From Accumulibacter sp. (GTDB lineage Bacteria > Pseudomonadota > Gammaproteobacteria > Burkholderiales > Rhodocyclaceae), in contig NZ_JAPUVI010000023.1 of NCBI RefSeq assembly GCF_029255285.1, positions 1 through 64,000 on the forward strand: a stretch of DNA of 64,000 nt, read 5' to 3'. This document shows, piece after piece, positions 1-64,000 of the stretch (positions are counted from its first letter, which is position 1; each line of letters starts with the position of its first letter). The notes under the pieces were generated by a model, which was not told the DNA's origin, did not search any database, and was given only the letters and a program-made list of their open reading frames with translations. The position numbers were made by a program, and so were the translations under genes.

Positions 1-2385
1 CAATAGATGTTCTTCAGTAGCGCCCAGTGACTGAATGCGCAGATGCTGAACCATCAGCGTGCCAGTCTGACCTCGCAGGGCTTCGATCACCGACACTTTG
101 GCCCCGTAGGCCTCATAGTTGAGCACCAGCTTGCTCGGAGGCAACGTCGCCCGCTGGGCATAGTCAATCAAGCCTTGCGCGAGTGGGTGCGCCATGCGGT
201 AGATGTGCGCATCTTCGCTCCGACGCGGCAGTTCGTAACGGCCCAATGGAATCGTGGTCGCGTTTCCGTCCTGCACGCCGTCGGGCAAGCTGCTGAGTTG
301 AAAACCCGTATCGTCTTCATCAAAGCTGGCGTGCCCGTTGAGAGCGGCACGCGTGAAGCGCATCAACAGGCGTTCCAGCCTGCCGAGCGAGGCACGGGCA
401 TCCATGTTGCGCAGGCGCAGCCGCTCCTGCACGTCTTCGTCGAAGTTTTCCAGCAGCACCTTGCGGGCGTTGAGCATGGCGTCGGAAATCTCGCCCGCCA
501 GATCGAGTTGCAGTTGCTCGAAGGCGGTATGAATGGCCTCGGGGTGGCGGCAGGTCTGGTATATCTCGGCAATGCGGCGCTCGAAATCGACGCCGGACTC
601 CACGGCACCCAGCACTTCATCGCTGGCCCCGAAGACGCCATCGAATAGCTGGAACTTCTGCGCCAGCAGTTCATAGACGCGCCGGTCGGCGTCGTTGTCC
701 CGGTTCAGGAAGTTGACGACGACAACATCGTACTTCTGGCCGTAGCGGTGACAACGCCCGATACGCTGTTCGATCCTTTGCGGGTTCCACGGCAGGTCAT
801 AGTTGATGACCATCGAGCAGAACTGAAGGTTGATGCCCTCCGCGCCGGCCTCGGTGGCGATCATGATGCGGCCCTGCTCTCGGAAGTAGTCGACCAGCGC
901 GGCACGGGTGTCGGCAGTGCGCGAGCCGGATACCCGGCCGGTGCCGGCATGCCGGGCAATCCACTCGGCGTAGATTTCCTTGGCCTTGGCATCGGTGTTG
1001 CTGCCGTTGAAAAGCACCACGCCGGAGCCATGTGCGGTGCCTGCCAGAAGCTTGAGCAAGTATTCCTGCGTGCGGCGGGACTCGGTAAAGACGATGGCCT
1101 TTTTCGCTGCGCCGAGTTCGTCCAGCTTTTTGAACGCGACATCGAGGGCTTGCAGCAACGCGGTACCCTTGGCGTTCTCCGTGATCGAAATGGCCAGATT
1201 GCGGAACGATTCGAGTTCGCCCACTTCGGCCCGGATGGCGGAAATCTCTGCGGCGGTCGATACCTTGGTGCTGGCCTCGACAGCGGTACCCAACTCGTCA
1301 GCCAGTTCGTCGAGGGCTTCGTAGTCCTGGTCGAGTTCGCCGGCAAGGTCGGTCGTCGCGGCTTTCTCGTCGAGCGTCTGGCCGAGTCGTTTGATGAGCG
1401 TTTCCAGTGCCCCGGCAATGGCGAAGGTCGACGACGCCAGCAGCTTGCGCAGGACCAGCGTTATCAGTTGCCGCTGGCTGTTGGGCAGCGCGTACAACGA
1501 TGGCCGTTGCAGGAATTCCGAGACATAGTTGTAGAGCGTGGTTTCGTCGGCACCGGGTACGAACTCTTGCAGCATCGGAATGCGCCGGGTGTATTTGACG
1601 TAGGCCTCCACCTGTCGGCGCAATGTGCGTTTACAGATCGGAGCAATGCGGTTCTTCAGCGCATCGAAGCCGGCGACATCCTTGAGTTGTCCGAATTGGG
1701 CACGGAAGCTATCCAGATCGCCGAACACGCGCTCGTCGACAAAGCTGACCAGTCCGTACAGTTCCAGCAAGGAATTCTGGAGCGGCGTTGCCGTCAGCAA
1801 GACCTTGTGCGGCAGTGTCAGTGCATCGCGCAGGAGGCGGGCCGTCTTGTTTTCCGGCTTATAGACGTTGCGCAGGCGGTGTGCTTCGTCGATGACCACC
1901 AAGTCCCACGGTACGGACTGCACGTCCTTGGCTTTGACCGCCGCGAACTGATACGAGCAGATGAGTGCCGTGGCGCCGTTGCCTGCGAGGTCGAACGGGT
2001 TTGTCGCACCGTTCTTGATGGCCTGCCGGTAGGACTTGGCTTCAAGCAGGCCAGCGGCGATACCGAACTTGTCCGCCAGTTCCTGATGCCACTGCTTGCG
2101 CAGGTTGGCTGGGGTAATGACCAGAATGCGGCGCTTGTGCTCGGCCCATTTCTGCGCGATCAGCAAGCCGGCTTCGATGGTTTTGCCGAGACCGACCTCG
2201 TCGGCAAGGATGACACCCTTTGACAGCGGGTTGCTCGTGGCGAACAGCGCGGCGTCGATCTGGTGCGGGTTCAAGTCGACTTGAGCATCCAGCAACGCAC
2301 CGGCAACGCGGTCCATGGAATTGGACGCGGCACGGCGGGTCAATTGATGCGCGAAATACGCTAGCTGGTGCGGGCTGTAGCTCAT
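1..2385 (-). CDS. SNF2/RapA-like DEAH helicase (3' end beyond window)
   Basis: Open from an ATG at 2385 down to the window edge, giving the first 795 residues. Visible superfamily 2 motifs: Walker A DEVGLGKT at about residues 62-69, DEAH at about 166-169, and motif VI QRIGRCHRYGQ at about residues 530-550, preceded by VINYDLPWNP. This set and spacing is characteristic of SNF2/RapA-like ATPases that translocate on DNA. The part after motif VI is a long helical region without a motif I can name. Large helicases of this type are frequent in defence and restriction-modification islands; the adjacent toxin-antitoxin genes fit an accessory locus, but the partner genes lie outside the window. The function is inferred from motifs only. 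Long plus-strand open frames over this region are antisense shadows. Confidence 0.9.
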   Translation of the reverse strand, partial: MSYSPHQLAYFAHQLTRRAASNSMDRVAGALLDAQVDLNPHQIDAALFATSNPLSKGVILADEVGLGKTIEAGLLIAQKWAEHKRRILVITPANLRKQWHQELADKFGIAAGLLEAKSYRQAIKNGATNPFDLAGNGATALICSYQFAAVKAKDVQSVPWDLVVIDEAHRLRNVYKPENKTARLLRDALTLPHKVLLTATPLQNSLLELYGLVSFVDERVFGDLDSFRAQFGQLKDVAGFDALKNRIAPICKRTLRRQVEAYVKYTRRIPMLQEFVPGADETTLYNYVSEFLQRPSLYALPNSQRQLITLVLRKLLASSTFAIAGALETLIKRLGQTLDEKAATTDLAGELDQDYEALDELADELGTAVEASTKVSTAAEISAIRAEVGELESFRNLAISITENAKGTALLQALDVAFKKLDELGAAKKAIVFTESRRTQEYLLKLLAGTAHGSGVVLFNGSNTDAKAKEIYAEWIARHAGTGRVSGSRTADTRAALVDYFREQGRIMIATEAGAEGINLQFCSMVINYDLPWNPQRIEQRIGRCHRYGQKYDVVVVNFLNRDNDADRRVYELLAQKFQLFDGVFGASDEVLGAVESGVDFERRIAEIYQTCRHPEAIHTAFEQLQLDLAGEISDAMLNARKVLLENFDEDVQERLRLRNMDARASLGRLERLLMRFTRAALNGHASFDEDDTGFQLSSLPDGVQDGNATTIPLGRYELPRRSEDAHIYRMAHPLAQGLIDYAQRATLPPSKLVLNYEAYGAKVSVIEALRGQTGTLMVQHLRIQSLGATEEHLL

Positions 2386-2434
2386 TGCTTGTCGTTTTTA
2401 TTCCCTGTATGACGGATAGTACTATGGCGTCGGC

Positions 2435-2824
2435 CTACCGCCCCCAATGCCCCTCGAAGTCGAAGGAAAGTTGCCGCTGATGCCAGATGGCGAGAAGGTA
2501 AGTCGCGTCGCCAATCGGCGCGTAGAGCAGCAGGTAATCCTTGAGGACGTATTCGCGCAGCGCCTCCGGGTCTGATGTCAGCGCCAACAACTTTGCGCGG
2601 AGCGTCGCCAAGGCATTGGTGGTCTCGACGGAGCGCGCTTGCCGGGCCAAAAACGGTCTGCCCATTCCCGGAAAACGCTCAAGGTTGGGGATCACCGTAT
2701 CGAGCAGTTCATCCAGCAAGCCGTCGAAGGCCTGCGGTGCTTCCACTTCGGTCAGGAAAAGCTCGATGCCTTCGAGGTTGCGCTCGAAATTCGCGGTGAA
2801 TTTGACGACAGGTATTCTTGCCAT
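2435..2824 (-). CDS. RelE/ParE-family toxin
   Basis: 129 residues beginning MARIPVVKFTANFERNLEGI, with the late motif REYVLKDYLLLYAPIGD and a C-terminal LLAIWHQRQLSFDFEGHW typical of the RelE/ParE fold, in which the toxin ends in a beta-sheet after a conserved arginine/lysine-containing core. Members act as ribosome-dependent mRNA interferases or gyrase poisons; the sequence alone does not say which. The start codon overlaps the end of the upstream frame by 73 nt, so translation is probably coupled to the gene before it. The protein is somewhat longer than the typical 90-100 residues. It is last in a three-gene operon whose first gene encodes a Phd/YefM antitoxin. Confidence 0.85.
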   Translation of the reverse strand: MARIPVVKFTANFERNLEGIELFLTEVEAPQAFDGLLDELLDTVIPNLERFPGMGRPFLARQARSVETTNALATLRAKLLALTSDPEALREYVLKDYLLLYAPIGDATYLLAIWHQRQLSFDFEGHWGR

Positions 2825-3172
2825 GCTTGTTGCCGTTCCTCGTCTGTATCCCAGGTTGCTCGGTAAGCATCGACGTAGGACGCCGTCGCTGCCGGGTCAA
2901 TGTCCCAACAGTGGCGACACAGCCGACGGTAGAGTTCGAGCGCAGGTGCCAAGCCGCAATAGCTGAGCAGGCCATCGAGGGTTTGTTCGACAGGCCGTTT
3001 GTCCTGGCTGCGGGTGCGCAACATGGCCTCAACGAGGGGCGCACTCGCGCACCGCCTGTTGATTGATGGCTGCGATTTCGGCGGCAAGCTGCGCGATGCT
3101 ATCCGGTATCGGATCAACTGCCACGCCAACAGCCCTTGAATACGGTTCCGCGAAACCGGTGATCTCGACCAA
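2752..3172 (-). pseudogene. Middle gene of toxin-antitoxin operon, frameshifted
   Basis: The reading frame starts at a TTG directly after the antitoxin TAA (sequence TAATTG), runs as MVEITGFAEPYSRAVGVAVD and stays convincing to AVRECAPR, where it stops near 3032. A second frame then carries VEAMLRTRSQDKRPVEQTLD through to a stop at 2752, inside the toxin start. The two frames join if one base is removed at the four-G run 3036-3039 (CCCC on the coding strand), giving about 139 residues. Both halves have protein-like composition and no alternative explanation. I do not recognise the family. Either a real inactivating insertion or a sequencing error in the homopolymer is possible. An open-frame caller would instead place a 125-residue TTG-start frame at 2752-3129. 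Confidence 0.6.
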
Positions 3173-3463
3173 TTACGCGCTACGCGGACGCTTGAGGGCG
3201 GCAGTGGCGCTACGGGCGTCCTTCACCTTGCCAGCCGCAACATCGTCGAGCCCCTTGGAAGCGTCGGCGATCAGCAGCAGGTGAATGCGCTCACGCTCCA
3301 ACTGGTGGTAGTAGTCCAAACGGTTGGCGTCGATCAGGGCGATGTAACTCTCGCCGTTCTTGGTGATGATCTTCTCGGCGCCGCCCTTGACCTCTTCAGC
3401 CAGTTCGGAGAAGTTCGCTCGGGCGTGCGAGAGAGGAATGACGTCGCTTGCGGAAATACCCAT
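3173..3463 (-). CDS. Phd/YefM-family antitoxin
   Basis: 96 residues. The N-terminal half, IPLSHARANFSELAEEVKGG followed by EKIITKNGESYIALID, is the standard Phd/YefM DNA-binding and dimerisation domain; the charged C-terminal half is the usual toxin-binding tail. It neutralises the RelE/ParE toxin encoded two frames downstream and should repress its own promoter. The ATG at 3463 is preceded by AAAGGAGG at about 3470-3477, a strong ribosome binding site, and by an inverted repeat at 3486-3507 that is a good candidate operator. Its stop codon touches the TTG start of the middle gene. Confidence 0.88.
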   Translation of the reverse strand: MGISASDVIPLSHARANFSELAEEVKGGAEKIITKNGESYIALIDANRLDYYHQLERERIHLLLIADASKGLDDVAAGKVKDARSATAALKRPRSA

Positions 3464-3485
3464 GATGGCCTCCTTTGTCGCACAC

Positions 3486-3507
3486 GATGTGCAGTATTTT
3501 GTACATC
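3486..3507. promoter_or_regulatory. Candidate antitoxin operator (inverted repeat)
   Basis: GATGTGC and GTACATC form a 7-bp inverted repeat with one mismatch around an 8-nt AT-rich spacer, 23 bp upstream of the antitoxin start codon. Phd/YefM proteins bind such palindromes to autoregulate. The position and symmetry are seen; binding is inference. Confidence 0.45.
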
Positions 3508-4291
3508 ATACGCTTCGACAGTCAGAGGCGAAAGTCGAACCGGATCGGCTCCTTCAGGCGGTTGGCCGGGAAATGACGGAATACAGACGGCCCGCGATAT
3601 GGCGATCCCGCGCGTCAAAGACATCGAATAGCGGGGTGTCGTCCCTGTAGCGGTTGATCCATTCTTCGTTTGAGAACGCCATCACCAAGTCCGCTTCGCG
3701 CTGGAGATGGCCCTATCAAGGGAGGTGGCCCCGACCTGCCACGAAATCGAGAAGCTCGGGATCGCGGTGCGTACATGCTGGCTGAAGTTGATCGAGCAGG
3801 CAGGGTTGATGGTGTGTTCGGTGCTCGCCTTCCCGGCCGTTCCCGGTGGCCTGACGAAAATGACGTGACGGCCGATCTCGGTTTCTGGGTCGATGAAGCT
3901 CCAATGGGCGAGGAGTCTGGCAATCAGGCGGTCGTCCATGAACGAGTACGGGTCATTTCAACCGGGGGAAGCGGCATGAAACTTTGCAGCACAACGCCAA
4001 GAACCACGGCGGCTCTGGCGCGTCTGATGAAACAGGAGCCTGTTGTCGCCGAATATGGGAAAATGCCTATTTATCACTAGGTTTAGGCGCGTCTTTCATC
4101 CGAAAAGTAGGCAGGCGGTTTCGGCAATGGTCGATGACGGCATCGGCGACGGTATCCGACGTAAGGCAGCGACAACTACCGCACGGATATGGCATCGTGA
4201 CACTATTGAACGTAATCGCACGCCACTGTGAACGCCAGCTTGGCGCATCCGCCACCGACGAACAGATATCCATTGCTTGGAGAAACACCGA
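3508..4291. other. Degenerate intergenic region, no confident gene
   Basis: About 0.8 kb without a gene I can support. On the minus strand an 85-codon frame (3682-3939, MDDRLIARLLAHWSFIDPET at its start) and a second frame at 3568-3700 (with MAFSNEEWINRYRDDTPLFD) have protein-like composition but lie in different frames, separated by a stop at 3682. They may be the two parts of one decayed gene. I do not recognise either. Frames on the plus strand here look like shadows. The stretch from 4080 to 4291 shows nothing recognisable. Confidence 0.4.
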
Positions 4292-5248
4292 ATGAACGAG
4301 CAGGAACAGAGGGCCATCCTCACGCTCAGCCTGATGGCGGCATTTGCCGACGGCAGCAAGGACGAGGCCGAGCGCACCGAGCTAAAACGCATCGCCGAAG
4401 CGCTGGATGGCGAGGCATCGATCAACTTGGCGGCACTCTATCAGGACGTGCTCCTCAAACGGGTATCGATGTCCTCGGCCGCGGCGATGCTGAGTTCACC
4501 GGAAGCCCGCCAGCTGGCTTTTGAAATGGCCGTTTGCGTATGCGACGCCGACGGCGTTCAATCGGGGCCCGAACAGGCTTTTCTCGCCGATCTGCGCCGC
4601 GCGCTGGCGCTCGACGCCGAGCAGTCGGCCGCCTATTCCCGACAGGCGGAAGCCATCGCCTCCTTGCCGGTCGCCGCTTCGCCGGGCGAGAGCGCGCCGT
4701 CGATACCGGCCAGTGGCTATGCGTCTACGATGAGCGACGCGGAGATCGACAAGCTGATCCTGAATGCCGCGATCCTCAATGGAGCGCTCGAACTGCTTCC
4801 CGAATCGCTGTCGACGATGGCGATCATCCCGCTGCAGATGAAGCTCGTCTATCGCATCGGCAAGTCCTACGGTTTCGAGCTCGATCGCGGTCACATCAAG
4901 GATTTCCTGGCCACGCTCGGCGTCGGCCTGACTTCGCAGTACCTCGAACAGGCCGGGCGCAAACTACTCGGCGGCTTGCTCGGCAAGCTCGGCGGCGGTC
5001 TGCTCGGCGGTCTCGGCAAGCAGGCGGTGAGTTCGGGCATGAGTTTCGCCAGCACTTACGCGCTCGGTCATGTCGCTCGGCGCTACTATGCCTCGGGTCG
5101 CAGCTTCTCGGCACCGATGCTGCGCGAGAGCTTCGACAGCGTGCTCGGCGAAGCGAAAGGTCTGCAGGCGAGGTACTGGCCCGAGATCCAAGCCAAGGCG
5201 CGCACGCTGGATACGGCGAAAGTCATCGAAATGGTCAGACAGGGCTGA
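4292..5248 (+). CDS. TerB-like and DUF697 (YcjF-type) domain protein
   Basis: 318 residues. Residues about 1-125 ([20 protein letters not shown], with acidic residues spaced along helices) resemble the TerB tellurite-resistance/DUF533 fold, a helical domain with metal-binding acidic positions. Residues about 145-260 ([20 protein letters not shown], then a glycine-rich segment [20 protein letters not shown]) match DUF697, a membrane-associated domain found in YcjF and GTPase-linked proteins. The ATG at 4292 is chosen over an in-frame TTG at 4277 because GGAG at 4279-4282 sits at the right distance. Probably a stress-associated envelope protein; no specific role can be given. Confidence 0.75.
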
Positions 5249-5315
5249 TTTTCTCTCGGCAGCCAAGCACGCTGCCGCATGCGTCGAAGTTGGATTTCCT
5301 GTCCGGACGCCTCCG

Positions 5316-6869
5316 ATGTTGACCTTCGATAATCGCTTCCTGCGCGAACTGCCGGGAGACCCCGATCTGCGCAATGAACCGCGGCAGGTCTTCGGGGCCT
5401 GCTGGTCGCCGGTCGCGCCGACGCCGGTGGCGGCGCCATCACTGCTCGTCTATTCGCGCGAGATGGCCGCCGAGCTCGGCTTGAACGAGGAGGCGATGGC
5501 GGCCCCCGAGTTGCTGGCGGCATTGGCCGGCAATGGCCTTCTGCCGGGCATGGTCAGCTACGCCACTTGTTACGGCGGTCATCAGTTCGGACAGTGGGTC
5601 GGACAGTTGGGCGACGGCCGGGCGATCCTGCTTGGCGAAGCGATCAGCCGACAGGGGCAGCGCCTGGAATTGCAGATCAAGGGGGCTGGCCCGACGCCGT
5701 ATTCGCGGCGGGCTGACGGCAGGGCGGTGCTCCGTTCGTCGATTCGCGAGTTCCTGTGCAGTGAAGCGATGCATCACCTGGGCGTGCCGACGACACGTGC
5801 CCTCAGCCTCGTCGGCACCGGAGAAACGGTCGTGCGCGACATGTTCTACGACGGCCACCCGGTCGCTGAACCGGGCGCGGTGGTTTGCCGGGTCGCCCCT
5901 TCCTTCACCCGCTTCGGGCATTTCGAGCTGCTCGCGGCGCGTGGCGAGTACGCCTTGCTTCGACGTCTGGTCGATTTCACGATCGCGCGCGACTTTCCCG
6001 AAATGCTGGTCGATGGCCAACCTGAATTGTCCCGGTGGTTCCTCGAAATCTGCCGACGCACCGCCCACCTGATGGTGCATTGGATGCGCGTCGGCTTCGT
6101 ACACGGCGTGATGAACACCGACAACATGTCGATTCTCGGTTTGACGATCGACTACGGTCCCTATGGCTGGGTGGACAATTTCGATCCCGGCTGGACACCC
6201 AACACGACCGACGCGTCGAGTCGGCGCTACTGCTTTGCGCGGCAACCGGCGATCGCGCGCTGGAACCTCGAGCGGCTGGCCGACGCGCTGGCCGGGCTGA
6301 TGCCCGATCCGGAAGCCTTGGCGGTTGCCATCGAGCACTACGATCACGTCTATGCCAGCGAGTTCTGCCGGGCCTTCGCCGCCAAGCTCGGTTTGCGCGA
6401 CTGGCGGCATGACGATAGCGATCTGCTCGAGGATCTGTTCGAACTGATGCGGCTCTCGGAAATCGACATGACCGAGTTTTTCCGCAGCCTGGCGCGCCTG
6501 GATATCGAAAATCCCTCGCCCGATGTCGTACAAGGCGCTTTCTATCGGGAGGACCTGCGCCGGCGCTTTACCGGCGACCTGGCGCGCTGGCTTATCCGTT
6601 ACGCGGCTCGCTTGCGACACGATGGGCAGCCGGCGGAACAGCGCGCGGCGCAGATGAACGATTGCAACCCACGCTACGTCCTGCGAAACTATCTGGCGCA
6701 GCAGGCGATAGACCTCGCCGAGCGAGGGGATGCGCAAATGATTTACGACCTGCTGGACGTTCTGCGCCGCCCTTATGAGGAACAGGCCGGGCGCCAGGCA
6801 TTCAGCGCCAAGCGACCCGACTGGGCAAGACACAGAGCAGGTTGTTCGATGCTGTCGTGCAGCTCCTGA
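5316..6869 (+). CDS. selO: Protein adenylyltransferase SelO (YdiU)
   Basis: 517 residues. SelO is a kinase-fold enzyme that transfers AMP from ATP to Ser, Thr or Tyr hydroxyls of target proteins and has a role in redox homeostasis. Family landmarks are clear: [18 protein letters not shown], then [20 protein letters not shown], and the metal/active-site region [20 protein letters not shown] with the following WVDNFDP. The C-terminus ends CSS; in the family this antepenultimate position is Cys in most bacteria and selenocysteine in animal SELENOO. The ATG at 5316 gives [15 protein letters not shown], matching the usual N-terminus; the frame is open further upstream, but that part overlaps the preceding gene and is not protein-like. 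Slightly longer than the E. coli protein (about 480). Confidence 0.95.
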
Positions 6870-6891
6870 GTTTGGCGACCGCTGCTCGCGC

Positions 6892-6897
6892 TAGAAT
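6892..6897 (+). promoter_or_regulatory. Possible -10 box (TAGAAT)
   Basis: TAGAAT 49 bp upstream of the TIGR02647-type gene. Similar CTAGAAT strings sit upstream of rpe (15941-15947) and the DUF808 gene (52627-52633). No good -35 box is visible at 17 bp, so this is tentative. Confidence 0.25.
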
Positions 6898-6940
6898 GTA
6901 GTCTCCCGGAACCACCGGTACCGTCGAACAAGGAATTGCC

Positions 6941-7204
6941 ATGCCCTTTACGCCCGACCTGGTCGATGAACTCAACACTCTGATCCATTTTGATCTGGCG
7001 AGCACACAGCAGGGAATCAAGATTCACAAGACTGCCAGCCCGGAAATCATCGCCGCAACGCGCCGACTGCACGATAAGGGTTTGCTGACGCAGGTGGACG
7101 GCGGCTATCTCACCAGCCTCGGCCGGGATGCGGTGGAACATGTACACGCCGCGCTGACCATCCTCACGTCGCTTCCCCTGGCACGCCCGATCGACGCTTC
7201 GTGA
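6941..7204 (+). CDS. TIGR02647 family small protein
   Basis: 87 residues, MPFTPDLVDELNTLIHFDLA at the start and HDKGLLTQVDGGYLTSLGRD in the middle. This strongly resembles the conserved gammaproteobacterial/betaproteobacterial family TIGR02647, described as putative DNA-binding. The architecture suggests a small winged-helix-like fold. No partner can be deduced; it stands alone between selO and the patatin gene. Confidence 0.8.
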   Translation: MPFTPDLVDELNTLIHFDLASTQQGIKIHKTASPEIIAATRRLHDKGLLTQVDGGYLTSLGRDAVEHVHAALTILTSLPLARPIDAS

Positions 7205-7319
7205 ACGGAGACATGAGCTGTAGGGGCAACGCCGAGCTGAACAAGCGGGCGTTCCCGGGATGGATGGCCTGTGGCTGGCTATCGGGTTCGGCCGGCCGGG
7301 CAATGACAAGGATGCAGGC

Positions 7320-9641
7320 ATGAGCGAGAGCCAATTTCGGTCGGCTGCCGGCGACATCGCGCGGCAGATTGTGGTGACCATCCGGAACACCTTGGTCGCG
7401 GCCCCGCCCCGCGGTACGCCAGCGGTCGGGGCCGTCGGCCGGCACGCACCCATACGCTGGCTGCTGCTGTGCCTGCTGCTGGCCGCCGGAACGCTCGTGC
7501 ACGCGGCAGGCGAAGCGGGACGGCCACGCATTGGTCTGGTGCTCGGCGGTGGTGGTGCCCGCGGTGCGGCACATATCGGCGTCCTCGAGGTGCTCGAGAA
7601 AATGCGCGTGCCCGTCGATTGCGTTGCCGGCACCAGCATGGGTGCGCTGGTCGCCGGTGCCTACGCCAGCGGGATGAGCGCCGCGCAGATGCGCGACGCG
7701 CTGGCGAAGGCCGACTGGGACGACTTGTTCCAGGATGACCCGGCTTTTTCGCAACAGAATTTCCGCAAGAAGGCGAAAGACCGGCGCTTCCTGCCAGCTT
7801 CCGAGACCGGTGTCGGCCCGGATGGCATGCGGTATCAGTCGGGTATTGTCACCGGCCAGAAGATCAAGCTGTTTTTCAATCAATTGGTGCGCGACTATAT
7901 GGGGGAACGCGAAATTGCCTCGCTCCCGCTACCGCTGTCGATCGTCGCGACCGACATCGTCAGTGGCCAGCGGGTCGTTTTTCGCGAGGGCAGCCTGTCG
8001 CGCGCCATGCGGGCCAGCATGTCGGTTCCCGGATTGATGTCGCCGGTAGAAATCGACGGCGAAAAGCTCGTCGACGGCGGCTTGGTCGACAACGTGCCGA
8101 TCGCTGAGGCACGTTCACGCTGTCAGGCCGATATCGTCATCGCCATCAACGTTGGCTCGCCCTTGCTCAAGGCCGACGAGATCGGCTCGCTGCTCAGCGT
8201 GTCGGCGCAAATGGTGAATATTCTGACCGAGCAGAACGTTACGCGCTCGCTGGCAACGCTCAAACCGACCGATATCTACATCAAACCCGATCTCGAAGGC
8301 ATTACGGCCGGCGACTTCAAACGCACCGCGGAAACAGCGGACCGAGGTGTCACGGCGACCGAGGCGCTGGCCGACCGCCTGCGCCCGCTGGCGATCAGTG
8401 ACGCCGCCTATACCACCTGGTCGGAGAAAATCCGGTTTGCCAAGCGCGACGCGCCATCCATCGACGATATCGAGATCGTTGGCCTCAAGCGAGTCAACCC
8501 GGCAATGGTTTCACGTTACATCGAGCTGGCGTCGGGAGACAAGATCGACCCGGACGTGGTCAGACGCGATCTGCTGCGCGCTTACGGCGATGGCTACTAC
8601 GAGGGAATCGACTACGCGATGGACAGCACGCTGCGCGGTCGCAACATTCTGCGCGTCTCGCCCATCGAGAAGAGTTGGGGTCCCGACTACCTTCGCTACG
8701 GCCTCAACCTGAACACCAACTTCAAAGTCGATTCGACCTATACGCTGCGTCTGGCCTACGACAAGACGTGGCTCAACAGCCTGGGCGGCGAGCTTCTCGC
8801 CTTCGCGGAAATCGGCTCACGATCGGGCGTCGGGATCGACTTCTACCAGCCGCTCGAAGACCGTCAGCGTTACTTCGTAGAGACCAACTTCCGGTTGAGC
8901 AACAAACTCACCGGTCTTTACGAGAACGACAAGAAACTCGCCGACTACCGGATCATGCAGACTGACGTCCACTTGAGTGGGGGGATCAATCTCGGGTTGC
9001 TGGGGCAGCTTCATGCCGGCTGGCAGCAAACCTGGTACCGGGCCCAGGTCGATACGGGATCGCCCTTGTTCCCCGAGGAGTCGAAAAGCTATCACGGCTG
9101 GTTTACCGGGCTCGAAGTGGATCAGACCGATCGCCTGTACTTTCCGACCAACGGTTGGTCCACCTCGACACGGTACTTCGCTTCGCAAACCGATGACTAC
9201 AGCAAACTTACCGCCGAACTGAAGGGCTACGGCAGCGTCGGCGACTGGGTTCTCGCCACCAGGCTTTCCTACCAGGGATCGCCGGTCGGCAAGCTGCCGT
9301 ACTACGATCTGGGAAGCCTCGGCGGAATGTTGAACATGACGGCTTTTGCCGTCGGCCAGTTGAAGGGCGACGACATGAGTTACGGCCAACTGCGTGCCGA
9401 GAAGATCATCGGCCGGCTGCCTCTTGGCTTGCGCGGCGACATGCGCCTCGGCGCTGCGCTGGAAATGGCCAAGATCAGTCGGCCGTTTTCGGAGACCGAG
9501 CTGAAAGGCTGGATCAACTCGTCCTCCGTCTACCTCGGAGGCGAGACGCCTCTCGGTCCGATTTATCTGGGCTACGGCTACTCGAGTTCGGGTTCGACCG
9601 GCGGCTACTCGAACTTCTACCTGTTCCTGGGAACGCCCTGA
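7320..9641 (+). CDS. PlpD-like patatin phospholipase with POTRA and outer-membrane barrel
   Basis: 773 residues. The N-terminal patatin domain has the oxyanion loop GGGGARG (about 76-82), the nucleophile elbow GTSMG (Ser about 106) and the DGG aspartate (about 252). A linker with a POTRA-like segment (IDDIEIVGLKRVNPAMVSRY) leads to an alternating beta-strand C-terminal half ending in YSNFYLFLGTP, with a terminal aromatic-rich strand typical of 16-stranded Omp85-type barrels. This is the type Vd autotransporter arrangement of Pseudomonas PlpD, a secreted lipase. A hydrophobic signal at about 45-63 lies after an unusual 40-residue leader, so the real start may be later, for example a GTG near 7371-7374. 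Confidence 0.88.
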   Translation: MSESQFRSAAGDIARQIVVTIRNTLVAAPPRGTPAVGAVGRHAPIRWLLLCLLLAAGTLVHAAGEAGRPRIGLVLGGGGARGAAHIGVLEVLEKMRVPVDCVAGTSMGALVAGAYASGMSAAQMRDALAKADWDDLFQDDPAFSQQNFRKKAKDRRFLPASETGVGPDGMRYQSGIVTGQKIKLFFNQLVRDYMGEREIASLPLPLSIVATDIVSGQRVVFREGSLSRAMRASMSVPGLMSPVEIDGEKLVDGGLVDNVPIAEARSRCQADIVIAINVGSPLLKADEIGSLLSVSAQMVNILTEQNVTRSLATLKPTDIYIKPDLEGITAGDFKRTAETADRGVTATEALADRLRPLAISDAAYTTWSEKIRFAKRDAPSIDDIEIVGLKRVNPAMVSRYIELASGDKIDPDVVRRDLLRAYGDGYYEGIDYAMDSTLRGRNILRVSPIEKSWGPDYLRYGLNLNTNFKVDSTYTLRLAYDKTWLNSLGGELLAFAEIGSRSGVGIDFYQPLEDRQRYFVETNFRLSNKLTGLYENDKKLADYRIMQTDVHLSGGINLGLLGQLHAGWQQTWYRAQVDTGSPLFPEESKSYHGWFTGLEVDQTDRLYFPTNGWSTSTRYFASQTDDYSKLTAELKGYGSVGDWVLATRLSYQGSPVGKLPYYDLGSLGGMLNMTAFAVGQLKGDDMSYGQLRAEKIIGRLPLGLRGDMRLGAALEMAKISRPFSETELKGWINSSSVYLGGETPLGPIYLGYGYSSSGSTGGYSNFYLFLGTP

Positions 9642-9778
9642 TCTTCGGCCTCCGCCGTGTTATCAGGGTGCCGACGCCGAGCGTATCGGCGGCGCCGGTC
9701 GCCGCGCTTCCTGGCAGAAGCCTCGCGGCGCGGCCGGCCGGCGGCGCCCCCGTGAGTCGCCCGGCGAAGTCGTCGGTG

Positions 9779-10375
9779 TCAGCGGCCCAAGCTGCTCACC
9801 ACCTGCGAGAAGGTCTGCGCAATCTCCTCGGTCTGCGCTTCGAGTCCCATCTGGCGCTGGATCCGCGACAGCGAGAAAACGCCGCACAGGATGTGGTGGT
9901 CCTCCTCGTCATGGTCCACGACCAGGCAGAACGGCGTCCCGAGTTCTTTGAGGGTGGCGACGACGTTACCCACCCGGGCATGCGCGACATCCCTGAGGTG
10001 CAGCACGTCGGCATCATCATGCTTGTTGATCATGACGTCACCGACGACCAGTTCGCCGGGACGGACAGCCATCCGGTGTGCGATGGCCAGTGGTTGGTTG
10101 CCGCGGGTGCCGGCCTCGGTGACGATTCCCAGCAACTGTTGCTCGTCGGTCACCAACAGGTAGGGCACGCGGCACAGGGTCATCGCCCGGTTGGCGTCGT
10201 CGAGCGAGGCGTTGCGCGAGATGGTGACGGGACTCAGGCGGCGGAAGTCGGTCATCACCTCCAAGGCGGGGGAGTTGGCGTCTACCGGGACGCTTTGCGC
10301 GGCTTTCGGGAGATAGCACGGGACGCCTCTCTTGAGCCGGGTCCACGGCAACGGCTTGTAGCGATTCTCGGGCAT
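9779..10375 (-). CDS. Tandem CBS-domain protein
   Basis: 198 residues. Two CBS modules are visible: the first around [20 protein letters not shown] with [17 protein letters not shown], the second around [20 protein letters not shown] with [23 protein letters not shown] pairs bind adenine nucleotides and act as energy sensors. There is no attached enzyme domain. The ATG at 10375 has GGAGG about 8 nt upstream, which rules out the longer open frame to 10606. Encoded divergently from secA; target unknown. Confidence 0.82.
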
Positions 10376-10733
10376 TTGCTGTTCCCTCCTGTCTGTGGCA
10401 AGGCGGGAATTAATACACGGATGCGGCGCCGCTGACAAGCGCGGCGCATCGATGGCAGCCGGATGGCGAGCCCCTCGACCGGTGCGCGAACGGCCAGTTT
10501 GCCGGCCCGGCCGGCCGCTGCCGGCAGGCTCCGCCAGGCGACGGCAGAATTGCGTCGCGCGAGTGATGAAGGTAGTATCCATGCCGCGCGCCGTACGATC
10601 GTCCATTCATTTTGCGCCCCGGCGTCCAACTCCGGACCGCTCGCTACCTGGTCACGACGGAAAAGAACCGGCTCCGCCTGTTGGCTCGGGTCGACATATC
10701 AATAACTTGGCAACATCCTCAACCGTTCCCAGA
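10376..10733 (+). promoter_or_regulatory. CBS/secA divergent intergenic region with candidate secA promoter
   Basis: 358 bp without a gene. A plausible sigma-70 promoter for secA is TTGCGT at 10550-10555, a 17-bp spacer and TAGTAT at 10573-10578, giving a leader of about 150 nt. No secM-like upstream gene is present. The rest is GC-rich sequence with no structure I would defend. Confidence 0.4.
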
Positions 10734-13457
<2,724 letters not shown>

Positions 13458-13526
13458 TCGTCGCCTACGCCACGGTGCCGCCGCCTGACCCCGGCTCGCC
13501 GCGTAGTTTTTGCTTTCGAGGTTGCC

Positions 13527-14765
13527 ATGCCCGTCAACTACCGCACCCCCGCTCCCGAACAACTTTTTCCGGTGGCGGGCGTCCGCCTCGGGGTTGCCGA
13601 GGCGGGGATCCGCAAGCTCGAACGGAGCGACTTGACACTGCTCGCACTCGATGCGGGTTGCCGCGTCGCTGGCGTGTTTACCGCCAATCGTTTCTGCGCG
13701 GCCCCAGTCAAGGTCTGCCGCCGGCACCTGGAAATCGGCAGTGACATCCGGGCGTTGGTGATCAACACGGGCGTCGCCAATGCGGGTACCGGGAAAGCCG
13801 GCTGGCAGGCGGCGACGGAAAGCTGCGCCGCCGTCGGGCGGCTATTGGGGATCGAGGATCGCCAGGTACTTCCCTTCTCGACCGGCGTCATCCTCGAACC
13901 CTTGCCGGTCGACCGCCTGATCGCCGGCCTGCCCCGCTGTGCGGCGGACCTCGCGGCCGATCGCTGGCATGCCGCGGCGCACGCCATCATGACCACCGAC
14001 ACTTTGGCCAAGGCCGCTTCCCGGCGCCTCGACGTGGCCGGCAGAACGGTCACCATCACCGGCATCAGCAAGGGGGCGGGAATGATCCGGCCAAACATGG
14101 CGACGATGCTTGCCTTCATCGCCACCGATGCCGGTATCGCCGAGCCCTTGTTGCGGGAATTGGTGCAGGAAGCCGCCGAGGAATCCTTCAACGGCATCAC
14201 CGTCGATGGCGATACCTCGACCAACGATTCGTTCATGCTCATCGCCACCGGACAAGCCGGAATCGACTTCAGCGACGCGACGGCAGCGGGCTATGCCGAA
14301 CTGCGTGATGCCGTGATCGGCGTCGCCGTCGAACTCGCGCAGGCCATCGTCCGCGACGGCGAGGGGGCCAGCAAGTTCATCTCGATTGTCATCGAAGGCG
14401 GTCGTGACCGCCAGGCATGCAAGCGTGTCGGCTACGCGATCGCACACTCGCCGCTCGTCAAGACGGCATTTTTCGCATCTGATCCCAACCTTGGGCGAAT
14501 CCTCGGCGCGATCGGCAATGCCGACGTGGCCGAGCTCGATGTCGAACGCGTCCGCGTCTGGCTAGCCGGCGCCGGCCGCGAGATCCTGGTGGCCGAGAAC
14601 GGCGGACGCGCCGCCACTTACCGGGAAGAAGACGGCGCGCTGATCATGCGCGAAAGTGAAATCGGCATCCGTGTCGACCTCGGCTGCGGTAGCGAGACAG
14701 CTCGCGTCTACACCTGCGATCTATCGTACGACTACGTCCGGATCAACGCCGACTACCGTAGCTAG
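13527..14765 (+). CDS. argJ: Glutamate N-acetyltransferase / amino-acid acetyltransferase ArgJ
   Basis: 412 residues. ArgJ recycles the acetyl group from N-acetylornithine to glutamate and often also acetylates glutamate from acetyl-CoA in arginine biosynthesis. The autocleavage site is visible as [16 protein letters not shown], where the Thr of MATML becomes the N-terminal nucleophile of the beta chain. The downstream [11 protein letters not shown]-like stretch and the C-terminal [13 protein letters not shown] are conserved. It follows secA by 69 nt, on the same strand, and may be cotranscribed. Confidence 0.96.
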
Positions 14766-14823
14766 GCGTCCGCGCTGCCGTCGGATGCTCGGCGTCGGTC
14801 GGCGAGCCAGCGAGGCGCGGCGT

Positions 14824-15468
14824 TTACGCCCGCCGCAAGCGAACCAGCCGGAACCAACCGCCCGCCAGCGCCGGATTGTCGCCTTCGAGCTGCAATAGCG
14901 GCGTCTGTGCGAGCAGATCCTCGAGAACCACGTCGAGGCGGGTCGCAACTCGGCGCAGCAAGGGATTGAGCAGGCGGCGCACTGGCGCTCGTTGCCCGGG
15001 ACGAAGAAATTTGTCGAAAATCAGCACAGTACCGCCGGGAGCCAGGACCCGTGCCGTTTCGCGCAGGCCGGCCAGCGGGTCGGGCAGCACGGCCAGGATC
15101 AGGTGCAGTACGGCGTGGTCGAAACTGCCGTCGGCAAAAGGCAGGCGCTGCGAGTCGCCCTGCACCCACTGAACATCCAGATCGCCAGTGCGCAACATGG
15201 CCCGGCGAAGCATCGCGTGCGTCAGGTCGATACCGGTGTAGCGGTGGCGCGTCGCCGGCAGCAGCGGTAGATCGAGACCGGTGCCGACACCGTTCAGCAG
15301 GATGCGCGCTGGCTCTCTGGGCAAGCCCGCCAGACTGCGAGTTCGCTGACCGCGGCTGGCCGCCGCCAACAGCGCATCGTAGAACGGGGCGATCAGCGTG
15401 TAACTGTGCGCGAGATTCAAGTTCGGCGAGTCAATGCAGAACGTGCGGAACGGCCAAGGTGAATTCAC
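14824..15468 (-). CDS. Class I SAM-dependent methyltransferase
   Basis: 214 residues. Motif I is LNGVGTGLDLPLL, motif II YTGIDLTHAMLRRA, and the post-motif region PFADGSFDHAVLHLILAVLP resembles the UbiE/Methyltransf_11 group. The end of the protein includes a phosphatidylethanolamine-methyltransferase-like tail (LRPGQRAPVRRLLNPLLRRV). Substrate unknown. The ATG at 15468 overlaps the 3' end of apaG by 38 nt, suggesting coupling, though an internal start cannot be excluded. Confidence 0.8.
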   Translation of the reverse strand: MNSPWPFRTFCIDSPNLNLAHSYTLIAPFYDALLAAASRGQRTRSLAGLPREPARILLNGVGTGLDLPLLPATRHRYTGIDLTHAMLRRAMLRTGDLDVQWVQGDSQRLPFADGSFDHAVLHLILAVLPDPLAGLRETARVLAPGGTVLIFDKFLRPGQRAPVRRLLNPLLRRVATRLDVVLEDLLAQTPLLQLEGDNPALAGGWFRLVRLRRA

Positions 15469-15814
15469 GGATCTCGGCGTCGAACTGTTTCCCGTCGATG
15501 GCCGTCAGCTGGTAGCTGCCACGCATCGTACCGACCGGCGTGCTGAGCTGGCAGCCACTGGTGTAGGAGAACTTGTCTCCCGGCTGCAGCAGCGGCTGTT
15601 GGCCAACGACACCGAGGCCGCGCACCTCGCGTACCTCGCCGCCGGCGTCGGTAATGATCCAGTGGCGCGAGATCAGTTGCGCCGCAACGGTGCCGACATT
15701 TTCGATGGTGATCGTGTAGGCGAAAACGTAACTGTCGTTCACCGGATCGGATTGCTCGGCAACATACTGCGGAGCAGCGCTTACCGCGATCTCGTACTTC
15801 TTGCTTTCGGCCAT
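15431..15814 (-). CDS. apaG: ApaG protein
   Basis: 127 residues, close to the E. coli length. The fold is a fibronectin-III-like beta sandwich; conserved stretches are YVFAYTITIENVGTVAAQLI, SRHWIITDAGGEVREVRGLG and VVGQQPLLQPGDKFSYTSGC. ApaG is linked genetically to cobalt/magnesium resistance and dinucleotide polyphosphate metabolism, but its biochemical role is unsettled. The ATG at 15814 (MAESKKYEIAV) fits the family better than upstream in-frame starts. Confidence 0.93.
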   Translation of the reverse strand: MAESKKYEIAVSAAPQYVAEQSDPVNDSYVFAYTITIENVGTVAAQLISRHWIITDAGGEVREVRGLGVVGQQPLLQPGDKFSYTSGCQLSTPVGTMRGSYQLTAIDGKQFDAEIREFTLAVPHVLH

Positions 15815-15976
15815 TGGCGCTCGATGTCGGGTCGATGGGAAACCGCATTGCACACCAAACCGTGCAGGCTGGCAAGCCTGTCGCGCCAAGGCCTTCTCGA
15901 GCCAGCAAACGCATGGCTCCGGCCATGAGGGTGTTTCGCGCTAGAATAGACCCCTTCTCTCACGCGGCCTCCCTCC

Positions 15977-16666
15977 ATGCATGTCATAGCTCCTAGTATC
16001 CTGTCGGCCGACTTTGCGAGGCTCGGACAGGAGGTCGTGGATGTCATCGCCGCCGGTGCGGACTGGATCCATTTCGACGTGATGGACAACCACTACGTAC
16101 CCAACCTGACGATCGGCCCGCTGGTCTGCGCCGCGATCCGTCCGCTGACGCAGGCGCCGATCGACGTACACCTGATGGTCAAACCCGTCGATCGCATCGT
16201 TCCCGACTTCGCCCGCGCCGGTGCCAACTTGATCAGCTTCCACCCGGAAGCCTCAGAGCACGTCGACCGGACGCTCGCCCTGATCCGCGAGCACGGTTGT
16301 CGAGCCGGTCTTGTCTTCAATCCGGCGACGCCGCTCGAGTTCATGGACTACGTCATGGACAAGCTGGACATCGTCCTTCTGATGAGTGTCAACCCGGGTT
16401 TCGGCGGACAGCAGTTCATTCCCTCGACGCTCGCCAAGCTCAGGGCCGCGCGCGCGAGAATCGATGCCTATCGGCAGGTCAGTGGGCGCCGCATCCACTT
16501 GGAAGTCGACGGGGGCGTCAAGATCGACAACGTTGCCGCAATCGCGCGCGCCGGGGCCGACGCTTTCGTCGCCGGTTCGGCCGTTTTCGGCGCCGGCCTG
16601 GAAAGCGACGCCAATCGCTACGACACGGTGATCGCGGCGCTGCGCGCCCAACTGGGAGAACTCTGA
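15977..16666 (+). CDS. rpe: Ribulose-phosphate 3-epimerase
   Basis: 229 residues. Interconverts ribulose-5-phosphate and xylulose-5-phosphate. Signatures: [13 protein letters not shown] at the N-terminus, [17 protein letters not shown] with the metal ligands, and [10 protein letters not shown] followed by EVDGGVK. First of rpe-gph-trpE, the usual betaproteobacterial order. The stop overlaps the gph start by one base (TGATG). A TAGAAT box at 15942-15947 lies 30 bp upstream. Confidence 0.97.
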
Positions 16667-17349
16667 TGCGCTCGTTGCTCGCCGTGCGTGCTGTTCTGAT
16701 CGATCTCGATGGCACGCTGCTCGATACGGTGCTCGACCTTCATGCGGCCGCCAACGCCATGCTGCGCGACCTCGGCCGCGAGGAGATCGCCGTGGCGACG
16801 ATTCGCAGCTTTGTCGGACGCGGCATCCCGAATCTCGTCAAGCGAGTTCTGGCCGGCAAGATGGAGGCGGCCGACAACGCCGCCCCACCGCCGGACGAGG
16901 CGCTGAGCAGCTTCAAACGCCATTACGCGGCAGAGAACGGTCGTCGTGCGGCGCTCTTCCCGGGAGTCGTCGAAGGCCTTGAGGCATTCCGGGCGATGGG
17001 TTTGCCGCTCGGCGTCATCACCAACAAGGCCGAAGCTTTTACCCTGCCGTTGATCGAGCGTACGGGTCTGGCGCCATATTTCGGAGTCGTCGTCAGCGGA
17101 GACCTGTTGCCAAGACCGAAGCCCGATCCGATGCCCCTCCTTTGGGCCAGTGGGCGGCTCGGCATTTCGCCCGCCAACGTGCTCATGATCGGCGACTCGG
17201 TGCACGATTGGCATGCCGGACGGTCCGCCGGTTGCCGGGTTTTCCTGGTGCCTTACGGCTACAACGAGGGGCGTGATGTCCACGAGCTGGATTGCGATGG
17301 TATAGTCTCGACCCTCGCCGAGGCCGCCCAGCGCATCGCCCAGGAATGA
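16666..17349 (+). CDS. gph: Phosphoglycolate phosphatase
   Basis: 227 residues, HAD superfamily. Motif I LIDLDGTLLDT supplies the nucleophilic Asp; motif II is in GVITNKAEAF, motif III includes KPDPMPLLWA and motif IV MIGDSVHDWHAGRSAG. Dephosphorylates 2-phosphoglycolate arising from DNA repair or oxygenation. Location between rpe and trpE and the one-base overlap with rpe support the assignment over other HAD phosphatases. Confidence 0.92.
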   Translation: MRSLLAVRAVLIDLDGTLLDTVLDLHAAANAMLRDLGREEIAVATIRSFVGRGIPNLVKRVLAGKMEAADNAAPPPDEALSSFKRHYAAENGRRAALFPGVVEGLEAFRAMGLPLGVITNKAEAFTLPLIERTGLAPYFGVVVSGDLLPRPKPDPMPLLWASGRLGISPANVLMIGDSVHDWHAGRSAGCRVFLVPYGYNEGRDVHELDCDGIVSTLAEAAQRIAQE

Positions 17350-17460
17350 CGGCCGCCGGTGGCCGGCGCACACTTAGGTAGAGGCAGCGGCCCCCCTGGC
17401 ATGGGCGCGCCTTTGCTCTGCCGCGCCTCCGTTTGCGCCATCTTTCCCTGTGGAGTTCCG

Positions 17461-18933
17461 ATGACCGAAGCCTATTTCAATCGCCTGGCTGCCGAGGGCT
17501 ACAACCGCATTCCGGTGACCCTCGAGACCTTCGCGGACCTCGACACGCCGCTGTCGATCTACCTGAAGCTGGCCAACGTCGCCTACACCTATTTGCTCGA
17601 ATCGGTGCAGGGGGGCGAGCGCTTTGGTCGCTATTCGATCATCGGCCTGGCCAGCCCAACGCGAATCGTCGTCAATGGCCATCAGGTTCTGGTGCTGAAC
17701 GGCAATCGCATCGCTGAACGCGAAGACGACACCAATCCGCTCGACTTCATCGGCAAATACATGAAGCGCTTTCGCGCGGCGCCGACAACCGGCCTGCCAC
17801 GCTTCTGCGGCGGGCTCGTCGGCTGCTTCGGTTACGACACCGTGCGTTACATCGAGACCCGGCTGACGCGCTCGCAGAAACCCGACGACCTTGGCATACC
17901 CGACATCGTGCTGCTTCTCTCCGAAGAGATCGCCGTAGTTGACAACCTGTCGGGCAAGCTGACGCTGGTCGTTTATGCCGAACCAGGCGTTCCTGGCGCC
18001 TATCAGAAGGCACAGGCCCGACTGCGGGAACTGCTGGCGCGGCTACGCGAGCCGGTGCGCATTCCCCCGGAAACGCCGCAGTCGTCACAACCGGCAACGT
18101 CGATCTTCGGCGAAGCACAGTTCAAGCGCGCGGTGAGCAGGGCCAAGCGCTACATCGGTGACGGTGACATCATGCAGGTGGTCCTCTCGCAACGCCTGAG
18201 CAAACCGTTGACGGCCCGTCCGATGGCACTCTACCGCGCCCTGCGCTCGCTCAATCCGTCGCCCTACATGTTCTACTTCGACCTCGAGGATTTTCACGTC
18301 GTCGGCGCTTCACCCGAAATCCTGGTTCGTCTCGAAGGCGATACTGTGACCGTTCGGCCGATTGCCGGAACCCGTCGGCGCGGCGTTTCCTTCGAGGAAG
18401 ACCAGGCGCTGGCCGCCGAATTGCTGGCCGACGAAAAAGAGCGCGCCGAGCACGTTCAGTTGCTCGACCTGGGCCGCAACGACGCCGGCCGAGTCGCCCG
18501 TGTCGGGACGATCAGGGTGACCGAAAACATGATTGTCGAGCGCTACTCTCATGTCATGCATATTGTGTCCAACGTCGAGGCCAAGCTACGGCCCGAGCTC
18601 TGTGCGCTCGACGTGCTCAAGGCGACATTCCCGGCTGGAACGGTCTCCGGCGCGCCCAAAGTGCGGGCCATGGAAATCATTGACGAGCTCGAACCGGTCA
18701 AACGCGGTGTCTATGCCGGCGCTGTCGGCTACCTCGGGTTCAACGGCGACATGGACCTGGCGATTGCCATCCGTACGGCCATCGTCAAGGACGGCCAGTT
18801 GCACGTCCAGGCCGGTGCCGGCATCGTCGCGGATTCGGACCCCGCCTCGGAATGGCAGGAAACCGAAAACAAGGCGCGTGCCGTGCTGCGTGCCGCCGAG
18901 TTGGCCGAGCAAGGCCTCGATACCCGCTGCTGA
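17461..18933 (+). CDS. trpE: Anthranilate synthase component I
   Basis: 490 residues. Converts chorismate to anthranilate, using ammonia from TrpG, at the first committed step of tryptophan synthesis. The N-terminal Anth_synt_I_N domain is followed by the chorismate-binding domain with IMQVVLSQRLSKPL, SPEILVRLEGDTVTVRPIAG, DLGRNDAGRVARVGT and GTVSGAPKVRAMEIIDELEP. The ATG at 17461 gives MTEAYFNRLAAEGYNRIPV as in relatives. trpG, trpD and trpC are not next to it: a convergent Fur-family gene follows. No leader peptide or attenuator is evident in the 111 nt upstream. Confidence 0.97.
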   Translation: MTEAYFNRLAAEGYNRIPVTLETFADLDTPLSIYLKLANVAYTYLLESVQGGERFGRYSIIGLASPTRIVVNGHQVLVLNGNRIAEREDDTNPLDFIGKYMKRFRAAPTTGLPRFCGGLVGCFGYDTVRYIETRLTRSQKPDDLGIPDIVLLLSEEIAVVDNLSGKLTLVVYAEPGVPGAYQKAQARLRELLARLREPVRIPPETPQSSQPATSIFGEAQFKRAVSRAKRYIGDGDIMQVVLSQRLSKPLTARPMALYRALRSLNPSPYMFYFDLEDFHVVGASPEILVRLEGDTVTVRPIAGTRRRGVSFEEDQALAAELLADEKERAEHVQLLDLGRNDAGRVARVGTIRVTENMIVERYSHVMHIVSNVEAKLRPELCALDVLKATFPAGTVSGAPKVRAMEIIDELEPVKRGVYAGAVGYLGFNGDMDLAIAIRTAIVKDGQLHVQAGAGIVADSDPASEWQETENKARAVLRAAELAEQGLDTRC

Positions 18934-19020
18934 GCAGCGCGCGTACGCCGTAAACCTCCGCATCCCGGCTCCCTTCCAGCCGCGGCTCGACTCCGGTCAG
19001 CGTTGTTCAGCGTACATCGT

Positions 19021-19470
19021 TCAGGGCTCAGACGGACTTCCCACACAGTTTGGACACGTACCGTGAAAAGAGAGCTCGGCACGTTTGCAGCGAAATCCCT
19101 GCGGCAGCGTCGCGGCGATCGTCGGCTGCAGCGCTTCGAGGCAGAAGACGGTACCGCAACGGGCGCAATGAAAATGCGCGTGCCCATGTCCCTCATCGAC
19201 CCCGGCGTTGAAACGCCAGACACGGTCGGTACCGGCCACGCGGTGCGCCAACTCGTGCGTCACCAGCCAGTCCAAAGTGCGGTAAAGGGTCACCCGGTCG
19301 TGCTCGACGGCGCCGCTGTCGAGTGCCGCCCCGACTTCGTCGTGCGAGAGTGGGCGACCAGCGCGACTCAGGATATCCAGGACGGCAACACGCGTCCGTG
19401 TCGCGCGTCCACCGCGCGATACGATGCGCGACGCGGTGTTGTTGGCAACTGTTTCGAGCGATAAAGTCAT
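19021..19470 (-). CDS. Fur-family transcriptional regulator
   Basis: 149 residues. A winged-helix N-terminus (RTRVAVLDILSRAGRPLSHD, VTLYRTLDWLVTHELAHRV) and a metal domain with HGHAHFHCARCGTVFCLE and a C-terminal CPNC give the two CxxC pairs of a structural zinc site. Such proteins repress metal uptake or peroxide genes. Domain details do not distinguish Fur, Zur or PerR. The start is either ATG 19470, as chosen, or ATG 19512; neither has a clear ribosome binding site. Confidence 0.87.
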   Translation of the reverse strand: MTLSLETVANNTASRIVSRGGRATRTRVAVLDILSRAGRPLSHDEVGAALDSGAVEHDRVTLYRTLDWLVTHELAHRVAGTDRVWRFNAGVDEGHGHAHFHCARCGTVFCLEALQPTIAATLPQGFRCKRAELSFHGTCPNCVGSPSEP

Positions 19471-19770
19471 TGGAGGACAAGTCGTGTGCGGGTCGCCGCC
19501 AGCGGCAAACAAGCATGCCGCCCGCTGGCACCGGAAACGTCGCCGGCATTTGCCGGGGCCAGAAGCCGCACCTGCCAGGTTCGCGGTTCCAGCCGCTGAG
19601 ATTCCAAGTGCCCGTATTATGCTTCCATCTGCGGCGCCTGCTCAATCAGCCAGCAAAAACGGGCTTCGGATTGCCGAGGGTAATGATGCCGGAAGCGATG
19701 ATGGCCATCGTCAGAATGCGCATTCCGTCGCCGTTTCCGGGGCCGATACCCGCCCCCTTGAACAAGCGGC
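19471..19770. other. Intergenic region, nothing recognised
   Basis: 300 bp between the Fur-family gene and the integrase fragment. Open frames here overlap each other on both strands and none resembles a known protein. No repeats or hairpins that I would defend. Confidence 0.4.
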
Positions 19771-20055
19771 TCAGATCCCTCCGAGGAGACGTTTCTGCGC
19801 GTCTTCCGGGCGCTGGACCCGAAGCAATCTGAGGGGGCTGCTTCCCGCCGCTGGGTAGCCGGGGTGGTCGGTACGCTCAGGCTTGGCCAGCATTTCCTGG
19901 GGAACGATCCCGCGTCTGAGTAGAGACTCCAGCTGGTTGCCGCCATAGCTCTGCGCCTCCTCCTCGGTGTCGAACGTGAAGAAGAATGGGCATGGAAGCA
20001 GCTCGTGCTTCACGCGCAGCTGAAACTTCTCCCCACGTTTCTGGATGGACGCCAT
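19771..20055 (-). pseudogene. Truncated site-specific integrase, N-terminal fragment
   Basis: The first 55 or so residues (MASIQKRGEKFQLRVKHELL, then FFFTFDTEEEAQSYG and QLESLLRRGIVPQEMLA) are typical of the N-terminal arm-binding/SAM-like region of tyrosine recombinases of phages and integrative elements. The remaining part loses this character and stops at 94 residues; no catalytic domain with R..HxxR..Y is present. It lies 165 nt beyond the 3' end of tRNA-Cys, reading away from it, the classical place for an integrase of an element inserted in a tRNA. Most likely the remnant of an excised or decayed element. Confidence 0.6.
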
Positions 20056-20219
20056 GCGGGGCGATTGTACTCGCCTACACGCCCTGCACGATCCGTTTCC
20101 AGGTAGCAGTGCTAACTGGATAAGGTAGCACGAAGCGGATTTGAACCGGAATTAAACCCAGGAAGAACCCGGCGCATGGTTCGGGAAACGCGCAGACGAT
20201 TGATTTATATTGTATTTTC

Positions 20220-20293
20220 TGGAGGCGCGAGCGGGAGTCGAACCCACCTACACGGATTTGCAGTCCGGTGCATAACCGCTTTGCTATCGCGCC
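20220..20293 (-). tRNA. tRNA-Cys (GCA)
   Basis: 74 nt including encoded CCA. The acceptor stem GGCGCGA pairs with TCGCGCC, the anticodon loop is CTGCAAA with anticodon GCA, and the T-loop region reads GGTTCGACTCC. Reads toward lower coordinates. Confidence 0.95.
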
Positions 20294-20355
20294 GCGCCCA
20301 TCTGACGACAGGGCCGCCTCAAGTCCGCAGGATGCGGAGTGTGTGGCAGAAGACT

Positions 20356-20431
20356 TGGAGCGGGAGAAGAGTCTCGAACTCTCGACCTATACCTTGGCAA
20401 GGTATCGCTCTACCAACTGAGCTACTCCCGC
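20356..20431 (-). tRNA. tRNA-Gly (GCC)
   Basis: 76 nt including encoded CCA. The acceptor stem GCGGGAG pairs with CTCCCGC, the D-arm is GCTCAGTTGGTAGAGC, the anticodon loop is TTGCCAA with anticodon GCC and the T-arm contains GTTCGAG. Lies 62 nt upstream of tRNA-Cys on the same strand, after pgsA, and is probably cotranscribed. Confidence 0.95.
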
Positions 20432-20523
20432 ATGAAGCGAGTGCGCATTATAAGGGCCTGCCGACGGCTGTCAACCGACTTCTTCCCCCAACCCTTCGCA
20501 AACTTCGCGGCACCGCCCCGCTC

Positions 20524-21102
20524 CTAACGCCTGCGGTCCTCTTCGATCAGGTGCGGCCAAGCCATTCGCATGTAGTAGCCCATCGACCACAGTGTCAGAG
20601 CGGCAGCGACGTAAATCAACCAAGTGCCGGCCAGGAAGGTATCGAAGCCAGCGATCGGCGCCCTAAAGAGGAGCAGCGGAATAGCTATCATCTGGGCACT
20701 GGTCTTGATCTTGCCGATCATCGACACGGCGACGCTGCGGTGAGCGCCTATCTGCGCCATCCATTCGCGCAAGGCAGAGATCGTGATCTCACGACCAATG
20801 ATGATTGCCGCGAGAATGGCGTCGAGACGGTGGAGTTGTACCAGAACGATCAGCGCGGCGGCGACCATCAGCTTGTCGGCCACCGGATCCAGGAAGGCAC
20901 CGAAGGCCGACGTCTGCCGCCAGCGGCGTGCGAGGTAGCCGTCGAGCCAGTCAGTAACTGCCGCCACGATGAAAACGGCGGTCGCTGCGAGGTCACGCCC
21001 GGCGCTCTGGAACCAGGAGTCGGGAACGTAGTAGACAGCGATCATCAGTGGAATCAGAATGATCCGCAGCCAGGTCAAGAGAATCGGAATGTTCAGTGGC
21101 AT
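20524..21102 (-). CDS. pgsA: CDP-diacylglycerol-glycerol-3-phosphate 3-phosphatidyltransferase
   Basis: 192 residues, integral membrane. Makes phosphatidylglycerophosphate, the committed step to phosphatidylglycerol and cardiolipin. The CDP-alcohol phosphotransferase signature D-G-x2-A-R-x8-G-x3-D-x3-D is complete in DGYLARRWRQTSAFGAFLDP followed by VADK. About four to five hydrophobic helices. The ATG at 21102 shares one base with the uvrC stop (TGATG), so it is preferred over the TTG one codon earlier. The downstream tRNA-Gly/tRNA-Cys pair is in the usual order. Confidence 0.95.
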   Translation of the reverse strand: MPLNIPILLTWLRIILIPLMIAVYYVPDSWFQSAGRDLAATAVFIVAAVTDWLDGYLARRWRQTSAFGAFLDPVADKLMVAAALIVLVQLHRLDAILAAIIIGREITISALREWMAQIGAHRSVAVSMIGKIKTSAQMIAIPLLLFRAPIAGFDTFLAGTWLIYVAAALTLWSMGYYMRMAWPHLIEEDRRR

Positions 21103-22913
21103 CAATGCAACGCTGCGTAAATTTTCTCGGCCAATTCCCGGCTGATTCCTGAAACGGCCGTCAACTGATCGACTCCGGCATCGACGATGCCCTGCCAGCC
21201 ACCGAAACGGGAAATCAAGGCCTTGCGCCGCCTGGGCCCGATCCCTGCGATGTCCTCCAGTCGCGAAGTCCGTCCCGCTTTGCCACGCCTCGCCCGATGT
21301 CCGGAAATCGCAAAGCGATGCGCCTCGTCGCGAATTTCTTGGATCAGATGAAGAGCGGGATGTTCCGCCGTCAATTGTAACGGCTGGCGGCCGTCGACGA
21401 AAACCAGTGTTTCCAGACCCGGCTTGCGCACCTCCCCTTTGGCGACGCCGAGCAGCGCTAGCTGCGACAAACCGAGCTCTTCCAGCGCTTCGGCGGCGGC
21501 CCGCAACTGCCCACTGCCGCCGTCGATCAGGATCAGCGCCGGTGCCGCGCTGGCGCTGTCGAGCAGCTTCTCGTAACGCCGCCGCACCGCCTGCCGTATC
21601 GCAGCGTAGTCGTCACCCGGTTGGATGTCCCGAATATTGAAGCGTCGATAGTCCGCCTTGCGCATCCCACCGCGCTGAAAGACGACGCAGGCAGCAACCG
21701 TCGCGTCGCCTTGTGTGTGACTGATGTCGAAGCATTCGATACGACAGTCCTCGTCGACCTCGAGGCCCAGTATCCGGCAAAGCGCGTCGAGGCGCTCTTC
21801 CTGCCTGGACAATGCGTTGCGCCGCGCGGCGATGGCCAGCCGGGCGCTCTGTTCGGCCATCTCGATCCAGACGCGCTGCAACGAGTCTCTGGCCGCCGCG
21901 AGTCTGACCGGCCGACCCGCCATCTCGCTGAGCCAACCCGCCACCTCGGCGTCGACCGGCGACACATTGACGAGAACCCGCGCCGGGATCGCGTGCGCCA
22001 GATAGTGCTGATAGAGGAAGGCCGTCAAAGCCTCGGAGGCCGACGAATCCCCCGAGTTGGCGGGAAACTGCGGCCGATCACCGAGGTGCCGACCGCCGCG
22101 GACCATCGCCAGGTTGACGCAAAGCACACCGCGGTCGTCAACGGCCGCGACGATGTCTACGTCACCACCCTTGCCGCTCTCGACATACTGCTTTTCCTGT
22201 ACTTGCCGCAGCGATTGGATCTGGTCACGATAAACGGCCGCCTGTTCGAAAGCCAGCCGCTCGGCCGCCTCGTCCATCGCGGCCGACAAGCGACCGATGA
22301 CATCCTGCTGACGGCCCTGCAGAAACAGCGCCGCCATCTGCACGTCCCGGGCATAATCCTCGGCCGCGATCAACCCGACGCAGGGGGCCGAGCAGCGTTT
22401 GATCTGGTAGAGCAGACACGGCCGCGAGCGGTTGTTGAAGACGGCGTTCTCGCACGTGCGCAGGCGAAACATCTTTTGCAGAAGATGGACACTCTCGCGC
22501 ACCGCGAGCGCCGACGGAAAGGGACCGAAGTAGTCCGCCCGCTTGTCGGTCGCTCCCCGAAAGAAACCCAGCCGCGGCGCACTGTCGCGCGTCAGAACGA
22601 TGTAGGGATAGGACTTGTCGTCGCGAAAGAGGATGTTGTACCGCGGCGCAAGGCTCTTGATGAGATTGTTTTCGAGCAGCAGCGCCTCGCCTTCGGAGCG
22701 TGTCACTGTCGTTTCGACGCGAGCCACCTGCGCCACCATCAGAGCGATGCGCGGGCTGGGATGATTGTCCCGAAAGTACGAAGAGACCCGCTTCCTGAGA
22801 TTCTTCGCCTTGCCCACGTAGAGCACCCGGTCGTCGCTGTCAAGCATGCGATAGACGCCGGGCAACTCAGCCAGGGTGGCGAGCAGGGATTTGGTGTCGA
22901 GAGTTTCGTTCAT
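21102..22913 (-). CDS. uvrC: Excinuclease ABC subunit C
   Basis: 603 residues. Makes both incisions in nucleotide excision repair. N-terminal GIY-YIG nuclease (LPGVYRMLDSDDRVLYVGKA), UVR motif around AERLAFEQAAVYRDQIQSL, the C-terminal RNase H-like nuclease with CFDISHTQGDATVAACVVF and LILIDGGSGQLRAA, and terminal helix-hairpin-helix pair IAGIGPRRRKALISRFGG. Followed by pgsA with a one-base overlap. Confidence 0.97.
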   Translation of the reverse strand: MNETLDTKSLLATLAELPGVYRMLDSDDRVLYVGKAKNLRKRVSSYFRDNHPSPRIALMVAQVARVETTVTRSEGEALLLENNLIKSLAPRYNILFRDDKSYPYIVLTRDSAPRLGFFRGATDKRADYFGPFPSALAVRESVHLLQKMFRLRTCENAVFNNRSRPCLLYQIKRCSAPCVGLIAAEDYARDVQMAALFLQGRQQDVIGRLSAAMDEAAERLAFEQAAVYRDQIQSLRQVQEKQYVESGKGGDVDIVAAVDDRGVLCVNLAMVRGGRHLGDRPQFPANSGDSSASEALTAFLYQHYLAHAIPARVLVNVSPVDAEVAGWLSEMAGRPVRLAAARDSLQRVWIEMAEQSARLAIAARRNALSRQEERLDALCRILGLEVDEDCRIECFDISHTQGDATVAACVVFQRGGMRKADYRRFNIRDIQPGDDYAAIRQAVRRRYEKLLDSASAAPALILIDGGSGQLRAAAEALEELGLSQLALLGVAKGEVRKPGLETLVFVDGRQPLQLTAEHPALHLIQEIRDEAHRFAISGHRARRGKAGRTSRLEDIAGIGPRRRKALISRFGGWQGIVDAGVDQLTAVSGISRELAEKIYAALH

Positions 22914-22952
22914 GAGCGTGCGGGCAGCCGTCGGCCAACGGACTGACGTAGT

Positions 22953-24155
22953 ATGGCTAGTTCGATGTTAGCATGCCCGGCCATGCCATCCGCACCGCTC
23001 GCCCCCCCCCAATCGAGCTGCCCACCCGACTGGGATCTCTTCTGCCGGGTGATCGACAACCTTGGCGACATCGGCGTCTGCTGGCGGCTGGCTCGCCAGC
23101 TCGCGGCGGAACACGGTCTACGCGTACGCCTCTGGGTCGACGCCCTGGACAGTTTCCGCTTGCTCTGCCCGACGGTGAGCGCCGAGTTGTCGATCCAGCA
23201 TCGGCAGGGGGTCGAAATTCGCCGTTGGGCACTCGATTTCCCCGAAGTCAGCCCGGCGGCGGCCGTCCTGGAGACCTTCGCCTGCCACCTTCCGGAGAGC
23301 TTCGTCGAACGGATGGCGGCCCAGTCGCCGCCACCGGTGTGGATCAATCTCGACTATCTGAGCGCCGAAGAGTGGGTTTCCGACTGGCACGCCCTGCCCT
23401 CGCCGCACCCCCGCTTGCCGCTCGTGAAGCACTTCTTCTTTCCCGGCTTCACGCGCACGACGGGCGGCCTGCTGCGCGAGCGGGACCTACCGACTCGCCG
23501 GCAGGAATTCGCCGGCAGCGCCGCGCAGCAACTCGCCCTGTGGAACGACATCGGCTTCGCTCCGCCGCCCGCAGATACGCTCCTGGTCTCTCTCTTCGCC
23601 TACGACAAGCCGGCCATCTCCGACCTGCTCGCTGCCTGGGAAGCGTCGCCTGCGCCCATCTGTTGCCTGGCTCCGTTAGCCGGCGCGCTGCCGGCGATCG
23701 AAGCCCATGCCGGGAAGGCTCTCCGCGCCGGCGACCGCTTCCGGCGCGGCGCACTCGACCTTCGCATCCTCCCATTCCTCGAACAGAGCCGCTACGACGA
23801 GTTGCTCTGGCTCTGTGAACTGAACTTCGTGCGCGGTGAAGACTCCTTCGTGCGCGCACAGTGGGCCGCACGACCCATGGTCTGGCAGATTTACCCGCAA
23901 CAGGATGAGGCACACCGGCGCAAACTGGACGCCTTCCTACGGCGCTACTGTGCCGACCTGCCGGTAAGCACAGCCAGCGCTTTGGGCGACCTGTGGCGAG
24001 CATGGAATTTTGAGCGCGTCACTACAATGCAGTGGAAAAGCTTTGCCGCCAGCCTCGGCATCCTGCGCCAACACGCGCGCCACTGGGCAGGCGAACTCGC
24101 CCGGCAGGACGATCTGTGTAGCCGCCTGCTTTGCTTCAAGGCTTCCCAGTTATAA
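22953..24155 (+). CDS. earP: EF-P arginine rhamnosyltransferase EarP
   Basis: Up to 400 residues. Transfers rhamnose from dTDP-beta-L-rhamnose to Arg32 of EF-P so that polyproline stretches are translated efficiently. Family features: DLFCRVIDNLGDIGVCWRLA near the N-terminus, and in the C-terminal nucleotide-sugar domain LNFVRGEDSFVRAQWAARPM and WQIYPQQDEAH. Adjacent efp encodes the matching arginine-type substrate. The start is uncertain: ATG at 22953, 22965 or 22983; similarity begins shortly after the last. Confidence 0.95.
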   Translation: MASSMLACPAMPSAPLAPPQSSCPPDWDLFCRVIDNLGDIGVCWRLARQLAAEHGLRVRLWVDALDSFRLLCPTVSAELSIQHRQGVEIRRWALDFPEVSPAAAVLETFACHLPESFVERMAAQSPPPVWINLDYLSAEEWVSDWHALPSPHPRLPLVKHFFFPGFTRTTGGLLRERDLPTRRQEFAGSAAQQLALWNDIGFAPPPADTLLVSLFAYDKPAISDLLAAWEASPAPICCLAPLAGALPAIEAHAGKALRAGDRFRRGALDLRILPFLEQSRYDELLWLCELNFVRGEDSFVRAQWAARPMVWQIYPQQDEAHRRKLDAFLRRYCADLPVSTASALGDLWRAWNFERVTTMQWKSFAASLGILRQHARHWAGELARQDDLCSRLLCFKASQL

Positions 24156-24156
24156 T
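24151..24156 (+). promoter_or_regulatory. Probable efp -10 box (TATAAT)
   Basis: A perfect TATAAT overlaps the earP stop codon, 36 bp upstream of the efp start. The -35 is weak (TTGCTT at 24131-24136 is only 14 bp away). It would let efp be expressed independently of earP, as expected for an abundant factor. Confidence 0.45.
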
Positions 24157-24191
24157 GGTGAATTGATTCTTACCTGTTTGTGGAACGTACG

Positions 24192-24749
24192 ATGAAAACC
24201 GCACAAGAGCTTCGCGCAGGCAACGTCTTCATGGTCGGCAGCAACCCGATGGTGGTTCTCAAGTCCGAATACGTCAAATCGGGGCGCAACGCCTCGGTCG
24301 TCAAGATGAAGATGAAGAACCTTCTGACCGACTCGCCCAGCGAGACCGTGTATCGCGCCGACGACAAGTTCGACGTCGTCCAGCTCGAACGTAAGGAAGT
24401 CAGCTACTCGTATTTCGCCGACCCGCTCTACGTCTTCATGGACAGCGAGTACAACCCGTACGAAATCGAAAGCGACTGCATGGGCGACGCGCTGAATTAT
24501 CTCGAAGACGGCATGCCTTGCGAGGCCGTTTTCTACAACGGCAAGGCGATTTCGATCGAACTGCCGACCAGCGTGGTACGCGAAGTGGTCTACACCGAGC
24601 CGGCGGTCAAGGGCGATACGTCGGGAAAGGTGATGAAACCCGCTCGCCTGGCGACCGGCTTCGAACTGCCGGTACCCGCCTTCATCGAAATCGGCGACAA
24701 GATCGACATCGACACCCGTACGCACGAGTACCGCTCGCGCGTCAGGTAA
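24192..24749 (+). CDS. efp: Elongation factor P (arginine type)
   Basis: 185 residues, three OB-like beta barrel domains. EF-P relieves ribosome stalling at consecutive prolines. The loop that reaches the peptidyl-transferase centre reads KSGRNASVV, placing Arg at position 32 of the chosen start, the EarP-modified residue, rather than the Lys34 of the EpmA/EpmB branch. C-terminal domain: [20 protein letters not shown]. The ATG at 24192 ([14 protein letters not shown]) is four codons inside the longest open frame and matches the family. Confidence 0.97.
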
Positions 24750-24812
24750 CCGCCGCGCCCCAGGCGTCGAGCCAGCCAGCGAGAGCGGCCGGCAAAAAGC
24801 GGTCGCTCGGCG

Positions 24813-25841
24813 TCAGACCGACAGGCGTTCGGCCGCCGCGACGCCAGCCAGGTAGGCCGGATCGTGCTGCAGGGTCGACCAACCGACGGCCGGCCGGGAC
24901 GGAACAAGACCTGCGCGCCGGCCTGCCCGTCGGGCATCGGGTGCCGGGCGCCAACCGGCCAGCAGTTCGCCAACGGCGTCGGTCGAGTTGCAAACCAGCA
25001 ACATGTCGCAGCCGGCCTCCCACGCCGCCGCACAGCGATCGACGATGCCGCCGGCGACACCGGCCGCCGCCATCGACAGATCGTCGCTAAAGATCACCCC
25101 GTCGAAGCCCAACTCGTCACGCAGCAAGCGAATCCAGAAAGACGAAAAACCGGCCGGTCTCGGATCGACCTGCCGGTAGATGACGTGCGCCGGCATGACG
25201 GCCTCGAGAGGCAAACGGCGATAGGGCTCGAGATCGGGCGACAGCCGGCTCAGGCCGCGTTCGTCCACTGGCAGAGCGACATGCGAATCTGCCTCGACCC
25301 AGCCATGTCCGGGAAAATGCTTGCCGCAGGCGATCATGCCGGCGCGGCGCAGCCCTCCGACCAGGGCCTCCGCCAGAGCGACGACGACCGCTGGATCGCG
25401 ATGCAGGGAACGATCGCCAATCACCTGGCTGCGTCCCCAGTCGAGGTCGAGGACCGGCGTGAACGACAGATCGACGCCGCGAGCGCGCAGTTCGGCCGCC
25501 AGCACGTAGCCCAGTTGGCCCGCCACGGTGAGCGCAACGTCCGGTTCGCGATCCCACAATTCACCGAGACGCCGCATCGCTGGCAAGCGTGTGAAACCTT
25601 CCCGGCAGCGTTGCACCCGCCCACCTTCGTGGTCGATGGCGATCGGCAACGGCGGGTAACGCAGGTCATGAACCTCGGCCGTCAGCCGGCAGAGCTGCTC
25701 CGGCGACACGTAGTTGCGGGTAAACAGGATCAGCCCACCGACCAGCGGATGGCAGAGACGCTCTTTTTCGAAATCGGCCAGTTGCGAGCCGGCGATATCG
25801 ATCATCAGTGGTCCCAGAGGAAGCTGGCGGGCGGTATTCAT
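24813..25841 (-). CDS. nagZ: Beta-N-acetylhexosaminidase NagZ
   Basis: 342 residues, glycoside hydrolase family 3. Removes GlcNAc from anhydro-muropeptides in cytoplasmic cell-wall recycling. The substrate loop [18 protein letters not shown] includes the catalytic Asp/His dyad and VIFSDDLSM carries the nucleophilic Asp. Last gene of the lepA-lepB-...-nagZ unit; its ATG overlaps the acpS stop by four bases (ATGA). Confidence 0.96.
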
Positions 25842-26215
25842 ACCTGCTCCATGATCACGAAGGCAATCGCGTAGTCACGCTCGTCGCTGATCGAGAGGTG
25901 GGCCACCACGCCGCGCTGGACGAGAACAGCTGCCAGCGGCGCGGCGTACTCGAACACTGGGCGCCCTAACGCATCGTGCGCTACACCGATGCTCAACAGG
26001 GTAGCCGGGGCGACCAGCCCGGTACCGAGCGCTTTGCCGAAAGCCTCCTTGGCGGCAAAGCGCTTGGCCAGAAAGCGTCCCGGATCGCGCACCGCGACGA
26101 ACTCGGCACACTCCCTCGCCGTCAGCAGTCGGTCGGCGGCGCGCTGACCGTGTCGCGCGTGGAATGCCGTGAGGCGAGCGACGGCGACGATGTCGGTACC
26201 GACGCCGGTAATCAT
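25838..26215 (-). CDS. acpS: Holo-[acyl-carrier-protein] synthase
   Basis: 125 residues. Transfers 4'-phosphopantetheine from CoA to the serine of acyl carrier protein. Motif 1 [12 protein letters not shown] and motif 2 [19 protein letters not shown] include the magnesium-binding Asp and Glu. Overlaps pdxJ upstream and nagZ downstream by four bases each. Its substrate ACP is encoded at 38684-38920. Confidence 0.96.
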
Positions 26216-26967
26216 TTGGCGCGCACCTGCGCCTCGCGCAGCAGGCGCTTCATCTCGCGGACGGCTTCTCGCAAGCCGACGAAGACGGCTCGACTGATGA
26301 TCGCGTGACCGATATGCAGTTCCCGAATCCCCGCTAGCGTCGCCACCGGTTGGACGTTGAAGTAATTGAGCGCGTGACCGGCATTGAAGCGCATGCCGAG
26401 CTGGCGAACGGCCTCGCCGGCCCGGCGAATCTTCGCGAGTTCCTCGAGCACGGCTGGACTTTCGGCGTCACGCCCCTGGTGATAGAAGGCGTGCGCATAC
26501 GGGCCGGTATGTATCTCGCACACCCGCGCACCGATGCGGGCGGCGGCTTCGACCTGCGCTACCTCGGCATCGATGAAGACGCTGCTGAGGATTCCGGTCT
26601 CGCCGAGGCGAGCGACCACCTGACGCAGCCGAGCTTCCTGGGCAAGGATATCGAGCCCGCCCTCCGTCGTCACCTCGTGTCGGCCTTCGGGCACGAGCAT
26701 CGCCATTTGCGGCCTGATCCGGCAGGCAATGGCAATCATCTCGTCGGTCGCCGCCATCTCCAGATTGAGCTTGATCTGGGCGAGATCACGCAGCTTTTCG
26801 ACGTCGCCATCCTGAATGTGTCGCCGATCCTCGCGCAAGTGGATGGTAATTCCGTCGGCCCCGCCCAGATGCGCTTCCACCGCTGCCCAAACCGGATCAG
26901 GCTCGTAAGTGCCGCGCGCCTGCCGAATCGTCGCCACGTGGTCGATGTTCACGCCAAGTTCGATCAT
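26212..26967 (-). CDS. pdxJ: Pyridoxine 5'-phosphate synthase
   Basis: 251 residues, TIM barrel. Condenses 1-deoxyxylulose-5-phosphate with 3-amino-2-oxopropyl phosphate in the DXP-dependent pathway to vitamin B6. Recognised by [20 protein letters not shown] at the N-terminus, then [17 protein letters not shown], and [13 protein letters not shown] near the end. Sits between recO and acpS in the classical pdxJ-acpS pair. Confidence 0.97.
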
Positions 26968-27680
26968 AATTCTTGTAACTCCTTGAAAATCCGGCGGCTG
27001 GTCAGGCTCCTGCCGCCGGTATAGTGGCCGATCAAGGTGCGCATCAACTGCTTTGCTTCGCCCAGCGAGCGTGGATCGGAGAAATCATCGCGCGCCAGGT
27101 CGATCAGTGTCCGGCCGCTCACCGCGAGCGGCGAACTACCGGGTTGCAACAGGCGCACCGGACCGCGTTCGATCTCGTACGCGTAATACGCGTCGACCTC
27201 GACCGCCAGTCCGTTGGCATCCCTTTCGAGGAGCAGGCCGTAACCTAGCTCCTGCAGCAAAGCCCGTTCGAAGCAACGCAGATCGGATTCCTGAGCACTA
27301 TCGGCCAGGCGGCGCAAGGTTTCGGCGTAGGCCAGGAAGAGGCGAGCATGCGCATCCTCGCGGGGTAACAAGTGCATCAGCAACTCGTTGAGATAGTAGC
27401 CACAGAACAAAGATCTACCAGAAAGCAGCGGCTGGCCGCCCTGCCACTCGGCTTTCATCAGCGTCTGCACCTCGCCCTTTCCGGCCCAACCAAGTTCGAG
27501 CGGCTGAAAAGCCAGCAAGATGCCGCGCAACAGCGACCGTGGTCGCCGCGCACCGCGCGCGAGCAGCGCGACACGACCAAAATCGCGCGAGAAGACGTCG
27601 ACAATCAGGCTGGTTTCGCTGTAGGGGTAGGCGTGCAGCATGAACGCCGGCTGGCCATCGACTCTCTGCCGCTGCGTCAC
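26964..27680 (-). CDS. recO: DNA repair protein RecO
   Basis: 238 residues. Helps load RecA on SSB-coated single-stranded DNA in the RecFOR pathway. N-terminal OB-fold ([35 protein letters not shown]) and a helical C-terminal part ending [11 protein letters not shown]. The usual zinc cysteines of the C-terminal domain are not obvious, as in other proteobacterial members. Downstream of era by 38 nt; its stop overlaps the pdxJ start. Confidence 0.93.
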
Positions 27681-27718
27681 TTGCCGATTCGCTCGCCAAG
27701 CATCAAGCGGACCGCTGG

Positions 27719-28603
27719 CTACTCGTAGCCCAGGCTTTTGAGCAAACGCTCATCGTCGGCCCAGCCTGACTTGACCTTGACGAAGACCTCGAGAAATACT
27801 GGGCCGCCAAACATCCGCTCCATGTCCTGGCGCGCCTCCGACGCGATCCGCTTGATCGTCTCGCCGGCGCTGCCTATGATGATCGCCTTGTGACCTGTCC
27901 GATCGACCAGAATCGCCGCACTGATGCGACGCAACTCGCCCGTGACGACGAATTGTTCGACGACCACCGTCGCCGCATAGGGCAGTTCGTCACCGATCAG
28001 GCGGAACAGCTTTTCACGGATGAACTCGGCGGCCAGAAACCGCTCGCTACGATCCGTGATTTCGTCCTCGCCGAACAATAAGCCGGGGTTCGGCAAGTGC
28101 TTGCGCGTTTCGCCGAGCAAGGCGTCGAGTTGCGCCGCACGCGTCGCGCTGACCGGAACGATGGCCGCAAAATCGCCCTCCTTGGCCAGTTCGGCATGGA
28201 AGGGCAGCAAACGGGTCTTGTCCTTCAACTGATCGATCTTGTTGACGACGATGATCAGCGGACAATCGGCCGCGACGAGTTGACGCACCGCCCGGTCGCG
28301 GTCGTCGAAGCGACCGGCCTCGACCACGAACAAGGCGACATCGACCTCGGCCAGCGCCTGTCTGACACTGCGGTTCATCACCCGATTCAGCGCGTTGCCG
28401 TAGCGCGTCTGAAAACCCGGTGTATCGACGAAAACGTATTGCGCGTCGGGCGTTGTGAGGATGCCCAAGATGCGATGGCGAGTCGTCTGCGCGCGTCGCG
28501 AAACGATGCTGAGCTTTTCGCCGATCAGCGCATTGAGTAGGGTCGACTTGCCGACGTTGGGGCGACCGACGATGGCGACCCGTCCGGAGCGGATTTCGCT
28601 CAT
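27719..28603 (-). CDS. era: GTPase Era
   Basis: 294 residues. Binds the 3' end of 16S rRNA during 30S maturation. P-loop [10 protein letters not shown], switch II DTPGF, NKID for guanine recognition, SATRAAQLD for G5, and a C-terminal KH domain with [19 protein letters not shown]. The ATG at 28603 overlaps the rnc stop (ATGA), which rules out the longer upstream frame. Confidence 0.97.
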
Positions 28604-29271
28604 CCTGCCGCCATCGCTTGCAAGGCACGTTCGGCGGCCATCTGTTCGGCCGCCCGGCGGCTCCCGCCGCTGCCCTCGGTACGGATGCCCAGGCCACCGA
28701 TCACGCAAGCCACCGTAAACTGCTGCGCATGGGCCTCGCCGACGCTGCCGGTCAGCGAATAGAGCGGCAGGGCCAGCCTCCGGCCTTGCAGGTATTCCTG
28801 CAGGCGCGTCTTGGCATCCTTGCTGTCTTGCCCCGGAATCAGCCGATCGAGCGTTTCGTCATACAGCCGGTTGATTACCTGGCTCGCCACATCGAAACCT
28901 CCGTCCAGCCACAGCGCCCCGAACACGGCTTCCAGAGCGTCGGCCAGAATCGATGGCCGCTGCGGCCCACCGCTGCGTTGCTCGCCCTCGCCTAGACGCA
29001 AAAACTCGCCCAGCGAGAGCCGCAAGGCCTGCTGGTGCAGACTGTCCTGACGCACGAGTTGGGCGCGCAGGCGCGAAAGATCGCCTTCCGCAAGGAGCGG
29101 GAAGCGCTCGAGCAAGCGGCGCGCGATGACGGCGTTGAGAACGGCGTCGCCCAGGAACTCGAGTCGCTCATTGTGCGGCGAACTGTAACTCCGGTGCGTC
29201 AGAGCGGTCTGCAAGAGCCCCCGATCGCGGAACGTGTAGCCAAGCCCCTTTTCGAGTGGTGAATCGGTCAT
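28600..29271 (-). CDS. rnc: Ribonuclease III
   Basis: 223 residues. Cleaves double-stranded RNA, including rRNA precursors. Signature [17 protein letters not shown], second acidic cluster [16 protein letters not shown], and a C-terminal double-stranded RNA binding domain from about residue 155 ([20 protein letters not shown]). Overlaps both neighbours by four bases. Confidence 0.97.
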
Positions 29272-29633
29272 TGGCCGCGACTGCGCCCCGTGGACGAGCC
29301 ACTGAAATCGATCAACAGGCTGACGTTGGCCAGCAGCGGAATCCGCTTCTCGTAAGAAAACGCGATGACCACTTGGTTGTCTTCCTTGAAGATATCCAGA
29401 TCGGCCGGCGCGAGGCTCTGCACATGCTCGACTTCGATGTACTTGCCGAAAGCCTGCCGAATCTCGGGCACCGTCTTGCCACCCGCATCCGCGGCGACGG
29501 CTTTGACCGCCTGCCGGATCTTGTAGTAGTCGATGACCTCCGGAAGAATCCGGATGGCGAGAATGGACACCAGGGCAATGAGCACGCCCCAGAGCAGCAA
29601 CGCCGAAAGAGCCAAACCACGCTGACGATTCAT
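29268..29633 (-). CDS. DUF4845 membrane protein
   Basis: 121 residues with a single N-terminal transmembrane helix (LALSALLLWGVLIALVSILA) and a soluble domain. Matches DUF4845, a small protein conserved between lepB and rnc in betaproteobacteria and gammaproteobacteria; function unknown. The ATG at 29633 is chosen because AAGGAG lies 8 nt upstream, whereas the GTG three codons earlier is directly on top of that ribosome binding site. Confidence 0.88.
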   Translation of the reverse strand: MNRQRGLALSALLLWGVLIALVSILAIRILPEVIDYYKIRQAVKAVAADAGGKTVPEIRQAFGKYIEVEHVQSLAPADLDIFKEDNQVVIAFSYEKRIPLLANVSLLIDFSGSSTGRSRGQ

Positions 29634-29645
29634 GACCGGCACTCC

Positions 29646-30434
29646 TTACCTGAACGAGCCAATCCGTTTGAAGTCACTGAAATTCCACCAGATGAAGAAA
29701 GCCTTGCCGACGATATTCTCCTCCGGAACGAAGCCCCAGAAACGGCTGTCCTTGCTGTTGTCGCGGTTGTCGCCCATCACGAAGTAGTTCCCAGGCGGCA
29801 CCGTACAAGCGACACCCAGTGCATTGTAGGAACAATTCTGACGATTGGGGAATTGCGCCGGGCCGGGAACGAACGGCGGGGCATCGTCGTCGTTGAGCGT
29901 CCGGAATTCCGCTTCCCCCAGCTTTTCGACGAATTGCCGGGAGTAGTAGAGCCGCTCGGAGTGCACATAGTCGTCTGCCTTGCTGCTCGGCACCGCTTGC
30001 CCGTTGATCGACAGTTTCTTGTTGTAGTAAGCGATCCGGTCGCCTGGCAGGCCGACTACCCGCTTGATGTAGTCGAGCGACGGGTTTTCCGGATAGCGAA
30101 AAACCATCACGTCGCCGCGTTGCGGGCTATTGAGGTCGATAATTTTCCAGTTGGCGACCGGCAGACGGATACCGTAGGTGTATTTGTTGACCAGAATGAA
30201 GTCGCCATCCTGCAACGTCGGCATCATCGATCCGGAAGGAATCCTGAACGGTTCGACGAGAAACGAACGGAGCAGGAAGACAACCAGGATGACCGGAAAG
30301 AAACTCGCCCCGTACTCGACCCACCACGGCTCCTTGGCGTCGGCCGGCCGGCGTCGGCGCAGGACAAGGGCGTCCGCCGCCCAGATGGCTCCGCTGAGCA
30401 GCAAGAGGATCAACAGGATCAATGCAAAGTTCAC
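29646..30434 (-). CDS. lepB: Signal peptidase I
   Basis: 262 residues. Cleaves signal peptides of proteins exported by Sec and Tat at the periplasmic face. Two N-terminal transmembrane helices (about 2-22 and 45-60); catalytic Ser69 in RIPSGSMMPTL and general base Lys124 in YIKRVVGLPGDRI. The late motif GNYFVMGDNRDNSKDSRFWG is conserved. Typical position between lepA and rnc. Confidence 0.97.
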   Translation of the reverse strand: MNFALILLILLLLSGAIWAADALVLRRRRPADAKEPWWVEYGASFFPVILVVFLLRSFLVEPFRIPSGSMMPTLQDGDFILVNKYTYGIRLPVANWKIIDLNSPQRGDVMVFRYPENPSLDYIKRVVGLPGDRIAYYNKKLSINGQAVPSSKADDYVHSERLYYSRQFVEKLGEAEFRTLNDDDAPPFVPGPAQFPNRQNCSYNALGVACTVPPGNYFVMGDNRDNSKDSRFWGFVPEENIVGKAFFIWWNFSDFKRIGSFR

Positions 30435-30445
30435 TCGCTCTCCTT

Positions 30446-32236
30446 TTACTTGCCGACGCGCAACACCGCCAAAAACGCCTCCTGCGGTATCTCGACCGAG
30501 CCGACCTGCTTCATGCGCTTCTTGCCCGCTTTCTGTTTTTCGAGCAGTTTCTTCTTACGTGTGATGTCGCCGCCATAACACTTGGCCAGCACGTCCTTGC
30601 GCATGGCCTTGACGTTCTCCCGAGCGATGATGTTGGCGCCGATCGCCGCCTGGATGGCGACATCGTACATCTGCCGCGGAATCAGCTCGCGCATCTTGGC
30701 GGCCAGTTCGCGCCCACGATAGATCGAGTTGGCGCGATGCAGGATGACAGACAAAGCGTCGACGCGCTCGCCGTTGATCAGGATGTCGAGCTTGACGACG
30801 TCCGAGGCGCGATACTCCTTGAAATCGTAGTCGAGCGAGGCGTAGCCGCGCGACACCGACTTCAGGCGATCGAAGAAATCCATCACTACTTCGGCCATCG
30901 GCATCTCGTAGACCAGTTGTACCTGGCGACCATGGTAGGTCATGTCGACCTGGTTGCCGCGCTTCTGATTGCACAAGGTGATGACGTTGCCGAGATAATC
31001 CTGCGGCACGAAAACTGTGATCGTGATGATCGGTTCGCGGATCTCCTCGACCTTCGACAATTCGGGAAGCTTGGCCGGATTCTCGACGTTGAGCAGGCTG
31101 CCGTCACGCAACAGGACCTCATAGACGACGGTTGGCGCGGTCGTGATCAGATCCTGGTCGAACTCGCGCTCGAGACGCTCCTGGACGATTTCCATGTGCA
31201 GCAGACCGAGAAAGCCGCAGCGGAAACCGAAGCCAAGCGCCTGGGAAACCTCGGGCTCGTAGCGCAAAGACGCATCATTGAGTTTGAGTTTCTCGAGCGA
31301 CTCGCGCAGCGAATCGTACTGGTTGGACTCGACCGGATAGAGACCGGCGAAGACTTGCGACTTGATTTCCTTGAATCCCGGCAAGGCCTGGACGGCCGGC
31401 CGGTCGACCAGGGTCAGCGTATCGCCGACCTTGGCGGCCTGCAGTTCCTTGATTCCCGAAATCACGTAGCCGACCTCGCCAGCGCGCAGGGCGTCACGCG
31501 CTACCGCCTTGGGAGTGAACACGCCGACCTGCTCGCAAAGATGCGTCGACCCGGAGGCCATCAAGCGAAGACGATCCTTGGGGCGTAAGCTACCGTCAAA
31601 GACCCGTACCAGCATCACCACGCCGACGTAGTTGTCGAACCAGGCGTCGACCAGCAGTGCCTTGAGTGGTGCGTCCGCCTCCCCCGTTGGCGGCGGAACA
31701 CGGGCGATGATCGCTTCCAGAATGTCTTCGACGCCCAAACCGGTCTTGGCCGAGGCCAGTACCGCCTCCGAGGCGTCGATGCCGATCACGTCTTCGATCT
31801 CCTGGCGCGCGTTGTCCGGCATCGCCGAGGGCAGATCGATCTTGTTCAGGACCGGCACGACATCGACGCCGAGTTCGATGGCAGTGTAGCAATTGGCCAC
31901 CGTCTGCGCCTCGACACCTTGCGACGCATCGACCACCAACAGCGCTCCCTCGCAGGCAGACAGCGAGCGCGACACCTCATAGGAGAAGTCGACGTGCCCA
32001 GGCGTGTCGATCAGGTTCAGGTTGAAGATCTCGCCGCTACGTGCCCGATACTGCAGTGCCGCCGTTTGCGCCTTGATCGTGATGCCACGCTCGCGCTCGA
32101 TGTCCATCGAGTCCAGCACCTGCGCCTCCATCTCGCGATCGGAAAGACCGCCGCATAGATGGATGATGCGATCGGCCAGCGTCGACTTGCCGTGATCGAT
32201 GTGCGCGATGATGGAAAAATTGCGGATGTGTTGCAT
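30446..32236 (-). CDS. lepA: Elongation factor 4 (LepA)
   Basis: 596 residues. Ribosome-associated translational GTPase. G1 [14 protein letters not shown]2 RGITI, G3 DTPGHVDF, G4 NKIDLPSA, and the LepA-specific C-terminal domain with [20 protein letters not shown]. The ATG at 32236 gives [14 protein letters not shown], the normal N-terminus; an ATG two codons earlier (32242) is also possible. First gene of the unit running to nagZ; it starts about 40 bp after an intrinsic terminator that ends the upstream operon. Confidence 0.97.
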
Positions 32237-32275
32237 GGGCATCTTATTGGCTCGGTGGCGACCGCGCCGTCGCTG

Positions 32276-32305
32276 AAAAAAAGGGTGCCGGCCGCGGGCA
32301 CCCTT
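32276..32305 (-). terminator. Intrinsic terminator after the rpoE-mucD-glutaredoxin unit
   Basis: Perfect 9-bp stem (AAGGGTGCC with GGCACCCTT, 32281-32289 and 32297-32305), 7-nt GC-rich loop, then seven T on the minus strand (A run 32276-32282, partly in the stem). It separates the stress operon from lepA. Confidence 0.9.
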
Positions 32306-32331
32306 CGTCAAACTGCCTGAAGGCGCGGATT

Positions 32332-32583
32332 CTAGCGGATTTCGCCCAAATAATCACGGACTTTGCGCACATCGAGGAAGTAGTGGCAAAGTTCCTGGCC
32401 GGCATGCAGAAGTACCGGCACGAGTTGGTCATAGCGAGCCTCGAGCGCCGAATCAGCATCGACGTCGAGCACCTCGACGGTGAAACCGAACTCGGCGGCG
32501 AGCGGTCGCAAGGCGGCTTCCATCTCCTCACAGAGATGGCAGTAGCGCCGTGAAATCAGGGTCAGTATCGAGGCGGCACTCAC
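32332..32583 (-). CDS. Glutaredoxin-family protein (DUF836)
   Basis: 83 residues. Thioredoxin-fold start [20 protein letters not shown] with a CHLC redox pair, then [20 protein letters not shown] and [16 protein letters not shown], the short glutaredoxin-like DUF836 type. Starts with GTG that overlaps the mucD stop (GTGA), so translation is coupled. Regularly found between mucD and lepA. The redox partner is unknown. Confidence 0.85.
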
Positions 32584-34019
32584 TCGGTGCGACGCTCCGG
32601 CAAACCTTTGACGGTGACGAAGGTCTGCATCTCGCCACGACGGACGAGCAGCGTAACGTTCGCCGTCTTGTCGAACTGCGCCAGCAAGCCATTGAACTGC
32701 TGGGCACTGCGTATCTCCGTGCTCTCGCCGCGCGCGATCAGGGCCAGAATCACGTCGCCCGGGCGCAGGTCGGCGCGCGCCGCATTGCTGCGCACTTCCA
32801 CGATCAGCAGGCCGCCGTTGACCTTGAGATCCCGCTTCTGCTCGGCCGTCAGTTCAGCGACCACCAAACCCAGCCGGTTGGCGCTGCGCTCAAGCGGTTT
32901 GGCCGGACGACCGCTACCGGCAAGCCGCTTCTCCTCCGGGCTCTCGGCGACCACCAGGCTCAGATCCCGGCTCGCCCCCTTGCGCCAAACCTGAAGCGTC
33001 ACCTTACTGCCCGGCCGGGTGGCCCCGACCAGTCGTGGCAGGTCGCCGGAACTGTTGATCGGCTTGCCATCGAATTTCAGGATGACGTCGCCCGCCTCAA
33101 CTCCTGCCTTCTCCGCCGGACCGCCTTTCTCGACCGCATTGACCAGGGCCCCCTGCGCCTTGCCCAGGCCAAACGAATCAGCCAATTCCTTCGAAACTTC
33201 CTGGATGACCACACCTATCCGCCCACGGCTGACCTTGCCAGTGGCGCGCAGTTGGGTTTGCACCTCCATCGCTACGTCGATCGGAATGGCGAAGGAAATC
33301 CCCATGAAGCCACCTGAACGGCTGTAGATCTGCGAGTTGATGCCGACCACTTCGCCTTTCATGTTGAACAACGGTCCGCCCGAGTTGCCGGGGTTGACCG
33401 CCACATCGGTCTGGATGAAGGGCACGTAGTTCTCCTGCGGCAGCGAGCGCCCCTTGGCGCTGACGATACCTGCGGTGACGCTGTTGTCGAAGCCGAACGG
33501 AGAACCGATCGCCACCACCCACTCACCCACCTTGAGAACGCCGGGGTCTCCCAGACGAACCGTCGGCAGGGACGTCGCTTCGATCTTGATCAGCGCGACA
33601 TCGGTCCGCTTGTCGGCACCGATCACCCGCGCCTTGAACTCACGCTTGTCGGTCAGGCGAATCAGAATCTCGTCAGCGGAGTCTACGACGTGCGCATTGG
33701 TCAGGATGTAGCCATCCGAACTGACGATGAAGCCCGACCCGAGGGAACGACTCTCGAAATCGCGTGGCGCACCAAATCCGGGCCCGCCCGGCTGACGGGG
33801 AATGAAGCGCCGAAAAAACTCGTACATCGGGTCGTTTTCGTCGAGCGGAAAGGGCGGCGCACCACGCCCATTGCTGCGCACGGACTGCGTCGTGCTGATG
33901 TTGACCACTGCCGGCCCTTGCTTCTCGACCAGTTCGGTAAAGTCCGGCAAACCGCGATTCTGTGCTTGCGCCAGCAGCGAGAAGCAGGTGAAAAGAAAGA
34001 TCGAAAGCAATCGTTTCAT
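32580..34019 (-). CDS. mucD: Periplasmic serine protease MucD (DegP/HtrA family)
   Basis: 479 residues. Signal peptide 1-18 or so with AQAQ cleavage region. Trypsin-like triad: His110 (LTNAHVVD), Asp140 (RTDVALIK) and Ser213 (GNSGGPLF). Two PDZ domains follow (about 280-370 and 395-475), used to recognise misfolded proteins and the LA/Q-loop control of DegP-type proteases. In Pseudomonas MucD degrades misfolded envelope proteins and opposes AlgU activation; here it is in the rpoE unit. The ATG at 34019 is the true start; the open frame continues upstream in intergenic DNA. Confidence 0.95.
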   Translation of the reverse strand: MKRLLSIFLFTCFSLLAQAQNRGLPDFTELVEKQGPAVVNISTTQSVRSNGRGAPPFPLDENDPMYEFFRRFIPRQPGGPGFGAPRDFESRSLGSGFIVSSDGYILTNAHVVDSADEILIRLTDKREFKARVIGADKRTDVALIKIEATSLPTVRLGDPGVLKVGEWVVAIGSPFGFDNSVTAGIVSAKGRSLPQENYVPFIQTDVAVNPGNSGGPLFNMKGEVVGINSQIYSRSGGFMGISFAIPIDVAMEVQTQLRATGKVSRGRIGVVIQEVSKELADSFGLGKAQGALVNAVEKGGPAEKAGVEAGDVILKFDGKPINSSGDLPRLVGATRPGSKVTLQVWRKGASRDLSLVVAESPEEKRLAGSGRPAKPLERSANRLGLVVAELTAEQKRDLKVNGGLLIVEVRSNAARADLRPGDVILALIARGESTEIRSAQQFNGLLAQFDKTANVTLLVRRGEMQTFVTVKGLPERRTE

Positions 34020-34096
34020 GACACCAAAAACCTCCTGAGTGACACTGAAATCAAGGCGGGAGCCAATGCCTAGATTTGCCGATGTCCGGTCAAAAA

Positions 34097-34513
34097 TCAA
34101 GAGCGAATCGACGGCTGGAAGCGTCGCTCGTGAGAACACCGCAACTGGGCGTGCCGCAATCCCAGCCAGCCGACCAGCAGGCCGACGAGCGCGCCAGCCA
34201 TCGCGCCGGCCTCGCCGGCCAGCACCGACCCGAACAGCGCGCCGCCGAGTAGCGCCAACAGCGGCACACCATAGGCATGAAACGCACTGCGGCCGAGCGA
34301 GCCGTCGCCAACGCCAACCTGGACCCGCTCACCGACGCCGCGACGAGTCGGATTGGCGACCTGGAAAACGCGCGGCGCACGGCACAACAGATGGCCGAAG
34401 TGAGCACCGCCGCAGCCGCCTGGCTCCCGGCAGCGGCCGCAACCCACGTCGTCCATCCGAATCGTCGCCTGCTCACCATCGACGGCAGTGATCGTCCCCC
34501 ACGCATCGGCCAT
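34097..34513 (-). CDS. rseC: RseC/MucC-family sigma-E regulator
   Basis: 138 residues. N-terminal cytoplasmic cysteine-rich part GTITAVDGEQATIRMDDVGC then GRCREPGGCGG, and two transmembrane helices (about 80-98 and 103-122). RseC/MucC modulates sigma-E activity and, in Salmonella, SoxR reduction. Lies 19 nt after rpoE. In many relatives rseA and rseB separate these genes; here they do not. Confidence 0.85.
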   Translation of the reverse strand: MADAWGTITAVDGEQATIRMDDVGCGRCREPGGCGGAHFGHLLCRAPRVFQVANPTRRGVGERVQVGVGDGSLGRSAFHAYGVPLLALLGGALFGSVLAGEAGAMAGALVGLLVGWLGLRHAQLRCSHERRFQPSIRS

Positions 34514-34532
34514 GGCAATTCTCCTGTCGCGG

Positions 34533-35132
34533 CTACCACCGGCGATCAGCGGAAACGTCGAGCAAAGGACGCAGCTTTTCGGCCACCGCTTCACGCGCGC
34601 GAAAGATCCGCGAACGTACGGTGCCTATCGGGCAATGCATCGCCTCAGCGATCTCCTCATAGCTTAGCCCTTCGATCTCGCGCAACAGGATCGCGCTACG
34701 CAGTTCGTCCGGCAGATCGGCCATCGCCGCACTGATCGTGTCACCCATCTGTCTGGATTGCAGGATGCTCTCCGGAGTATTGATATCGCGCAACTGACCG
34801 GCATCCTCGAAACCCTCGGCTTCGTCGGCATCGAACTCGGTAGAGGTTGGCGCGCGTCGCCCCTGCGCGACGAGATAGTTCTTGGCCGTATTGATGCCTA
34901 TCCGGTAAAGCCAAGTATAAAAAGCGCTATCGCCACGAAACGAAGGCAAGGCCCGATAAGCCTTGATGAACGCTTCCTGCGCAACGTCCTCGACTTCGGC
35001 CTGATCGCGGATGAAACGCGACAACAAGCGTCCGAGTTTGCGCTGGTACTTGTCAACCAGTATCTCGAAGGCGTGTTTGTCGCCGGCCTGTGCGCGCTCG
35101 ACCAGGACCTGATCAACTTCGCGTTCGCTCAT
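34533..35132 (-). CDS. rpoE: RNA polymerase sigma-E factor (RpoE/AlgU)
   Basis: 199 residues, ECF sigma factor. Region 2 spans AFEILVDKYQRKLGRLLSRF to EAFIKAYRALPSFRGDSAFY with WLYRIGINTAKNYLV; region 4 is LPDELRSAILLREIEGLSYE with EIAEAMHCPIGTVRSRIFRA. Controls the envelope-stress regulon, of which downstream mucD is a classic member. The ATG at 35132 (MSEREVDQVLVERAQAGD) matches the family. No rseA/mucA anti-sigma gene follows. Confidence 0.96.
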   Translation of the reverse strand: MSEREVDQVLVERAQAGDKHAFEILVDKYQRKLGRLLSRFIRDQAEVEDVAQEAFIKAYRALPSFRGDSAFYTWLYRIGINTAKNYLVAQGRRAPTSTEFDADEAEGFEDAGQLRDINTPESILQSRQMGDTISAAMADLPDELRSAILLREIEGLSYEEIAEAMHCPIGTVRSRIFRAREAVAEKLRPLLDVSADRRW

Positions 35133-35268
35133 AGTCTGTGCTTGTCCTGTCGCGACGGTATCATCGGGTGCGCGGAAGTATAACGCAAGCATCAAAACGC
35201 CAACGTAACAGTACGTAAGGGCTTGTTCCGAGTGCCTCCCCGGGCAGGTCTCAGCGACCGACACAAAC

Positions 35269-35297
35269 TTATCGCCGCGCGACACCCGTGCTATAGT
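35269..35297 (+). promoter_or_regulatory. Possible nadB promoter
   Basis: TTATCG (35269-35274), a 17-bp spacer and TATAGT (35292-35297), 30 bp upstream of the GTG start. The -35 matches the consensus poorly; the -10 is good. Confidence 0.35.
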
Positions 35298-35326
35298 GGC
35301 AGCCCTTTTTGGGCGGGATCTCCAGC

Positions 35327-36910
35327 GTGACGATTCGCTTCGACGTTCTCATCATCGGCAGTGGACTGGCCGGCCAAGCCGCCGCACTGCGGCTGGCACC
35401 CACCCACAAGGTAGCGCTGATCAGCAAGCGCACGCTCGAAGACAGTGCGTCAAGCTGGGCGCAAGGCGGCATCGCCGCGGTGCTCGACAACCGTGATTCA
35501 ATCGAGGCGCACATTCGCGACACGCTCACCGCCGGCGCCTTCCTCAATGACCCGAAGGCCACCCGCTTCGTGATCGAAAACGGCCGGCGTGCGGTGGACT
35601 GGCTGATTGAACAAGGTGTTCCGTTTACGCGCGACGCGGCCGGCTACCATCTGACTCGCGAAGGCGGACATAGCGCCCGTCGCGTGATTCACGTCGCCGA
35701 CACCACCGGCCGGGCCGTGCAAACGACGCTGACCGGCAAACTTCGCCAGCAAGCTAACCTCACCCTCCTCGAGCACCATATCGCCATCGACCTGATCACC
35801 GGCGACAAGTTGGGACTGGCCGAGCAGCGCTGTTATGGGGCCTATGCGCTCGATAGCGTCAGCGGTGAAGTCCTGACCCTGGGTGCTCGACACACACTGA
35901 TCGCCACCGGCGGCGCCGGCAAGGTCTACCTGTACACCACCAATCCCGACACCTCGACCGGCGATGGTATCGCCATGGCTTGGCGCGCCGGTTGCCGGGT
36001 GGCCAACATGGAGTTCATCCAGTTTCATCCGACCTGCCTCTACCACCCGCAAGCCAAGTCATTCCTGATCTCCGAGGCCGTACGCGGCGAAGGCGGGCGG
36101 CTCCTCCTGCCCGACGGACGCCGCTTCATGCCCTGGCACGACCCACGCGGCGAACTTGCGCCGCGCGACGTGGTCGCGCGAGCGATCGATTTCGAAATGA
36201 AAAAGCGCGGTCTGGACTGCGTCTACCTCGACATCTCGCACAAACCGGCCACTTTCCTGGCCGAACATTTCCCGAACATCCTGGCACACTGCCGCGAACT
36301 CGGCATCGACATCACTCGCCAGGCTATCCCCGTCGTGCCGGCAGCGCACTATACCTGTGGCGGAGTCGTTACCGACCTGCGCGCACGCACCGACCTCGCT
36401 GGCCTCTATGTCGCCGGTGAAGCGTCCTCGACCGGACTGCACGGCGCCAACCGCCTGGCCAGCAACTCGCTGCTCGAATGCCTGGTGTTCGCCGAAGCGG
36501 CAGCCCGGGACATCCAGCAGCAGCCGGCCGGCGAACTGCCCGAACTCCCCTCGTGGGACGCCAGTCGTGTCAGCGACCCAGACGAAGAGATCGTCATCGC
36601 CCACAACTGGGACGAGCTGCGCCGTTTCATGTGGGACTACGTCGGCATCGTGCGCACCACCAAGCGCCTGCAACGGGCACAGAACCGCATCCGACTGCTG
36701 GTCCGCGAAATCGATGATTTCTACTCGCACTTCCGGGTCAGCCACGACTTGATCGAACTGCGCAACCTCGTCGTAACCGCCGATCTGATCGTCCGCTGTG
36801 CCCTGCGGCGCCACGAGAGCCGAGGTCTGCACTTCAGCCGCAACTATCCCGAGACTCTCCCACGGGCTCGCAACACGGTGCTCAGGCGTCGCCTGCGGCG
36901 TGATCGCTAG
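35327..36910 (+). CDS. nadB: L-aspartate oxidase
   Basis: 527 residues. Flavoenzyme that oxidises aspartate to iminoaspartate, the first step of de novo NAD synthesis. FAD-binding GSGLAGQAAALRLA, substrate region EFIQFHPTCLYHP, catalytic REAVRGEGG-type segment (SEAVRGEGGRLLLPDG) and GLHGANRLASNSLLECLVF. Start GTG at 35327 gives VTIRFDVLIIGSGLAG, the family N-terminus; an in-frame TTG at 35309 is an alternative. Its 3' end overlaps the convergent ygfX-like gene by 29 nt. Confidence 0.96.
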   Translation: MTIRFDVLIIGSGLAGQAAALRLAPTHKVALISKRTLEDSASSWAQGGIAAVLDNRDSIEAHIRDTLTAGAFLNDPKATRFVIENGRRAVDWLIEQGVPFTRDAAGYHLTREGGHSARRVIHVADTTGRAVQTTLTGKLRQQANLTLLEHHIAIDLITGDKLGLAEQRCYGAYALDSVSGEVLTLGARHTLIATGGAGKVYLYTTNPDTSTGDGIAMAWRAGCRVANMEFIQFHPTCLYHPQAKSFLISEAVRGEGGRLLLPDGRRFMPWHDPRGELAPRDVVARAIDFEMKKRGLDCVYLDISHKPATFLAEHFPNILAHCRELGIDITRQAIPVVPAAHYTCGGVVTDLRARTDLAGLYVAGEASSTGLHGANRLASNSLLECLVFAEAAARDIQQQPAGELPELPSWDASRVSDPDEEIVIAHNWDELRRFMWDYVGIVRTTKRLQRAQNRIRLLVREIDDFYSHFRVSHDLIELRNLVVTADLIVRCALRRHESRGLHFSRNYPETLPRARNTVLRRRLRRDR

Positions 36911-37316
36911 GCCCGGCACGCCAACGCAACCACAGGCGAAGCACCCGAAAGTGCCCGGTCGACACACTGTCGGGCAACAGCACGAGCGTTCGGAGTCGTC
37001 TCCCGCTATCGTCGCGCAAACGTAGAACGATCAACTGACTGAATACCGCTGTACCCGATTGTATGGCCACCGCCAGCGGCTCACCGTTCACTAGCAGCAA
37101 AAGCAGCGCGCCATCTTGCTGAAGGCGCAAACCGGCAACCGAGGATGGGCGCAGCGTCCACCATGCCGAGACGGCGACCACCGCCAGCAGGGCGCCTCTC
37201 GGCAGCAGCGGCCACGGCAGAACCCACAGGCAAGCGGCAGCCGTGGCGTGCAGCGAGACGAGCAGGGAAGCAAGAAGGCGCGAACGGCGCAGGGCGATGC
37301 GAAGCGGGAACTGCAC
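36882..37316 (-). CDS. YgfX-family membrane protein
   Basis: 144 residues. Two transmembrane helices in LLASLLVSLHATAAACLWVL and PRGALLAVVAVSAWWTL, followed by a beta-rich cytoplasmic part with VLRLRDDSGRRLRTLVLLPD and a C-terminal FRVLRLWLRWR. This matches the YgfX/CptA type, a partner of the SdhE flavinylation factor in E. coli. No sdhE is nearby, but nadB, whose product is a homologue of the SdhA flavoprotein, is the convergent neighbour. Located just downstream of fabF. Confidence 0.7.
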   Translation of the reverse strand: MQFPLRIALRRSRLLASLLVSLHATAAACLWVLPWPLLPRGALLAVVAVSAWWTLRPSSVAGLRLQQDGALLLLLVNGEPLAVAIQSGTAVFSQLIVLRLRDDSGRRLRTLVLLPDSVSTGHFRVLRLWLRWRAGPSDHAAGDA

Positions 37317-37334
37317 GCCGCCTGCGCTACGGCG

Positions 37335-38573
37335 CTAGAGCCTCTTGAAGGCGACCGTGGCGTTCGTGCCGCCAAAGCCGAAAGAGTTCGAAATGCCCGC
37401 CTCGATGCTCATCGGCCGCGCCTCATTGGCGCAATAATCGAGGTCACAGGCCTCGTCCTGGTTGAAGATGTTGATCGTCGGCGGCGAAACCTGATGATGG
37501 ATGGCCAGGATCGTGAACAAGGCCTCGATACCTCCGGCGGCGCCAAGCAGGTGCCCGGTCATCGACTTGGTCGAATTGACGACGAGCTTTTTCGCGTGCT
37601 CGCCGAAGGCACGCTTTACGGCGACCGTCTCGGCAATGTCACCGAGTGGTGTCGACGTGCCGTGCGCATTGACGTATTGCACATCCTCGGGGTTCAGCCG
37701 GGCATTGCGCAAGGCGTTGACCATACAGCGCGCCGCACCTTCGCCGTCCTCGCACGGTGCCGTGATGTGGTGCGCATCGGCGCTCATGCCGAAACCGGCC
37801 AGTTCACAGTAGATCCTCGCGCCACGCGCTTTCGCGTGCTCGTACTCCTCGAGGACAGCGACGCCGGCACCTTCGCCGAGCACAAAACCATCGCGCTCTC
37901 GGTCCCAGGGGCGGCTCGCAGTCTGCGGATCGTCGTTGCGCGTGGACAAGGCCCGCGGCGCACAAAAACCCCCTAACCCAAGCTTCGAGACACAAGCCTC
38001 GGCACCACCGGCGATCATGATATCCGCATCACCGTACTCGATCAGGCGGCCCGCGTCGCCGATGCTGTGGGTGCCGGTCGAACACGCACTGACCAGCGAG
38101 ATGTTGGGTCCTTTGTAACCATACATGATTGACAGATTGCCCGAGATCATGTTGATGATCGACCCGGGAACGAAGAAAGGTGACACCTTGCGCACGCCGC
38201 CAGCGGCAAAGTCGTCGCAGGTACTCTCGATCATCGGCAGGCCACCGATACCGGAACCGATCGACAGACCGATCCGCTCGGCATTGATCGGGCGGGCTTC
38301 GAGACCCGCGTCTTGGATCGCCTGAATACCGGCCGCCATACCGTAGTGGATGAACACATCCATCCGGCGAGCTTCCTTCGGCGACAGGTACTGACCGAGG
38401 TTGAAGCCGCGGACTTCTCCGGCAATCTGTACCGGAAAACCCGAGACATCGAAACGGGTGATCCGGTCAATCCCGGAGCGACCAGCCAGAATGTTCTGCC
38501 ATGCTTCGGCTACGGTATTGCCCACCGGAGAAACGATACCCAGGCCAGTGATGACGACTCTGCGACGTGTCAA
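37335..38573 (-). CDS. fabF: 3-oxoacyl-[ACP] synthase II
   Basis: 412 residues. Elongates acyl-ACP with malonyl-ACP, especially palmitoleate to cis-vaccenate. Cys-His-His triad visible: SACSTGTHSIG, NAHGTSTPLGD and MTGHLLGAAGG. The start is TTG at 38573, with GGAG 6 nt upstream, giving (M)TRRRVVITGLGIVSPVGN; there is no suitable ATG and the longer open frame runs through the intergenic hairpin. Last of the fab cluster. Confidence 0.96.
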   Translation of the reverse strand: MTRRRVVITGLGIVSPVGNTVAEAWQNILAGRSGIDRITRFDVSGFPVQIAGEVRGFNLGQYLSPKEARRMDVFIHYGMAAGIQAIQDAGLEARPINAERIGLSIGSGIGGLPMIESTCDDFAAGGVRKVSPFFVPGSIINMISGNLSIMYGYKGPNISLVSACSTGTHSIGDAGRLIEYGDADIMIAGGAEACVSKLGLGGFCAPRALSTRNDDPQTASRPWDRERDGFVLGEGAGVAVLEEYEHAKARGARIYCELAGFGMSADAHHITAPCEDGEGAARCMVNALRNARLNPEDVQYVNAHGTSTPLGDIAETVAVKRAFGEHAKKLVVNSTKSMTGHLLGAAGGIEALFTILAIHHQVSPPTINIFNQDEACDLDYCANEARPMSIEAGISNSFGFGGTNATVAFKRL

Positions 38574-38593
38574 CTTGTGCTCCGAAAACGGAA

Positions 38594-38641
38594 AGGGATG
38601 GAAGCCGTGCTTCCTTGTCAGAACCATCCCTGCCGAACTCT
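38594..38641 (-). promoter_or_regulatory. acpP-fabF intergenic hairpin (possible attenuator)
   Basis: AGGGATGG and CCATCCCT (38594-38601 and 38634-38641) can form an 8-bp stem; a competing internal stem GGAAGC/GCTTCC (38600-38614) shares bases with it. On the minus strand the outer stem is followed by TTCCGTTTTC, a weak T tract. It may lower readthrough from acpP to fabF. Confidence 0.4.
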
Positions 38642-38683
38642 TCCGCTCACGGAAGTCGCCCGCAGGGCCCTGAATCCAGCCGA

Positions 38684-38920
38684 TTACTTCTTGTGCGCGA
38701 GCACGTAGTCGATGGCTTGCTGGACCGTGGTGATTTTCTCGGCTTCGTCGTCCGGAATCTCGCAATCGAATTCCTCTTCGAGAGCCATCACCAGTTCCAC
38801 CGTGTCCAGGGAATCCGCGCCGAGATCATCGACAAACGATGATTCATTCTTGATGTCGGCTTCATTGACACCGAGTTGTTCAGCGACGATCTTCTTGACA
38901 CGTTGCTCGATATTTTCCAT
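38684..38920 (-). CDS. acpP: Acyl carrier protein
   Basis: 78 residues, acidic. Carries fatty-acyl intermediates on phosphopantetheine attached to Ser37 in [18 protein letters not shown]. Four-helix bundle with the usual N-terminus [18 protein letters not shown]. Between fabG and fabF. Modified by AcpS (25838-26215). Confidence 0.98.
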
Positions 38921-39038
38921 CAGACTGCTCCTTCCAGAGGTTCAGGTGTAAAACAAAAATGTGTCATTCTAACAAACTGACTGCAACTTACCAATCATCC
39001 GTCCCAAGAGCGGCGGCGCCTTTCCGGATCGACGGCGA

Positions 39039-39779
39039 TCACTCCATGAACATGCCGCCGTTGACGTGAATCGTCGTCCCGGTGATGTAACCCGCTGCCG
39101 CTGAAGCGAGGAAGGCAACGGCGACCGCCACGTCGTGTGGCGAACCAAAACGACCAAGCGGAATACCGGCCAGCAGCGCCTCCCGTTGGCGTTCGTCGAG
39201 CGCCCGTGTCATGTCGGTGTCGATCAGGCCTGGCGCCACGCAGTTGACCGTGATATTGCGACTTGCCAGTTCCCTCGCCAAGGCCCGGCTCATGCCGGCG
39301 ACGCCGGCTTTCGCCGCACAGTAATTGGCCTGACCGGCATTCCCGGCATGCCCGACGACCGAGGTGACGTTGATGATGCGCCCGCGCCGAGCTTTCATCA
39401 TGCCTCGCATGACTCCCTTGGCGAGACGGAAAACGGCTTTCAGATTGGTGTCCATGACCACATCCCAGTCGTCGTCCTTGAGCCGCAACGACAGGTTGTC
39501 ACGCGTGATTCCGGCATTGTTGACCAGTACGGTCACCGCACCATGAGTCTTTTCGATGCGACTGATCAAGGTCTCGACCTGCGCCGCGTCGCGCACCTCC
39601 AGGAGCGCGCCTTCGCCTTTGCTTCCGGCCGCCGCCAAAAAGGCTGAAATGCTCGCCGCACCCTCGCCGCTCGTCGCCGTGCCGATCACTGTCGCGCCAA
39701 GGCGGCCCAGTTCCAGGGCAATCGCCTGGCCGATGCCGCGCGACGCACCGGTCACGAGAGCAAGCTCCCCGTCAAGCAT
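39039..39779 (-). CDS. fabG: 3-oxoacyl-[ACP] reductase
   Basis: 246 residues, short-chain dehydrogenase. NADPH site TGASRGIGQAIA, NNAG motif in VLVNNAGITRDNL, catalytic Ser in NVTSVVGHAGNAGQANYCAA with the Tyr and following Lys of YCAAK (the more usual form is YAASK or YAAAK), and terminal GGMFME. The ATG at 39779 is chosen over longer open frame in fabD. Lies 5 nt downstream of fabD. Confidence 0.96.
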   Translation of the reverse strand: MLDGELALVTGASRGIGQAIALELGRLGATVIGTATSGEGAASISAFLAAAGSKGEGALLEVRDAAQVETLISRIEKTHGAVTVLVNNAGITRDNLSLRLKDDDWDVVMDTNLKAVFRLAKGVMRGMMKARRGRIINVTSVVGHAGNAGQANYCAAKAGVAGMSRALARELASRNITVNCVAPGLIDTDMTRALDERQREALLAGIPLGRFGSPHDVAVAVAFLASAAAGYITGTTIHVNGGMFME

Positions 39780-39784
39780 TTTCC

Positions 39785-40726
39785 TTACTCCAGGTTGCCA
39801 ACGGCAGCTTCGATCGACGCCAGATCCGCCAGTGCGACACTGCCCAGTTTGTCCGCACAACGCTTGGTGAGACCGGCCAGAACTTTGCCTGGCCCGCATT
39901 CCGCCACCGTCGCGACATCCATGACCGCCATTCTCCGAATCGTCTCGACCCAGCGCACCGGCGAGTACGCCTGGCGAACCAGGGCATCCTTGATCCTCGC
40001 GCTGTCGGACTCGATCGCCACATCGGCGTTGTTGATGACCGGGATCTGCGGCGCCGCGAAACTCAACTCGGCCAGGCGCGCCGCCAGTTTATCAGCCGCC
40101 GGTCTGATCAGCGACGAGTGGAACGGCGCCGACACGGGCAGGAGCAGCGCGCGCTTGGCGCCGCGCGCCTTGCACGCATCACAGGCCCGCTCGACTGCCG
40201 CCTTGCTGCCGGCAATGACGGTCTGACCGGGCCCGTTGAAATTGACCGGTTCCACGACCGCTCCCGCGCCTGCCGCAGCCGCCGCTTCGACACAGGCATC
40301 AGCAATCTTCTCGTCATCGAGACCGAGAATCGCCGCCATCGCACCGGCACCGGCCGGCACGGCCTCCTGCATCGCGGCGGCGCGCAGCCGAACCAGCGGT
40401 ACGGCATCACGGAAGGCGATAACCCCGGCCGCGACCAGCGCCGAGTACTCGCCGAGACTGTGCCCGGCAACTACGGCCGGTGGCCGGCCACCCTTTTCGA
40501 GCCAGAGACGATAGGCGGCAACGCCGGCGGTCAACATGACCGGCTGCGTATTGACGGTCTGCGCCAGAGCTTCGGCCGGTCCCTCGGCAAGCAACCGCCA
40601 AAGATCCTGCGACAGCTCCGCCGACGCTTCGTCGAAGGTCGCGCGCACGACGGGCGACTCACCATAAGCCGCCATCATGCCAACCGACTGAGAGCCCTGG
40701 CCCGGGAAAACGAAAGCAAACGCCAT
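39785..40726 (-). CDS. fabD: Malonyl CoA-ACP transacylase
   Basis: 313 residues. Moves malonyl from CoA to ACP. N-terminal FVFPGQGSQSVGMMA, nucleophile elbow GHSLGEYSALVAAGV, catalytic His in PVSAPFHSSLI, and substrate Gln/Arg positions in the usual places (AGVIAFRDAVPLVRLRA). Located between fabH and fabG. Confidence 0.97.
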   Translation of the reverse strand: MAFAFVFPGQGSQSVGMMAAYGESPVVRATFDEASAELSQDLWRLLAEGPAEALAQTVNTQPVMLTAGVAAYRLWLEKGGRPPAVVAGHSLGEYSALVAAGVIAFRDAVPLVRLRAAAMQEAVPAGAGAMAAILGLDDEKIADACVEAAAAAGAGAVVEPVNFNGPGQTVIAGSKAAVERACDACKARGAKRALLLPVSAPFHSSLIRPAADKLAARLAELSFAAPQIPVINNADVAIESDSARIKDALVRQAYSPVRWVETIRRMAVMDVATVAECGPGKVLAGLTKRCADKLGSVALADLASIEAAVGNLE

Positions 40727-40741
40727 GAATCTTTCCCCTCT

Positions 40742-41701
40742 CTAGAATGCGAGCAGAACAGCGCCCCAGGTGAACCCCCCACCAACGCCTTCGAGCATGA
40801 CCTTCTGTCCGGTGACGATCCGCCCGTCGCGCACCGCCTCGTCGAGCGCCAGCGGCACCGAGGCGGCGGACGTATTGCCGTGCCGATCGACGGTGACCAC
40901 GACCTTCTCCATCGGTAGCTTCATTCTCTTGGCCGTCGCCTCCAGGATGCGAATGTTGGCTTGGTGCGGGATCAACCAGTCGAGGTCGGCCGGCGCGACG
41001 CCCGCCGCCTGGCAGCATTCGTCGGCCACCTCCGCCAGCACCCGCACGGCGAACTTGAAAACCGCCTGCCCGTCCATACGCAGGAAGGGATCGCCGATCA
41101 CCTTGCCACCGCAGATACTCCCCGGGACCGACAGGATCCCGTGGTGAGCGCCGTCGGCATGCAGGGCCGAGGACAGGATGCCCGGTGTCTCCGACGCCTC
41201 GACGACGACCGCACCGGCGCCATCGCCAAACAGAACGCAGGTCGCGCGATCCGACCAGTCGAGAATGCGCGAAAACACTTCGGCGCCGACCACCAGCGCA
41301 CGCCGGTGACTTCCCGAACGGACGAACTTGTCGGCAATCGTCAGAGCATAGACGAAACCGCTGCAAACCGCCTGGATATCGAAGGCTGTCGCACCGTGAT
41401 TGCCAAGCTTGCTCTGCAACAGGCAGGCCGTGCTGGGAAAAATGAAGTCGGGTGTCGAAGTGGCGACAACGATGAGATCCAGATCAGAGGCGGCCAAACC
41501 CGCCGCCGCGAGAGCCCGGCGACTGGCTTCGAGCGCCAGATCACTCGCGCTCTGGCCGCCTTCCGCGAGATGGCGGAACCGGATGCCGGTCCGACTGGTC
41601 ACCCACTGATCGCTGGTGTCGATTCCCCGGCGCGCCAGATCATCGTTGCTGACCGGTTCTCCAGGCAGAAAACCGCCGATACCGGTAATGCGGGAGAACA
41701 T
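40742..41701 (-). CDS. fabH: 3-oxoacyl-[ACP] synthase III
   Basis: 319 residues. Initiates fatty-acid synthesis by condensing acetyl-CoA with malonyl-ACP. Catalytic Cys in [13 protein letters not shown], His in [11 protein letters not shown] and Asn in [15 protein letters not shown]. The ATG at 41701 follows the plsX stop immediately. Confidence 0.97.
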
Positions 41702-41702
41702 G

Positions 41703-42716
41703 TTATGCGGTCTCCTGAAGCGGTTGTTGTTGGGCGACTCGTTCGCTGATGCGAGCGAGAACACCGCTCCTGGCCTCTTCCTCGGCACGCTGCAAGGCGT
41801 ACCGGAAGGCGAAGGAATCGGCTGAGCCATGGCTCTTGACGACGATACCCTTCAGGCCGAGCAGGCTGGCGCCGTTGTATTGACGATGGTCCACGCGGCT
41901 CTTGAAGCGCTTGACGACCGGCATCGCCACCAATGCCGCCAGCTTGGTAAACAGGCTGCGCTTGAACTCCTGGCGCAGAAAAGTGGCCAGCAATTGCGCC
42001 AAGCCTTCCGAGACCTTCAACGCGACATTGCCTACGAAGCCGTCGCAGACAATGACATCGGCTTCGCCCTTGTAGACCCCGTCTCCCTCGACGTTGCCGA
42101 CGAAATTCAGGCCTGATTCCCACAACAATTCGGCGGCGCGCTTGACCACGTCGTTGCCCTTGATCTCTTCCTCGCCGATGTTCAGCAGGCCTACCGTTGG
42201 CCGGTCGCGATGCTCGATCGCCGCCACCAGAGAAGCGCCCATGATTCCGAACTGCAGCAGATGCTCGGGGCTGCAGTCGACGTTGGCACCCAGGTCGAGA
42301 ACATGCGTATGCCCGGTCAGAGTGGGCAGAACGGCGCAGATGGCCGGCCGATCGATCCCCGGCAGCATCTTCAGCACGAAGCGCGAGATGGCCATCAGCG
42401 CGCCGGTATTGCCAGCCGAAACACAAGCATCCGCTTCGCCGTTCTTGACCAGATCGACCGCCACTCGCATCGACGAGTCCTTCTTGCTACGCAACGCCAG
42501 CGCCGGCGACTCGCCCATTTCGACCACCTCGCTGGCGTGGCGAATCGCCACGCGGCCGACGGCCGCGTCGCCGACGAAAGGCCGAATGCTATCCGCCAGG
42601 CCGACGAGAATCACACGCACGTCGGTGTGATCACGCACGAATTCCAGGGCAGCCGGCACGGTGACCCGGGGACCGTGGTCCCCGCCCATGCAGTCGATGG
42701 CGACGGTAATGCTCAT
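41703..42716 (-). CDS. plsX: Phosphate acyltransferase PlsX
   Basis: 337 residues. Makes acyl phosphate from acyl-ACP for PlsY in phospholipid synthesis. Typical [19 protein letters not shown] at the N-terminus, [20 protein letters not shown] and [17 protein letters not shown]. Start ATG at 42716 ([12 protein letters not shown]). A hairpin with T tract precedes it, so part of its transcripts may arise by readthrough from rpmF. Confidence 0.97.
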
Positions 42717-42728
42717 TCGATGGCGGAC

Positions 42729-42772
42729 AAAAGAAAAGGCAGGCAGATCACCCTCGCGGCAACCTGCCTGCC
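42729..42772 (-). terminator. Intrinsic terminator or attenuator between rpmF and plsX
   Basis: Perfect 9-bp inverted repeat GGCAGGCAG / CTGCCTGCC (42738-42746 and 42764-42772) with a 17-nt loop; on the minus strand it is followed directly by TTTTCTTTT. A good intrinsic terminator inside an operon; partial readthrough would make L32 more abundant than PlsX. Confidence 0.7.
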
Positions 42773-42785
42773 CCATCCCGTCGAA

Positions 42786-42965
42786 TCACTCGGCCGAACC
42801 CTTGACCACCTTTTTGCCGCGATAGTAACCGGAAGGGCTGATGTGGTGGCGCAGATGCACCTCACCGGTGGTCGGCTCGACAGCCAGCGGCAGACTGCCC
42901 AGGGAATCGTGCGAACGATGCATGCCGCGCTTGGAGGGTGACTTCTTGTTCTGCTGTACAGCCAT
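42786..42965 (-). CDS. rpmF: 50S ribosomal protein L32
   Basis: 59 residues: [20 protein letters not shown] at the start, then [20 protein letters not shown] and the end KGSAE. Zinc-free L32 type (no CxxC pairs). Conserved between yceD and plsX in proteobacteria. Its short length is normal for the family. Confidence 0.97.
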
Positions 42966-42986
42966 GACGAACTCCTAGAATCAAAC

Positions 42987-43481
42987 CTACTGAAGCCGGC
43001 CCTGCAGGCCGGCCAAGACCGAAAACGGTGACACATTCAAATCTTCCCGCCCGGCGCCGGGCAAGGCGCAGTCGGTGTGGCGCGGCACCGTGGGCAGGGC
43101 AAGAATGAGTTCATCCTCGATCAGCCCGGCCACGTCCAGCGCTTTCTGCAACGGCAAATAGTCCCTGGAGTCATCCTCCAGTTCCTCTTGCGTCAGGTCG
43201 CTGTCGCTGTCGACGAACTCCAGCAGACTACGCAACTCGACCCTGTACGGCAGAACTTCGAGACAACGCTGGCAACGCAGCGACAGATCTCCGTCCACTT
43301 CGACGCGCAACTCAGGCCGCTTGCGCTCACCAATCGCGCCCCTGATCCGATACGTCAGACAGCCGCCGAAATCGCACAACGAATCGTGCAAACGCGTCAG
43401 CGCGGCGACCTCCAGTTCGCCTTGCAGCGAACCCCCCTCGCTTCCAAAAGCCAGACAGTCGATAAGGACGCGTCGCGACAT
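42987..43481 (-). CDS. yceD: YceD/DUF177 family protein
   Basis: 164 residues. Contains LSLRCQRCLEVLPYRVELRS, the CxxC motif of DUF177, and an acidic middle (DSDSDLTQEELEDDSRDYLP). In plants and bacteria the family is linked to 23S rRNA accumulation. Adjacent to rpmF, as in most proteobacteria. Confidence 0.92.
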   Translation of the reverse strand: MSRRVLIDCLAFGSEGGSLQGELEVAALTRLHDSLCDFGGCLTYRIRGAIGERKRPELRVEVDGDLSLRCQRCLEVLPYRVELRSLLEFVDSDSDLTQEELEDDSRDYLPLQKALDVAGLIEDELILALPTVPRHTDCALPGAGREDLNVSPFSVLAGLQGRLQ

Positions 43482-43597
43482 AAGGCGCGCATGATATTAT
43501 CTTCAGCTTTTGAAGTCAAAGAACGCGCTCGGAAAAGTGCGGAGATCTCCGGATTTGCCGACGCCTACCGTTTTCTGGCGCACTGATCGACCCCCTG

Positions 43598-44182
43598 ATG
43601 CCGACTCCCCCGCTAGTTCTTGCCTCGACTTCCCCTTTCCGGCGCGAGTTGCTGGCACGCCTCGGCCTGCCCTTCGCGGTCGCCGACCCGGCGGTCGACG
43701 AAACTCTTCTGCCCGGCGAAAAACCCGAGACCAGCGCCCTGCGACTTTCCGAAGCCAAAGCCCGCGCCGTCGCCACCCGATATCCGACAGCCCTGATCAT
43801 TGGCAGCGACCAGGTCGCCAGTCTCGACGGACGGGTTTTTGGCAAACCGGGCAATCACGCCAACGCCAAACGCCAGTTGCAAGCGATGCGTGGCCGCCAG
43901 GTCAGTTTCTTCACCGGCCTGTGCCTCCTCGATGCCGGCAGCGGCAGAGCCCACTTGCGTGGCGTCCCGACGGTCGTCACTTTCCGCGCCTTGACGGACG
44001 ACGAAATCGAGGGCTACCTGCGCAAGGAACAGCCCTACAATTGTGCCGGCAGCGCTCGCTCGGAGGGACTCGGAATCGCCTTGATCGCCAGGATCGACGG
44101 CGAAGACCCCAACGCGCTGATCGGGCTGCCACTGATCGCTCTTTGCGACCTGCTGCGCATCGAGAAGGTCGCTGTCTGTTGA
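43598..44182 (+). CDS. Maf/YceF nucleotide pyrophosphatase
   Basis: 194 residues. Hydrolyses modified nucleoside triphosphates; the YceF subgroup prefers 7-methyl-GTP. N-terminal [19 protein letters not shown], catalytic Asp in [12 protein letters not shown] and [12 protein letters not shown] are characteristic. Divergent from yceD, as is usual in this neighbourhood, which favours the YceF assignment. Confidence 0.9.
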
Positions 44183-44215
44183 CCAACGCTTGACGTTCCC
44201 CAGGCCAGGCAAGTC

Positions 44216-44926
44216 ATGAAGAGGGGTCGGCTTTATCTGATTCCGGTGCCGCTCGGGCCGACGACGGCGGCCGATGTCCTGCCAGCCCCGGTGCGCGCCT
44301 GTGCGCAAAGCCTGAACCACTTCGTCGCCGAGAACGCCAAATCGGCGCGTGCCTTCCTGAAGTCGTTGCCCTCCGCCTGGTCCCTGCAGGAAATCGAGAT
44401 TCACGAACTCAACGAACACACGGCCACGGCTGACTTGCCGCGACTGCTGGCGCCGGCACTCGCCGGCCAGGACCTCGGCCTGATCTCCGAAGCGGGTTGC
44501 CCGGCCATCGCCGACCCTGGCGCCGCCCTCGTCGCGCTGGCGCATCGGGAGGGCGTCCAGGTGCTGCCGATGATTGGCCCGTCATCGATTCTGCTGGCCC
44601 TGATGGGCTCGGGACTGTCCGGTCAGAACTTCGCTTTCCACGGCTACCTGCCAAGTAGCGCCGACGAACGCGAAAGACGCCTGAAGGAACTGGAGAGACA
44701 ATCGCAGCGCGAGAAGCAAACGCAGATTTTCATCGAAACGCCCTACCGCAACCGGCAAATGCTCGACTCACTGCTCGCCACCTGCGCCCCCGGGACGCGC
44801 CTCTGCGTCGCCACCGACCTCACCCTGGCCGGCGAGCAGATCCGGAGCGGCCGCGTCGCCGACTGGCGAGGCCAGGCACTGCCCGACATCAACCGCCGGC
44901 CGACGGTGTTCCTCCTTCTGGCCTGA
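44216..44926 (+). CDS. SAM-dependent tetrapyrrole-type methylase (RsmI-like)
   Basis: 236 residues. The fold of the tetrapyrrole methylase/RsmI family: LYLIPVPLGPT at the start, VAENAKSARAFLKSLP, LISEAGCPAIADPGAALVAL and GPSSILLALMGSGLSGQNFAFH. RsmI modifies 2'-O of C1402 in 16S rRNA; this shorter, divergent type (no GNLGD motif) commonly lies beside maf, and its substrate is unknown. Starts 33 nt after the maf-type gene. Confidence 0.8.
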   Translation: MKRGRLYLIPVPLGPTTAADVLPAPVRACAQSLNHFVAENAKSARAFLKSLPSAWSLQEIEIHELNEHTATADLPRLLAPALAGQDLGLISEAGCPAIADPGAALVALAHREGVQVLPMIGPSSILLALMGSGLSGQNFAFHGYLPSSADERERRLKELERQSQREKQTQIFIETPYRNRQMLDSLLATCAPGTRLCVATDLTLAGEQIRSGRVADWRGQALPDINRRPTVFLLLA

Positions 44927-44963
44927 CGATCGCCCTCAGGCGTGGCATGAAACGCCGCTCACT

Positions 44964-45914
44964 CTAACGGAAGACGGGGCGGCCGCTGCCCAGCAAGGCG
45001 CCGACGCCCTGCGTCGCGTCGGCACGCAGGCGCTTGGCAAAGCGCTCGGCGATGTTCTCCTTGATCGTGAAATCGACCATCCGCTCGGCCTTGATCACAT
45101 CGCGCGCGACCGAGCCGACGGTACCGAAGCCGTCCGCCAAGCCTAGTTTGACACTCTGGCTCCCGGTCCACATCAGGCCGCTGAACATTTCCGGCGTTTC
45201 ATTGAGTCGCGAGCCGCGTCCCCGCCGGACGACCTCGATGAACTGTTTGTGGATCTCGCGCAGCAAGACCTGCGCATGCTCCTTCTGTTTCGCGTCCTGC
45301 GGCGAAAACGGGTCGAGGAAGCCCTTGTTTTCCCCGGCGGTCAGCAGACGCCGCTCGACGCCGAGTTTGTCCATTGTCCCGGTGAATCCGAAACCGTCCA
45401 TCAGGACGCCGATCGAGCCGACGATGCTGGCCTTGTCGACGAAGATCTGGTCAGCCGCGACGGCGATGTAATAACCGCCCGAGGCACAAAGATCCTCGAC
45501 CACGACATAGAGCGGGATTTGCGGATGCTTGGTACGCAGGCGACGGATCTCGTCGTGCACGATGCCGGCCTGCACCGGACTGCCGCCCGGGCTGTTGACC
45601 CGCAGGATCACGCCGGCCGTGCCCTTGTCGCCGAACGCCGCCTGCAGAGCATCGTTGATGTTCTGCGCGCTCGCCTCGCCGCTGGCTTCGATCGTACCGT
45701 GCAGATGGATCACCGCCGTGTGCCGGCCGTCGGCGAGTTGCTCGGAGCCGCCCCAATCGACCACCATGACGAGTACCGCCACCAGATACGACAGGACGAC
45801 CAGCTTGAAAAAGATTCCCCAGCGCCGTTTCGCCCGCTGCTCCTGCAGCGCCGCAAAAGCGATCTTCTCCAGCAACTGCCGTTCCCATGGTGTCTCGTTT
45901 TCAGGGGTATTCAA
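44964..45914 (-). CDS. sppA: Signal peptide peptidase SppA
   Basis: 316 residues, S49 protease. Degrades cleaved signal peptides at the membrane. One transmembrane helix near residue 40 (FFKLVVLSYLVAVLVMVVDW), catalytic Ser in VEDLCASGGYYIA and Lys in the DKASIVGSIGVLMDG region. The start is TTG at 45914, which overlaps the Rieske stop (TTGA); there is no ATG in a suitable place. Short SppA type with one catalytic domain, as in many betaproteobacteria. Confidence 0.93.
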   Translation of the reverse strand: MNTPENETPWERQLLEKIAFAALQEQRAKRRWGIFFKLVVLSYLVAVLVMVVDWGGSEQLADGRHTAVIHLHGTIEASGEASAQNINDALQAAFGDKGTAGVILRVNSPGGSPVQAGIVHDEIRRLRTKHPQIPLYVVVEDLCASGGYYIAVAADQIFVDKASIVGSIGVLMDGFGFTGTMDKLGVERRLLTAGENKGFLDPFSPQDAKQKEHAQVLLREIHKQFIEVVRRGRGSRLNETPEMFSGLMWTGSQSVKLGLADGFGTVGSVARDVIKAERMVDFTIKENIAERFAKRLRADATQGVGALLGSGRPVFR

Positions 45915-46270
45915 GATATCTGCTCGCCTGGGATAAAATAGACCTCGCCATCCCGCTCTTCGACGGGTAGCGGCGTCAGGCCCCTGCCATTGCAGCGGCC
46001 ACCGAGGCAACGGCCGTCCTCTGGAGAGTAGAGGGCGCCGTGCGTCGCACAGATCAAGTATACCCCGGAATCATCGAAGAATTCCCCCGGTTGCCAGTCG
46101 AGTTCGATCGGCACGTGCGCGCAGCGGTTGAGATAGGCCGCCACCCGACCGCGAAAACGGACGGCAAACGCCACTTCCTCGAGGCCGGACCGCTGCACGG
46201 CAAAGCGCACCCCCGGACCGCCGTCGACCAGATCGGCGGCGCGACAGATCAGGCGTACGTGCGCAGCCAT
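45911..46270 (-). CDS. Rieske [2Fe-2S] protein
   Basis: 119 residues. Ligands Cys50-x-His52 (NRCAHVPIELDW) and Cys74-x2-His77 (LICATHGALY), in a small soluble ferredoxin-like Rieske domain of the NirD/BphF group. Electron partner unknown. Sits between the HAD phosphatase and sppA, overlapping both; this arrangement recurs in betaproteobacteria. Confidence 0.9.
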   Translation of the reverse strand: MAAHVRLICRAADLVDGGPGVRFAVQRSGLEEVAFAVRFRGRVAAYLNRCAHVPIELDWQPGEFFDDSGVYLICATHGALYSPEDGRCLGGRCNGRGLTPLPVEERDGEVYFIPGEQIS

Positions 46271-46905
46271 TCGGCCATTTCCGCCACATCCCGCAGACGC
46301 GCCAGCGGAGCGAAGGCGTCCAGGGCGGCCGCCGGATGCGCGCCATAGGCGACCGCCAGGCAGGCGACACCGGCGTTACGCGCCATCTGCAGGTCATGCG
46401 TCGTATCGCCGATCATCAGCGTACGCTCCGGAGCGACCGACAGTTCGTCCATCAACTCGGTCAGCATCTGCGGATGCGGCTTCGAAAAGCACTCGTCGGC
46501 ACAACGCGACGCATGAAAATGCTGCCCCAGGCCGCTGATCCGCAGCGCCCGTTCGAGGCCGAGCCGGCTCTTGCCGGTCGCCACGGCCAGCAGGAATCCT
46601 GCCCCGGCGAGTTCGCCAATGAGTTCCGCGACACCGCCGAACAACAGCAGTTCGTGGTCGCGCGACAGGTAGTGATGGCGGTAGCGTTCGACCATCTGTG
46701 GGTAGCGCTCGGCGGGCAGGTCCGGCACGGCGTGCTGCAGAGCATCGCGCAAGCCCAGGCCGATGACGTGCCGCGCCTGACCGTCGCTCGGCACCGGTAC
46801 CCCCAGATCGTCGCACGCCGACTGAATGGCGTCGACGATCGCGGCAGCCGAATCGAGCAGCGTGCCATCCCAGTCGAAAACCAGCAGATCAAAAGCTCGC
46901 GCCAT
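46249..46905 (-). CDS. HAD-family phosphatase (Gph-like)
   Basis: 218 residues. Motif I LVFDWDGTLLDSAAAIVDAI, motif II VATGKSRLGLERAL, Lys in FSKPHPQMLTELMDEL and motif IV MIGDTTHDLQMARNAG. Related to phosphoglycolate phosphatase, but the true gph lies in the rpe operon, so the substrate here is open. Overlaps rluC upstream by 17 nt and the Rieske gene downstream by 22 nt. Confidence 0.87.
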   Translation of the reverse strand: MARAFDLLVFDWDGTLLDSAAAIVDAIQSACDDLGVPVPSDGQARHVIGLGLRDALQHAVPDLPAERYPQMVERYRHHYLSRDHELLLFGGVAELIGELAGAGFLLAVATGKSRLGLERALRISGLGQHFHASRCADECFSKPHPQMLTELMDELSVAPERTLMIGDTTHDLQMARNAGVACLAVAYGAHPAAALDAFAPLARLRDVAEMAEWLRTYA

Positions 46906-47875
46906 AATCCTGTTCCTCCTTGGCCGAGAGATTCTGCAGAAAGCGACGCAAGGCCGCCGGCAACGGCGCCTCGACCACCAGTTCGCGCCCCTCCAGCGGA
47001 TGCGGCAGGCGCATCCGGCTGGCGTGCAGAAACATGCGCTTCAGGCCTTGGCGCAGCAGTTCCCGGTTGAGCGCGAAATCGCCGTACTTTTCGTCTCCAG
47101 CCACCGGATAGCCCAGATGCGCCAGATGAACCCGGATCTGGTGGGTGCGCCCGGTCCTCAACTGGGCTTCGAGCAGGCTAAAGCCTTGCCAACGCGCGAG
47201 CAAGCGGAACACCGTATGCGACACCTTGCCGTCGTCGGCGACCCGCACCCGACGCTCGCCCGAGGGCTGCAGATACTTGAGCAGCGGGGCTCTGACGCTA
47301 CGCACCGGATCCATCCAGCGCCCAGCAACGAGAACCTGATAGCGCTTGTCGGCCCCCGGCCCGCCACCGCTACCGGCGCGGAACATCTCGTGCAGCGCAA
47401 CGAGCGCGCTGCGCTTCTTGCCGAACAACAGGATGCCCGACGTTTCACGGTCGAGACGATGCGCCAGTTCGAGAAAACGCGCCTGCGGCCGCTGCCGGCG
47501 CAGCGCTTCGATCACCCCGAAGCTCTCGCCGCTACCGCCGTGCACCGCGATTCCGGCTGGTTTGTCGATCACCAACAGGCCTTCGTCCTCGTAAAGAACA
47601 GGCAGTTCCACTTTCCGCTCGGCGCCGGCAACGATTTCCTGCTCGTCCTCGGCCACCCGCAACGGAGGAATGCGCACCAGGTCGCCGGCCTGCAGGCGAT
47701 ACGACACGTCCGCGCGGTGGCCATTGACCCTCACCTGCCCGCTGCGCACGATGCGATAAACGTGGCTCTTCGGCACCCCCTTGCATTTTCTCAGCAGCAG
47801 GTTATCGAGCCGCTGGCCGTGTTCATTCTCGGTGATCAATGCCTGGGTTACAGAGCTTTTGCTAACTTCGGCCAT
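46889..47875 (-). CDS. rluC: 23S rRNA pseudouridine synthase RluC
   Basis: 328 residues. Isomerises U955, U2504 and U2580 (E. coli numbering). S4 RNA-binding domain at 18-75 (RLDNLLLRKCKGVPKSHVYR), catalytic Asp in LAHRLDRETSGILLFGKK, and RTGRTHQIRVHLAHLGYPVA. Divergent from rne, the usual arrangement for rluC rather than rluD. Its operon continues with HAD, Rieske and sppA. Confidence 0.93.
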   Translation of the reverse strand: MAEVSKSSVTQALITENEHGQRLDNLLLRKCKGVPKSHVYRIVRSGQVRVNGHRADVSYRLQAGDLVRIPPLRVAEDEQEIVAGAERKVELPVLYEDEGLLVIDKPAGIAVHGGSGESFGVIEALRRQRPQARFLELAHRLDRETSGILLFGKKRSALVALHEMFRAGSGGGPGADKRYQVLVAGRWMDPVRSVRAPLLKYLQPSGERRVRVADDGKVSHTVFRLLARWQGFSLLEAQLRTGRTHQIRVHLAHLGYPVAGDEKYGDFALNRELLRQGLKRMFLHASRMRLPHPLEGRELVVEAPLPAALRRFLQNLSAKEEQDYGASF

Positions 47876-48280
47876 TTTGAATATACTTCCACTCGATTTG
47901 CGTCTTGGGTTGAAAGAGGCGCTGACCCGTTAGACCGTCGAGCGACGCCGATTCTGAAACACTTGCGACGCACTTTCCGGCAGGCCTCAGCCGCCTCGCT
48001 TGCGCCAGCCTGCGCAAGATCACTCAACGTCGATCACCTGGTTAAGTACGCTCACCACGAAGTAGCGATACTACTTGAACTGCGCGCGCCTAGCACCCGT
48101 GGAGCGGCCAGGTCGGCTTCCCGAGTCCTTGACTTTCAAGGCCCGACGAGTCACCGGGTCGGCGAGATACCCCTATTGGTTGCACTGTCGGAAAGCCCTT
48201 CGGGCAGCCCCCCCACAACTGATCCGTTGCTGCCTGCACGAGGCATGTCTCCACCGTGAAAGCGCGCGGGAGACCCATCC
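47876..48280. promoter_or_regulatory. rluC-rne divergent region, long rne leader
   Basis: 405 bp without a gene. A TATATT at about 47880-47885 could serve as -10 for rluC. Toward rne the sequence is rich in short GC hairpins (for example GCCCTTCGGGC at about 48196). A long structured leader is expected for rne, whose transcript is autoregulated through its 5' UTR in enterobacteria; the same is only inferred here. No small ORF worth reporting. Confidence 0.4.
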
Positions 48281-51127
48281 ATGAAACGAATGCTTTTCAA
48301 CGCAACACAGGTCGAGGAACTGCGTGTTGCCATTGTCGACGGTCAGAAGCTCATCGACCTGGACATCGAATCGGCCGCCAAGGAACAAAAAAAGAGCAAC
48401 ATTTATAAAGCGGTCATTACCCGCATCGAACCCAGCCTGGAAGCCGCCTTCGTCGACTACGGATCCGAACGGCACGGTTTTCTGCCATTCAAGGAAGTAT
48501 CCCGCGCCTTTTTCCAGCCGGGAGTGGAAACCAGCCGCGCGACGATCAGGGAAGCGCTGCGCGAAGGCCAGGAACTGATCGTGCAGGTCGACAAGGACGA
48601 GCGCGGCAACAAGGGAGCGGCACTGACAACCTTTGTCAGTCTGGCCGGCCGCTATCTGGTCCTGATGCCGAACAACCCGCGCGGCGGGGGCGTCTCACGC
48701 CGCGTCGAGGGCAACGAGCGCACCGAGCTGCGCGAAGTGATGGACCAGTTGCCGGTACCACAGGGCATGAGCCTGATCGCCCGTACCGCCGCGATAGGGC
48801 GCAACAGCGAGGAACTGCAATGGGATCTCAACTACCTGTTGCAGTTGTGGAAAGCCATTGAAGAAGCGGCACAGCAGCAGAAGGGCGCTTTCCTGATCTA
48901 CCAGGAAGGCAGCCTGGTCATCCGCGCCATCCGCGACTACTTCCAGCCCGACATCGGCGAGATCCTGATCGACACCGACGAAGTCTTCGACCAGGCGCAG
49001 CAGTTCATGGCCCACGTCATGCCCGGCACGGTCAATCGCATCAAACGCTACCGTGACGACGTGCCGCTCTTTTCGCGCTTCCAGATCGAGCATCAGATCG
49101 AGTCGGCGTACTCGCGCCAGGTGAGCCTGCCTTCGGGTGGCGCCATCGTCATCGACCACACCGAAGCGCTGGTTTCGGTCGACGTCAACTCGGGTCGCGC
49201 CACACGGGGTGCGGACATCGAGGAGACGGCCCTGAAAACCAACCTCGAAGCGGCCGAGGAAGTCGCGCGCCAACTGCGCCTGCGCGACCTCGGCGGCCTG
49301 ATCATCATCGATTTCATCGACATGGAAAGCCCGCGCAATCAGCGTGAAGTCGAAGGCCGCGTGCGCGACGCCCTGCGCTTCGACCGCGCGCGCGTGCAAA
49401 CCGGCAAGATCAGTCGCTTTGGTCTGCTCGAACTGTCGCGCCAGCGCCTGCGCCCGGCACTCGCCGAAACCAGCTACATCCCCTGCCCGCGCTGCTCGGG
49501 AACAGGCCACATCCGGAGCACCGAATCGGCCGCCTTGCACATCCTGCGCATTCTCGAAGAGGAAGCGATGAAGGACAACACGGCGGCCGTTCATGCCCAA
49601 GTGCCGGTGGATGTGGCGACCTTTCTGCTCAACGAAAAGCGCACCGATCTGCAGGCGGTCGAATTGCGGCACAAGGTCAACATCCTGCTGATTCCCAACA
49701 TCCACCTCGAAACGCCGCAACACACGGTGGTTCGCGTGCGCCACGACGAACTGGCGCAGGACGAGTTGCAGCAACCGTCCTACCGGATGGTCGACATGCC
49801 GACCGAGGACAGCGGCAGCGATGCCACTCCGGCGGGCGACGCCCGTGGGGGGCGCGCGGAAGCAGCAATCAAGGGCGTCACCGCGTCGCAGCCGGCACCG
49901 ATAGTTGCCGAGCGGCAGCCGGCGGCGCCAGCCGAATCAAGCAGCCTGGCCGGCAACCGCTTCCTGACCAGGATTCTCTCGTGGTTCCGCCGCAAGCCAC
50001 TGGCCGACCCCGAGCCCGTGGCCGATCCGCTGCCGGCCCCGCGCGCCGCCGCGCCGCGCGACCCGCGGCGCAGCACTACGCGGCCCAACCGCCGTGACGA
50101 GGCGCGCGAGCTTCCCGAAGCGCGCCTCGCCCGCGAGCCGACTGACGCCGCGCCGCCATCCTCCACCGCACCGAGCCGCGGAGAAGCCTCGAAGCCGCGC
50201 CAGCCACGCGACGCGCGCGAGCCGAGCGAGGCGCGCGAAGCGCGCCGACCGCGCGCCGCACCACGCCCCGAACGCCGCGAACCGCCCGCCACGCCGGTGG
50301 TCGAGGCAAAGACCGTGGTCGCGCCGGCCGCCGCCGGCCCGGCCAGCCTGCCGCTGGCCGACCCATCGCCCACGGGCGACGAGAGCGCCGGCACGGCGCG
50401 CCGTCGCGGGCGTCGCGGCGGGCGCCGTGAGCGCGGCGAAAGGATGGAGAACGCTGGCGAGCTTCAGAACGGCGCAAGCGCCGCGACGACGACCAGCGGC
50501 AGTGGCCGACAAGCTTCCGTCTCAGCACCGCCGCCGCTTGCCGCAGGCGAAGCGTCCAGCCAAGTCGCCACGCCCGCAGTGGACCAATCCAGCCCAGCGC
50601 TTGCTGCCGCGCAACCGGTAACCGTCGTCCCGGCCGCCGCGCCGATCGTTTCCGTCGAGGCCCAAGCCACCAGCCCGGCGGCCCTTCCGGAGACCATGGT
50701 CGACGGCCCAGCCCGGCCGGCGTCTTCGCCAGACGTCGACCTCCCCGCCAGCGCGGATACGCCAGCCCCGGTCGACGCCAGGACCAGCAGCGAAGCGTCG
50801 CCGATCGTCGAAACACGGCCGCTCGCCGAAGCGCCAGCGCTCGCCGAAGTGGCGGTGGTCGACGAAGCTGCGGCCGTGAACCTGGCACCGACAGCAGCAG
50901 AGTCGCCAGATCCTGTCGAGCCGGAGAGCGTCATCGCGCCGCCCACGCTCGACATCCAGCGATTGATCGAGAGCAGCGGTCTGATCATGGTCGAAACGAG
51001 CCGCGACCAGGCTCGGACAAGCGCAGCGGAGGTTCTCGAAAACACCGTTGCTCACCCGCCGCGGCGCAGGCGATCGCCGGTGGTCGTCGCCGACGAGCCA
51101 CTGATCCTCGTCGAAACACAGAAGTAA
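48281..51127 (+). CDS. rne: Ribonuclease E
   Basis: 948 residues. Endonuclease and scaffold of the RNA degradosome. S1 domain about 37-120 ([20 protein letters not shown]), catalytic metal residues Asp301 ([13 protein letters not shown]) and Asp344 (IIIDFIDM), and the zinc-link CPRC at 402-405. From about residue 525 the protein is disordered: Ala-, Pro- and Arg-rich with repeated RREPxxA-like tracts and a membrane- or RNA-binding Arg block, a C-terminal scaffold that differs from E. coli in sequence as expected. The end [11 protein letters not shown] with basic RRRRS before it may be a partner-binding microdomain. Confidence 0.95.
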
Positions 51128-51142
51128 GGCTGCACGGCACCT

Positions 51143-51171
51143 CCCGGTCGGACGAACGCCGTGCGACCGGG
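51143..51171 (+). terminator. Hairpin after rne
   Basis: CCCGGTCG / CGACCGGG (51143-51150 and 51164-51171) forms an 8-bp stem 16 nt after the rne stop. There is no T tract, so termination would need Rho; the hairpin may protect the 3' end. Confidence 0.35.
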
Positions 51172-51337
51172 AATTCCGGCCCTCCGGAAATCGGGCCCGG
51201 TGTTCAGTGAACCAAGGGAGCCGCCGATCCCGTGGCGGCTTCGGACCGCGACGCTACGGCACCGCCGCCACGAAGTTCGCGTCGATCGACTGTTTCACTT
51301 TGCTTGCCCGGTTCCAGTGGCGGGTCGGCACCCGCTT

Positions 51338-52537
51338 TCAGCGCATCGCCGCATCGAGCGCATCGGCCAGGCGGCGCACGCTGCGCTCCGGGTTGTGCAG
51401 CTTTTCGAGCCCGAACAGGCCGATCCGGAAGCTCCGGAAATCAGCCGGCTCGTTACATTGCAGGGGTACGCCGGCCGCCGTCTGCACGCCGACCGCAACG
51501 AATTTCCTTCCCGACTGGATGTCCGGGTCGTCGGTGTAGCTGACGACCACACCCGGCGCCTGGAAGCCTTCGGCGGCGACGCTACGGAAACCCTTGCCGA
51601 CCAGCATTTCGCGCACCCGTCGGCCGAGTTCCCGCTGTTCTTGGCGCACACGTTCGAAACCGTAGCTCTCGGTCTCCAGCATCACATCGCGCAAGGCGGC
51701 CAGGGCATCGGTCGGCATCGTTGCGTGATAGGCGTGACCGCCGTTCTCGAAAGCCTCCATGATCTGCATCCACTTTTTGAGGTCGCAGGCGAAACTGGTA
51801 CTGCTGGTCGCGTCTATCCTGGCGCGCGCCCGCTCGCCGAGGACGACCAGCGCACAGCACGGCGAGCCGGCCCAGCACTTTTGGGGGGCACTGATCAGCA
51901 CGTCTACCCGGTTGGCGACCATGTCCACCCATAGCGCTCCGGAAGCCACGCAGTCGAGCACGAACAGCCCGTCCACCGCGCGCACCGCTTCACCGACAGC
52001 CTGCAGGTAGTCGTCCGGCAGAATCATCCCCGACGCGGTTTCGACGTGTGGCGCAAACACCAGCGCCGGCTTTTCGTCGCGAATGCAGGCGACGACCTCG
52101 GCGATCGGCGGCGGCGCGAACGGCGCCTGAGGCTCGTCGGCCAGCCGACGAGCCTGGAGCACGATGCTGGACGAAGGAATCCGCCCGCTCTCGAAAATCT
52201 GCGTCCAGCGGTAGCTGAACCAGCCGTTGCGAATCACCAGACACTTCCGGTCGGTGGCGAACTGGCGAGCCACCGCCTCCATGCCGAAAGTGCCGCTGCC
52301 GGGAACGATGATCGCCGTGTGGCCTTTGTAGACCGTTCTCAGAATGCGCGAAATATCCTTCATGACGCCCTGAAAGCGTTTCGACATGTGGTTCAGCGCC
52401 CGGTCGGTGTACACCACCGAGTATTCGAGCAGGCCGTCGGGATCGGGTTGGGCTAGCAGAGCGGGCACGATTGCCTCCAGTGGGTCGAGCGAGTGGGTCG
52501 AATGCGTCGCGACGCGAGACGGGGAGGATAACCCCAA
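51338..52537 (-). CDS. Class V aminotransferase (serine-pyruvate/alanine-glyoxylate type)
   Basis: About 399 residues. PLP enzyme: IIVPGSGTFGMEAVARQFA, FVLDCVASGALWVDM, and the cofactor Lys in SAPQKCWAGSPCCALVVLG. The active-site region resembles serine-glyoxylate aminotransferases and phosphonate/purine aminotransferases; substrate unknown. An early motif YSVVYTDRALNHMSKRFQGV is typical of an uncharacterised betaproteobacterial group. The start is unclear: similarity begins near 52480; TTG at 52537 is given, while the ATGs further upstream (52642, 52660) would add non-conserved sequence overlapping the promoter region of the divergent gene. Confidence 0.8.
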   Translation of the reverse strand: MGLSSPSRVATHSTHSLDPLEAIVPALLAQPDPDGLLEYSVVYTDRALNHMSKRFQGVMKDISRILRTVYKGHTAIIVPGSGTFGMEAVARQFATDRKCLVIRNGWFSYRWTQIFESGRIPSSSIVLQARRLADEPQAPFAPPPIAEVVACIRDEKPALVFAPHVETASGMILPDDYLQAVGEAVRAVDGLFVLDCVASGALWVDMVANRVDVLISAPQKCWAGSPCCALVVLGERARARIDATSSTSFACDLKKWMQIMEAFENGGHAYHATMPTDALAALRDVMLETESYGFERVRQEQRELGRRVREMLVGKGFRSVAAEGFQAPGVVVSYTDDPDIQSGRKFVAVGVQTAAGVPLQCNEPADFRSFRIGLFGLEKLHNPERSVRRLADALDAAMR

Positions 52538-52693
52538 GACGCCGCACGGCGCCAGTCGGCGAGCACCGTCTCGACCGGCTGCGGACCAGCGCGGACCGGC
52601 GAAGCGAACGGACGACCCCTTTTCCACTAGAATTCGGCCCATCCGCTCGCTGCCGCCCATGCGGCAGCGCCCAACTCAAGACCGGGAACCTCG

Positions 52694-53635
52694 ATGGCCG
52701 GAGCCAGCCTGCTTGCCCTGATAGACGACATTGCGACGATCCTCGACGACGTCGCTCTGATGACCAAGGTCGCTGCCAAGAAGACGGCCGGCGTACTGGG
52801 CGACGATCTGGCCTTGAACGCGCAACAGGTATCGGGCGTGCGCGCCGAGCGCGAGTTGCCCGTCGTCTGGGCAGTCGCCGTCGGATCGCTCAAGAACAAA
52901 CTGATTCTGGTTCCGGCGGCGCTCGCCATCAGCCGCCTGCTGCCCTGGGCGGTCATACCGCTGCTCATGCTGGGCGGCCTCTACCTGTGCCTGGAGGGAG
53001 TCGAAAAACTGCTGCACCGCTGGCGGCATGCTGCCGCGCCCGGTGCCGCACCGCCCACTCGGGAAATGGCAGCGGTCGACGAAAGCATCGACCTCGCCGA
53101 ACTGGAAGCCGACAGGATCAAGGGAGCGATCCGCACCGATTTCGTCCTCTCGGCCGAAATCGTCGTCATCGCCCTCGGCACGGTGGCCGAAGCGTCCTTT
53201 GCGACGCAGGCGGCGGTGCTTTCGGCCATTGGACTGCTGATGACGGCCGGCGTCTATGGCGTCGTCGCGGGCATCGTCAAACTCGACGATCTGGGGCTCC
53301 ATCTGCTGACCCGCCGCGGCGCGCTGGCGCACGCTGTCGGCCGCGGACTGCTGCTTGCCGCGCCGCGCCTGATGCGAGCGCTGACCGTAATCGGCACGGC
53401 AGCCATGTTCCTGGTCGGTGGCGGCATCCTGGCACACGGCATCCCGCCAGTGCATCACTGGATCGCGCAGACAGCCGCGCTGGCCGGCGCCGCGGCGCCC
53501 GCTGGCGGCGTCCTCGAGGCCACCAGCGGGCTGCTGCTCGAGGCTGCCGTCGGGGCCGTCGGTGGCGGCCTGACGCTGCTCGTCGTGCAAGCGGCGACGG
53601 CGCTGCGCGCCAGGCTCGGCCGCGCAAAACCTTAG
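52694..53635 (+). CDS. DUF808 (YedI-type) membrane protein
   Basis: 313 residues with about six hydrophobic helices. N-terminus SLLALIDDIATILDDVALMT and KVAAKKTAGVLGDDLALNAQ identify DUF808, a family of inner-membrane proteins of unknown function. Conserved VVWAVAVGSLKNKLILVPAA and the late GLHLL, GRGLLLAAPRLMRALTVIGT support it. Stands alone, divergent from the aminotransferase. Confidence 0.9.
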   Translation: MAGASLLALIDDIATILDDVALMTKVAAKKTAGVLGDDLALNAQQVSGVRAERELPVVWAVAVGSLKNKLILVPAALAISRLLPWAVIPLLMLGGLYLCLEGVEKLLHRWRHAAAPGAAPPTREMAAVDESIDLAELEADRIKGAIRTDFVLSAEIVVIALGTVAEASFATQAAVLSAIGLLMTAGVYGVVAGIVKLDDLGLHLLTRRGALAHAVGRGLLLAAPRLMRALTVIGTAAMFLVGGGILAHGIPPVHHWIAQTAALAGAAAPAGGVLEATSGLLLEAAVGAVGGGLTLLVVQAATALRARLGRAKP

Positions 53636-53672
53636 ACAAGACGGCCGGCCGCGCCGCTACCGGCCAGACCGC

Positions 53673-54596
53673 TCATCGGACCGCCGTCAGCCACTCCCGG
53701 TGACGCTCGTCCCGCCCGCCGACACAGTCGAAGTAGCGACGCTGCAGTTCCCGGGTCCACGGCCCCGGCGCACCACTGCCGATGCGTCGGCGGTCGATCT
53801 CGACGACCGGCGTGATCTCGGCGGCGGTTCCGGTGAACAGCACTTCATCGGCGCAGTACAGTTCGTCGCGCGTGATGCGCCGCGCGACGACGGGGAGGCC
53901 CGCTTCGGCGGCCAACGTGAGAAGCGTCCGGCGCGTCACGCCGTCGAGCGCGGAGGTCATTTCCGGTTCATGGAGGATTCCCCGTTTGATCATGAAGACG
54001 TTCTCGCCGGCGCCTTCGGCGACGAAGCCCTGGGTGTCGAGGAGCAGCGCCTCGTCGTAGCCGTCGGCCTTCGCCTCCCGCGTCGCGAGAATCGAGTTCG
54101 CATAGGTCGACACCGACTTCGCGCGGCACATCTGCACATTGACGTGATGGCGGGCGAAGGACGACACCTTGACGCGGATGCCCCTTTCCAGAGCGCCTTC
54201 GCCGAGGTAGGTCTGCCACGGCCAGGCGGCGACCACGGCATGCACCTCGGTGCCCAGCGGGTCGATGCCCAGCTTCTCGGCACCGAGGAATAAGAGCGGC
54301 CGGATGTAGCCCGCCAGCAGGCGGTTGCGGACCAGAACCTCGCGGCAGGCGGCGGCCAGCGCGGAGCGTTCGAAGCGATGAAGCAGACCGAGGATATGCG
54401 CCGAATCGAACAGCCGGTCGAGGTGATCGTCGAGCCGGAAGATGGCCGCCCCGGCAGGGCCCTGGTAAGCGCGTATCCCCTCGAATACTCCGAGGCCATA
54501 GTGCAGCGTGTGGGTCAGCACATGCACCCTGGCTTCGCGCCAGGGAACGAAGCTGCCGTTCATCCAGATCCATCCGTCACGCTCTGCCATGTCCAT
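53673..54596 (-). CDS. ilvE: Branched-chain amino acid aminotransferase
   Basis: 307 residues, fold type IV PLP enzyme. Transaminates the keto acids of Val, Leu and Ile. WIWMNGSFVPWREARVHVLT and HTLHYGLGVFEGIRAYQG at the start, cofactor Lys in CRAKSVSTYANSILA, GYDEALLLDTQGFVAEGAGE and EVLFTGTAAEITPV. The ATG at 54596 is preferred because GAGGAG lies 7 nt upstream. Confidence 0.93.
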   Translation of the reverse strand: MDMAERDGWIWMNGSFVPWREARVHVLTHTLHYGLGVFEGIRAYQGPAGAAIFRLDDHLDRLFDSAHILGLLHRFERSALAAACREVLVRNRLLAGYIRPLLFLGAEKLGIDPLGTEVHAVVAAWPWQTYLGEGALERGIRVKVSSFARHHVNVQMCRAKSVSTYANSILATREAKADGYDEALLLDTQGFVAEGAGENVFMIKRGILHEPEMTSALDGVTRRTLLTLAAEAGLPVVARRITRDELYCADEVLFTGTAAEITPVVEIDRRRIGSGAPGPWTRELQRRYFDCVGGRDERHREWLTAVR

Positions 54597-54855
54597 CCTT
54601 GTTCTCCTCGGGTCGCCATGGCGTGCAGCATCGCTTGTCCGCCGCGCGCCGGCAAACGAATTGATTGCATGACCGGATGAACGAAATTCACCGGCTGGAG
54701 ACGAGCCGGCCACGCGGTGGCCCCGTCGCCGATACGGCGCCGAACCGTTCACCGAGCGATGAATTCGCTGCATCGGAGTCATGAAAAAGCCTCGCCCCAG
54801 ACGCCCGCCGGGCGACCTAGGATAAGGCCTCGATTCCCACCGTCAGGAGAACAGC

Positions 54856-55236
54856 ATGGAAGACCAGCAAAACAAGGACCTCTTGTCTATCCCCGGCCTG
54901 GCCGTCCTCGGGGTGCTCAGCGGCGCTCTGTTCATCGCCGCCGGACAGGCCAACGACCAGAAGCGCCTGGTCGGCTTCGACGCGCAGCGCTCGCTGGTTG
55001 CCCATTGCCTCCCGGGCAAGGCCACCGTGTTCACCAATGGTGAACGCCAGGCGGTCTTCTTCGAAAGGCCGAACGGTCGTGTCGCCGCGCAACCGATCTT
55101 CCGCGACCCGGCGATCAGCCGCCTGCAATGCGACGCTGTGAAAGGCGAAGTGATCGTCACCACGGCGCGCGGCGAGGAAAGGCTGGCGCTCGCCCAGGTG
55201 CGCAGCGCCAGCCACACGCTGGCCATGATGCCCTGA
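54856..55236 (+). CDS. Hypothetical protein, secreted or membrane-anchored
   Basis: 126 residues. A hydrophobic segment (LAVLGVLSGALFIAA, about 16-30) near the N-terminus may be a signal anchor; the rest is soluble, with two Cys (AHCLPG, RLQCDAV). AGGAG at 54845-54849 gives a good ribosome binding site. I do not recognise the family. Convergent with the LysR gene, ending 4 nt before it. Confidence 0.6.
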   Translation: MEDQQNKDLLSIPGLAVLGVLSGALFIAAGQANDQKRLVGFDAQRSLVAHCLPGKATVFTNGERQAVFFERPNGRVAAQPIFRDPAISRLQCDAVKGEVIVTTARGEERLALAQVRSASHTLAMMP

Positions 55237-55240
55237 GCGC

Positions 55241-56140
55241 TCAGGCCTCGGCGGGCGAAGCGCCGGCCGGCCTGGCTGCGGCGATCAGCCAGTTGGCGAA
55301 AGCCATCACCCACGGCCGGTCGACCGACTCCGGAGTGAGCACGACGTGGTAGCCGCGGTCTTGCGGTGCAAAAGGGAAAGGCATGATCAGGCTGCCGGCC
55401 GCGAGATAGGGCTCGACGAGTTTGCCCGGACTGAGCGCGACGCCGTTACCGGCGACGGCGGTTTCGATCATCATCACCGCATCGTCGAACTGCACGCCGC
55501 TGCCGGGTTCCGGCCAGTCGAGGCCCGCCGCGTCGAGCCAGGGCCGCCAGGGCAGGCTGGGGTGACGCAGCAGCCTGGCTTTGGCCAGATCGTCCGGCTT
55601 TTCCAGGCCGCCGACGCGCGCCGGATAGTCCGGGCTGCACACCGCCACCAGCACTTCGTCGGTGAGTTTGTAGGCCACCAGGCCCGGCCAGTGGCCGAGG
55701 CCATAGCGCACGCCGACGTCGACCTCGCCGGACTTGATGTTGACCAACTGGGTCGACGCCGAAAGAATGAGATCGATCTCCGGGTGCTGGCGCTGGAAGT
55801 CCGCCAGCCGGGCGACCAGCCACTTGCTGCCGATTGCCGGTGCGACGCTGATGCGCAGCGTATGGCGCACGGCGTGCGTCACGCCGCGTGTCGCCAACTC
55901 GATGTCGGCCAATGCCTTGCGGATCGCCCCGAGGTAGACCTCCCCTTGTGGCGTGAGCGCGATGTTGCGGCTGATGCGCAGGAAGAGCTTGACGCCGAGG
56001 TCGTCCTCGAGCTGCCGAATGCGATGGCTGATCGCCGACTGCGTGACGCACAGTTCGTCGGCCGCCTTGACGAAGGACTGGTGACGGGCGGCGGCCTCGA
56101 AGGCCACGAGGGCATGCAGCGGCGGCAGGCGGAAGGCCAT
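55241..56140 (-). CDS. LysR-family regulator (GcvA-like)
   Basis: 299 residues. N-terminal HTH LPPLHALVAFEAAARHQSFV then KAADELCVTQSAISHRIRQL; C-terminal substrate-binding domain with LRISVAPAIGSKWLVARLAD and the GcvA-type motif YGLGHWPGLVAYKLTDEVLV. The inducer and targets are unknown; the gene lies downstream of, and on the same strand as, the GlxA-type regulator. Confidence 0.9.
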   Translation of the reverse strand: MAFRLPPLHALVAFEAAARHQSFVKAADELCVTQSAISHRIRQLEDDLGVKLFLRISRNIALTPQGEVYLGAIRKALADIELATRGVTHAVRHTLRISVAPAIGSKWLVARLADFQRQHPEIDLILSASTQLVNIKSGEVDVGVRYGLGHWPGLVAYKLTDEVLVAVCSPDYPARVGGLEKPDDLAKARLLRHPSLPWRPWLDAAGLDWPEPGSGVQFDDAVMMIETAVAGNGVALSPGKLVEPYLAAGSLIMPFPFAPQDRGYHVVLTPESVDRPWVMAFANWLIAAARPAGASPAEA

Positions 56141-56146
56141 CGCGTG

Positions 56147-57208
56147 CTAGCGGCGACCGCGCAACTGGCCGGGTGCCAGGCGCAGGTTCTTGAGCGTCAG
56201 TTTTCTGAGCGCCGTGGCGTCGGCGTAGCCGACACGGCTCGCCACTTCGCTGATCGGCAAGCGCGTCGCCTCGAGCAGATGCTGGGCGTGTCGCAAACGG
56301 ACAGACTGGATCACCGCCAGCGGCGTCTGGCCGGTAGCACGCCGCACCCGGCGGGCAAGCGTTTTTTCGGACACGTGCAGCGAATCGGCGAGAGCCGACA
56401 GCGACGGCACCTCCGGCAGGCTCTTCTCGATCAGCATCTCCAGCCGCCGCACCGTATCGTCGGTGCTTTGCAGGTGCGACCAGGCCATGTAGCGCGACTG
56501 GCTCGGCCGACCGTCGAGCAGCAGATAGCGCATCACCAGGTCGGCGACCTCGAGTCCGTAGTGCTCACCGATCAAGACCAGCATGAGGTCCATCTGAGCC
56601 AGCGCCGCGCCTGCCGTGAGAATGTTCCCGTCGCGCAACACCATCTGCGTCGTATCGACCTTGCAGGCCGGGTAGCGCCGCTGGAGGTAAGCGTTGAGAC
56701 GCCAGTGGGTGGTCGCCCGGCGGCCGGCCAACAGCCCGGCGGCGGCCAGTACCAGCACGCCGGAGCACGAGGCACTGACCAACTCGCCGCTCGCCGCCAG
56801 CGCCTGCGCCTTGGCCGCCAGGAGCTGCGCATCCGGCAGCTCGATCCGTCGGCCGACGAGATTCCCGTCGAAACGGCGGGCCGCGTCGGACGCGGCGGAC
56901 GCTTCGCCGGCCGCGTCCAGCGACGGATGGTCGAGGCCCAGGCCGGGAATGATCAGCGTCGTCCGACCGAGTTCGGTTTCCGCCAGCAAGGGTTCGGCCG
57001 GCAACAGGAGGCCATTCGACAGCGGCACCGAAGCGCGGCTGCCGAGCACCCGCCACGCCAGCCGCCGCCGGCCCAGCGCCTCGGCCAGGCGATTCGCCGA
57101 GCGCAAGGCATCGAGCGTGACGGCCACGCTGGATGCCAGCGCCCAATCGAGAACCGCAACAGTGAACTCGGGTTCGGCAGCGCTCACGTCTTTTTTCGCC
57201 TCAAACAA
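56147..57208 (-). CDS. GlxA-like AraC-family regulator (DJ-1/PfpI fused to HTH)
   Basis: 353 residues. N-terminal DJ-1/PfpI domain about 15-200, with a nucleophile-elbow Cys in SASCSGVLVLAAAGLLAG, then a C-terminal AraC HTH (about 245-350: LSALADSLHVSEKTLARRVR and RLPISEVASRVGYADATALR). Such regulators often control catabolism of amines or sense small molecules. Transcribed away from an HD-domain gene (57322), a likely target. Confidence 0.9.
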   Translation of the reverse strand: MFEAKKDVSAAEPEFTVAVLDWALASSVAVTLDALRSANRLAEALGRRRLAWRVLGSRASVPLSNGLLLPAEPLLAETELGRTTLIIPGLGLDHPSLDAAGEASAASDAARRFDGNLVGRRIELPDAQLLAAKAQALAASGELVSASCSGVLVLAAAGLLAGRRATTHWRLNAYLQRRYPACKVDTTQMVLRDGNILTAGAALAQMDLMLVLIGEHYGLEVADLVMRYLLLDGRPSQSRYMAWSHLQSTDDTVRRLEMLIEKSLPEVPSLSALADSLHVSEKTLARRVRRATGQTPLAVIQSVRLRHAQHLLEATRLPISEVASRVGYADATALRKLTLKNLRLAPGQLRGRR

Positions 57209-57321
57209 GTCGTATTGGACACTCGCATCATGAAGCGATCGCTGCTGAAATGCAAGCAGCCATCACGGTTGGAAAAAATAGTCGCTGTCTGGCACGCTCA
57301 CCTTGAACGGAGAAGGGAATC

Positions 57322-58089
57322 ATGAAAAACACGGGATCTCTCGCCTGGTCGCGACGCACGGGTGGCGCCCTCAGTCCCGGTGACCGCCTGCACCTCGTCG
57401 TCCAGGCGCTGCTCGCCCGCCTGACGCGTCTGACGCCGCACAAGCCTCGGCGCATCGGTCTCGAGAGCGACGCCTGGCGCCGCTTCGACGTGGACAGCCT
57501 GCGCCTGCCCGATACCGCCGATGCGCGCCGGGCAGTCGAGCACTCCGCCCTGCTCACCCCTGGCTGGCTCCACCAGCACAGCCTGCGCACCTATTTCTGG
57601 GCCGCCTTGCTGGGCAAGGCGCGTGGCGTCAGCTTCGACGAGGAACTCCTGCTCGTCGCCAGCGCACTCCACGACCTGGGCCTGGCCGAAAAACCATGCG
57701 GCTGTGACTTCGATCATGCCTGTTTCGCCGTCGAGAGCGCCACGGCGGCAGGCCGCTTCGTCGACCGGCTCGGCTGGTCGGCCGAACGCCGCGACCGCGT
57801 CGCGGAAGCCATCACCTTGCACCTCAACATCCGCGTCGGCCTGTCGGCCGGCCCCGAAGCCCATCTGCTGCACGCCGGAGCGGCGCTCGATTGCGTCGGC
57901 AGCGGGTGGCACGAAATCCCGTCGCCACTCATCGCCCAGGTGCTCGCGCGCCACCCCCGGCAGAGCTTCAAGCAGCACATGAGCACCGTCATGGGCGATC
58001 AGGCGAGCGTCCGTTACGCCTCGCGCGCCGCTTTTCTCGGCAGCCAGGGGTTCACCCGTCTGATCCACGCGGCGCCCTTTGCCGAGTGA
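57322..58089 (+). CDS. HD-domain phosphohydrolase
   Basis: 255 residues. HD motif elements: H in LHQHSLRTYFWAALLG, HD in VASALHDLGLAEKP, and downstream HL in ITLHLNIRV, consistent with a metal-dependent phosphohydrolase of the HDc type. Resembles cyanamide hydratase/HD proteins in the way LRTYFW precedes LHDLG, but I cannot assign a substrate. Good ribosome binding site GGAGAAGG upstream. Divergent from the GlxA-like regulator. Confidence 0.8.
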   Translation: MKNTGSLAWSRRTGGALSPGDRLHLVVQALLARLTRLTPHKPRRIGLESDAWRRFDVDSLRLPDTADARRAVEHSALLTPGWLHQHSLRTYFWAALLGKARGVSFDEELLLVASALHDLGLAEKPCGCDFDHACFAVESATAAGRFVDRLGWSAERRDRVAEAITLHLNIRVGLSAGPEAHLLHAGAALDCVGSGWHEIPSPLIAQVLARHPRQSFKQHMSTVMGDQASVRYASRAAFLGSQGFTRLIHAAPFAE

Positions 58090-58311
58090 TCGCCCCACCG
58101 ACGGCGGCGGCTGGCCGGCCTCCGCCGTCGGCGTGCTGCGCAAGCGCAAGCGACGTTTGCCCGTCGCCTTTCGTCATTCAAAATCGCGGCCACCCGCCCT
58201 GGTTAGGCCTTGCAGGCCGGCCAGCACGTCACCGACGGGGCGACGCGGCGCCATGCAACAGAGACCGACGCCTTCCTGCACAGCACTTCACTTGAGAAGC
58301 CTGGGACAAGC

Positions 58312-58515
58312 ATGAGCGCCAGCGTGACACCCCCCATGGTCGACAACGTACGAGTCGTCGTCCCCGATTCTCTGGATTTGATCACGCCTTACGTCCTGCT
58401 GGAGCAACAGGACTGGTTCGAAGACGAAATCAAGTTTCTGCGACGGCTCCTGCAACCTGAGCAAGCAGTCATCGACATCGGCCCAAGTGCCTGCTTATGG
58501 CCCCACCGCGCTTAG
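58312..58515 (+). pseudogene. FkbM methyltransferase, N-terminal fragment
   Basis: 67 codons. RVVVPDSLDLITPYVLLEQQ and EIKFLRRLLQPEQAVIDIG are typical of the region leading into motif I of FkbM-family methyltransferases, in which VIDIGANxG should follow. Here the sequence changes abruptly after VIDIG (PSACLWPHRA, stop), and none of the three frames downstream continues the family. A deletion or recombination near 58480 best explains this. The downstream convergent gene encodes a large glycosyltransferase. Confidence 0.65.
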
Positions 58516-58575
58516 CGGCTATGCAGGGCTATTACGGCAGCGAAATGGAACGTCCGCAGCGGCTGCGGGCGAAGG

Positions 58576-60561
58576 TCAAACCTGGACTTCTGGCCTACCG
58601 TTCGCCGAGAGCTCGGGCGTCGCGCCTCCGGGATCGAGCCTTGACTGTTGCCATCTGTCCCACATTCCGAAGTACACCCTTTCCAGCGAGCCAACGAAGC
58701 GCGGCATGTCGAAGAGCGGACAGCGGCTTTTCTCCTCGGCCAATTTCATCCTCAGGCCCCGCAGTCGCTCGGGGTGGCGCGCCAGCGCCAGAGCCAATTC
58801 GTAGTATTCATCGGGCGAGCCGGCAATCAGTTCGCCAAGGCCCGCCGCCTGCAGCAGACTGGCACCCACCCGTCCGGGAAAGGTATCGCCGAGTAGTGCG
58901 ACCATCGGCACGCCGGCCCACAAGATATCGACTCCGGTCGAATGCGAGTTGTACGGAAACGGATCCAGCGCCAGATCGGCCAACTGCAGGCGCGTCAGGT
59001 GGTCAACCCGCGTCTCGACTCGCGGAGCGAAGATCAGGCGCGCCGGATCGACGCCGCGGACCTGCACCTCGCGCCGCAGACGTTCCGGAGCGGAGCCTGC
59101 CGGCAGACTCAACCACAGGTAACTGCCGTCGGACTCGCGCAGCAAGCGGCACCAGAGGTCGAAGACCTGCGGGTTAAACTTGTAACTGTTGTTGAACGAG
59201 CAGAAGACGAAGCCCTCGGCCGGCAGTCCAGCGTCACGTCGCGACGGTGGCCGACCGAGGGCGATCGTGCTGTCCGCCGGCAGATAGCAGTGCGGCAGAT
59301 GCGCGATCGTCTCGGTGTAGTAAGGCGCCTGCGACAGAGGCGTGACCACCGGATCGCCGAGAAGATAATCGGCCAGCCTCGGGTGCCCGATCGTCCCTGC
59401 GTAACCCAGCCAGTTGACCTGGACTGGCGCACAGCGCAAGGCCAGCGCCTCGGGCCGGCCATCGGCCGTCCAGCCGCTGAGATCGATCAACAGGTCGATC
59501 GCGTCAGCCCGGATGCGCTCGGCGGTCTCGCTGACGCTGCAGTCGCGCAGATCGACGAAATGATCGAAAGCCGCTTCCAGGCGTCGTCGAACGTCGCTCT
59601 GGTCGTCTGGCCCCATCGAATAGCCGAACACCTCGACGCGCGCGCGGTCGTGCAACTCGATGACTTGCGGCATGATGAAGCCCACCGGATGATTGCGGTA
59701 ATCGGCCGACAGATAGCCAAGCCGCAGACGCGCCGGTGCCGCCGCACACCTCTTGCGCTCCGTCCAATCGACTGCGGGCGCTTCGAGTATGCTCGCCGGA
59801 ATGCTGTGGCGAGCGAAATTGGACGCCACCCGGCGCTGCTCCTCGGGACTTGCCCCGGGAAACGACAGGATGACGAAGGGGTTGTCACTCAGTTCCCGAT
59901 AGCCCTGGCTCAGCGATCTCAGCCTCTCCAACCTTGGCTGCAGTTCCTCCCAGTCGCAGCGCTTGAGGCTCGCGCAAAGGAGCTGCGACAGGACGCCGGG
60001 GTTCGCCGGATCGTTCTTCCACAGCTCGTTGAGGCAGACCCAAGCCTCGTCGGTCCGATTGCTGCTGAGCAGTGCGGCGGCCAACTGCTCGATGGCCTCG
60101 ACATAATCACCGGGATGAAACTCGATCGCCTTGAGGAAGTACGGAACCGCTGCGTCCCACTTGTGCATGCGCACCAGCGCCACGCCGTAGTTCTTGAGCA
60201 CCTCGGGGTCATCGGGTTTGAGTTCGATCGAACGGCTGAAGCAGGAGATGGACTCATCCCAGCGCATCATCGCCGAAAGCACGATACCGAGGTTGTTGTG
60301 CGCTTCCGGGTCCTCCGGGTGGCGGGTCACCGACAAGCGGGTGACCGGCAAGGCTTCTTCGTAACGCCCCTGCCCGATCAGGGCGAAGCCCAGGGCTTTC
60401 AGTGCCAGCGAATGATTCGGCTGCACGGCAAGTAGCCGCTTGGCCGCCGCCTCGACCTCGGGATACCGGAATGCCTCGACGAGACGCAGCAGGGCGATAC
60501 TGTCCGGACTCAAGGTCCGCCGTCCGCCCCTTACGGTCGACTTCCTGCCCGAATGCTTCAT
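58576..60561 (-). CDS. TPR protein with O-GlcNAc transferase-like (GT41/SPINDLY) domain
   Basis: 661 residues. Tetratricopeptide repeats at about 45-200 (ALKALGFALIGQGRYEEALP, AHNNLGIVLSAMMRWDESIS, VLKNYGVALVRMHKWDAAVP) and a GT41 catalytic part from about 275 to 640: RLRLGYLSADYRNHPVGFIM, IDLLIDLSGWTADGRPEALA, VQVNWLGYAGTIGHPRLADY, FCSFNNSYKFNPQVFDLWCR and the C-terminal PYNSHSTGVDILWAGVPMVA. Such enzymes transfer sugars from UDP-linked donors to Ser/Thr. Last gene of the pilin-to-glycosyltransferase run, 54 nt after the ABC ATPase. Acceptor protein unknown; the pilin or the six-Cys protein are candidates. Confidence 0.9.
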   Translation of the reverse strand: MKHSGRKSTVRGGRRTLSPDSIALLRLVEAFRYPEVEAAAKRLLAVQPNHSLALKALGFALIGQGRYEEALPVTRLSVTRHPEDPEAHNNLGIVLSAMMRWDESISCFSRSIELKPDDPEVLKNYGVALVRMHKWDAAVPYFLKAIEFHPGDYVEAIEQLAAALLSSNRTDEAWVCLNELWKNDPANPGVLSQLLCASLKRCDWEELQPRLERLRSLSQGYRELSDNPFVILSFPGASPEEQRRVASNFARHSIPASILEAPAVDWTERKRCAAAPARLRLGYLSADYRNHPVGFIMPQVIELHDRARVEVFGYSMGPDDQSDVRRRLEAAFDHFVDLRDCSVSETAERIRADAIDLLIDLSGWTADGRPEALALRCAPVQVNWLGYAGTIGHPRLADYLLGDPVVTPLSQAPYYTETIAHLPHCYLPADSTIALGRPPSRRDAGLPAEGFVFCSFNNSYKFNPQVFDLWCRLLRESDGSYLWLSLPAGSAPERLRREVQVRGVDPARLIFAPRVETRVDHLTRLQLADLALDPFPYNSHSTGVDILWAGVPMVALLGDTFPGRVGASLLQAAGLGELIAGSPDEYYELALALARHPERLRGLRMKLAEEKSRCPLFDMPRFVGSLERVYFGMWDRWQQSRLDPGGATPELSANGRPEVQV

Positions 60562-60615
60562 CGACTCCCCGGCATTTTCTCCCGCCCGTGGCGGGCAAGT
60601 TCGCAGCGTGGCAAT

Positions 60616-61509
60616 TCAGGACTTTCCGACGGCGTGCATGAACGCGACTTCGAGCGACAGCGTCGGGCGCACCTCGAGCAGCACGTGCCCGGCCTGGCGC
60701 AGCGCTTCGAGACGCGGCCACAGATCGGCACGCGGCACTTCGCCGATCCAGCGTCCGGAAAAATCCTCGCGCATCCCGGCCACCGGCACCTGGCCGAAGG
60801 TGCGGACGAGCACCTGTTCCTGATCGCCGCTGAGTTCGGCCGGCGCGCGCACGGCACGCAGCACGCCCTCGTGAATCAGGCCGAAACGGTCGGCGAGTCG
60901 CTCGACGTCATGCAGCACGTGCGAGGTAAAGAAGAGGGTTCCGCCGCTACGCTTGTAGTCGGAAAGAATCTCGACGACATCGCGCCGGCCGATCGGGTCG
61001 AGGCCGGACAAAGGCTCGTCGAGCACCAGCAGGCGCGGCTGGAGGCACAGTGCCTGGGCGATCGCCACGCGCTGCGTCATCCCTTTGGAAAAGGAGCGGA
61101 TCGGCTTGCCAGCCACCGCCGCCAGCCCGAGGCGTTCCAGCCATTGGCGACAGTGCGCTTCGAGCCGGTCGATCTTGACCCGATGCAAACGCATGCCCAT
61201 CGCCAGGATTTCGAGCGGCGTCAGGTAGTCGTAAAGATAGGGGTTCTCGGGCACGTAGCCCAACCCCAGCCGCGAGCGCGGGTCGTCCACCGGAACGCCG
61301 AAGATCTGCGCGCTGCCGGCACTGGCGCGGATCAGTCCGATGAGGATCTTGATCGTCGTGCTCTTTCCCGCGCCGTTTGCGCCGATAAAACCGAAGGCCT
61401 CGCCGGCCTCGACGGTCAGCGAAACGCCGCGCAGCGCCAACACCGACGACGGCGTCCATTTCTTGCGATACGACTTGTCGAGCCGCTCGATAATGATGGC
61501 GTTGGTCAT
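60616..61509 (-). CDS. ABC transporter ATP-binding protein
   Basis: 297 residues. Walker A GANGAGKSTTIKILIG, signature FSKGMTQRVAIAQAL (variant of LSGGQ), Walker B LLVLDEPLSGLDP, H-loop TSHVLHDVE. The C-terminal extension and sequence resemble the CcmA/NatA group that drives ABC-2 type exporters. The ATG at 61509 overlaps the stop of the preceding gene by four bases (ATGA), linking it to the 281-residue protein and permease. Confidence 0.93.
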   Translation of the reverse strand: MTNAIIIERLDKSYRKKWTPSSVLALRGVSLTVEAGEAFGFIGANGAGKSTTIKILIGLIRASAGSAQIFGVPVDDPRSRLGLGYVPENPYLYDYLTPLEILAMGMRLHRVKIDRLEAHCRQWLERLGLAAVAGKPIRSFSKGMTQRVAIAQALCLQPRLLVLDEPLSGLDPIGRRDVVEILSDYKRSGGTLFFTSHVLHDVERLADRFGLIHEGVLRAVRAPAELSGDQEQVLVRTFGQVPVAGMREDFSGRWIGEVPRADLWPRLEALRQAGHVLLEVRPTLSLEVAFMHAVGKS

Positions 61510-62351
61510 GGCTTCGCCTGTGCCGTCGGCGTATTGAACACCGGCCATCCGGACGGATCGAGAGCGAACCCGACGCCCAGCGGATCCTGCGGGATCTCGG
61601 TCAGCAAACCCGCCTCGACCAGCTCGTCGAGCCGAGCCACACCCTGGCCGTGGCGTTCGCGGTACTGCGTCACGGCGTTCTGCAGGCGCTCGAGATCGCG
61701 CAGCCGGCTAGCCCTGACTTGCAGATACCTGCGGAAGTTGCCCGCCGGCGAACCCGCCGCCATCGCCTCGACCATGCCGGCCGCATCACCGGTCTGGTAA
61801 CCCTTCTCGATCCACAGCGCGGCCATGTTTTGCAGCGCCCACTGGTCCTGAACGCTATCGGTCACTCGCGGCACGCCCTGCAGCAACCAATGCGCCCCGG
61901 TCGCCGGGTCGCGGCGAAAATGGTAAAAAAGAAATCCGTAGTGAAAGAGCGGATACCAGTCGAAAGTCCGCGCTGCCGAGGCCCGGCCCAAGACGTACTG
62001 CGCGGCGTCGAGCTGGCCATTCCAGGGAAGTATCGCGGCCGCGATGTAATAATTGTCGGCGTGCATCGGGTTGAACCAGGCAATGTCGCGCTGCAGTTTC
62101 GCCTGCACCGCGTAGTCCGCTGGCGCCATCCGCCCCGTGTCGGCCACCAGAACGCGAAAGCCGGCCAGATTGGCCGCCAGGTAGCGATCGCCGCCGGCCA
62201 TCAAGACCTGCGCAAAGCGCGGCAGAGAGATCAGCAGTTCGGGCTCGGTGCGATCCCTGGCAAGACCGGACAGGCGCTGCTGAGCCAGGCCGTAGACCAA
62301 CAGCGACAAGACCCCGGCCAGCCAAATCAAGGCGCCCAGCGAGCGATGCAT
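61506..62351 (-). CDS. Membrane-anchored protein of unknown function in ABC operon
   Basis: 281 residues. One N-terminal transmembrane helix (ALIWLAGVLSLLVYGLAQ), then a helical periplasmic part with tryptophan- and tyrosine-rich pairs (WFNPMHADNYYIAAAILPWN, RTFDWYPLFHYGFLFYHFRR) suggesting degenerate TPR-like hairpins, and a C-terminal part with TEIPQDPLGVGFALDPSG. Overlaps the permease by one base and the ATPase by four, so it is a genuine part of the transporter. I do not recognise the family. Confidence 0.75.
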   Translation of the reverse strand: MHRSLGALIWLAGVLSLLVYGLAQQRLSGLARDRTEPELLISLPRFAQVLMAGGDRYLAANLAGFRVLVADTGRMAPADYAVQAKLQRDIAWFNPMHADNYYIAAAILPWNGQLDAAQYVLGRASAARTFDWYPLFHYGFLFYHFRRDPATGAHWLLQGVPRVTDSVQDQWALQNMAALWIEKGYQTGDAAGMVEAMAAGSPAGNFRRYLQVRASRLRDLERLQNAVTQYRERHGQGVARLDELVEAGLLTEIPQDPLGVGFALDPSGWPVFNTPTAQAKP

Positions 62352-63163
62352 CAGGAAAACTCCCGACGTGCGAAGAGCAGGCTGGCGCCGCTTAACAGCA
62401 GGGCAATGTAGGCCACGGCCATGCTCACCGACCATATGATCGCCTCGTTACCCGGCGGTACCTGATACATTGCCCATTCGCGCCAGTCGAGGCGCGACAG
62501 GTCTGGTAACACCCGCTGGATCAGATCAATCGTCGGTTGGTAAGTACCGAGCAATTGTTGATCGCCGTCGGCACCGCGCGCCAAGTAGTCGACCGTTGCG
62601 CCCAGCGCCTTTCCCGCCACCGCGAAAGCCGCCCCAAGCGCCAGAGGCAAAACGGAAACGGTGGACAGCGCGGCGATGCACAGCGAAAAAGCGCCGACCA
62701 CAGCGGCATCGAGGGTAAGGCCGGCGATCGTGCTCCAGAACGGCAGGCCCAGCGCGGGCGGGAACTCCTGCGCATATCCGCCGCCGGCCAGCAACACGGA
62801 CAGCAAGAGCAGCAAACCGAGCACCGTCGCCGCCAGCGTCGACAAAATCATGATCGCGACCAAGCGACCGGTCAGGAAAGCGGCACGCGAAACCGGATAG
62901 GCAAGCGAGAAGAGGATGACCCGCCGGTCGATCTCGCGTGCCACCAGCTCCTGCACCCAGAACAGGTTCATCAGGATGAGCGAGAATCTGACCCCGGAAA
63001 ACCCGACGTCCAGCGCCACGGTCTGCGGCTGACGCGGTGAAAAGAACCCCGAAAGATAGGCGACGCCGATCAACAGAACACCGAGGACGAAAACCGCCTG
63101 GAAACTTCTCCCCCGCAAGCCGGAACGCAGCCCCGAGACGATGAACTCACGCATGGATGGCAT
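62351..63163 (-). CDS. ABC-2 type transporter permease
   Basis: 270 residues with six hydrophobic helices (for example FQAVFVLGVLLIGVAYLSGF, LLLLLSVLLAGGG, ALGAAFAVAGKALG). Pairs with the ATPase at 60616-61509. NosY/ABC-2 type membrane subunit; likely exports or stabilises something at the envelope. Start ATG 63163 or 63154. A hairpin lies between it and the upstream secreted-protein gene. Confidence 0.85.
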   Translation of the reverse strand: MPSMREFIVSGLRSGLRGRSFQAVFVLGVLLIGVAYLSGFFSPRQPQTVALDVGFSGVRFSLILMNLFWVQELVAREIDRRVILFSLAYPVSRAAFLTGRLVAIMILSTLAATVLGLLLLLSVLLAGGGYAQEFPPALGLPFWSTIAGLTLDAAVVGAFSLCIAALSTVSVLPLALGAAFAVAGKALGATVDYLARGADGDQQLLGTYQPTIDLIQRVLPDLSRLDWREWAMYQVPPGNEAIIWSVSMAVAYIALLLSGASLLFARREFS

Positions 63164-63171
63164 CCAGCAAA

Positions 63172-63195
63172 GGGGCGCACCCGCGGGTGCGCCCC
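63172..63195 (-). terminator. Hairpin between secreted-protein gene and ABC permease
   Basis: GGGGCGCACC / GGTGCGCCCC (63172-63181 and 63186-63195), a perfect 10-bp stem with a CGCG loop, followed on the minus strand by TTTGCTGG. The T tract is short, so partial termination is likely: pilin and secreted protein would be made in excess of the transporter. Confidence 0.55.
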
Positions 63196-63226
63196 GATTT
63201 CGAAGCCGTACTGGAAAAAGCGTCGA

Positions 63227-63622
63227 CTAGGTCGCCGGACAAGTGGTTGTCGCTGGAGTTGCCGATTGTGCAGTCACTTCCGCCGCCGTTGCCGCAGTCG
63301 TCAGGGCAGCGGTACAGCCGCTAGAAGGGCAGTCACTTGCCGCGGCAAGCGCGCAGACGGCCCCGCCGTTGCTCGAGCCGACGAACAGCTTCTTGCCCTT
63401 GGCCGATCCCGCACCGACGACAAACAGTGTGCTGCTGGAGTCAACACCGTCCACGAAAGTATTCGCCGAGCACTTCGGTGTGAAGGACACTTGGACGAAA
63501 CTGCCCGTGGCGACCGACGCCCCATCCTTGGCAGGCCCCCCGGCACAAATGGTCGCGGCATTGGCCGACATTGACGCTACCGCAGCGATGGCAAACACTG
63601 CACCAAGAACGATCTTCTTCAT
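63227..63622 (-). CDS. Secreted six-cysteine protein following the pilin
   Basis: 131 residues. Clear Sec signal peptide MKKIVLGAVFAIAAVASMSA ending in SANA. The mature part is Thr/Ala/Ser-rich with six Cys (ATIC, PKC, AVC, SDC, SGC, TTC), which could form three disulfides, and glycine/serine stretches typical of a beta-rich exposed domain. It has AGGAGA upstream and starts 30 nt after the pilin stop. Not a type IV pilin itself (no GFxxxE). It may be a pilus-associated subunit or chaperone, similar in position to the PilA-C/Spc companion of short pilins; no homology is claimed. Confidence 0.7.
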   Translation of the reverse strand: MKKIVLGAVFAIAAVASMSANAATICAGGPAKDGASVATGSFVQVSFTPKCSANTFVDGVDSSSTLFVVGAGSAKGKKLFVGSSNGGAVCALAAASDCPSSGCTAALTTAATAAEVTAQSATPATTTCPAT

Positions 63623-63652
63623 GTCATATCTCCTGTCATCATTCCGTGTCGG

Positions 63653-63835
63653 TTAGCGGGTCGAGTTGCCGATGGCGGCAGTCAACAAGTTGCGAGCGTC
63701 CGACTGCGCCGACTTGTCTTCACCTTTCTTGGTGTACTCCGAGAACTGCGGAATGGCAATGGCCGCGAGAATGCCGATGATCGCGACAACGATCATCAGT
63801 TCGATCAGGGTGAAACCCTTTTGCAGCTTTTTCAT
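63653..63835 (-). CDS. Short type IVa pilin (PilA-N type)
   Basis: 60 residues. Class III signal MKKLQKG, cleavage before F8, then [20 protein letters not shown] with Glu at +5, and [20 protein letters not shown] followed by [13 protein letters not shown]. Mature length is 53, against 130-160 for usual PilA. The mature chain aligns without gaps to short Geobacter-type PilA (shared F24, Y27, SDxRNLxTA at 38-46) but lacks the C-terminal aromatic residues. The ATG at 63835 has AAGGAG at about 63845-63850; the in-frame upstream extension is not part of the pilin. Prepilin peptidase should process it. Confidence 0.88.
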
Positions 63836-63888
63836 ATGAATGAACTCCTTCGCGTTGAGTGCAACGGACAATCCGTCGAACGAGTACT

Positions 63889-63904
63889 ATCAAGTTCCGT
63901 GCCA
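63889..63904 (-). promoter_or_regulatory. Sigma-54-type promoter of the pilin gene
   Basis: TGGCACGGAACTTGAT matches the -24/-12 consensus TGGCACG-N4-TTGCW except for the last two positions, with the correct 10-bp spacing between GG and GA (in place of GC). Predicted start about 45 nt upstream of the pilin ATG. Sigma-54 with PilR is the standard control of pilA in Pseudomonas and Geobacter. Confidence 0.6.
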
Positions 63905-63977
63905 AGATGGAATCTTCGAAAAACCTCGGCTTTTCGCTTCGTTTGATATCACCGACTGCCCATTGGCGTCACCTGCC

Positions 63978-63992
63978 TGACGAAAAGCGTCA
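63978..63992. repeat. Inverted repeat upstream of pilin promoter
   Basis: TGACG-N5-CGTCA, a perfect 5-bp inverted repeat about 75-90 bp upstream of the sigma-54 element. This is where an enhancer-binding protein such as PilR could sit; it could also be part of a terminator of a gene beyond the window edge. Confidence 0.3.
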
Positions 63993-64000
63993 GCACATCC

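Follow-up and report, generated by a model that had tools for sequence, protein, structure and literature searches.

A probable split type IVa pilin operon with a PilGHI-like transporter in Candidatus Accumulibacter

We analysed a 64,000-nucleotide stretch of a Candidatus Accumulibacter contig (the window), in which six genes, all on the minus strand, occupy positions 58576-63905 (Table 1). This locus is probably an operon for a split major pilin of type IVa, together with a transporter of the PilGHI kind and an exchangeable last gene, whose product probably is a modifying enzyme. The reading draws on what was computed: the genes present, their linkage and lengths, the promoter and hairpin sequences, similarity between the partner and pilin heads, and a transporter tree. 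As Accumulibacter is a main organism of phosphorus-removing wastewater plants, its surface fibre is of practical interest, and the main one would probably be a pilin divided between two proteins and encoded with its own transporter. A design like that of Geobacter occurs here in another bacterial group and in many other bacteria. Most discussion of split pilins has centred on Geobacter, in which claims about nanowires obscure the role of the partner.

Table 1. Genes and sequence features of the locus (window positions).
Feature	Position	Strand	Remarks
Sigma-54 type -24/-12 promoter TTGGCACGGAACTTGAT	63889..63905	-	12/13 consensus positions; 70 nt upstream of pilin ATG
Short pilin gene	63653..63835	-	60 aa; mature FTLIEL..STR = 53 aa
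Secreted partner gene	63227..63622	-	131 aa, six Cys
10-pair G+C hairpin then TTT, putative terminator/attenuator	63172..63195	-	between partner and permease genes
ABC-2 type permease gene (PilI-like role)	62351..63163	-	270 aa
Gene of 281-aa protein (PilG-like role)	61506..62351	-	
C-terminal stretch of 281-aa protein resembling type II secretion G-type pseudopilins	61572..61703	-	limits approximate
ABC ATPase gene (PilH-like role)	60616..61509	-	297 aa
TPR-GT41 glycosyltransferase gene, clade-specific last-slot occupant	58576..60561	-	661 aa

The gene order and overlaps described in an earlier, sequence-only reading of this DNA are borne out by the coordinates. Although the first start codons in the list of open reading frames would give 309 residues for the 281-aa protein and 310 for the ATPase, the starts chosen in that reading agree with homologues, and with them the permease and 281-aa genes overlap by 1 base and the 281-aa and ATPase genes by 4. 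Pfam recognised the pilin (N_methyl, 2.8e-11), the ATPase (ABC_tran, 1e-28) and the GT41 protein (Glyco_transf_41, 2.4e-84), and the permease under the cut-off of its model (ABC2_membrane_2, 0.00022); the scan found no family for the 131-aa partner, and neither Pfam nor NCBIfam had one for the window member of the 281-aa family. Related loci were collected through the 281-aa protein and are the best 80 of 159 relatives, so that all counts describe the closer relatives. Among these 80, the five core genes (pilin, partner, the permease before the 281-aa gene, the 281-aa gene itself and the ATPase after it) stay together in 66 loci, mostly betaproteobacterial, so that the arrangement is not a chance one. 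Named relatives with the operon include Rhodocyclus tenuis (L136), Chitinimonas taiwanensis (L102) and Sulfurisoma sediminicola (L143).

The short pilin and its secreted partner

The window pilin is of the PilA-N type and amounts to about helix α-1 alone, a short class III prepilin with no globular domain. Its best match in the PDB is Geobacter PilA-N, aligned gap-free (7tgg_A, 2.8e-16; 9egp_A, 4.9e-15; 2m7g/6vk9, 2.9e-14), which confirms the gap-free PilA-N match given in the sequence-only reading for this protein of 53 mature residues. All 82 same-strand linked pilins, from 68 loci among the best 80 of 159 relatives, have mature lengths of 51-54 residues, which rules out a pseudogene or a frameshift truncation. 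Full-length homologues in close relatives, which the sequence-only reading had set against its own proposal, did not arise: the short pilin is present in 24 of 28 Accumulibacter genomes. A PF00114 pilin was found in one of the 28, a genome without the short pilin, and was not found in the genome of the window; as this genome holds further prepilins, one of them with 141 mature residues, it may have other major pilins despite the absence of PF00114.

One correction concerns the pilin at the head of the operon: a second short pilin (mature length 54 residues) lies at contig positions 64099-64284, starting 99 bases past the end of the window. The distance between it and the window pilin is 264 bases, so that the latter is one of a tandem pair. 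Two pilin genes occur in 14 of the best 80 of 159 loci, and in 12 of the 80 our scan detected no linked short pilin, nine of these having less than 2.9 kb of upstream sequence. The aromatic residues of the window pilin are F1, F24 and Y27, with none along the C-terminal part, in contrast to conductive e-pili, and the caution originally voiced against a nanowire function is a sound one.

The partner carries a signal peptide of about 22 residues, as judged by eye, and a profile search detects it in 71 loci among the best 80 of 159. Its description as a six-cysteine protein is correct for the window, but only four of the six recur in most relatives; most partners also have a serine at the C-terminal end. 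An AlphaFold2 model of the mature protein (pLDDT 89.3) has five strands and a C-terminal helix. The partner looks like a detached pilin head because its mature profile (A6) matches the heads of full-length pilins that adjoin the same ABC trio in another bacterial class, eight of 22 scoring above the inclusion threshold with a profile built without any of the heads it was run against. The best match, L193, reaches 22.5 bits, a score equalled by none of 50,000 shuffles, while those of L204 (20.1 bits) and L195 were reached by one and 24 of 50,000, respectively. Conversely, a profile of five such heads (F) matches the window partner at a score reached by 3 of 30,000 shuffles, a result that is partly circular since the five were chosen for their A6 matches, and misses the distant partner L148 (8,619 of 30,000).

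The likeness to Geobacter PilA-C is weaker and only suggestive. Profile A1 gave no PilA-C match, and A3 gave one at E 0.048, with a score reached by 18 of 99,979 shuffles. The match of A5, which includes the signal peptide (E 0.00081), was dropped as evidence when taken alone, because the mature-only profile ranks PilA-C 13th in the whole PDB (E 0.24), behind antibody chains. A direct hhalign comparison of the partner with PilA-C returned a probability of 9.2 and a P of 0.0036. Against shuffles, none of 99,999 reached the score of A6 with PilA-C; for the two PilA-C chains, the joint profile J1 was equalled by 2 and 44 of 30,000, the joint profile J2, which includes five full-length-pilin heads, by 1 and 3, and profile F by 58 for 9egp_B and 1 for the other chain. 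The split-pilin idea of the sequence-only reading is supported by the match to pilin heads, with a weaker match to PilA-C.

The ABC trio and the last gene

The link between transporter and pilin proposed in the sequence-only reading is supported as well: the loci found via the 281-aa protein (best 80 of 159) contain the permease in 78 cases and the ATPase in all 80, and the trio adjoins pilins in two bacterial classes. Matches to the 281-aa family (f225) came from 55 genomes at E ≤ 0.001, many of them short and C-terminal, and 20 regions of matching genomes were fetched. The transporter tree, for which 20 of the 80 loci were used, has a branch with SH-aLRT 99 that separates the 25 transporters found next to short pilins from the 13 found next to full-length ones. 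No pilin is visible in L194 or in L151; labelling L151 first as short and then not at all left the result unchanged.

The 281-aa protein has a long N-terminal helix (residues 3-28), which we take as a membrane anchor, followed by further helices and a C-terminal hairpin. A PDB search with its family returned nothing significant, the best hit being a designed protein at E 0.039; a pair of type II G proteins scored E 1.6 and 1.8. Profile positions of about 217-258 match open reading frames of mostly 125-300 residues, of which the one examined (L162) is pseudopilin-like.

The gene after the ATPase varies. Out of 71 loci (nine of the 80 had too little downstream sequence), GT41 comes next in 25, almost all in one clade, which rules out a six-gene unit with an obligatory GT41 and limits the six-gene unit of the sequence-only reading to those loci; in some further loci, L095, L129, L131 and L132 among them, GT41 is instead encoded upstream or by the opposite strand. 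Otherwise the slot holds a sulfatase-fold protein, an O-ligase or a member of an uncharacterised family, or is empty. Two of its families are unnamed, and Pfam searches of both, together with a PDB search of the nine-member one, gave nothing convincing. TfpO, TfpM and PglL O-ligases and CptA/PptA-type phosphoethanolamine transferases are pilin modification enzymes, and certain lineages have Wzy_C or sulfatase-fold proteins in the last slot: Wzy_C proteins in three loci, one matching TfpM (E 1.4e-7), and sulfatase-fold proteins in six, one CptA-like (E 5.8e-61) and L102, the other one scanned in NCBIfam, closest to arylsulfatases. These Pfam matches exceed the curated cut-offs, and the NCBIfam matches lie below theirs. 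In an accompanying enzyme tree, 33 of 81 rows are unlabelled and were excluded from the counts. The last gene is exchangeable and probably encodes a modifying enzyme. We know of no case of a GT41 enzyme acting on a pilin. Close to its C-terminus the pilin has an N-X-S/T sequon in 18 of 24 loci with GT41 and in 9 of 37 without, a weak lead given as counts over loci that are related to each other, with seven of unclear or upstream GT41 excluded.

Expression, mechanism and competing explanations

The promoter and the hairpin (Table 1) are both conserved. A sigma-54 score of at least 10, located 70-121 nt before the Gly codon, was found for 63 of 80 pilins in the relatives and in 3 of 240 control windows; upstream of the second pilin there is no such site (8/13). 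Between the partner and permease genes, 55 of 71 loci have hairpin stems of at least 7, whereas 4.2% of shuffled sequences do, although a stock terminator scan did not call the hairpin in the window. A sigma-70 and terminator scan of positions 63000-64000 found no promoter and gave one site, inside the partner gene, that was not above shuffles. An abundant pilin/partner pair with a scarcer transporter would fit this conservation.

We infer a heterodimer, its filament, the relative expression levels, a transporter role, and a modification with its target. The 53-residue pilin would contribute about helix α-1 only, be processed by prepilin peptidase and be polymerised by a type IVa pilus (T4aP) machine encoded elsewhere in the genome, where we found PilM as well as PilB and PilQ over their cut-offs. 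The partner, secreted separately, would be the detached globular head, packed against the bundle of helices in the way that PilA-C is against PilA-N. The pair would be transcribed from the sigma-54 promoter, and the hairpin would cut read-through into the trio, which, like Myxococcus PilGHI, may assist the pilin or the head in crossing or leaving the inner membrane; the last gene product, here GT41, would modify pilin or partner. We propose more tentatively, and with somewhat less than even confidence, a widespread two-part pilus: a split pilin would have replaced the one-piece pilin in Accumulibacter and its relatives, with an ABC lineage serving split pilins only and an enzymatically decorated head, the swap-in last gene varying the coat of the fibre from lineage to lineage, probably at the C-terminal serine of the partner.

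The short pilin could also form a homopolymeric filament by itself, with the secreted protein as a separate chaperone or adhesin and not a structural head. The pilin core is indeed close to Geobacter PilA-N, and loss of GSU1497 in Geobacter lowered the current without abolishing it (8.0 vs 14.4 mA, in the available excerpt of PMC2680965). We nevertheless regard this as unlikely, given that the partner resembles full-length-pilin heads, was detected by profile in those 71 of the best 80 of 159 loci, and is encoded between the pilin gene and the conserved hairpin.

Slightly less probable still is a secretion endopilus, a role reportedly once proposed for Geobacter PilA-N/PilA-C, in which the split pilin would be a type II pseudopilus-like piston for other cargo, and the trio and last gene would serve the cargo route; the G pseudopilin-like end of the 281-aa protein suits such a piston, but the sigma-54 site and the genomic T4aP machinery fit a surface pilus. 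It seems very improbable that the substrate of the trio is an unrelated small molecule or peptide and that its genes just happen to adjoin a minor pilin: the ATPase does score best with NCBIfam models of exporters, those for drugs and lantibiotics among them (each of the 25 listed is below its cut-off), but the trio is linked to pilins in two classes and its phylogeny is split by pilin architecture. The split major pilin with a PilGHI-like transporter remains our preferred reading.

Comparison with known systems

In Geobacter, PilA-C packs on the PilA-N helix bundle. As with its PilA-N and PilA-C (GSU1496 and GSU1497, named Geopilin domain 1 and 2 in the PDB), a short pilin gene is followed here by a separate secreted partner gene. 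The pilin differs in having 53 residues (the 2m7g chain has 61) and in missing the later aromatics, and the partner, whose similarity to PilA-C is weak but in register, in carrying conserved cysteines. Also unlike Geobacter, the operon includes the ABC trio and the last gene, and two pilin genes occur in those 14 of the best 80 of 159 loci. A 2016 survey of truncated pilins already lists Candidatus Accumulibacter and, in its available portion, discusses partner proteins for Geobacter only (PMC5174107); the terms ABC, GSU1498 and GSU1500 have 0 occurrences in it. Within the open-licence PMC literature, represented mostly by titles and abstract openings, none of the papers listed visibly connects a split pilin plus ABC trio to Accumulibacter or to any other betaproteobacterium.

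The other counterpart is Myxococcus xanthus, where, according to the accessible text of the sources, pilA-pilG-pilH-pilI form one operon (PMC3546991) and PilGHI are cited as indispensable to translocation of the pilin (PMC3546991, PMC3724824). In both systems a major pilin gene is followed in one operon by genes for an ABC ATPase, a permease and an accessory protein, and the trio resembles PilGHI in gene content and would have similar roles. The order is G-H-I in Myxococcus and I-G-H here, and the full-length-pilin relatives L193, L199, L204 and L205 share the Myxococcus order. The pilin here is short, whereas that of Myxococcus is full length (the 208-residue chain 8tj2_C, named PilA, which we take to be from this organism). 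Because relatives with one-piece pilins use a sister transporter, a natural comparison is available, which bears on the reasons for dividing a pilin in two, on the cargo of PilGHI-like transporters and on the way in which pili are decorated.

Gene set, expression layout and conservation

The genes of the operon lie on one strand (table). The mature pilin of the window has 53 residues, approximately helix alpha-1 alone, and upstream of it comes another short pilin, 54 aa when mature, whose start is 99 bases past the window end; the contig, C23, belongs to a 4.19-Mb genome. Two short pilins are also found in 14 of 80 related loci, and in a few loci the additional pilin sits between partner and permease. 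Divergent from the second pilin are two cytochrome b genes (8487-12555 of the fetched region L009; contig C23 64486-68554, outside the window), whose products are both, as judged by eye, fused with ferredoxin parts, the second also with a flavin reductase part; both genes again adjoin pilins in another genome, G012 (L066).

Genes of the short-pilin operon, in order of transcription
Position	Product	Length (aa)	Coordinates	Strand
1	Prepilin	60	63653-63835	minus
2	Secreted partner	131		minus
3	ABC-2 permease	270		minus
4	281-aa protein, N-terminal helix taken as membrane anchor	281		minus
5	ATPase	297		minus
6	TPR-GT41 enzyme	661		minus

The 281-aa protein was matched in 30 of 61 genomes, its own counted, including 24 of the 28 within the genus, and its relatives in the genome collection amount to 159 stretches. 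Among the best 80 of these 159 loci, which derive mostly from Rhodocyclales and other betaproteobacteria, the ATPase is present in all 80, the permease in 78, the partner, as detected by profile, in 71 and a linked same-strand short pilin in 68, with all five core genes together in 66. Two loci scored as partner-less by profile, L147 and L148, yet each holds a divergent partner, and in the 12 pilin-less loci the upstream sequence is shorter than 2.9 kb in nine and longer in three (L110, L129 and L151). All 82 linked pilins in these best 80 of 159 loci have a mature length of 51-54 residues.

A sigma-54 type site is found 70-121 nt 5' of the codon for the prepilin cleavage glycine, scoring at least 10 of 13 for 63 of 80 pilins versus 3 of 240 control windows; the window pilin reaches 12/13, its upstream neighbour no more than 8/13. 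Downstream of the partner gene, 55 of 71 loci have a hairpin (stem of at least 7), compared with 4.2% of shuffles; by eye, T-rich sequence mostly comes after it. This layout fits an operon that would yield abundant pilin and partner and less transporter, which agrees with expectation if the partner is structural.

The short pilin and its secreted partner

The highest-ranking PDB entries for the pilin carry the name Geopilin domain 1 protein and are themselves short pilins (7tgg_A, 2.8e-16). A 2016 survey already lists truncated pilins, Accumulibacter among them (PMC5174107). The short pilin occurs in 24 of 28 Accumulibacter genomes, each with at least 78 bits; the remaining four are G004, G011, G019 and G005, the last with its locus interrupted by a contig end. 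One of the 28, G004 (A. aalborgensis; L045/L073), has a match to the classical pilin family PF00114; there the short pilin is missing from the operon, and a full-length PF00114 pilin adjoins the operon on the opposite strand, a single case that possibly reflects a natural replacement of the short pilin by a full-length one, or else an assembly effect. The partner ORF of this locus lacks the usual signal peptide. PilB, PilM and PilQ are present in the window's genome, and because its remaining prepilins resemble, by eye, minor pilins and pseudopilins, the short pilin is the best, though not proven, candidate for its major pilin.

Relatives of the partner share a common core, S-x-N-V ... K-G ... 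G-G, and mostly four cysteines, and an AlphaFold2 model built from 67 sequences (pLDDT 89.3) has five strands and a C-terminal helix. In Geobacter, the short pilin PilA-N has a separate partner, PilA-C, discussed as a possible head domain, with doubts, in a review (PMC6201914). Searching the PDB with partner profile A1 gave no PilA-C match; with profile A3, the PilA-C chain 9egp_B (Geopilin domain 2 protein) ranked first at E 0.048, and with A5, to which divergent members were added, PilA-C was first at E 0.00081, while with the mature-only profile A6 it was 13th (E 0.24), below antibody chains with the letters STKG in common. In single comparisons with the mature PilA-C chain, the score of A6 (17.3 bits) was reached by 0 of 99,999 shuffles and that of A3 by 18 of 99,979; hhalign gave P 0.0036 and probability 9.2. 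As the two PilA-C chains match each other only at E 0.015, weak scores for the partner are to be expected.

Stronger evidence comes from full-length pilins. A phylum-level search with the 281-aa family matched 55 of 398 genomes, many in the C-terminal stretch alone, in families of another class and one further family of the same class. Of 20 regions fetched from matching genomes for gene content, 18 hold the complete trio of permease, 281-aa protein and ATPase, L195 and L196 being cut by contig ends. Short pilins of 52 aa occur in six (L190-L192 from the other class; L197, L198 and L207 from the same class), accompanied in five by a partner detected by profile and in L207 by two secreted partner-like ORFs (by eye); in 13 the pilin is full-length (118-186 aa), and no pilin occurs in L194. 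Profile A6, built without the full-length pilins of these regions, matches their C-terminal domains, 8 of 22 exceeding the inclusion threshold, with 22.5 bits for the head of L193 (reached by 0 of 50,000 shuffles), 20.1 for L204 (1 of 50,000) and 12.2 for L195 (24 of 50,000). Profile F, from five heads chosen for matching A6, in turn matches the partner encoded in the window (3 of 30,000 shuffles, with some circularity from that choice) and the PilA-C chains 7tgg_a (1 of 30,000) and, more weakly, 9egp_B (58 of 30,000); it fails on the partner of L148, where 8,619 of 30,000 shuffles reach the score. Profile J1, from partners alone, scored against the two PilA-C chains at 2 and 44 of 30,000 shuffles, and J2, from partners and heads, at 1 and 3. 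From these profile matches between partner and heads we conclude that the partner in all likelihood represents a detached pilin head.

Last gene and probable pilus modification

Among loci with enough sequence, a GT41 gene comes next after the ATPase in 25 of 71, and an opposite-strand gene stands there instead in 14 of 72. The other occupants of this last slot, whose genes often overlap or abut the ATPase stop, include Wzy_C O-ligases in 3 loci (a TfpM match for one of them), sulfatase-fold proteins in 4 plus 2 loci (one of these CptA-like, another closest to arylsulfatases and matching lipoteichoic acid synthase less strongly) and two uncharacterised families of large proteins in 9 and 4 loci. 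The nine-locus family (L107, L094, L108, L111, L114, L130, L131, L133 and L137) gave no convincing match in Pfam or PDB and, for three members scanned, none in NCBIfam; proteins of L127 and L149 align with it, and its members have ~610-680 aa. The GT41 gene of A. adjunctus appears to be in two pieces (L054 7913-9963, L079), either broken or misassembled. On the 281-aa/permease tree (48 labelled rows), six last-slot labels require 12 changes, the minimum being five, versus a mean of 20.9 for shuffled labels, and are therefore also clustered. We infer that some component of the pilus undergoes modification, with the last-slot enzyme exchanged from lineage to lineage.

The last residue of the partner is Ser in 41 of 72 sequences and Ser or Thr in 52, against 11% Ser and 28% Ser or Thr in the 24 preceding residues, a comparison between related sequences that allows no statistical test. 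TfpO of Pseudomonas targets the C-terminal serine of its pilin, which the serine end of the partners resembles.

The transporter trio

The model of the 281-aa protein (pLDDT 93.6) is largely helical, with a C-terminal hairpin, and a stretch of ~42 positions near the end of the protein matches G-like proteins of type II secretion. In a tree of the trio, flagged for long branches and skewed composition, a single branch (SH-aLRT 99) separates the 25 short-pilin rows, including 19 of the 80 loci, from the 13 full-length rows; this unrooted branching fits splitting as well as fusion of the pilin. Beside full-length pilins in other families of the phylum, we observed two distinct trio gene orders (L200, L201, L206 and L193, L199, L204, L205). 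Our literature search among open-licence PMC papers found no description of a split pilin, partner and ABC trio arranged as here. The genes pilA, pilG, pilH and pilI of Myxococcus form one operon, PilGHI is cited as essential for inner-membrane translocation of pilin (PMC3546991, PMC3724824), and a survey reports pilGHI-like matches in nearly every bacterium studied (PMC6060248). The trio may be likened to PilGHI by gene content, and some of the full-length-pilin operons have the order accessory-ATPase-permease, as in Myxococcus.
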